Positions 1-32,618 of a DNA stretch of 32,618 bases are shown piece after piece; positions within the stretch are counted from its first letter, which is position 1, and every line of letters begins with the position of its first letter. A program made the position numbers and the translations under genes. This stretch comes from Anaerolinea thermophila (GTDB taxonomy: Bacteria > Chloroflexota > Anaerolineae > Anaerolineales > Villigracilaceae). Under the pieces are notes generated by a model that saw nothing but the letters and a program-made list of their open reading frames with translations, searched no databases and was not told the origin of the DNA. The stretch lies in contig DYKZ01000012.1 of the NCBI GenBank assembly GCA_020722345.1, positions 1 through 32,618 of the forward strand, given 5' to 3'.

Positions 1-321
1 GTGACAAAGGCGGCCCTGACTCCTGCCAGGAAACGCCTGGTCGAGCTGATGCAGGAGATCAACTACGGGCGGATCGAGGGACTGCGCGTCCAAAACGGCG
101 AGCCGGTCTTCGATCCCCCGCCCACCGTGCTGCGGCTGTTTCTGTTCGGCAAGGACAACGGGCCGAACGAATCCCGCGGCAACGACGGCTTCGCTCTGAA
201 AAAGAAGATGGCGGAGCTGTTCGAGGTCTTCGACCGGGAGCGTTCGCTCTCGATCCAGGAACTCATGATCGACAACGGATTGCCCGTCCGCATGACCGTG
301 GCGGACGCGGTCCGGGTCTGA
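1..321 (+). CDS. hypothetical phage protein (possibly 5'-truncated by the window edge)
   Basis: Open frame from GTG at position 1 to TGA at 319-321, co-directional with downstream genes; no recognised domain. Confidence 0.5.
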   Translation: MTKAALTPARKRLVELMQEINYGRIEGLRVQNGEPVFDPPPTVLRLFLFGKDNGPNESRGNDGFALKKKMAELFEVFDRERSLSIQELMIDNGLPVRMTVADAVRV

Positions 322-373
322 TTCAGACCCGGCCATAGAGCACGGTCCATCACCAGACAACAGACTGGCCGCA

Positions 374-498
374 GAGCGGAGGTCGTTGTGGGTGTCGCCG
401 ATACCGGCGTACTCGCAACACCTCCGCTCGCTTCGTTTAGAGCGGTAGTCCCGGCATAGGTCGACACCCACACGAGCTCCTCCTCGGCCCCGAGGAGG
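374..498 (+). promoter_or_regulatory. structured 5' leader of the sigma-factor gene with a sequestered Shine-Dalgarno
   Basis: GAGCGGAGGT (374-383)/ACCTCCGCTC (420-429); competing GTGGGTGTCG (388-397)/CGACACCCAC (462-471); CCTCCTC (479-485)/GAGGAGG (492-498), the last being the SD for ATG 504. Confidence 0.5.
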
Positions 499-503
499 CT
501 CAG

Positions 504-1091
504 ATGGGTTTCGACAAACGCTACGAAGGAATCGACGAGTATGCCGTTCAGATCATCAAGTACAAGGCGAGACAACTGGTCGGACGGGTGGGCTTCACCG
601 AGTCCGACCGCGAGGACCTGGAGCAGGAGATGCTGATGGACCTGCTCCAACGCCTGCCCAAGTACAACCCCGACCGCGCTCAACGCAACACCTTCATCGC
701 CCGCGTGGTGGAACACAAGATCGCCACCATCATCGAGGCGCGGAAGGCCGGACTGCGGGATTACCGGCTCTGCAATTGTTCGCTCAACGACCGCTTGGAA
801 GACGAGGAAGGCGGCTCCGTCGAGCGTATGGAGACCATCGATCAGGAGGATTACCTGCGCCGCACGGGCAGACTTTCACGTCCTGCCTCCGAGTTACGCG
901 ATCTCTCCATCGATGTCCGCCAGGCAATCGAAAAGCTGCCGCCGGAGCTGCGCGAACTGTGCCGGCGTCTCGACACCGACACGGTTACGGATATCTCCCG
1001 CGATACCGGAATACCCCGTGGGACGATCTACGAATCCATCAAGAAGCTGCGCGCGATCTTCGAGGACGCCGGGCTGAGGGACTACCTCTGA
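504..1091 (+). CDS. RNA polymerase sigma factor, sigma-70 family / ECF-like, phage-encoded
   Basis: 195 aa; region-2-like DREDLEQEMLMDLLQRLPKYNPDRAQRNTFIARVVEHKIATIIEARKA; region-4-like HTH IEKLPPELRELCRRLDTDTVTDISRDTGIPRGTIYESIKKLRAIF; SD GAGGAGG. Confidence 0.8.
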   Translation: MGFDKRYEGIDEYAVQIIKYKARQLVGRVGFTESDREDLEQEMLMDLLQRLPKYNPDRAQRNTFIARVVEHKIATIIEARKAGLRDYRLCNCSLNDRLEDEEGGSVERMETIDQEDYLRRTGRLSRPASELRDLSIDVRQAIEKLPPELRELCRRLDTDTVTDISRDTGIPRGTIYESIKKLRAIFEDAGLRDYL

Positions 1092-1095
1092 TCGT

Positions 1096-1126
1096 CCGAC
1101 GGTCCGGGTCCGCCTCCGGTAGGTAT
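1096..1126 (+). promoter_or_regulatory. bipartite promoter-like element P1 (CCGAC-N13-CTCCGGTAGGTAT)
   Basis: CCGAC 1096-1100, CTCCGGTAGGTAT 1114-1126; one of five equally spaced copies; about 100 nt upstream of CDS at 1229. Confidence 0.7.
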
Positions 1127-1228
1127 TGACCGGGTCGGATGCATGGAAGGCGTCCGAGAGGCCGCCGAAAGCATCCGGCCCGGGCGCGCCCTCCAACAGA
1201 CCTTACTGAACGGAATGGAGGCAAGATC

Positions 1229-1543
1229 ATGAACCGAGAACTTTACCGATACAACTTCGACTCCAAGGTCCCGATCCGGGACATCGAGGAGTCTCTGCTC
1301 CTGGCGGTGCTCGCCGCCGAGAGCCTTCACGGCCGGTCGCTGGTTCGGCTGGACGCGTCCTTCTGCCTGGATTCGCACAAGCGCTCCTGCGTCGTGGATG
1401 CGGCGACCGAGGTCGGCCGCGCCATCGCCCGCGTCTTCACCGGCTTTCTCACCCGAGAGTTCGGGGAAGAGGCTTTCAAAGTCGAACGCGTGGGTGACGG
1501 CCCAGTGATCGGCCCCGAACTCAAAGCCACGGGGGCCGCCTGA
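1229..1543 (+). CDS. hypothetical protein
   Basis: MNRELYRYNFDSKVPIRDIEESLLLAVL...; GGAGG-type RBS upstream; stop overlaps next start. Confidence 0.7.
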   Translation: MNRELYRYNFDSKVPIRDIEESLLLAVLAAESLHGRSLVRLDASFCLDSHKRSCVVDAATEVGRAIARVFTGFLTREFGEEAFKVERVGDGPVIGPELKATGAA

Positions 1544-2559
1544 TGGAAGCGAAAACGACCACCACCTATTCGATGTGGAGCCTGTTCCGCAACTGCCGCA
1601 AGGCATGCGAGTGGCGCTACATCCAGGAACTGGTTCCCCTGGAACGGGACCACAACCTGGCCTTCGGCACGGTGATCCACAAGTGCCTGGAGATGTGGCA
1701 CAGCAGCAGGGACCTGGGGGCCGTCCTCGATTTCATCGACCGGACCTATCCCAACCGCGCGCAGGAGGAAGAGCAGAAGAGGGACTGGCATCTGGCCGCA
1801 GCGATGATGAAAGGCTACGCGGCCTGCTATGCGAGCGAGGAATTCGATGTCGTCGCCCTCGAAAAGACCTTCGAGGGGAGCATCGTCAACCCGGCCACCG
1901 GCGCTTCATCCCGAAGCTTCGTGCTGGCCGGAAAGGTGGACGGCGTCGTCAGGATCGGCGACGAGCATTTCCTGATCGAGCACAAGACCGCCTCGCAGGT
2001 GGATGCGGACTACCTGGAGCGACTCTGGACCGACTTCCAGATCGTCCTCTACTCCCGTTACGTGGAACAGACGCTCGGCATCCGCATCGCGGGCGTCCTC
2101 TACAACATCCTGGTCAAGGCCCGTCTGCAACAGGGACGCGGTGAAACCGAGGCCGAGTTCGAGGCGCGGCGGGCCGATCTGATCGCCAAATCCAAGACCG
2201 GCAAGAGCAGCGCCAAACGCAGGCTGCCGGAAAACGATGACGAGTTTCAGGCGCGGTTGGCCGCCAAGTACACCGAGCCGGGCATGTTCCACCGGGAGAT
2301 GCTTTATCTCTCCCATGACCGGTTCGAGACCCTGCAGTCCGAACTCTGGGAACTGACCCAGGCCTTTCTCGACGCGCGCCGTCGCGGCGTCTTCTACCAG
2401 AACACCGCCTTCTGTTTCCACTACCGCCGGTCCTGCGCCTATTTCCCGCTCTGCCGCGCCGACGGCAGCACCAACGTCATCGAGAACTTTTACCGCAAAG
2501 TCCCCCCGCACGAAGAGCTGCGGGACGAGACCTCGTTCGAAGAGGCTTCGGCTTTTTGA
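1543..2559 (+). CDS. PD-(D/E)XK nuclease superfamily protein (Cas4/RecB-like) with probable Fe-S cysteines
   Basis: GKVDGV...EHKTAS nuclease motifs; N-terminal Cys pair and C-terminal CFHYRRSCAYFPLC. Confidence 0.8.
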   Translation: MEAKTTTTYSMWSLFRNCRKACEWRYIQELVPLERDHNLAFGTVIHKCLEMWHSSRDLGAVLDFIDRTYPNRAQEEEQKRDWHLAAAMMKGYAACYASEEFDVVALEKTFEGSIVNPATGASSRSFVLAGKVDGVVRIGDEHFLIEHKTASQVDADYLERLWTDFQIVLYSRYVEQTLGIRIAGVLYNILVKARLQQGRGETEAEFEARRADLIAKSKTGKSSAKRRLPENDDEFQARLAAKYTEPGMFHREMLYLSHDRFETLQSELWELTQAFLDARRRGVFYQNTAFCFHYRRSCAYFPLCRADGSTNVIENFYRKVPPHEELRDETSFEEASAF

Positions 2560-2585
2560 GGACCCCATAGAAAAGGAGAACCGAC

Positions 2586-3365
2586 ATGTTGCCTACGAAG
2601 AAAAGTCCCCCCAAGCAAGATCACGCCGATCTGACGGTGCTGGTTTACGGCCCGAGCAAGATCGGCAAATCGACCTGGTGTTCCCGGTCCGAAGGCGCGC
2701 TGTTTCTCGCCACCGAACCGGGGCTGAATTCGCTGGATGTCTTTCAAGTCCCCATCAGGAACTGGGAAGAGTTGCTGGCCGCCTGCGGCGAAATCGCCGA
2801 GGGCAAACATCCTTATAAGACCGTCATTCTCGACACGGTCGACAACGCCTACCGCATGTGCAGCGATTACATCTGCACGAAGTTCAAGATCGAACACGAA
2901 TCCGACCTCGGCTACGGCAAGGGTTGGGCGCTGATCAACAACGAGTTCCACCGTGTCCTGACCAAGCTGGCCTTCCTGCCCTACGGACTCGTCCTGGTCT
3001 CCCACTCCCAGGAAAAGGAAATCGAGACGCGGACCGGCAAGTACATCCGCATCATCCCGACGCTCCCCGACAAAGCCCGAAAGATCGTGCTGGGCATGGT
3101 CGACCTGATCCTCTTCTGCGACCTGGAAGTGACGAGCGACGAGAGCGGCAAACCGGTCTACCGCCGCGTCATGCGAACCAAGCCCAGCCCGCACTACGAA
3201 GCGGGCGACCGCACGGGAAGGCTTCCCGAAACCATCGACCTCAATTTCCAGGCTTTCATTGAAGCGTTCAACAGGCCGGCGGCCGCGCCGAGGGCGAGTG
3301 CCCCGCGATCGGTGCCGGCACCGGGGGACGGGCAGGACAAGAAGCCCGCACCCGCCGGTAAATAA
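2586..3365 (+). CDS. phage ATP-binding recombination protein (AAA_24 / Sak4-like)
   Basis: Walker A GPSKIGKST, Walker B-like TVILDTVD, LVLVSHSQ. Confidence 0.75.
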   Translation: MLPTKKSPPKQDHADLTVLVYGPSKIGKSTWCSRSEGALFLATEPGLNSLDVFQVPIRNWEELLAACGEIAEGKHPYKTVILDTVDNAYRMCSDYICTKFKIEHESDLGYGKGWALINNEFHRVLTKLAFLPYGLVLVSHSQEKEIETRTGKYIRIIPTLPDKARKIVLGMVDLILFCDLEVTSDESGKPVYRRVMRTKPSPHYEAGDRTGRLPETIDLNFQAFIEAFNRPAAAPRASAPRSVPAPGDGQDKKPAPAGK

Positions 3366-3389
3366 ACCCCATAGATGGAGGAACGGACA

Positions 3390-3884
3390 ATGCAGAACGA
3401 AGACTACGGATATTTCGACGAGCCCCGCGGCACCGAGGACATCGACCTCGCACAGTTCGACGACGATTTCGCGCATGCCGAGGTCGAGGAACGCGAGTTC
3501 GAGACCATCCCGGACGGCAAGTACCAGGTGAACGTCGAGCGGGTGGAGCTGACCCGGGCCCAGACCTCGGGAAACCCCATGCTCAAGTGGACGCTGCGAA
3601 TCCTCGCCCCGAAGTTCCGGGGCAGGCTCCTGTGGCGCAACAACGTCATGGCCACCCGCGAAAACATCAAGTGGCTCAAGACGGACCTGCACACCTGCGG
3701 GTTGAATCTGGACAAGCTCTCCGAGCTTCCGGCCAACCTGGAAAAGCTCATCAACGTCAAGCTCGAGATCACCAAGCGCACGCGCGGCGAGAACGAGAAC
3801 GTCTACATCAACCGGCGCATCGTGCTCGAAGACGGCGGAGACGAATACGACTCGGCGGCGCGCAACGCCCTGGCCCCGTTCTGA
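3390..3884 (+). CDS. DUF669-like phage protein
   Basis: DGKYQVNVERVELTRAQTSGNPMLKWTLRIL...; GGAGG RBS; position next to Sak4-like gene. Confidence 0.65.
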   Translation: MQNEDYGYFDEPRGTEDIDLAQFDDDFAHAEVEEREFETIPDGKYQVNVERVELTRAQTSGNPMLKWTLRILAPKFRGRLLWRNNVMATRENIKWLKTDLHTCGLNLDKLSELPANLEKLINVKLEITKRTRGENENVYINRRIVLEDGGDEYDSAARNALAPF

Positions 3885-3885
3885 C

Positions 3886-4350
3886 GTGGACCGGGTCACT
3901 GTCGTCGTCGACACGCGGGAGCAGGTACCCTACACATTCGAATTCGGTTGCACGGAGGTTGTCCGCCGCGCCCTCCCCGCCGGGGATTACTCCGTCGAAG
4001 GGCATGAGGATTCCGTGGCGGTGGAGCGAAAGACTCTCGAGGATTTCGTCTCCACCGTCATCCGATCCCGCAAGCGGTTCACCAGGGAGCTGCGCCGTCT
4101 CCGCGAGTACGACGCCGCGTGCGTCGTGGTGGAAGCGGACCTCCGGGACATTCTCGGCGGCCGCTACCGCTCCGGAGCGCATCCCAACGCCGTCCTGGGC
4201 GCACTGCTTTCCATCGTCGTCGATTTCGGCATCCCGGTGTTTTTCTGCTCCGACCGGCAGGCTACCTGCCGGTTCGTGGAGGAATTTCTACACAGGTATC
4301 ACCGGAAGGTATCGAGACGATGCGAACAAGATCAAACAACCAATCCGTAA
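3886..4350 (+). CDS. ERCC4-domain nuclease
   Basis: VVVDTREQVPYTFE...LPAGDYSVEGHEDSVAVERKTLEDF, ERKxxxD motif. Confidence 0.8.
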   Translation: MDRVTVVVDTREQVPYTFEFGCTEVVRRALPAGDYSVEGHEDSVAVERKTLEDFVSTVIRSRKRFTRELRRLREYDAACVVVEADLRDILGGRYRSGAHPNAVLGALLSIVVDFGIPVFFCSDRQATCRFVEEFLHRYHRKVSRRCEQDQTTNP

Positions 4351-6548
4351 CCGTCCGCGGCCGCGTCGAGACGGTTTTTTACGCCGGGCCGCGGTTTTCC
4401 GCAGGTCGTCTCACGACGGCAGACGGCGACGAGGTGCAGTTCGCCGGTCGGCTCTTCGCCCGCGAGAACGAACCGGTCGTGCTGAACGGCCGCTGGGTGA
4501 CACACCCGAAGTACGGCCGACAACTCGAGGTCGAGAGCATGGAATACGACCTCGATCTGGACGTCGACGGTCTCGCCAACTACCTGGCCAACCACCCGGA
4601 TATGAAAGGCATCGGCCCGGTCAAGGCCCGTCTGATCGCCGAACGCTTCGGTCATGATTTCGACCGGATCATCACCGACGATCCTGGACAAATCGCCGAG
4701 GCTGCGAGGCTGTCGCCGGACGCCGTACAGAAGCTCCGCGTGGAGTGGCTCAAGACGCGGGAGATCAACAAGGCGATCACCTGGCTGGCCGCTTTCGATC
4801 TCACCCATCACCAGGTGACGAGCCTGGTCAAAAAGTTCGGCAACGACGTGCTGGGACTGCTCAAGGCAGATCCCTACATCATCGTGCGCGAGGTCCGCGG
4901 TTTCGGCTTCAAGCGCGTGGACAAGATCGCGCGCAAGATGGGCACCGCCAAAGACGACCCCGCGCGTATCCGGGCCGGTGTCCTCCACTGCATAAACGAA
5001 TCGCTGGACCAGGGCGACTGCTGGATCGAGTTCGAGGAGCTGGTCGATCAAGCCAACGTACTGCTGGTCATGGACGTCCTCGACAGCCGGGACCGCATCG
5101 AGCAGGCGCTCGACCGGCTCATCGACGAGAAGGTCTTGGTCTGCGTCTCCCACGGCGGGAGGTTCCTCGTCGCCAAACCCGAAATCCGTGCGATGGAGGA
5201 GTACCTGGCAAAGGTCTTCCGGAACGGCGGAGCGCCCAACCCGCACTTTTCCGACCGAGACCGCCTGCCCGACATGGTCGCTGAAACCGCGCCGCAGCTC
5301 AACGCGGGCCAGCGGCAGGCCGCCGTCACCGCACTTCGTCATTCGATTTCGCTCATCTCCGGCGGAGCGGGCAGCGGCAAGACCTTCACCGTATCCGCCA
5401 TCACCGGCGTTTTCGAAGAACAGGGACTGCGCGTCATCCTGGCCGCACCCACAGGCAAGGCCGCCAAGCGTCTCGAACAGGTCGTCGGCCATCCAGCGGG
5501 TACGATCCACCGGCTGCTGGGTTTCAACGGCAAAGACTACGCCCGGGGACCGGACGATCCCATCGATGCCGACGTGATCATCGTCGACGAGGTCTCGATG
5601 GTGGATGTGCCCCTGGCTTGGCACCTATTTCAGAGCATCGATCTCGAGCGGTCCGCCGTAGTGCTGGTTGGAGACCACAACCAACTGCCTCCCGTCGGAC
5701 CGGGCAATCTGTTGCGGGACCTGGTCCAGTCGCGGATGGTTCCCACGGTGCTCCTCGACCAGGTGGTTCGGCAGGCAGGCGTTCTGAAGGAGAACTGCAT
5801 CGCCGTCTTGAACGGCGAGGTCCGCAAGACGAGCGATGCCGAACCCTCCGGCCGACGGGCTTGGTACGTGGTGGATCAGTTCACCGATCAATGGGACGCG
5901 CAGCGGTTCGTACTGGACCTCTTCGAAAATGTGCTCGTGGAACGCCTCGGGTTCGACCTGTTGACCGATGTCCAGCTTCTGACCCCGACCCACAAGGGGC
6001 CGCTGGGTACGCGCGATCTCAACTGCGAGCTGCAGCGTCTGGTGCAGCGCAAACTCTGGAATGTCGAAGCGCCCCCGACGCCCCCCGGTCGCCGGCCCAA
6101 GTTTCTCGCGCATGACAAGGTCATCCAGACCAGGAACAACTACGAGATCGGCGTCATGAACGGCGCGATGGGCGTGGTTCTCCACGTCGGCCGCGACGGC
6201 TCTCTGAGCGTGGACTTCGACGGCATCCCGGTGGAGATCGAGGCCGGTTCGCCCAACCTGCAGGACATCCAACTCGCCTATGCTCTGACGATCCACAAGG
6301 CCCAGGGCTCCGAGTTTCCATGCGCCGTGGTGGTGGTCCACAAGGCCCACTCCTTCATGCACCACCGGAACCTTCTCTACACCGGCGTCACGCGGGCCAG
6401 ACAGACGACGGTCCTCGTCGGGGACCGCTGGGGAATCTCGAACTGCGCCAGAAAGAGGAAACAGGACGACCGCCGAACGTTCCTCTCCCTCCTGCTGGAT
6501 GCAGGTCGCCTTGAGGAATCCCGTGTTCCCGCGACGACCGGTCAGTAG
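4320..6548 (+). CDS. RecD/RecD2-like ATP-dependent helicase
   Basis: SGGAGSGKTFTVSAI Walker A, VIIVDEVSMVD Walker B, LTIHKAQGSEF and YTGVTRA helicase motifs; ATG at 4320 preferred over the longer track ORF. Confidence 0.85.
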   Translation: MRTRSNNQSVTVRGRVETVFYAGPRFSAGRLTTADGDEVQFAGRLFARENEPVVLNGRWVTHPKYGRQLEVESMEYDLDLDVDGLANYLANHPDMKGIGPVKARLIAERFGHDFDRIITDDPGQIAEAARLSPDAVQKLRVEWLKTREINKAITWLAAFDLTHHQVTSLVKKFGNDVLGLLKADPYIIVREVRGFGFKRVDKIARKMGTAKDDPARIRAGVLHCINESLDQGDCWIEFEELVDQANVLLVMDVLDSRDRIEQALDRLIDEKVLVCVSHGGRFLVAKPEIRAMEEYLAKVFRNGGAPNPHFSDRDRLPDMVAETAPQLNAGQRQAAVTALRHSISLISGGAGSGKTFTVSAITGVFEEQGLRVILAAPTGKAAKRLEQVVGHPAGTIHRLLGFNGKDYARGPDDPIDADVIIVDEVSMVDVPLAWHLFQSIDLERSAVVLVGDHNQLPPVGPGNLLRDLVQSRMVPTVLLDQVVRQAGVLKENCIAVLNGEVRKTSDAEPSGRRAWYVVDQFTDQWDAQRFVLDLFENVLVERLGFDLLTDVQLLTPTHKGPLGTRDLNCELQRLVQRKLWNVEAPPTPPGRRPKFLAHDKVIQTRNNYEIGVMNGAMGVVLHVGRDGSLSVDFDGIPVEIEAGSPNLQDIQLAYALTIHKAQGSEFPCAVVVVHKAHSFMHHRNLLYTGVTRARQTTVLVGDRWGISNCARKRKQDDRRTFLSLLLDAGRLEESRVPATTGQ

Positions 6549-6577
6549 CGAATGGACATTCTTGGAGCGGAGCGCGC

Positions 6578-9500
6578 ATGGCATTCGAACGTCAGGACAA
6601 CGTGAAGGAGTATTACCGGCGGATCACCGAGGTCGACATCGGCGCGGTCGCGCGGGAGTTGCTCGGCGCTCACGTCCTGCATGAATCCGACCGCCTGCTC
6701 CAATGCGACTGCCCGAACCACAGTAGCCAATCGCACCGGTCCCTTCATGTCATGCTCGACAAGCAGGGTTGGTATTGCTTCGGCTGCGGCGTCGGCGGCG
6801 ACGTGCTCCAGCTCGTGGAGTTCATCCAATCGGGCCAGGTGACTCGGGGCCAGTCCGGCCCCATGCCGGAGAGCCATCAGCATGCCCGCGATTTCCTCGC
6901 GGCCAAGGCCGGGTTGCCGTCTTTGGCCAAGCACGGGCTCTCGCCCGAGGAATTGGCGGAAGTGGAGGCCCAGCGCCTGGTCGAACTGCGGGTCCATGAT
7001 GTGCTGACAGCCCTGGCGGAACACTATCACGGACGGCTCAAGGACAACCCCGAGGTCCTCGAATGGTTTCGGTCCAAGTACGGCCTTACCGTGGAGACGG
7101 TCGACAGGCTCCTCATAGGCTATGCGGACAACGACGGCGACGAGGGAATCGTCCGGAAGTTGACCCGCAAGGAACGCGGTTTCTCCCCGCGGGATTTGGC
7201 GGCATCCGGCGCGTTCCGTCCCACCAACCAAGACGGACTCGATCCATTCTTCGACCGGCGCGTCGTGTTTCCCTACTGGAGCCGCGGACACGTCGTTTTC
7301 ATGATCGGACGCAAGACGCCGTGGACGCCGGATAAGCCATGGGAACAAGGAAAGTACAAAAAGCTGCCCGTCCACGACGAAAACACCCGCAAGCACATCG
7401 CCCCGTGCATCGACAACAGCCACCTTTACAACGAGGACTGTCTGCTCGCCGATCCGGAACGGTTGATTATCACCGAGGGCGTGACCGACTGCATCTCACT
7501 TATGGAGCATGGATTCCCGGCCGTGTCGCCGGCGACCGTCCGTATCCGCGAGGCAGATTGGGAGCGGCTGCTGCCGCGTCTTCGCAACGTGAAGACGGTC
7601 TACGTCTGCCAGGACAACGAGATCTCCCAGGCTGGTTTGAACGGCGCGCTCAAGACGGCAGCGGTTCTTTCCGAGCACCGCATACAGACCCGTCTTGCGC
7701 TTCTCCCCCTGGATGAAAGACGCGAGAACGCCCGCCGGGAATTGCGGGAGCGGTTCGGTCTCGACGCCGCGGTGGGAGCCCGCGAACTGACCAAGCGCCT
7801 CGACGGCCGGACCCCGGATGAAATCCGCGAGGCCGAGCGCCTGCTCTCCGAAGCCAAGATCGACGTCAACGACTACTTCGTGTCCGGTCACTCAGCCCAA
7901 GACTTCGAAGAGTTGCTGGCGAAGGCCGAGACGCCCTTGGAGTTCGGCATCTCGCATCTACCGACGGACGTCTCGGAGGAGGAGCGCAACCGGTTGCTCG
8001 AACCGATCCTGCGCGAAGCCGCATACCTCACCCCGCTGGAGCAGAACCGCCATCTAAAACTCATTCAGGAGCGGTTCGGCAAGACGGGACTCTCGCTGGC
8101 CACGCTGCGCGAGCAAGTGCGGGCGGTGCAGAAAGAGCAGAGGTCCCAGGCCAGGCAGGAACGGAAGCGGGAAAAGCGCTCATCGGATGCGTCTCCCGGA
8201 TCGTGCCGGGCACGGATCGAGGAAGTCCTGCTTGCGACCGAAGAAGAACGCGGCGCGCCCGATTTCACCCTTGCCGCCGAAGCCGCCTACGAATGGTTCG
8301 CCGCCCACGGGGCTCGGTTCTTCCGCACGCCCCAGGGCGAACCGTTCATGTTCTTCGAGGACACGATCCTGTGGATGGACACGCCCGACCGGGGCCGTAA
8401 GCGGCTCTACGCGTCCCTCATGTACAAGCACACCGGGATGGTACAGACCACCGGCGGCGGCCGCACGTTCTACGAGGTGCTGTCAAACCTGGCGGTGGAG
8501 CGCGGACAGGTGCGGGAGCATTTTTCCTGGCTTCACACGGACGTGGCCAGAAAAACGGTCTACTTCAACCTGAACAACACCGACCACGAGATCGCCAAGA
8601 TCACTCCGGAGGGAGTCGAAATCCTCAAGAACGGCGGCAACGCGGACGGGGTCATCCTGGACGGTTCGCGGAAGATGGCACCGATCCGCTTCCTTGCCGA
8701 CGCCGATCCCGCGGAAGCCGACCGGCTCCTGGTGGAACTGCTGCTCGACAATCTCACCTGCGCGCCGGGGGATCGGGTGCTGATCCTCTCATGGCTTTCC
8801 TGTTTCCTCCTGATCGATTTCGCCGGCACGAGGCCCATGACCCGGTTCGAAGGGCCAGCGGGATCGGGAAAGACCACCGCGAGCAAATTGATCTCGGCCC
8901 TGCTCTACGGCGAGCCCCAACAGAAGAAAAGCACCGATGCGGCCAACTACACCGACGGCTCGCAGAACCCGCTCATCGTCCTCGACAACATCGAGGTCAA
9001 ACAGATGACCGAGGACCTGACGACCTTCATCCTGACCAGCATCACCGGCATCGCCAAGGAAAAGCGCAAGAGCGGCACGGACACCGAGACGATCATCGAG
9101 CGGACCAAGTGCCTGCTCAACACCACGGGCATCGAACCTCTGAGAGGGGAACTCGCGGAAATCCTGTCCCGCTCGTTTATCATCCGCTTCGACATGGACG
9201 AGCAGGCAAGCGACTGTTTCCTTGAAGCCAAAATCCTGGCCGCGCTCCGGGAGCACCGCGATCTGATCGTCTCTTCCCTGATGAAACGCACGAGCCACCT
9301 GCTGGCCATGCTCCAAGCCGGCGCTCAGGAAAAGGTGATGCGGCTTTTGCACCGAAGCCTCGGAAACCACAGCAAGCGGCGATGCAACGACTACCTGAGT
9401 CTCATGTACCTGATGATGCTCGCCGGGGAGCAGCAGGAAGTGATCGACCGGGCGCTGGAGGAGCTCCATCCGCAGTTCGTGAGCCGAATCGCCATGCTTA

Positions 9501-9895
9501 ACAGTGTCAGCCTCGAGACCGCCCGCGAGTCCAACCCCATCGCCACCTGCCTGGCGGCGCTCTTCAAGGCCTACCGGCACGCACTCGAAGCGGATTGGGA
9601 GAGCACCGCATTAGTAGCCAAGACCAACAAGGCTGCTTTCCTCGAACACTACCAGATCGATTTCCGGAACGAGACGACCATTGAGGGCGCTCGGGCTCGC
9701 GACCTGTTCATAGCCATCAAACGGCTGTCCAAGGATTTCGGCCTGTCCTTCAACATGAGCACAGTGCAGCAGTTCGCCCAGCGGTTCTCGAACGACCTGG
9801 ACACCATCCGCCAGGCCGGGTTCGAGATCGTCGTCAACCGGCCGGAGCATTCCGTCCGGCGCACCGCCACCTACGACATCACCTACCTCGTCTGA
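6578..9895 (+). CDS. CHC2 zinc-finger primase with TOPRIM and C-terminal P-loop ATPase (primase/helicase-like)
   Basis: CDCPNH...WYCFGCGVGGD zinc finger; LIITEGVTDCISL TOPRIM; RFEGPAGSGKTTASKLI P-loop. Confidence 0.85.
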   Translation: MAFERQDNVKEYYRRITEVDIGAVARELLGAHVLHESDRLLQCDCPNHSSQSHRSLHVMLDKQGWYCFGCGVGGDVLQLVEFIQSGQVTRGQSGPMPESHQHARDFLAAKAGLPSLAKHGLSPEELAEVEAQRLVELRVHDVLTALAEHYHGRLKDNPEVLEWFRSKYGLTVETVDRLLIGYADNDGDEGIVRKLTRKERGFSPRDLAASGAFRPTNQDGLDPFFDRRVVFPYWSRGHVVFMIGRKTPWTPDKPWEQGKYKKLPVHDENTRKHIAPCIDNSHLYNEDCLLADPERLIITEGVTDCISLMEHGFPAVSPATVRIREADWERLLPRLRNVKTVYVCQDNEISQAGLNGALKTAAVLSEHRIQTRLALLPLDERRENARRELRERFGLDAAVGARELTKRLDGRTPDEIREAERLLSEAKIDVNDYFVSGHSAQDFEELLAKAETPLEFGISHLPTDVSEEERNRLLEPILREAAYLTPLEQNRHLKLIQERFGKTGLSLATLREQVRAVQKEQRSQARQERKREKRSSDASPGSCRARIEEVLLATEEERGAPDFTLAAEAAYEWFAAHGARFFRTPQGEPFMFFEDTILWMDTPDRGRKRLYASLMYKHTGMVQTTGGGRTFYEVLSNLAVERGQVREHFSWLHTDVARKTVYFNLNNTDHEIAKITPEGVEILKNGGNADGVILDGSRKMAPIRFLADADPAEADRLLVELLLDNLTCAPGDRVLILSWLSCFLLIDFAGTRPMTRFEGPAGSGKTTASKLISALLYGEPQQKKSTDAANYTDGSQNPLIVLDNIEVKQMTEDLTTFILTSITGIAKEKRKSGTDTETIIERTKCLLNTTGIEPLRGELAEILSRSFIIRFDMDEQASDCFLEAKILAALREHRDLIVSSLMKRTSHLLAMLQAGAQEKVMRLLHRSLGNHSKRRCNDYLSLMYLMMLAGEQQEVIDRALEELHPQFVSRIAMLNSVSLETARESNPIATCLAALFKAYRHALEADWESTALVAKTNKAAFLEHYQIDFRNETTIEGARARDLFIAIKRLSKDFGLSFNMSTVQQFAQRFSNDLDTIRQAGFEIVVNRPEHSVRRTATYDITYLV

Positions 9896-9921
9896 TCCTT
9901 TCCCCTGATGCCGCTCCCCTG

Positions 9922-10248
9922 TGCGAAGGGTACCCTTCGCAAACCGCGAAGGACCTTCGCACCCGTAAAGCCTCGTTATATCAAGCTGTTATGCCGATTT
10001 TGCGAAGGTGCGAAGGGTTTCAGGGATTCCCCCCCCCCTTACTCAAAAAAAAATATCGCATGTCATGATCCAGTGTCTCCCGACGGACCACCGGTTGTTT
10101 TTTCTGGTCCGCGCGGGAGTGATTCTCCCGGTACCCTTCGCACCTTCTTCTTCCTTCTTTATATCTAACAGCAATATCAATCATCTACAGCACTGCGAAG
10201 GCTCCTGCGAAGGTTCGAGCCGCATTCATCGACCTTCGCACCTTCGCA
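9922..10248. repeat. cluster of about 11 TGCGAAGG/CCTTCGCA motifs (candidate iterons / origin)
   Basis: Perfect 20-bp palindrome TGCGAAGGGTACCCTTCGCA (9922-9941), GCGAAGGACCTTCGC (9946-9960), direct pair 10001-10017, further copies near 10134, 10194, 10206, 10233, 10241. Confidence 0.85.
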
Positions 10249-10250
10249 TC

Positions 10251-10281
10251 CCGACGGTACGGACCCCGCTCCGGTAGGTAT
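10251..10281 (+). promoter_or_regulatory. bipartite promoter-like element P2
   Basis: CCGAC 10251-10255, CTCCGGTAGGTAT 10269-10281; 38 nt before GTG start at 10319. Confidence 0.7.
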
Positions 10282-10318
10282 CCCATGAAACGGAAACCAC
10301 CCGATTGGAGCAGGGAAC

Positions 10319-11176
10319 GTGAGCCTTCTCGAACTCATGATGCAACAGACCGCCGGAGGATCGGCACCGGTCGATACGAGCAACCCGTCGGTCGATGTCT
10401 CCAGGCCGGAGACAACAGAAGCAGCGGAGCGCAACGATCCATCGGAGACCGTCGATTCCGAAGGCACCGCCCTTTACGCAGCCACGAACCTGGACTCCTG
10501 GGAAACCGACAAACCTCGATACTTCGCGCGGGACGTGGGCATGGACGGCATCTGCTATCGCCGTCTGGACCCGGAATACTACGCCTGGCTCCGGCACAAG
10601 ATGGCGCTGGCCAAAAAAGCGCTGGAGGTAGGACGACTCGATTCCGCCGCCTTCGACGGATTGCGAACCCGCTTCAACGACATCCATGCATGGGCTGTCG
10701 CACGTTTCGGTGAGAACGAGCTTCTCGCCGCCGTTCGGAGCCTCGATCCCAAGACCTATCCTCCGCCATCGATTGACCCGGCCGCCCAGAGCCATCCCGC
10801 TTGTGCCGCACCCGTCTCTCCGGTTGCATGTCCCCCTGGACCGGCTGTCGAGCAATACCTTTACCCCAAGGACGGGGAGTGGCGCTTCACGGAGAAGGTC
10901 CCGCAATCGGCAATCGACAAGGTCGATGCCGTCCGGGACCAGGCGCTTTCCCTCGGCTGGTCCGAGGCGCGGCTCTATCAGAACCGGGGACGGTTCCGCT
11001 TCCCCTGCGGCGAAGACTACGGTCTCGTCTGTTTCGTCGATGCCAACGAACGCATCGGCGAAGTGACCCGGCAGTACATCGAGATCGTCGGCCCGCCACC
11101 GCGGGAGAACCGTCTTCGTTTTCACAATCCGGATGTGGATCAGCCATGGCTCAAGAGAACGAATCCAGAAACATGA
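10319..11176 (+). CDS. hypothetical phage protein
   Basis: GTG start, AGGGA-type RBS; 285 aa. Confidence 0.7.
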   Translation: MSLLELMMQQTAGGSAPVDTSNPSVDVSRPETTEAAERNDPSETVDSEGTALYAATNLDSWETDKPRYFARDVGMDGICYRRLDPEYYAWLRHKMALAKKALEVGRLDSAAFDGLRTRFNDIHAWAVARFGENELLAAVRSLDPKTYPPPSIDPAAQSHPACAAPVSPVACPPGPAVEQYLYPKDGEWRFTEKVPQSAIDKVDAVRDQALSLGWSEARLYQNRGRFRFPCGEDYGLVCFVDANERIGEVTRQYIEIVGPPPRENRLRFHNPDVDQPWLKRTNPET

Positions 11177-11439
11177 AACGGCCCTACGCCAATGCCAGGG
11201 ATGTCCTGCCGTCCGAGGTGCTCGACACCGTCCGGCAGCATTTCACCGGTCTCCTCTGGGTGCCGAGTGACGTGGGCTTTTACGAGGAACGCCGCAAGCT
11301 CGTGCTGGCGCTCAAGGGACAAGGCGTGCCTACCCGCGAAATTGCCCGGTTGTCCGGCGTGACACCCCGCCGGGTGCGCCAGATCGTGGCTCAGAGCCGC
11401 GAGGAATCCATTCCGACGCATCGCGATCCGCTCCGGTAG
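11146..11439 (+). CDS. small helix-turn-helix protein
   Basis: RRKLVLALKGQGVPTREIARLSGVTPRRVRQIVAQSRE; ATG 11146 overlaps the preceding gene. Confidence 0.65.
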   Translation: MAQENESRNMKRPYANARDVLPSEVLDTVRQHFTGLLWVPSDVGFYEERRKLVLALKGQGVPTREIARLSGVTPRRVRQIVAQSREESIPTHRDPLR

Positions 11440-11443
11440 GTAT
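11413..11443 (+). promoter_or_regulatory. bipartite promoter-like element P3
   Basis: CCGAC 11413-11417, CTCCGGTAGGTAT 11431-11443; overlaps 3' end of the HTH gene and precedes the CDS at 11518. Confidence 0.7.
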
Positions 11444-11517
11444 CGAGGGGGTTTCCCCTGAAGAGGGCGAAATTCGCCTTCCGCCCCGAACCCCGAGATG
11501 CCGAAACGAAAAATGCG

Positions 11518-12054
11518 GTGACCATGGCAGACGACAAGGCCCAAGACAGGATCGGAAAACACGACGAGGGTCAGCTCAAACGCTGGCACCGCAACGCCGC
11601 GTCCGAGCAGGAGGTCCGCAAGACGGCCAAGGCGCGGACCGGCAGCGGCGCAGTCCCTGGCAACCAGAACAGCCTGCGCCACGGCATCTACGCCGACCGC
11701 TTCCTCTCTCCGGAGGAGCGTCCTCTCTTCGAGGCCATCATCGGCCAGCTCTACCAGGACTTCGTGTTCAACAAGAGCTCTGACTTCATGCAGGTCGAGC
11801 TGGTGGCGGTCTACTTCCTCAAGCTGGGCCGCGCTCAGGAGTCCGGCGACTGGGACGCCGCCGAGCGGCTGGACCGGATGATCCGCTGTCACCTCAAGGA
11901 CCTCAAGGCCACCAAGATCGCCCGTGAGGGCGAGGCATCCCAGGGACCGGAGACGACGCCGGCTGAGTGGGCCACGGCTCTGCTTGAGAAGCTGGCGGAG
12001 TCGCAGAAGAAACCGGCCCGGAAAACGACCCCGAGAGGGAAAACACGGAAATGA
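11518..12054 (+). CDS. putative terminase small subunit-like protein
   Basis: GAVPGNQNSLRHGIYADRF signature common in phage small-terminase-like proteins. Confidence 0.5.
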   Translation: MTMADDKAQDRIGKHDEGQLKRWHRNAASEQEVRKTAKARTGSGAVPGNQNSLRHGIYADRFLSPEERPLFEAIIGQLYQDFVFNKSSDFMQVELVAVYFLKLGRAQESGDWDAAERLDRMIRCHLKDLKATKIAREGEASQGPETTPAEWATALLEKLAESQKKPARKTTPRGKTRK

Positions 12055-12125
12055 GGTCGGATAACACCACCGCCCGCCATGCAGCGACCCGCGAAACACG
12101 CGGACTTGCGGCCACCCCCGGCCTG

Positions 12126-12159
12126 GGAATGTCGGATAAGACGTGTTCTCTGACATTCC
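12126..12159. other. 34-bp imperfect palindrome, candidate tyrosine-recombinase core site
   Basis: GGAATGTCGGATA-AGACGTGT-TCTCTGACATTCC, 13-8-13 layout, 11/13 arm identity, downstream of integrase 3' end. Confidence 0.4.
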
Positions 12160-12318
12160 GAAGCCGCCGGTCGGCGGAAGGTTCTCTCAATCAATGCTTC
12201 CGCCCGGCTCCCGAAGGCTCCGATGCTGCCCGCATCATTGCCTGCGGATGTGTTCGGGGACGCGACTGTAGGCTGACTGTCTCTTTCCTCTGTTATTGCC
12301 TGTCCGAAGGCGGGAATG

Positions 12319-12343
12319 GAAAAGCGGCCCGGGTGGACCGCTT
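12319..12343 (-). terminator. probable Rho-independent terminator of the integrase gene
   Basis: Minus strand AAGCGGTCC-ACCC-GGGCCGCTT followed by TTCC, about 20 nt after the integrase stop. Confidence 0.5.
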
Positions 12344-12365
12344 GGCTTCCATGGTCGGCGGCGGA

Positions 12366-13325
12366 TCAAAGGCGCTCGAGGGCGTCCTCCAGCGCGCCGT
12401 CCACAAGGTGGGTGTAGACCTGGGTGGTCGACAGGTCCCGGTGACCGAGGGCGCGCTGGACCACCAGGATGTCCCCGGTCCGGCTGTAGAGGTGGGTGGC
12501 GAAGGTATGCCGCAGCGCATGCGGACTGAGTTTCTTGTCGATGCCGGCAGCCTTGAGCCAATACTCGAGCCGCCTGGCCACCTGCCGCTCGCAGAGCCGC
12601 TCCCCGCGGTTGGAGAGGAACATCGCCCGGCATTCGTCGTCGCCCCGGCGTCGGCGTTCGGCCAGGTAACTCCGCAGGAGGGAGCGCAGAGTGGACTTTA
12701 GAAACTTCACTTGCGGGACGGAGCCCTTGGCGAGCACGCGGAGATGCTTGGCGTCGAGGTCCACGTCCTCGATGTCCAGGTCGACGAGTTCCTGCAGCCG
12801 GATGCCGGTCCCGAGGAAGACCTCGATGATGACGCGGTCACGGACTGCCAGCGAGGATGCCCTGCCGCGAAGTTCCTTGAGCAAACGGCGTTTCTCGGCC
12901 TCGGTCAGAAACTTGGGCGGAGTTCGGGGAAGCCTGCGAAGGGTCAACGACCCGGCCGGATTCTCCCGGACGATCCCGTTCTGCTCGGCCCAGGTGAAGA
13001 ACGACCGGACAGCCGCCTTGAAACGGTGCATGGACGCCGGCGAGCGGCCGCCGCCTCCAGCCGAGGTCGTCACCTGCGGTGAGGTCAACGCCTCGTCGAC
13101 CATGGAGTTGGTCACCTCGTCCGGGACGATCCCCGGATGCCTCCGGAGGAGCGCCTCTGACAAGTACGACAGGTCGCGCAGGTATGCACTGGTGGTGTTC
13201 TCCGAACGTCCTTCGGCCGCGAGCCTCCTGCCGAATGATTCCAAGGCTTCGGTGAAACCGGGCCGCGCGCTGGAAGGCTCACAACTGCTCAGCAGCCGGA
13301 GACTCGATGGCGTCGTGTTCGTCAT
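12366..13325 (-). CDS. tyrosine recombinase/integrase, XerC/D-like
   Basis: GTGIRLQEL (Arg I), HALRHTFATHL (HxxR), LGHRDLSTTQVYTHL (His, Tyr). Confidence 0.9.
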   Translation of the reverse strand: MTNTTPSSLRLLSSCEPSSARPGFTEALESFGRRLAAEGRSENTTSAYLRDLSYLSEALLRRHPGIVPDEVTNSMVDEALTSPQVTTSAGGGGRSPASMHRFKAAVRSFFTWAEQNGIVRENPAGSLTLRRLPRTPPKFLTEAEKRRLLKELRGRASSLAVRDRVIIEVFLGTGIRLQELVDLDIEDVDLDAKHLRVLAKGSVPQVKFLKSTLRSLLRSYLAERRRRGDDECRAMFLSNRGERLCERQVARRLEYWLKAAGIDKKLSPHALRHTFATHLYSRTGDILVVQRALGHRDLSTTQVYTHLVDGALEDALERL

Positions 13326-13680
13326 TACGCTCTCCTCCTTTCTTGGCGCTCCGGCCCATGGGCGTGTCCTTGGGCAGGGGCAGCTTGTCGATGCGGCCGG
13401 TATCCTTGGCCCAGATCAGAAACATGCGGAGCACCCGCTTGGTCTTTTCGACCGTGGGCACGGAGCGCTCCCGCCCGTTGGGCAGCTTGAGCAGCGCATC
13501 GGACTTGAAGAATTTTCCCACGTGCGGAATGAGGACGCTGGACAGCTTGCGCTCCGCACCGAAGAAGGCCTCGATCTGCTCGAAGTCCTTGCCGTAGGTG
13601 TAGAGCGTCCGCTCCTTCTTCCCCTGGGTCCGCAGGTGTTCCAGATAGGCCTGGGCGGCCTGGTGCAGGGTCTCGTTCAT
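13279..13680 (-). CDS. stand-alone tyrosine-recombinase core-binding (SAM-like) domain protein
   Basis: AYLEHLRTQGKKERTLYTYGKDFEQIEAFFG... resembles integrase N-terminal domain; no catalytic domain; overlaps the integrase start. Confidence 0.65.
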   Translation of the reverse strand: MNETLHQAAQAYLEHLRTQGKKERTLYTYGKDFEQIEAFFGAERKLSSVLIPHVGKFFKSDALLKLPNGRERSVPTVEKTKRVLRMFLIWAKDTGRIDKLPLPKDTPMGRSAKKGGERNDEHDAIESPAAEQL

Positions 13681-13751
13681 GACTTGTTCTCCTTTCGTTT
13701 GTTGAGTTCAGGTTTCCCGGACCGGATGGTCCCGGCGTCGAAAACGCGCAT
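13677..13751 (-). CDS. putative 24-aa leader peptide, translationally coupled
   Basis: AAAGGAGG SD then ATG; MRVFDAGTIRSGKPELNKRKENKS; ATGA overlap with the next CDS. Confidence 0.4.
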   Translation of the reverse strand: MRVFDAGTIRSGKPELNKRKENKS

Positions 13752-13898
13752 TCGGCACCTCCTTTCAAACGGCTCAAGTCCTTGTAAATCAAGGCTCTAC
13801 GCACATTTACATACAGGCTTCGTGTGCGCCGGAAGTCAAGGCGTTCCATGCACATTCCAGAGAAACATTCAGGCCCCGGGCGGGCCGGGAGGGGAATC

Positions 13899-14189
13899 AT
13901 GAAAAGACAGGTCGAGATGATCCTGAAGGCGCTGTTGGCGGCGAGTCTGGCGTCATCCCTGTTGGGTTGCGCCGCTGCCAGACCGCCTCAGCGGATTCAG
14001 GACGCCATACACACGGCGAACCGCTATATGCCCGAGTACGTGGCCGAGGCCAACAAAGCCCTGGCCGACGCGGAGCACCCGGACCGGGAGCGCCTGGCCG
14101 GCATCGGTGACCGGTTGGCCGAGGTATTGGACGCCATGGACCGTTGGGCGTCGGGGCAGGAAAAAACGCCGGAGGGGGACAAGCAATGA
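13899..14189 (+). CDS. putative small lipoprotein
   Basis: MKRQVEMILKALLAASLASSLLGCAAA: signal peptide plus lipobox LLGC. Confidence 0.65.
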   Translation: MKRQVEMILKALLAASLASSLLGCAAARPPQRIQDAIHTANRYMPEYVAEANKALADAEHPDRERLAGIGDRLAEVLDAMDRWASGQEKTPEGDKQ

Positions 14190-14548
14190 AGGAAATCCTG
14201 GAACGGAACAGCGAGGCAGTCCGCGAGGCTGGACGGCAACTGGTCGAGATCGGTACGGAGCTGGCTGCCGGGAAGATCGACGATGCCCTGGCCCGGCTCG
14301 ATACCGCACGGCAGGCTTACCCCGAGTGGGAGGAGCTCGATCAAGCCGCGGCTGATATCGAAGGGGTGGTCCGCGACCGCGAAGGCGGCAGGGCCGCAGC
14401 CAATTTCGTGCTCGCCGCACTCACTCAAGCGCTGGACGCGGCCCTGACGCAAAATCGCCCGTGCGGCTCGCACCTCGCCGTCCAGCACATCCTGGCCGAG
14501 ATCGTCGGCACGGTCCTCGGGTCGGCCTTGAGGTCTAGGCTGCCCTGA
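14186..14548 (+). CDS. hypothetical protein
   Basis: ATGA overlap with lipoprotein gene and TGATG overlap with terminase gene. Confidence 0.65.
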   Translation: MKEILERNSEAVREAGRQLVEIGTELAAGKIDDALARLDTARQAYPEWEELDQAAADIEGVVRDREGGRAAANFVLAALTQALDAALTQNRPCGSHLAVQHILAEIVGTVLGSALRSRLP

Positions 14549-16074
14549 TGGCCCGGATATCCGCCAAGGAGCGCAGGCTGGCGGAGACCCTGGCGGACCC
14601 GGTCCTCTGGGGACAGGGATACCTGCGCAACCGCGACGGGGGACAACGGGTCTACTGGCCGCACCAGGCGGAAGACCTGCTCTGCCCGGACAAGAATATC
14701 ATCCACCTCGACGGGCGCGACGTGGGCAAGAGCGTCTGCATCACCACCGACGCCCTGCATTTCGCCTTCACCAACCGCGGCTGCCAGGGACTCGTCGCCG
14801 CGCCCCACCAAGGGCATCTCGACACGCTGATCGAGGAGATCGAGTTCCAGCTCGACGCCAACCCGGAGCTCATGGTCAGCGTGGCTCTCACCAAATACGG
14901 CAAGCCCAAGATTCACCGCAAACCTTACTTCCGGCTCGAATTCACCAACGGCGCGATCCTCTACTTCCGTCCCGCCGGGGCTTACGGCGACGCTTTCCGC
15001 TCACTGCACGTGGACCGGGTTTGGGTTGACGAAGGGGCGTGGCTCACCGAGCGGGCCTGGAAAGCCCTGCGCCAGTGCCTGAAGTCGGGCGGCAGACTGC
15101 GCATCTATTCGACGCCCAACGGGCTGCGTGACACGACCTATTACCGCTTGACCGGCTCGACCCAGTTTCGGGTGTTCCGCTGGCCTTCCTGGCTGCACCC
15201 GGCGTGGACCCAGGAGCGCGAGGCTGAGCTGCTGGAGTTCTACGGCGGGCGGGACAGCGCGGGCTGGCAGCACGAGGTGGCCGGCGAACACGGCAAGCCT
15301 TCCTACGGGGCGTTCAACATCGAGCACCTCAATCTCTGCCGACAGGACGTGGTCGAGTACCAGAAGGTCGTCGTCACCGGCGAGGAACTGCGCGGCTGCG
15401 CCACCGAGGATGAATCCCACGACCGCCTGGAGATGCTGCTCAATCTCATGCCGCGGACCGGCGTCTTCTGGATCGGAGGAGATCTGGGCTACACCAACGA
15501 CCCGACGGAGATCGTCGTGTTTCAGGAGATCGAACTGCCCGAGCGCAGGATCGTCAAGCTGGTCCTGCGGGTCCGCATGGAGCATGTGGCCTATCCGCAC
15601 ATCGCCCAGACCGTCGCTCTTCTGGACCGGTATTACACAGCCGCGGGCATCGGCGTGGACAACGGCGGCAACGGGATGGCTGTCGTGCAGGAACTGCTTA
15701 CCCTGGACAAGTACAAGGATCTGGCTCTCCAAGGGCGGCTGCGCGGTTACGACTTCGGGGGCATGACCACCCTGGCCGTGCGCGACGGCCACGAGGTCAG
15801 GAAGCGGACCAAGGAATTCATGACCAGCCTTATCGCCGGGGCGCTGCAGCGACGTCAGCTCGTGTTCCCCGTCGAGGACCTGGAGATCGAGGACCAGTTC
15901 ACCACCCACACCTACACGCTGCACGACGGGCGCATCGTCTACTCAAAGGGCAACGACCATGTCATCGACGCCGTGCGCTGCGCCATGCTGGCCCGGGAGC
16001 AGTCCGTCCTCAACCAGGTGGGCGAGGAGACGGTTTCCTTGGTGCCCCTGACGACCGACCCCGTGTTTATCTAA
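14548..16074 (+). CDS. phage terminase large subunit
   Basis: HLDGRDVGKSV Walker A-like, VDRVWVDEGAWL Walker B-like, IGGDLGYTNDPT nuclease-domain motif. Confidence 0.85.
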   Translation: MARISAKERRLAETLADPVLWGQGYLRNRDGGQRVYWPHQAEDLLCPDKNIIHLDGRDVGKSVCITTDALHFAFTNRGCQGLVAAPHQGHLDTLIEEIEFQLDANPELMVSVALTKYGKPKIHRKPYFRLEFTNGAILYFRPAGAYGDAFRSLHVDRVWVDEGAWLTERAWKALRQCLKSGGRLRIYSTPNGLRDTTYYRLTGSTQFRVFRWPSWLHPAWTQEREAELLEFYGGRDSAGWQHEVAGEHGKPSYGAFNIEHLNLCRQDVVEYQKVVVTGEELRGCATEDESHDRLEMLLNLMPRTGVFWIGGDLGYTNDPTEIVVFQEIELPERRIVKLVLRVRMEHVAYPHIAQTVALLDRYYTAAGIGVDNGGNGMAVVQELLTLDKYKDLALQGRLRGYDFGGMTTLAVRDGHEVRKRTKEFMTSLIAGALQRRQLVFPVEDLEIEDQFTTHTYTLHDGRIVYSKGNDHVIDAVRCAMLAREQSVLNQVGEETVSLVPLTTDPVFI

Positions 16075-16108
16075 ACGGGAAACGGCGGCTTGATGCGTGC
16101 GGGGTTTG

Positions 16109-17080
16109 TCAAGACAATCCCTTGTGACGCCTCACGTTGAGCGCCTTCCATTCGAGCAGCGGCTGGGATTGTATGCGTCGCTGAAGAGATTCGTCGGCGG
16201 TCAATATCGTGGGGTCGATCATCCCTCGGTCCAGCAGTAAATCCAAGAACGCCCGCTCGGGGTCCGTGAAAGGCAGCACGGCGGATAGACCTTCACGGCA
16301 TTCCCTTACAAGGCGCGCCCCGTATTCGGCTGATTCCGCTTGGACCTCGGCCGCATTGACGCGCAGCATAGGGACCAACTGCCTGGCCAAATCCATGGCG
16401 TCGAAATCCACATCGTCCGAGGAGACCGTTCTCCAATCCTTTCTGTTCATCGCGCCGTAGACCACGAATCCGATACGAAGGCGGTGGGAATCGAGGTTTT
16501 CCATTCGGAGAATCCGATGGCTGTCGAACAGGTCCCGCGCCTGTCTGCGCGCCAACAACGCCGCGAGCTTCCCGGCCGCCAGTTCATGGTGATCCAGCAC
16601 GGGAATGCCCGTGGCCTGCCAAGTCCCGATGGGATGAGAGTCGCGGGTCGTCACCGGCCACAGCGGGACACGGAACATGAAGTTGATGTCAACTTCGAGG
16701 TTACCGCTCCGGCCGGGGGCGCTTTCATACCGCAACGACCACTTGCCTCCGGCGTGTTCTTCAGGCATCCGCCTGACGGTGAAGCCCTCCCGAGCGAAGA
16801 CCGCTTGAACAGCCTGCTCGACCTTGGGACGCTCGGCGAGCATGCCGTCACGATCTTCGGCTCCCACGTAGTTCAGATCGATGTCTACGGAGAGCCGGGG
16901 AACATCGAAGACGAAAAGATTCAAGGCCGTTCCACCCTTGAGGACCAACTTCCCTTTGAGGAAAGGGTGGCTTCGCATGGCATCGAGCAGCCCAAGCAGG
17001 TGAGCGACCTTTTCGAGCACATCCGGTCTGAAGCCCGTTGCCTGCGCTTCGGCGGCCAGCTTCTCTGGGGAGATTTTCAT
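16109..17080 (-). CDS. abiEii: AbiEii/AbiGii-type nucleotidyltransferase toxin
   Basis: KGKLVLKGGTALNLFVFDVPRLSVDIDLNYVG nucleotidyltransferase motif; overlaps upstream abiEi-like gene by ATGA. Confidence 0.85.
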   Translation of the reverse strand: MKISPEKLAAEAQATGFRPDVLEKVAHLLGLLDAMRSHPFLKGKLVLKGGTALNLFVFDVPRLSVDIDLNYVGAEDRDGMLAERPKVEQAVQAVFAREGFTVRRMPEEHAGGKWSLRYESAPGRSGNLEVDINFMFRVPLWPVTTRDSHPIGTWQATGIPVLDHHELAAGKLAALLARRQARDLFDSHRILRMENLDSHRLRIGFVVYGAMNRKDWRTVSSDDVDFDAMDLARQLVPMLRVNAAEVQAESAEYGARLVRECREGLSAVLPFTDPERAFLDLLLDRGMIDPTILTADESLQRRIQSQPLLEWKALNVRRHKGLS

Positions 17081-17883
17081 AGTACCTCCCCCCACGCCCG
17101 TTCGAGCACTTCTCTTGGAACCACCAAGTTCCATTCCGACACGAGGCGACCGGATGTCCGCTTGGCGCGGTCCAAATAATGCGGTTGCCGGGGCCGCAGA
17201 TCATGAAGCGCCTTGAGGTGACGGTCCTCCACCATCAACGGTTCGCGGTGCTGTTCGAGAAAGAACCCCACCTTCGCCCCAGTGGTCGCGTTTCCGAGCA
17301 GGAGCGCATACTCCACGACCTTGTCGAGGTCGAAGAACTCGACCGACTCCAGCGACCGCCAGATTTCCTCCCAGCTTCCCGAAAGGTCCGGACGATCCAG
17401 GACGTCCACCAAGGTCCGCTCCAGGCTCGCGACCCGTAGCTCCATTCCGGCGCGCTCTGGGGTCGAAACGCCGACGTGGACTTTTCCCGCGCGGATGAGA
17501 GTGTGTGGAAACCTCGTTCCCCGGAAAACATGGGAGCGGAACGTCAGAGGTCCAAGCGGGCGGGATGCCGAGTACGTGATGTGTGTATAAACCGAGTAAG
17601 CCTTTCCGTGAAACTCCAGCGCCGTATGGTGCGACAACACCGAATCCGGCGTCAGCTTCGCGGCGACGAGGAACGGATCGACCGGATACGAATCCGTATC
17701 GGCTCCCGACGGGATGACGGCATACAATCCGCGGCGTACCCGAACGACGCGTCCGGCCTTCTGGTGGTACGCCAGGAGCGCCTCCTGCGCCCGCCCGCCG
17801 ACTTCACCATGGGACGACAGATGTTTGGCCAACTCCTCTCCGGTGAAAACCGGGTGCTTTCGGAAAAACTCATCATGTTTCAT
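17077..17883 (-). CDS. abiEi: AbiEi-type antitoxin/transcriptional regulator
   Basis: GRVVRVRRGLYAV...LTPDSVLSHHTALEFHG typical of AbiEi-like proteins; paired with the nucleotidyltransferase. Confidence 0.8.
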   Translation of the reverse strand: MKHDEFFRKHPVFTGEELAKHLSSHGEVGGRAQEALLAYHQKAGRVVRVRRGLYAVIPSGADTDSYPVDPFLVAAKLTPDSVLSHHTALEFHGKAYSVYTHITYSASRPLGPLTFRSHVFRGTRFPHTLIRAGKVHVGVSTPERAGMELRVASLERTLVDVLDRPDLSGSWEEIWRSLESVEFFDLDKVVEYALLLGNATTGAKVGFFLEQHREPLMVEDRHLKALHDLRPRQPHYLDRAKRTSGRLVSEWNLVVPREVLERAWGEVL

Positions 17884-17912
17884 TGTCGGTATCCTTGACT
17901 TAGTTTCACGTT

Positions 17913-18014
17913 ACCCATAGTAATATTATGGGTTTTGAGTAAAAAAGTCAAGTGCAAAGTCTGGGCTTCTTGACGGCATCACGCGAAACCCATCTGAAAT
18001 TATGGGTTTCGCGT
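17913..18014. promoter_or_regulatory. putative AbiEi operator region, two inverted repeats
   Basis: ACCCATA (17913-17919)/TATGGGT (17927-17933); ACGCGAAACCCAT (17981-17993)/ATGGGTTTCGCGT (18002-18014), perfect 13-bp arms; four ACCCAT half-sites. Confidence 0.65.
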
Positions 18015-18044
18015 GCGTGTATCAAGCGCTGAACAACCCGCCCA

Positions 18045-18075
18045 CCGACGTTCCTTCCCCGCCTCCGGTAGATAA
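18045..18075 (+). promoter_or_regulatory. bipartite promoter-like element P4 (variant)
   Basis: CCGAC 18045-18049, CTCCGGTAGATAA 18063-18075; same 13-nt spacer; upstream of portal gene. Confidence 0.6.
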
Positions 18076-18222
18076 CCCCAGGAGCGGGCTTTCCCCGCCA
18101 CACGGCGCGAATGTCGCGCCCACAAGGGCAAGACAAATCCGCAGGACAGCGGATTTGGACGGCCGAAGGCCGCCCGAAGGGGGCGAGCCAAGAAAGGCGA
18201 GCATCAAACCGAGAGGACCACG

Positions 18223-19827
18223 GTGGAAACACGAAGCAACTCGACACACGACAGCCCGGCATCCGGATCGGGCGCTGAGCCGACGCCGCTTTCAGCGGAC
18301 GGTCTGGTGCTCGTTCCTCTGGCAGCAGCCGCGGCCTTGGACCCGTCCGTGTTCAGCAAGGTCAACGCCTCCGAAGCGATCCCGGCCTCCTGGGAGGACC
18401 GGGCGCGCAAGGCCTGGGAGTACTACCTCGAAGAGCCGCTGGTGAAGAACTGCGTCAACTCGTGGCGCACCTTCGCCGTGGGCGAAGAGATCAAGATCGC
18501 GGGCGATGACGAGAAGGTGAAGTGGGAGGCCGTGGATGTCGCCGAGCGCCTGAGCGTCTCCAAGTTTGTCAAGGACATGATTCTCCAACTCCTGGTCAAA
18601 GGCGACGCCGTCGGATTCAAACGCTACACCAAGGACGGCAAGGACCTGGAGGAACTGGTCTGCGTCAACCCGGTTTCGGTCAAGGTCAAGTACGCCCAAG
18701 GGCGGCTCGTCGAAGCCCGGCAGACGCCGGAAGACAATCCCGCCGCGGACGAGGGGCTGGACCTTCCCGTGGAGCAGGTGCTCCACCTCAAGTGGGACGC
18801 GCCGGCCTTCTCGCCACGGGGCAACTCGCTCGTCCTTCCCGCGTTCCAGTCCATCGAACTCCTCCGCGATTACCGCCGGGCCGAACAGGCCATCGCCAAG
18901 CGCTGGGCCACGCCTTTCAGGCTTCTCAAAGTCGGCGGCGCGTTCGGCCAGAAGATGGTCATGCCCGACCAGAAGATGCTCGAACAGGTTCGGGACATGG
19001 TCAACAAGATGGACCTCAAAAGCGGCTTGGTCGTCCCCTTCTACGTCACGGTCGAGACCCACGGCACCGAGGGGCAGGTCCTCAACGTCGAGGACAAGGT
19101 CGAGGAAGTGAAGGAGGACATCGTCGTGGCGCTCGGCCTCTCGCGGTCGCTGGTGACCGGGGACGGCCCGAACTTCGCCACGGCATCGGTGAGTCTTCAG
19201 AAGATGCTGGTGATGATCCGGGAGATCAAGCAGGCCGCCCGGATCATCCTGAACTGGATATTCAACGACTGGCTGGAGCTCAAAGGCTGGGAAGACAAGA
19301 CGCTCCAGTTCCTGTTCAACGACCTCGATCCCTCGGACGCGGTCGATTTCAAGCGCCTGCTCATCGAGCTCTATGACCGCAAGCTCATCAGCCGTTCGAG
19401 CCTGCAACTGAAGATGGACCTCGACCCTGACATCGAGGCCGCCAACCGGGAAACCGAGAAGCGCTCGGTGGACATGCTCGACGAAAAGCAGATCAAGCCC
19501 ATCGTCGATATGGTGACGGCCGGGATCATGGGCGTCGAGACGGCGCAGGAGATGCTCGGCCTCGACCCGGCGAAGAACCCGGCTGGGAGCCGCGCCGAGG
19601 CATCGTGGGCCGGACCGTTCGCCCGAGCAAGCGTCGCCGCCGTCTGTGATGACTGCGCGCATTTCGACGGCGATCTCAACCACTGCCGGGTCCAACGAAA
19701 CGAAACCACCTTCGATACCCCGGTCTGCCGTTTCTTCGACCCTAAGACCGCTGCGATGGAACGCGGCTCCGACCGGGAAAAGGAACCGACGTCCCGGCAG
19801 GCGGCGTGCCGGGAGTGCGGGGGATGA
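18223..19827 (+). CDS. phage portal protein with C-terminal Cys-rich extension
   Basis: Portal-like core (VEQVLHLKWDAPAFSPRGNSLVLPAFQSIELLRDYRRAEQAIAKRWATPFRLLKVG); GTG start after GAGAGGA; between terminase and MuF genes. Confidence 0.8.
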   Translation: METRSNSTHDSPASGSGAEPTPLSADGLVLVPLAAAAALDPSVFSKVNASEAIPASWEDRARKAWEYYLEEPLVKNCVNSWRTFAVGEEIKIAGDDEKVKWEAVDVAERLSVSKFVKDMILQLLVKGDAVGFKRYTKDGKDLEELVCVNPVSVKVKYAQGRLVEARQTPEDNPAADEGLDLPVEQVLHLKWDAPAFSPRGNSLVLPAFQSIELLRDYRRAEQAIAKRWATPFRLLKVGGAFGQKMVMPDQKMLEQVRDMVNKMDLKSGLVVPFYVTVETHGTEGQVLNVEDKVEEVKEDIVVALGLSRSLVTGDGPNFATASVSLQKMLVMIREIKQAARIILNWIFNDWLELKGWEDKTLQFLFNDLDPSDAVDFKRLLIELYDRKLISRSSLQLKMDLDPDIEAANRETEKRSVDMLDEKQIKPIVDMVTAGIMGVETAQEMLGLDPAKNPAGSRAEASWAGPFARASVAAVCDDCAHFDGDLNHCRVQRNETTFDTPVCRFFDPKTAAMERGSDREKEPTSRQAACRECGG

Positions 19828-22800
19828 TCGGTGCGCTCGCGGCCAAACGTCCGCTATCCCAAGCCGAGGCCATCCGCCTGGCCACGGAGAAGAGCGTCCG
19901 CGCCCGCAATCTCTATACGGAGCAAACGGTCGCCGATCTGACCGCGATGCTCGCCGCCGCCGAAGAGGAGGTGCGCCGAGCCATCCTCCGCTACAAGAGC
20001 CTCGGCTCCCTTCCCGATAACAAACTCGCCGCTCTCGAAGGCCTCAAGAAACTGCAAACCGACATCCAGGAGACCACGAGCCGCCTGCACCGGGAGCAGA
20101 CGCTGCTTTTCCGGAAGACGGCCAAGACATCCTTCCGCCAAGGCGTCTACCGCGGCATCGACGAGTTCGCCGCGGCCCAGCTTCCCTTCTACCGTGACCT
20201 GACCCCGGAGGGTATCGACAAACTCGCCGCCCGAGTGCTCACCCTGGTGGACACCGATGCCCTCGATTTCATGACCAATTACAACCTGGTCCTGGCCGGC
20301 GACGTCAACCGCGAGCTGGCCGACGGCATCAAGCGGGTCGTGATGGGCGGCGTCGCCACCGGCAAGGGCGTGGAGGACATCGTCCGCGACCTCGGGCGCG
20401 TGGTGAAAGACCCTGAGTCCTTCCGCTACGCCGGTTCCAAGGTGTTCACCAAGGCCCAGTATCGCATGGAGGTGATCGCCCGCACGGAGGTCCTGCGCGC
20501 TCACAACCAGGGGCGACTCAAGTTCCACGACCAGGTTGGAGTCCGGAAGCTCGAATGGATGACCATGGAGGACGAGCGGGTCTGCCCGGTCTGCGGGCCG
20601 CTGGACGGCAAGGTATTTGACACGAACCGCTTTCCCCAGCAACCGGCCCATCCCAACTGTCGCTGTACGAGTGTGGTCGCGTGGCCCCTGGTGATCTGCG
20701 GAGGAGAGCTGGGGGCCAAAGCCGCGGCTGAACCCGCCGCGTGCATCATCCCGCCCCAGACCATCGAAGAGCAGGCGAAGGCCAAGGCGGCGGAAGACGC
20801 GAAGCTCAAGGCAGCCTTCGAGGGCGGACAGATCGCCGACCTGAACACTTTGAGCGTGAAGCAACTCCAGACCCTGGCCAAGCAGAACGGCGTCTCCATC
20901 GCCCGGACCAAGGCCGACTTCATCCATCTGCTCGACGCGGCGGAGCCGGGCGTGGACCACTCCAACCTCGCCGGAGCCGCGCTCGATGCCAAGCTCAAGG
21001 AACATAAGATCGGCCTGCTCCGCACCAAGGACGACCTGATTCAACTCCTGGCGCAGAAACAGGCGTCCCTCAAGCAGGCGCAGCAACTGGCGGACCAGCT
21101 CAAGAAGATTCCGCCGAGCGGCGGGCTGCATGACCTCACCGTGGTCGAACTCCAGGAGATGGCCAAAGCCAAGGGCGTCTCCCTCAACATGACCAAGCAG
21201 GACGTGATCGACCTGCTCGACGAGTTGGAACCCGGCGTCGATCACAAGGCGCTCCAAGGCGCGACCCTGATCGACGCCAAGAAGAAGCACCACATCGGCC
21301 CGCTCAAGAACAAGCAGCAGCTTGTCAAGGCGCTGGAAAAGGCGGCCGGTGAGGAACTGGCGGAAAAGGCCAAGAAGGAAGCTCTCGAAGCAGCCGAGAA
21401 GGCCGCAATCAACAAGGCGAAGCTGGCCGTCGAACAGACCTCTGCGAAGGTGATCGTGCCGGAGTCCCCCGCAGGATACGCCGACTTCCTCTCGGCGGTG
21501 AAAGATGCGGAAGCGGCGCTCGCGGCTTCGCCCGGTCTGCCGCAGGAGATACTCGAAGGACACGCCAAAGAGCTCGCCCTCAAGAAAAAGCTATTTCAGG
21601 ATCAGGTCGCGGCCATGAAGGTGGGCGACCTCAAGACCCTGGCCAAGGACACAAAGCTCAAGCACTGGCAGTGGGCGAACAAGGACGAACTGGTCACTCT
21701 GCTTACGGAGACCGACCCGGCCAAGATCGAGGCCGCCAAGGCCGGCATCGAAACGAAACACGCAGCCTGGCTGGAAAAGCACGGCGGCAAGAAGAAGGTC
21801 GCCGCGCCCGAATCGGCGAAGCCCGCGCCGACTCCGAAACCGACGCAGCCGTCCCCGCCGGTTTTCACCAAGAAAGGCGCTCAGTTCGAGGAGACGGACG
21901 CGGCATGGATCGCCAAGGGCAAGCCGGGGAACTTCACATCCGCGGGCAAGGCCCAGGTCGGCGGCGCGCACAGCAAGGAGTTCTGGACCGATGAAAAAGG
22001 CGACCGCTGGCTGTTCAAACCGGTGGAACGTTCCGGCGACGACTTCATCGCCTATGGAGAGGAAGCCGCCTACAAGATCGGACGCCTCATCGATCCGGAC
22101 GCAGTCGAGGTCCGCACCATCCGCTTGAATGGACGCCTCGGCTCCATCCAGAGGTGGCGGACCGATCTGAAGGAACGCTTCGACTTCGCCGGATTGGACC
22201 TCGCAGACCTCACCACCCTCGACATCGAGCAGATTCAGCGGGAGCACGTCGTCGATTGGCTGATTTCCAATCACGACGGCCATGCCAAGCAATTTCTGCG
22301 GGCTCGTGACGGGAAGGTCTACGGCATCGACAAGGGGCAGATCTTCAAATACCTGGGCGAGGACCGCCTGGCCGTCGACTATCACCCGAACGCCAAGTAC
22401 GGAGAACAAGAGCCCTTTTACAATACGGTTTTCCGCGCCGCCAAGGAAGGCAAGGTCAAAATCGATCCCGCGGCGACTCTCCGCTACATCCGCGAGGCGG
22501 AGAAGATCGCCGACGAGGATTACCTGGCCATCCTGCGCCCCTACGCCGAGGGACGGTTCGGAGGGGACGAATCCCGCAAGCAAGCCTTTTACGATTTAGC
22601 ACTTGCTCGGAAAAGGACTCTTCGGCGCGACTTCGAGGGTTTCTATGCGGACGTATTGGGCCGTCGGGACTTCCGTTTCGAGGATGTGTTGGAGGCGCTG
22701 CCGAAGACGCGACTGGGGCCGACCGAGGAGGCGTTTCTTGAGGAAGTCCGTTCACTCGGCTGGCAGGGGAAGGTATTGCCCTTCGATGAGGACGACATCG

Positions 22801-24389
22801 AGGACCAGAACGCCCTGGTCTTCGTCGAGACCTTGAAGGGAAAGCAGCGGACCGTGGTCAAGATGAAGGTTCGGCCCGAAGCGGAGGGAAAGCTTCTGGA
22901 GGCGCTGCGCAAGGCGGGAGTCGATACTGCGACCGCCCGGGTGGGTGAGGCGCTGCCGCAGGACGTTTTCGCGCAGGACATATTGTCCGCGGTGAAGACG
23001 GTCAACCACCACGCTACGGACCAGCAGTACAACCAGGGGACGCTCAAAAAGGCTGCGGACCATCTGAAGGCGTTGAAGCGGTTGGCCGACTCGGCCGACC
23101 CGGACGAGCGGGCCATGGCCCGAAGCTACATCGACTGGATCGAGAAGGTCCAGGAAGCAGCCCGTGAACACAAACCGGTCGCCGGACGGTTCGATGTCTA
23201 TCTCAAGAAACATGCCGCGCCGGAAAAGAAACCCAAAGAGGTTCCCTTCACCGTGCGCCGGACGAAGGTGCTTCAGGCCAAACGGGAGCTGAAGAACGGC
23301 GAACTCGTCGTCGTGGACGAGGCGGCGGACAACTCGGCGCTGTTCCGCGGCCGCAGCATGAAGGCCGGCGAGCAATACGAAATCGACTTCGGCGACGGCA
23401 CGCGCGCCGTCTACCGCCCGTGGTCGGAAAAGAACCTCTACGCCCAGCAAGGGGAATTCGAAATGGTCCTGCCAGACAGGCCGGACGTCAAGAGCCTCGA
23501 ATGGGCCATGGAACGGATGGAATCGCTGGGCATCAAGGCAGGTGCGGCCACGCCGCAGGATGCCGAGCTTCTCTATCTTCATAAGCAGGCCTACCTCGCC
23601 AAGGTGGATCGCGAACCGGACTACAAGCGGCTGGTCGAGGAACTGGATCGCCGGGCGGCGGGCAAGGAGGAACGCATCCGCGAGATGCGCGGCTTCTGGG
23701 AAAAACGGCTCGGAGTGAAAGACATCACCCGCATGCCGGGCTACGACCCCATGGGTGAATACCAGGCTGCTTTCAAGAATCCCACCAAGCGAGCAGGCTA
23801 CAGGCATCAATACCGCTTCGACATTTCCGACGGGGACATCGAGAAGCAGATGAAGGGATACGGCCTTTACCACCGTTTGACCAACGGCGAAGACGTGGCG
23901 TCGTTCATCGACGCGGCGCTGGGAAACAACGGAGCCATGGTAAGCACGGTCGAGAAGCTGCGCGCCGGGGTGCCGGTGGGCGGGATGTCGCCGGAAGCGG
24001 ACATGGACACCGGCGGCGCGAGCTATTTCTTCACCCGGATCAAGAAGCTCCCGACGGCCGGAGGGTCGTCCGACACGGGGCTCTACTTCAAGAAGCGGAT
24101 GCTCCGGCGCATGGATGCCATCAGCTATGACCACGATGCCTTCGGACGGGTGAGGGACGAATACGTCTCGAACCACCGGGGGAGCACGCCCGAGGAGTGG
24201 AAACAGTTCGCCCGCCGAGGCGGTAACGAGACGATCTTCAAATACTCGGTGACCCTGCTGGACAACATCGACGTGATCGTGGTCGGAAGCGAGCGGGAAA
24301 AACAACGGCTGCTGGAGGTCTTCCGCAACCGAAAAATCATGAAGCTGCCCGACGGCCGCAAGATCGAGGAGATCGTACTGGTGAGGTGA
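19824..24389 (+). CDS. giant MuF (SPP1 gp7-like) head protein with SAP/Rho_N-like repeats, HipA/PI3K-like kinase domain and C-terminal effector-like domain
   Basis: VIARTEVLRAHNQGRL...VCPVCGPLDGKVF...HPNCRCTSV (MuF); duplicated helical repeats; RWLFKPVE...VVDWLISNHDGHAKQFLRA...YGIDKGQIFK (kinase-like); ATGA overlap with portal stop. Confidence 0.8.
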   Translation: MIGALAAKRPLSQAEAIRLATEKSVRARNLYTEQTVADLTAMLAAAEEEVRRAILRYKSLGSLPDNKLAALEGLKKLQTDIQETTSRLHREQTLLFRKTAKTSFRQGVYRGIDEFAAAQLPFYRDLTPEGIDKLAARVLTLVDTDALDFMTNYNLVLAGDVNRELADGIKRVVMGGVATGKGVEDIVRDLGRVVKDPESFRYAGSKVFTKAQYRMEVIARTEVLRAHNQGRLKFHDQVGVRKLEWMTMEDERVCPVCGPLDGKVFDTNRFPQQPAHPNCRCTSVVAWPLVICGGELGAKAAAEPAACIIPPQTIEEQAKAKAAEDAKLKAAFEGGQIADLNTLSVKQLQTLAKQNGVSIARTKADFIHLLDAAEPGVDHSNLAGAALDAKLKEHKIGLLRTKDDLIQLLAQKQASLKQAQQLADQLKKIPPSGGLHDLTVVELQEMAKAKGVSLNMTKQDVIDLLDELEPGVDHKALQGATLIDAKKKHHIGPLKNKQQLVKALEKAAGEELAEKAKKEALEAAEKAAINKAKLAVEQTSAKVIVPESPAGYADFLSAVKDAEAALAASPGLPQEILEGHAKELALKKKLFQDQVAAMKVGDLKTLAKDTKLKHWQWANKDELVTLLTETDPAKIEAAKAGIETKHAAWLEKHGGKKKVAAPESAKPAPTPKPTQPSPPVFTKKGAQFEETDAAWIAKGKPGNFTSAGKAQVGGAHSKEFWTDEKGDRWLFKPVERSGDDFIAYGEEAAYKIGRLIDPDAVEVRTIRLNGRLGSIQRWRTDLKERFDFAGLDLADLTTLDIEQIQREHVVDWLISNHDGHAKQFLRARDGKVYGIDKGQIFKYLGEDRLAVDYHPNAKYGEQEPFYNTVFRAAKEGKVKIDPAATLRYIREAEKIADEDYLAILRPYAEGRFGGDESRKQAFYDLALARKRTLRRDFEGFYADVLGRRDFRFEDVLEALPKTRLGPTEEAFLEEVRSLGWQGKVLPFDEDDIEDQNALVFVETLKGKQRTVVKMKVRPEAEGKLLEALRKAGVDTATARVGEALPQDVFAQDILSAVKTVNHHATDQQYNQGTLKKAADHLKALKRLADSADPDERAMARSYIDWIEKVQEAAREHKPVAGRFDVYLKKHAAPEKKPKEVPFTVRRTKVLQAKRELKNGELVVVDEAADNSALFRGRSMKAGEQYEIDFGDGTRAVYRPWSEKNLYAQQGEFEMVLPDRPDVKSLEWAMERMESLGIKAGAATPQDAELLYLHKQAYLAKVDREPDYKRLVEELDRRAAGKEERIREMRGFWEKRLGVKDITRMPGYDPMGEYQAAFKNPTKRAGYRHQYRFDISDGDIEKQMKGYGLYHRLTNGEDVASFIDAALGNNGAMVSTVEKLRAGVPVGGMSPEADMDTGGASYFFTRIKKLPTAGGSSDTGLYFKKRMLRRMDAISYDHDAFGRVRDEYVSNHRGSTPEEWKQFARRGGNETIFKYSVTLLDNIDVIVVGSEREKQRLLEVFRNRKIMKLPDGRKIEEIVLVR

Positions 24390-24391
24390 GC

Positions 24392-24862
24392 ATGAAAGAG
24401 TTCATCGAAAAAGAAAAAGCCCGTCTGCAGGCGCTCTTCGAGCCGTTCAACACCGGAGGCTCCTGGATGACGCTGGCGGAGAAAGGCCGGACGCCGGTCC
24501 GGGTCGGCATCGTGGACGGGTTCACCGTGACCCGCGTGGCCCCGCAATTCGACGCCGGCGGGAATGTGACGCGTGTCGATTTCTGGCTGCTTTTGAGAAT
24601 GCTCGGCTACGACGAGGGCTTCCAGCACGCCCACACCATCAAGGTCGTTTCCTGGTCGCAGGACGACACCTACCTGCTCGATCTGCTCGATGATCGGGAT
24701 CGCAGGTTCCATATTGAACTCATCTTCCCGGATCAGGAACCCGACCAGGCCGCGGACTGGAAGCACTGGAGCGGCTACAAAGCAAAGAACCGGGAACGTT
24801 TCGAGCGGATCGACGCCGAGCTTCTGACCGAGCACACCCGCATCGCGGAGGAATGGGAATGA
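24392..24862 (+). CDS. hypothetical small protein, candidate MuF-partner/immunity
   Basis: Immediately downstream of the MuF gene, co-directional. Confidence 0.6.
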   Translation: MKEFIEKEKARLQALFEPFNTGGSWMTLAEKGRTPVRVGIVDGFTVTRVAPQFDAGGNVTRVDFWLLLRMLGYDEGFQHAHTIKVVSWSQDDTYLLDLLDDRDRRFHIELIFPDQEPDQAADWKHWSGYKAKNRERFERIDAELLTEHTRIAEEWE

Positions 24863-25203
24863 AGCCCAGATACATGATCGAATACGCGCTCCGCGACCGT
24901 ATCCGAGAACCGTGTTACGAACCCATCGGCGTCTGGGCTCAGGGCCCGGGACCGGGTTTGGACCTGGTGATCGAGTTCCTGCCCGGAAATGCAGACGCCG
25001 AGGAAGACGCTCAGTGGGTGGTCAACCGGCTGGTGGAGCAAGGCGTCCGCGGTCTCCCTGATGATTTTCTGGCTTACCACCAGGGCACCCTTTCCCAATA
25101 CCGGGGCATGCGCAGTCCCGTGCTCGAAACCGACGAACACCCATCCGCAGAGGCCTGCGCCCGGTCGGTCATCGACCGGATCAAGTCGGGCCGCGTTTCC
25201 TGA
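24859..25203 (+). CDS. hypothetical small protein
   Basis: ATGA overlap with the preceding CDS. Confidence 0.6.
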   Translation: MKPRYMIEYALRDRIREPCYEPIGVWAQGPGPGLDLVIEFLPGNADAEEDAQWVVNRLVEQGVRGLPDDFLAYHQGTLSQYRGMRSPVLETDEHPSAEACARSVIDRIKSGRVS

Positions 25204-25211
25204 TCCCCCCT

Positions 25212-25242
25212 CCGACACTTTTCGACGGTCTCCGGTAGGTAT
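25212..25242 (+). promoter_or_regulatory. bipartite promoter-like element P5
   Basis: CCGAC 25212-25216, CTCCGGTAGGTAT 25230-25242; about 100 nt upstream of the methyltransferase/protease gene. Confidence 0.7.
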
Positions 25243-25345
25243 CCAAGCGACAGGGCTCTCGGCCTGATTTCGGGGTTCACCCCGGGCACGGGCCGACCGC
25301 CCACCGGCATCAACCGGATTTGTCGCGACATGACCGGAGAACCGA

Positions 25346-28300
25346 ATGGAGCTTTTCGCAACCGACCGTGAACGGCTGGCGTTCCTCCTCGAAACGGACG
25401 CCGCCCTGGACCTGGACTTCGAGGCGCTCGAGGCCCAGGCCGAGGCGGCTGCCGAGGAGCCGTCGCCGGAAGAGCGGCCTAAATACATCACCAACTACAT
25501 CGGCTCGAAGCAGAAGCTGGTCGACTGGATTTGGAAACACACGCCGGAGGGGGTGGAATCCGCGGCCGACGCCTTCTCTGGTTCGGCGGTCGTGGCCTAC
25601 ATGTACAAGACCAAGGGCCTGCGGGTCCTGGCCAACGACCGGCTGCGCTACTGCCACCACGCGGCCCGGGCGATCATCGAAAACGACAAGGTGCGTCTCT
25701 CCGATGAGGACCTGGAGGCGCTGCTCGCGGACAACGCGAAGGCGGGCACCTTCGTCCGGGACAACTTCAAGGGCATCTTCTTCGCCAAGGGCGTCCACGG
25801 CCTGATCGACACGATCCGGTCGAACATCGACAAACTCTCGGGTTTCAAGAAAGACATCGCTCTCTTCGCCCTGGGCAAGACCTGCATGTCCGGCAAGGGC
25901 GGCTTCGGGCATTTCTCGTCGTCGACCCGATACGGCAAGCGCGAGGACACCCCGGAGGAATTCAAGGAGCGGCTGCGCAAGAACGTGGCCCGCATCAACG
26001 CCCTCGTTTTCGACAACGGCAAGGAGTGCAAGGCATCCCGCAAGGACATCAACGACTTCCTGCCGGAGGCCAAGGCCGACCTCGCCTATTTCGATCCGCC
26101 TTACGCCACGGAGTTTTCGACCACCAACTACGAGAAATCCTACCACTTCGTGGAAGGACTGATGACCTATTGGGAGGGGCTGACCCTTGTCGAAGACTCC
26201 AAGACCAAACACTACGAGACCGACCACAAGACCGTGACCCGCGCCAACGCCGCGGAGTTCTTCGAGTCCTTCCTCGGCAATGCCAAGCACTTCCCGCACT
26301 GGCTCATTTCCTACCGGGACCATGCCTATCCGAACGAATCGGAAATGCGGCGGATCATCGCCTCCCTGGGACGGGATTCGTCGATGCGCTCCCACGATCA
26401 CCATTACGCCATCACATCCCGGCACGGCGAGGCGTCCCACGCCAAGGAACGTCTGTTCATCTGCCGCAGAGCCGAGGGCGCGGAGCGGTCCGCCAAGGCG
26501 TCCACAGAGGACAGCCTGCGGGCGGAAGCCGTCTGGGAGGAAACCGAGAATGAGGTCCGCTACCGCGTCTGGAACCCGGACGAGTTCGAACCCGACAGCT
26601 TCCGCCGCAAGCCCCTGGAGGGCGTCGAAGGAGTGGCGATCATCATCGGGCGATTGAAGAAGGAGTTCGTGCCCGAAGGCGGCAATTCGCGCTCCATGGT
26701 GCTGCAGGCCTACCGGTTCGTCCGCAAGACGGAGAAGAACCCGGACGGCTGGACCATGGAAAAAGCCAAGGAGTGGATCGACAAGCACGAAGCCGGACGG
26801 GCCGTGGATGCCGCCCTGCGCGTGGAGGAGAACCTGATCGCTCTGGCGGATGCGCCGCTGGGCGAATCGCTGGACCTCTTGAGCTGCCAGGCCGGGAAAG
26901 CGGAATCGGTCCGCGTCACCGGTTTCATGGGCAGCAAGTACCTGATGCTCGGCTGGATCGAAAGCCATGTCCCCAAGGACGCGGAGAGCATCCTCGATGC
27001 TTTTTCAGGCGGGGCCAACGTCGCCTATCACTTCAAACGCAAAGGGCTGAAAGTCATCGCCAACGATCTCCTGCGGTATCCCCACCATCTGGCGCGGGCC
27101 GTGGTGGAGAACTCCAGCGAGACTCTGAGCGACGAGGACGTGGACCGAATCCTCGCCCCCAATGCGGACGCGGGCACCTTTATCGTCGATCACTTCTACG
27201 GCTACTACTACACCAAGCCGGTGCTCCGGTGGCTCGACCAAGTCTGGGCGAACATCCAGAAACTTCACGGCTACAAGAAAGATCTGGCGCTGGCCGCGCT
27301 CGGCACCACCGTCAAGGCGAAGAGCGCCTTCGGTCAGTTCTCGCGGTCCAAGATGCACCGCAAGGCAGACCTCGACACGGATGCCAGCCTGGAGCAATCC
27401 CAGCTCTCCAATCCGCCGCTGTCCAAGTTCATCGAGTCGTTCCGGCGCTCGGTGGGCCAGCTCAACCGGCTCGTCTTCGACAACGGCAAAGAGTGCAAGG
27501 CCTTCAACCTGGATGCGGCCGAAGCGGTCCGGCGGTTCGGCGCGGACGTTCTGTATCTGGACCCGCCCTACGTCACCGAGTTCGGCAGCAACGATTACGA
27601 GGACTCCCTGCATTTCATCGAGGGTCTCATGACCCGCTGGGCGGACAAGAAACTCCAGGACAATCCCCGCCGCAACTATCCGTCCCGGACGCGTTACACC
27701 AAGGAATCGATCCGTTCCCTCATGGAAACATTGGCGGCCGACGCCCGGGGCAAATACGGCACGGTGCTCCTCTCGTACCGCGACCGGGCTTTCCCGCGGG
27801 AAGAGGAAATCAAGGAGATATTCGCCGAGCACTACGGTCTCGTCCGTGTCCGCGGCATGGAAGTGGACTACAACATCGCCAAGGACATCGGCCGGGAAGG
27901 CAAACACGCGCGGGAGTTGCTCTTCGTCGCCTCCAAATCACGCGGTGCGGCGCGCTCCAAGGCCGACACACAGACGCCGGCGGCATGTCACACCTCGTTT
28001 CCGGTAGATCTGTCGTTCGATGCGTTCACGCGACTTCAGACCGAAGCGGCGGCATTGGACCAGGCCGCGGGCGATCCGCAGTTCACCTTCATCCTCTGCC
28101 GGGCCGGCACGAACAAGAACGGCGACCACTTCACCCCAGACGAACTGGCCGCCCGCTACATGACGGCGGTCAACAAGAAGATCGACCTGAAGCATTCCCA
28201 GGATTTCACCGACATCGTCGGCGGCATCGTGGGGGCGGATTACGTGGAGGACGAAAGCGGCGGCCGGATCGAGTGCGCGGGGGAACTCTATGTCTCCGAC

Positions 28301-29209
28301 AGCCCGCACGCGCAGTTGGCCTACAAGCTCATCCGCAAAGGGATCATCTCCCAGGTCTCCATGGAATGCGACTACGAGGAAGGCGAGTGCTCGGTCTGCG
28401 GCAAACGTGTCGTTTCGAAGAGCGATTACTGCGTCCACCTACGCAAGAACAAGGGCGGCGAGCTCCAGGGGCAGCCCGTCTACGAAATCCTCCACGGCGT
28501 CACTTTCACCGGGCTCGGGCTCCTCGACCGCAAAGGCGCGGACGAAAACGCCCGCATCCTGAAAGTCGCCGCGGCGGAAAACGATGGTTCGACAACCCAC
28601 TCTGAAGGAGGTCCGACAATGGACGAGAAACAAAAGGATACCGAGGAACGGGCGGCGGAAGCCGCCAAGAAGAAGGATGACGGCGGCGGCGGGACCGCGC
28701 CCGATGACAAGACCCGGCTCAAGGAGTTGGAGCGGGAGAACAAGGAACTCAAACAGCAGGTTCTCGCGCTGCAGAAGCAGCTCGAGGAACTGGAGGCGGA
28801 GAAAAAGGCCGCCGCGAACCGGAGCCGGGCCCAGAAGCTTCTGCGCAAGATCGAGAAAAACGGCCTGACCTTCGAGTCCGACGAGGAGCGCGAGCAGGAG
28901 CTGAGCCGACTGGCCGGTCTTTCCGACGACGCCTTCGCCGCCAGCGAAGCCGCTTTCGAGCGGATGCTGAAGGCCGGTTCCCGCGGGCACCCCGAGGACA
29001 AGGACGCGAAGGACCGAGGAACGGGTGCGGAAACCGCGCAGGCTTCATCCAGGGGCGACGATCCGCCCCTTCGCAGCGACGCGGGCGTCCGTCCGAAGGA
29101 CGTGGAAGACAAAAAGACGAGTCTCGAGGACCGGCTGAAGAGCGGCTTCATGGCCGCCTACCGGCAGCGAGTGGCGACGGAGACCGGCGAACCGGTTTCG
29201 ACCAACTGA
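25346..29209 (+). CDS. tandem D12-class adenine methyltransferases fused to XkdF-like domain, prohead protease and scaffold
   Basis: YIGSKQKLVDWIW/AYFDPPYAT and FMGSKYLMLGWIE/LYLDPPYVT (two MTases); WNPDEFEPDSFRRKPL...DGWTMEKAKEWIDKH; FILCRAGTNKNGDHFTPDEL...protease-like; C-terminal coiled coil. Confidence 0.8.
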   Translation: MELFATDRERLAFLLETDAALDLDFEALEAQAEAAAEEPSPEERPKYITNYIGSKQKLVDWIWKHTPEGVESAADAFSGSAVVAYMYKTKGLRVLANDRLRYCHHAARAIIENDKVRLSDEDLEALLADNAKAGTFVRDNFKGIFFAKGVHGLIDTIRSNIDKLSGFKKDIALFALGKTCMSGKGGFGHFSSSTRYGKREDTPEEFKERLRKNVARINALVFDNGKECKASRKDINDFLPEAKADLAYFDPPYATEFSTTNYEKSYHFVEGLMTYWEGLTLVEDSKTKHYETDHKTVTRANAAEFFESFLGNAKHFPHWLISYRDHAYPNESEMRRIIASLGRDSSMRSHDHHYAITSRHGEASHAKERLFICRRAEGAERSAKASTEDSLRAEAVWEETENEVRYRVWNPDEFEPDSFRRKPLEGVEGVAIIIGRLKKEFVPEGGNSRSMVLQAYRFVRKTEKNPDGWTMEKAKEWIDKHEAGRAVDAALRVEENLIALADAPLGESLDLLSCQAGKAESVRVTGFMGSKYLMLGWIESHVPKDAESILDAFSGGANVAYHFKRKGLKVIANDLLRYPHHLARAVVENSSETLSDEDVDRILAPNADAGTFIVDHFYGYYYTKPVLRWLDQVWANIQKLHGYKKDLALAALGTTVKAKSAFGQFSRSKMHRKADLDTDASLEQSQLSNPPLSKFIESFRRSVGQLNRLVFDNGKECKAFNLDAAEAVRRFGADVLYLDPPYVTEFGSNDYEDSLHFIEGLMTRWADKKLQDNPRRNYPSRTRYTKESIRSLMETLAADARGKYGTVLLSYRDRAFPREEEIKEIFAEHYGLVRVRGMEVDYNIAKDIGREGKHARELLFVASKSRGAARSKADTQTPAACHTSFPVDLSFDAFTRLQTEAAALDQAAGDPQFTFILCRAGTNKNGDHFTPDELAARYMTAVNKKIDLKHSQDFTDIVGGIVGADYVEDESGGRIECAGELYVSDSPHAQLAYKLIRKGIISQVSMECDYEEGECSVCGKRVVSKSDYCVHLRKNKGGELQGQPVYEILHGVTFTGLGLLDRKGADENARILKVAAAENDGSTTHSEGGPTMDEKQKDTEERAAEAAKKKDDGGGGTAPDDKTRLKELERENKELKQQVLALQKQLEELEAEKKAAANRSRAQKLLRKIEKNGLTFESDEEREQELSRLAGLSDDAFAASEAAFERMLKAGSRGHPEDKDAKDRGTGAETAQASSRGDDPPLRSDAGVRPKDVEDKKTSLEDRLKSGFMAAYRQRVATETGEPVSTN
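28619..29209 (+). CDS. internal in-frame start for a capsid scaffold protein
   Basis: GAAGGAGG followed by ATG 28619 in the same frame; MDEKQKDTEERAAEAAKKK... coiled-coil. Confidence 0.5.
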   Translation: MDEKQKDTEERAAEAAKKKDDGGGGTAPDDKTRLKELERENKELKQQVLALQKQLEELEAEKKAAANRSRAQKLLRKIEKNGLTFESDEEREQELSRLAGLSDDAFAASEAAFERMLKAGSRGHPEDKDAKDRGTGAETAQASSRGDDPPLRSDAGVRPKDVEDKKTSLEDRLKSGFMAAYRQRVATETGEPVSTN

Positions 29210-29225
29210 CAAAGGAGGAATGACC

Positions 29226-29588
29226 ATGGCTTTCATCAATCCCAATCACCGGGGCCTCGCATACGGCGACGGCTACCTGCAGGGCGACGGCCAACTCGGC
29301 CAGGTGGTGAGGATCGTCGGCAACGACCTCTTCGCCGTGAACACCACGCCGACGGCCAAGTCCTTCGGCATTCTGATCAAGGACTACAAGAACGGAGAGA
29401 TGCCCGGCATCTACTGCATGGGCGGCGTCTACGAGACCGACGTCTTCGAAGGGACCGTGAATCCCGGCGACGACCTGAAGGTTTCGGCCAACGGCAAACT
29501 CACCGCGGGCGTGCAGGCGGGCGAGGAAGTCATCGCCCGGGCCGTCTCCGTCTCCGGCGGAACGATCAAGTTCCGGATGCTCATCTGA
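29226..29588 (+). CDS. putative head decoration protein
   Basis: Small protein between protease/scaffold and capsid genes; RBS AAGGAGGAATGACC. Confidence 0.6.
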   Translation: MAFINPNHRGLAYGDGYLQGDGQLGQVVRIVGNDLFAVNTTPTAKSFGILIKDYKNGEMPGIYCMGGVYETDVFEGTVNPGDDLKVSANGKLTAGVQAGEEVIARAVSVSGGTIKFRMLI

Positions 29589-29606
29589 TTACAGGAGGAA
29601 AACGAT

Positions 29607-30470
29607 ATGGAGACGATCCGCATGAACGTGCACAGCCAGGAATACATGGAGACGATGGCGCGCCTGATGTCCGAGGCGCTCGAGTCGCCCGAGGGGATGC
29701 GCGCGCTGGCCGCGGCCATCTCCGAGCCCATCGAACAGGAAATCAAACGCAAGGAGATCTCTTCGCTCCTGCTCACCAAGCATACTCTTCCCAAGGGCGA
29801 GCGTCCTCTCTACCAGAAGAAGCCCAAAGTGAAGGCCTACTGGATTTCCACCGAGGGCGAGGCTCAGGAGCAGGAAGTCGGCAAGGACGAAGTGGAGTTT
29901 CCCACCAACCGCATCCACTCCGCGCCCATGGTCGACGTTTCGGTGCTCAAGAACGGCAACATCGGCACCCTGATGGACATCCAGACCTCGGCCGCGGACG
30001 AAATCCGCAAGGAGATCGACAAGCGGACCATTACGGTGCTTTCGGCGGCGGTTCCCGCGGCCAACACCGTGGAGGTGACCGGCGCGACCCTCACCGAGGA
30101 GGCGCTCAACGAGGCGATCTCCATCATCGAAGACCTCGAGTTGACGGTGAAGTACATCGTCATGAGGGGCCGGCGTTTCAATGACCTGCGGGGCTGGAAC
30201 CTCGACCCGGAAACCAAAGCCGAACTGCGGGCCAAGGGCGTCATCAAGAACTACGGGACCGGCGGCATTCTGCTGACCGCCGCGCAGGCCATCGACGAGG
30301 TGCTGCTCATCCCCGACGAGGAAGTGGGCAAGTTGCCGGTGCGCGAAAACCTCAAGACCGAAGCCATCGAGCAGAAGACGCGCTTCAAGACGGGCTGGCT
30401 CGTCTGGTCGGAACTGGGGCAAGGCATCACCCGCCCGGACATTCTCGCCAAGATCAAGATTCTCGGCTGA
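29607..30470 (+). CDS. phage major capsid protein
   Basis: Order protease-scaffold-decoration-capsid; capsid-like composition and architecture; AGGAGG RBS. Confidence 0.7.
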   Translation: METIRMNVHSQEYMETMARLMSEALESPEGMRALAAAISEPIEQEIKRKEISSLLLTKHTLPKGERPLYQKKPKVKAYWISTEGEAQEQEVGKDEVEFPTNRIHSAPMVDVSVLKNGNIGTLMDIQTSAADEIRKEIDKRTITVLSAAVPAANTVEVTGATLTEEALNEAISIIEDLELTVKYIVMRGRRFNDLRGWNLDPETKAELRAKGVIKNYGTGGILLTAAQAIDEVLLIPDEEVGKLPVRENLKTEAIEQKTRFKTGWLVWSELGQGITRPDILAKIKILG

Positions 30471-30482
30471 CGGAGGTGAACC

Positions 30483-30845
30483 GTGACGGTGAAACTGAAA
30501 AACATCCGACCGGGAGTCCTGATCATCGCCGACGCCAAGCTGCGTCTCGATCCGGGCGAGACCTTTGAAACGGACGCGCTTTCCCCCCAAATGGAATCGG
30601 CGTTGTCCGCGGGAAGGCTCACGCGGATGGACGGCAAGGACGATCACCGGAAACAGGATGAAAGCCCCAAGACCGGTATTCAAGAGGAAGACCTCTCTGG
30701 GCTTACCGCAACCGAAGCCATCTCCCGGATCGGCACCGAGGGTGATCCCGACAAGCTCAAAGCCCACTTGGCGGGCGAGAAACGACGAACGGTGATCGAC
30801 GCCCTCAAGAAACGGTTGACGGAGGTGGAAGGTGGCGCTGGCTGA
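30483..30845 (+). CDS. hypothetical head-associated protein
   Basis: Good RBS, co-directional between capsid and connector genes. Confidence 0.6.
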   Translation: MTVKLKNIRPGVLIIADAKLRLDPGETFETDALSPQMESALSAGRLTRMDGKDDHRKQDESPKTGIQEEDLSGLTATEAISRIGTEGDPDKLKAHLAGEKRRTVIDALKKRLTEVEGGAG

Positions 30846-31290
30846 TTTCGTCGCCGTTCTCCGGACCGACCTGTCCGACCCCCAGGGCGAGTTGTTCACT
30901 GACGATGTGCTTTCCCGCTGCATCCTGAAAGGCGTCCATCGTCTGGCGCGCGACCTGGAGCTTTCCCTGTCCGTCGTGAACGGAGAGGTGGTTCCGGAGC
31001 CGGAAGGCGAGACTCGTGAACTGCTGCTTTTACTTGGCCAAATACATGCCTGCCAGGTCATGCGGGCCTCGACCGCCAACGCCTTCGCCTTTTCCAGCGG
31101 CGACAAGCGGGTGGACAAGACCAAGCAACCCGAGCATTGGGCCGGACTCGAGGAAGACCTCAAGGCCGTGTACAAGCAGCTGCTGAGTGAAATCAAACCG
31201 GGAGCCGCCGCATCCCCCGAGGACTACATCATCACCCCCGGAGGACTCGCGCCGGTCATCTACGATCAAGGAAGCGAGCTTGAGCTGTGA
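30832..31290 (+). CDS. putative head-tail connector protein
   Basis: GTG start, synteny after capsid gene. Confidence 0.5.
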   Translation: MALADFVAVLRTDLSDPQGELFTDDVLSRCILKGVHRLARDLELSLSVVNGEVVPEPEGETRELLLLLGQIHACQVMRASTANAFAFSSGDKRVDKTKQPEHWAGLEEDLKAVYKQLLSEIKPGAAASPEDYIITPGGLAPVIYDQGSELEL

Positions 31291-31649
31291 CCCTCTTGAG
31301 CGATCCCGAGAAAGCGGCGGCCGCCGGGGACGTAAAGGAACTGATCCTTGCATGCGGGCAGGAAGCGGCGTTGCTGCGCGCAGTCCCCGGCGAGCGATTG
31401 TATGGATCGGACGACGCATCGTTCACTGAAGTGGAGAGTTTTCCGCTCGAGTTCATCGAAGCGCCGCCGGAGGACCTCGCCAACAAGATCGACGCCACGG
31501 CCTGCGTGCTCCCCGGACTGGATGTGAGACCGGAAGACCGGGTGCAAAGCGGAGCGGACGTGTTTCGGGTTCAGACCGTAGTGGAGGAGCGTCTTTTCGG
31601 CGTCGCAACCCACAAGGTACTGAAGCTGGTGCGCATCCATGGGAGTTAA
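31287..31649 (+). CDS. putative head closure / head-tail joining protein
   Basis: Overlapping co-directional gene, synteny. Confidence 0.45.
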   Translation: MTLLSDPEKAAAAGDVKELILACGQEAALLRAVPGERLYGSDDASFTEVESFPLEFIEAPPEDLANKIDATACVLPGLDVRPEDRVQSGADVFRVQTVVEERLFGVATHKVLKLVRIHGS

Positions 31650-32124
31650 GCGTTTCGGCGACTGGGACAAAGCGAAAGCGAAGCTGGCCGCCAATCCCGG
31701 AGCCCGGCTCGCCCTGGCGATCAGGCAGGCGACCATCAAGAACGCCGTTCTCCTGGTGCGCGAGATCAAACGCGGCATCCGGTCCCAGGCACCAGGCGGC
31801 AAGGCGTTCGTCAAGTTGGCCGAGAGCACCATCGCACGCAAGGGCTCCAGCAAGGCCCTGATCGACACCGGCTTCCTCGTCAATTCGATCACTCAGCGCA
31901 TCCTTTCGGACCGGGCTTTCGTGGGACTCCTGCGCGGCACTGTCAACAAGGACGGCGACGACCTGGTGAACATCGGCGCGGTGATGGAGTACGGAGCCAC
32001 CATCCAGCATCCCAACGGCGCGGTGATCGTCATCCCGCCACGTCCCTTCCTGCATCCCACCATGGAAAAGTACCACGGGCAGATCATCGAGAACTACCGC
32101 CAAGCGATCCGCTCGGTGATTTGA
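31639..32124 (+). CDS. HK97 gp10-like / tail-completion protein
   Basis: LIDTGFLVNSI...VGAVMEYGATIQHP...IPPRPFLHPTME. Confidence 0.7.
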   Translation: MGVKRFGDWDKAKAKLAANPGARLALAIRQATIKNAVLLVREIKRGIRSQAPGGKAFVKLAESTIARKGSSKALIDTGFLVNSITQRILSDRAFVGLLRGTVNKDGDDLVNIGAVMEYGATIQHPNGAVIVIPPRPFLHPTMEKYHGQIIENYRQAIRSVI

Positions 32125-32134
32125 TGGGCGGTCT

Positions 32135-32356
32135 TTATTCCTTCTTACCGATTCCGCTCTTGATAAGCTTGTTCACCGATGAATGACCGGTCTGTTTGAG
32201 CAGGGTGTCCACATGCATGTCCGCGCGCACCCCAAAATCCCTATCGTACTGTTCTTCCAGCGTGCCCACGTGCTTGTCGTCGCGGGTGTCTCTGAGACGG
32301 CCATTCGTTTGATTTCGTGATCTGTTACCGCGCATTGAAGGATCATCTTTTGCCAT
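32135..32356 (-). CDS. conserved small protein
   Basis: GTLEEQYDRDFGVRADMHVDTLLKQTGHSSVNKLIK; opposite strand to head genes. Confidence 0.6.
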   Translation of the reverse strand: MAKDDPSMRGNRSRNQTNGRLRDTRDDKHVGTLEEQYDRDFGVRADMHVDTLLKQTGHSSVNKLIKSGIGKKE

Positions 32357-32459
32357 TGGATATATACCTCTTCTTGGGTTGTTGGTGCGATCAGTGTCGC
32401 ACTATATCGTCACCATGTTTGGGTGACGGAATTCCCATAATGCTCAAATGCCAGGATCA

Positions 32460-32618
32460 TCAAGTCCGGGACCTGTGGCCTTCCTGTCGCCGAATGAGGT
32501 CCACAAAACGCGAGACGATCTTCTCGTGGATGTGCTTGGGATTCGACCGCCTAATGGCTTCAGAAAAAACCTCCGCCTCCTTGCTGGTGATTCCACCGAC
32601 CTTGTGCAGTTCGGCCAC
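32460..32618 (-). CDS. partial CDS, C-terminal part of an unknown protein
   Basis: Open minus frame ...VAELHKVGGITSKEAEVFSEAIRRSNPKHIHEKIVSRFVDLIRRQEGHRSRT* running off the window edge. Confidence 0.45.
   Translation of the reverse strand: MAELHKVGGITSKEAEVFSEAIRRSNPKHIHEKIVSRFVDLIRRQEGHRSRT

Follow-up and report, generated by a model that had tools for sequence, protein, structure and literature searches.

To our knowledge, the loading or metering of enzymes into phage heads is known in few cases, namely the T4 internal proteins, the P1 Dar system and the N4 RNA polymerase. In phage lambda (C/Nu3) and in herpesviruses (UL26/UL26.5) the free scaffold is made from a nested internal in-frame start, and in FokI-type systems tandem D12 type II methyltransferases (MTases) are encoded beside a type IIs endonuclease. 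The roles of lambda C and Nu3 have been described (PMC3224144), and the prohead protease of SPN3US cuts after A-X-E (PMC10052503). P1 DarB is packaged via an N-terminal signal and is believed to be translocated into the cell (PMC9024508); T4 IPIII has a capsid-targeting N-terminus, as cited in that article. Polyvalent proteins (Iyer et al. 2017, PMC5512222) combine several unrelated enzymatic domains in one polypeptide, are encoded among head genes and were inferred to be packaged and injected; the hub domains of their network include adenine methylase and also MuF.

In the window analysed here, the whole 32,618-nt stretch of contig DYKZ01000012.1 in which all positions below are counted, one open reading frame (ORF) encodes a leader, MTase 1, a small domain (LK), MTase 2, a prohead protease and a coiled-coil scaffold, in this order (Table 1). 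The original prediction, that a single frame holds two D12 MTases, a zinc-site protease and a scaffold with a coiled coil, was confirmed. No full relative of the polyprotein was found among GenBank phages or by PDB sequence search, and no description of an MTase fused to a prohead or head-maturation protease was found in the open-licence literature. The fusion is apparently undescribed, a new variant that joins two known kinds, the Dar-type virion cargo and the lambda-type protease-scaffold.

Table 1 Features of the fusion gene and its neighbours in the window.
Feature	Position	Strand	Basis
Portal protein	18223..19827	+	phrog_2739 E 9.7e-64; Pfam Portal_Mu
MuF minor head protein, 1527 aa, multidomain fusion (MuF, SAP/Rho_N-like repeats, HipA-like piece)	19806..24389	+	Pfam, PHROG
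Full polyprotein ORF, 1287 aa, ATG start	25346..29209	+	Intact single frame
N-terminal leader (residues 1-44), conserved helix, candidate cleavage motif LETDA (15-19)	25346..25477	+	Motif counts, L238
D12 adenine MTase 1 (residues 45-376), DPPY at 26093-26104	25478..26473	+	Pfam D12, PADLOC type II MTase models, invariant motifs, E. coli Dam fold
Candidate cleavage motif LRAEA (391-395), MTase 1/small-domain junction	26516..26530	+	15/43 representatives vs 0.9 expected
Small folded domain LK (about residues 396-484)	26531..26797	+	AF2 pLDDT mostly 64-87
Candidate cleavage motif LSCQA (512-516), small-domain/MTase 2 junction	26879..26893	+	18/32 representatives vs 3.0 expected
D12 adenine MTase 2 (residues 524-872), DPPY at 27560-27571	26915..27961	+	41% identity to MTase 1, invariant motifs, one clade in tree
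Candidate cleavage motif LQTEA (897-901), MTase 2/protease junction	28034..28048	+	30/43 representatives vs 2.5 expected
Assemblin/S78-type prohead protease (about residues 910-1076)	28073..28573	+	AF2 pLDDT mostly >90 in core, Foldseek, Pfam S78, conservation
Internal Shine-Dalgarno AAGGAGGT, in-frame ATG 6 nt downstream	28605..28612	+	Anti-SD matches among representatives
Predicted nested scaffold gene, 196 aa, MDEKQKDTEERA...	28619..29209	+	Internal start, coiled coil, separate ORF in L096
Head decoration/cement-like protein	29220..29588	+	Weak Pfam and PHROG matches
Major capsid protein	29607..30470	+	phrog_2522 E 6.9e-87

The putative cargo resembles the P1 Dar system (DarB, DarA, Hdf, Ulx, DdrA, DdrB), where a head-packaged anti-restriction DNA-modifying protein of a myophage needs a head-targeting signal (PMC9024508; PMC5512222). 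However, DarB is a 250 kDa methylase-SWI2/SNF2 helicase encoded apart from the protease, P1 Pro being a separate 36.8 kDa protein, whereas here D12 type II-like MTases are built into the protease-scaffold itself; Pfam and PHROG searches of the 1287-aa protein gave no DarB-type helicase domain. Like the polyvalent proteins of PMC5512222, the polypeptide combines at least two unrelated domains and is encoded among virion head genes, and it would likewise be packaged and injected. The passages of that paper that were searched describe neither D12-class enzymes nor a nested start for the scaffold, nor any fusion with a prohead protease-scaffold. With lambda C/Nu3 and UL26/UL26.5 it shares a protease on the N side, a scaffold on the C side, a nested scaffold start and an assemblin-like protease fold; those genes carry no enzyme cargo ahead of the protease. 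The internal or ejection proteins of T4 and SPN3US are likewise head-targeted and lose propeptides to the prohead protease at acidic-P1 motifs, but they are separate genes, whereas the cargo here lies in cis to the protease.

Profile, motifs and predicted fold place the two MTases in the D12 adenine class. Pfam D12 matches with 149.6 bits (E 1.7e-43; cut-off 22), the AdoMet motif FxG is present, the two DPPY motifs are found at residues 250 and 739 of the polyprotein, approximately where it was predicted (near 26095 and 27570), and the top fold match of the D12 domain is E. coli Dam (E 7.9e-8). PADLOC type II MTase models also match, consistent with a type II ancestry. Each of the two domains (M1 and M2) is related to the C-terminal half of tandem D12 type II enzymes such as SER90K_13 of phi1605, but that tandem MTase is paired with an endonuclease gene, and here the partner is the head protease. 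The two are paralogous over 345 columns (E 2e-85) and M2 forms a single clade (support 100/100), suggesting that MTase 2 arose by internal duplication; we leave this origin at likely because the outgroups are few and sit on very long branches. Proteins of this type go by the label phrog_27806 and are filed simply as “DNA methyltransferase”.

The identity of the protease is confirmed at the fold level from its predicted structure, with the His and Ser conserved. The top solved structures in Foldseek included herpesvirus assemblin (4v07, probability 1.00, though E was only 7.7e-3) and 1at3 (E 3.3e-2, probability 0.99), and 145 viral models matched the protease at E ≤ 0.001, the closest being phage G gp19 (E 3.5e-17) and many prohead proteases. 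The curated Pfam S78 cut-off was not reached by the window protein (14.6 bits vs 21), and 24 of 47 members matched this family at E ≤ 1 (best E 0.0011). In the alignment H950 is invariant and S1005 nearly so (≥90%). The zinc-ribbon-like site predicted for this region was borne out, as its four ligands, C1015, C1018, C1029 and H1031, are all invariant.

Just ahead of the scaffold, whose coiled coil spans about residues 1121-1171 (about 28706-28858), a strong internal Shine-Dalgarno (SD) site and start codon imply a nested scaffold product like that of lambda C/Nu3, and we predict that the gene is a nested protease-scaffold of this kind. No fewer than 36 of the 45 representatives have an in-frame start preceded by an anti-SD match of 6 nt or more, as against 1.5% of 1175 control windows, and the internal site is stronger than the gene's own in 42/45. 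The first Gly codon is GGA in 21/23 cases (15% overall), and in some lineages the site shifts codon phase. In one relative (L096) the protease ends at a stop codon and the scaffold follows as an intact ORF of its own, with the same internal start.

A motif, [LMI]x[STACN][EDQ]A, recurs where the domains meet in disordered stretches, and we regard it as a candidate site of self-cleavage. In the leader it occurs in 39 of 43 representatives with 4.0 expected; this expectation and those in Table 1 come from shuffling within the leader or the respective junction, the motif having been derived from the same junctions and the related sequences not being independent. Within the domains, the pattern is absent from the protease and occurs once in MTase 1, while up to 14 relatives also have it in some stretches of MTase 2. 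The N-terminus of the major capsid protein bears the same motif, LMSEA. The leader is retained in L238, where MTase 1 is lost, and is possibly a capsid-targeting segment. The segment between the MTases had been called XkdF-like, a label that found no support: LK matched no PHROG family at E ≤ 0.05, and no XkdF-type Pfam match was obtained anywhere in the polyprotein. LK is instead a conserved folded domain with no assigned function, gained, lost and moved among relatives and present or absent with the architecture, and the XkdF-type fold belongs to the protease itself.

The gene sits in a head operon. Where enough flanking sequence was available, the major capsid gene was downstream in 41/41 loci, portal upstream in 22/24 and MuF upstream in 27/28; the decoration/cement-like gene adjoins the fusion in 41/43 representatives. 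No endonuclease gene was seen beside the fusion, and PADLOC gave no match on the MuF protein.

The fusion of MTases to a head protease-scaffold suggests capsid cargo, probably delivered with the DNA against host restriction enzymes. On balance we think it probable that a minor full-length product co-assembles with the nested scaffold and brings the MTases into the procapsid, where self-cleavage releases them for injection. Translation from the first start would give a minor full-length MTase(s)-protease-scaffold, and the strong internal start would supply free scaffold, about 190 aa long, in abundance. Through this common domain the full-length protein would be recruited into the procapsid alongside the free scaffold, and since the domain is shared, the protease and the MTases ahead of it should end up within the shell. 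The matured protease would then cut motif-like sites in the disordered junctions, destroying the scaffold and liberating the MTases within the head; the expression ratio, the co-assembly and the cleavage sites are our inferences from the gene. The freed MTases may remain with the DNA and be ejected into the next cell, where they would use the recipient's S-adenosylmethionine to methylate the incoming phage DNA ahead of restriction cutting, in the manner proposed for P1 DarB. The least certain steps are that the enzymes are retained, that they are ejected and that they counter restriction, and MTases freed in the procapsid could also leak out with scaffold fragments instead of being injected.

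Among the fates first suggested for the enzymes we favour release in the head and injection, and protection of the incoming DNA would be their likeliest use. The view that they are carried in a head-assembly precursor, released and delivered gained indirect support from the nested start, the conserved place beside the major capsid gene, the disordered junctions with their motif and the modular gain and loss of the MTases. We give about an even chance to a broader idea, in which the protease-scaffold is a modular cargo carrier whose dose depends on how much full-length product is translated relative to nested scaffold, with self-release and ejection with the genome, the two MTases protecting against at least two restriction specificities or each serving one strand of an asymmetric site.

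The MTases might instead act in the producing cell, methylating progeny DNA before or during packaging, with the fusion serving to place them at the procapsid or just to couple their expression to that of the head genes, after which they would be lost from the particle. Conserved catalytic motifs, plentiful S-adenosylmethionine in that cell and the gene's location among the head genes, close to those for portal and terminase, would all suit this explanation. We nevertheless regard it as rather unlikely: a free-standing early gene is a simpler way to methylate progeny DNA, 96 distinct proteins retain the fusion whereas only one clear solo M1-type copy was seen (L121, in another phage type), and the C-terminal scaffold is expected to put the enzymes within the shell.

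Across the 95 long ORFs examined, no MTase domain lacks DPPY, and motif I and the Dam-type SYRD are invariant or near-invariant in both MTases. The dN/dS values were 0.02-0.15 for MTase 1 and 0.03-0.10 for MTase 2, close to those of the protease (0.01-0.09) and mostly lower than those of the scaffold, which puts purifying selection on the MTases at roughly the strength of that on the protease. Such motifs and low ratios argue against catalytically dead MTases missing from all relatives, an outcome that had been held to undermine the prediction. They are also unexpected of a spacer, and it is very improbable that the domains, fused as they are to an assembly protein and freely variable in number, are DNA-binding or space-filling parts of an internal core for which catalysis is dispensable.

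The 96 distinct intact fusion proteins comprise 38 M1-PR, 32 M1-M2-PR and 26 M1-LK-M2-PR, and MTases have been gained and lost as modules, leaving one or two per protein. That separate genes were joined by an assembly, frame or annotation error, as had been considered and as a few relatives broken up by a frameshift or a contig end (L064, L071, L252) might suggest, is refuted, because the same in-frame fusion recurs in all these proteins from many metagenomes and in two finished isolate chromosomes, those of Desulfosarcina alkanivorans PL12 and D. widdelii PP31 (L092, L093). Desulfobulbus rhabdoformis has a relative with a single MTase. As for cargo-less relatives, L126 is probably a remnant, since its flanks lack capsid genes, and the other protease-only ORFs are contig ends or frame breaks.

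The MTase-bearing protease-scaffold is common to a widespread group of tailed phages, those of many uncultured lineages and of cultivable sulfate reducers, and a single gene with a nested start supplies its cargo, its protease and its scaffold. This one-gene design and its occurrence in cultivable hosts make loading, cleavage and injection directly testable. The finding also suggests that the phrog_27806 proteins are head-assembly proteins. If the proposed delivery is true, these phages would possess a self-contained natural design for loading a capsid with an enzyme, and a means of countering restriction just as the DNA enters.

The frame encodes 1287 aa. The two D12 methyltransferases (MTases) read in it by the original prediction were recovered with Pfam (E 1.7e-43) and are indeed paralogous, being 41% identical to each other (E 2e-85). 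An AlphaFold2 model of residues 1-1190, built on 43 relatives, contained the folded blocks listed in the table, with low-confidence stretches between them (378-393, 484-521, 866-907 and 1076-1120). Because the overall confidence of the model was moderate (pLDDT 74.5, pTM 0.39), the placement of the domains relative to each other was left uninterpreted. When the protease was modelled alone, its core pLDDT was mostly >90; its viral-model matches were prohead proteases, phage G gp19 being the best, and herpesvirus assemblins were among its solved-structure matches (probability 0.99-1.00, modest E-values). Across the aligned relatives, none of its zinc ligands varies and the His and Ser of catalytic type are conserved, so that the fold matches and the ligands confirm the predicted protease-like domain with its zinc-ribbon-like site. 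The small domain, about 90 aa long and of no recognised family, shifts its position within the polyprotein among relatives.

Coordinates of the polyprotein, its domains and related features
Feature	Coordinates	Remark
Polyprotein frame	window 25346-29209 (+)	ORF reading
MTase 1	residues about 45-376	folded block (AlphaFold2)
Small domain (LK)	residues about 396-484; window 26531-26797	folded block (AlphaFold2)
MTase 2	residues about 525-865	folded block (AlphaFold2)
Protease	residues about 910-1076	folded block (AlphaFold2)
Scaffold helix	residues about 1121-1171	AlphaFold2
Internal Shine-Dalgarno and start	window 28605-28621	AAGGAGGT-6 nt-ATG, directly before the coiled-coil domain
MuF protein	window 19806-24389	1527 aa
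Family members L092, L102	D. alkanivorans PL12 chromosome 300920-304771, 389133-391508	about 85 kb apart

The fusion is a conserved family rather than an accident. Scans gave 80 loci in IMG/VR and 52 in GTDB genomes; with additional scans the family came to comprise 96 distinct intact proteins of three main architectures, which disposes of the assembly join considered at the outset. MTase content is modular: 38 of the 96 carry a single MTase, 32 carry two, and 26 carry two with the small domain between them; the architecture labels require 11 changes on the protease tree. Rarer forms are MTase 1-small domain-protease (L069, L096) and one with the small domain on both sides of MTase 2 (L238), in which MTase 1 was lost and the N-terminal leader kept. 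The complete D. alkanivorans PL12 chromosome holds one two-MTase and one single-MTase copy, and the single-MTase form is found in PHROGs as phrog_27806 'DNA methyltransferase'; no full relative was found among the GenBank phages searched. Proteins 97-98% identical to that of the window (L082, L083, L084, L085, L087) are present on a 2.6 Mb Desulfobacterium scaffold and in MAGs classified as Phycisphaerae, Ozemobacter, Desulfatitalea and Propionivibrio; either the host range is very broad or the bins are contaminated.

The gene lies in the head operon, with portal (22/24 representatives) and MuF (27/28) genes upstream and decoration (41/43) and major capsid (41/41) genes downstream. Sheath-like tail proteins, read by eye in L096, point to contractile tails. 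The MuF protein is also a fusion: it contains SAP/Rho_N-like repeats and part of a HipA-like kinase (Pfam HipA_C, E 5.6e-4, short of the cut-off). These phages thus seem to have a pair of multidomain head proteins, and the MuF fusion is likely a second injected effector. In L061, L039 and L040, MuF is short and the kinase part absent.

From their sequences, the fused MTases look catalytically active. No MTase domain in the 95 long ORFs examined lacks DPPY, which answers the concern that the domains might be dead, and there is little or no variation in SYRD and the cofactor-binding motif. Constraint is strong: MTase 1 had a dN/dS of 0.02-0.15 and MTase 2 one of 0.03-0.10, values similar to those of the protease (0.01-0.09) and for the most part under those of the scaffold (0.04-0.31). 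Among solved structures the MTase fold matched that of E. coli Dam (4rtj, E 7.9e-8), and PADLOC models of type II methyltransferases match both domains, the best match being to the latter half of a 643-aa model. The closest full annotated phage enzyme is the tandem SER90K_13 of phi1605, whose neighbouring gene carries a type IIs endonuclease annotation. In a phage of another type, from a Bacteroidales MAG, a terminase-like gene is preceded by a stand-alone MTase 1-type enzyme (L121:931-1962), which in the tree branches within the fused MTase 1 group as though it were escaped cargo. MTase 1 with a truncated small domain is also fused in a different, Mu-like phage contig (L021:9755-11671), a recombinant or a chimeric assembly.

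A nested scaffold product is strongly indicated by the internal Shine-Dalgarno (SD) and start (ATG, GTG or TTG) present in most representatives. At least 6 anti-SD bases preceded an in-frame start in 36/45 representatives versus 18/1175 control windows from the same genes, and the internal site was stronger than the gene's own in 42/45. The amino acids of this stretch are hypervariable; its glycine codon is GGA in 21/23, while GGA makes up 15% of glycines in these genes, and in four representatives the SD lies in another codon phase, so that what is conserved is the DNA and not the peptide. In L096, a prophage bearing other damage as well, the protease ends at a stop codon directly ahead of the site, and the scaffold is a separate ORF. 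By the logic of lambda C/Nu3, the full-length polyprotein would be the minor product, entering the procapsid by its own scaffold domain and co-assembling there.

It would then cleave itself. In the 43 aligned proteins, the motif [LMI]x[STACN][EDQ]A was counted 191 times versus 34 expected (none in the protease, once in MTase 1, 34 times in MTase 2). Even against within-junction shuffling it is enriched in the leader (39/43, expectation 4.0) and in the junctions MTase 1/small domain (15/43, 0.9), small domain/MTase 2 (18/32, 3.0) and MTase 2/protease (30/43, 2.5). As the motif was derived from these same junctions, the enrichment is suggestive of a candidate cleavage site and is no test. LMSEA lies near the N-terminus of the major capsid protein in many relatives, and an acidic P1 residue would agree with the A-X-E rule of SPN3US (PMC10052503).

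Cleavage would set the MTases free inside the head. The main rival is that they act in the producing cell; that the fusion has been kept weighs against this, though not decisively. Beyond release in the head, ejection of the MTases and an anti-restriction role are the least certain part of our proposal, drawn by analogy with P1 DarB (PMC9024508) and polyvalent proteins (PMC5512222).

In the open literature searched we found no account of an MTase joined to a prohead protease-scaffold; each half is known by itself. The prohead protease fold was also matched by two phage proteins named Ferritin/DPS and Dps (BFVD A0A6J5N5R9 and A0A6J5RFH1); fusions of prohead proteases with other cargo may therefore exist elsewhere.
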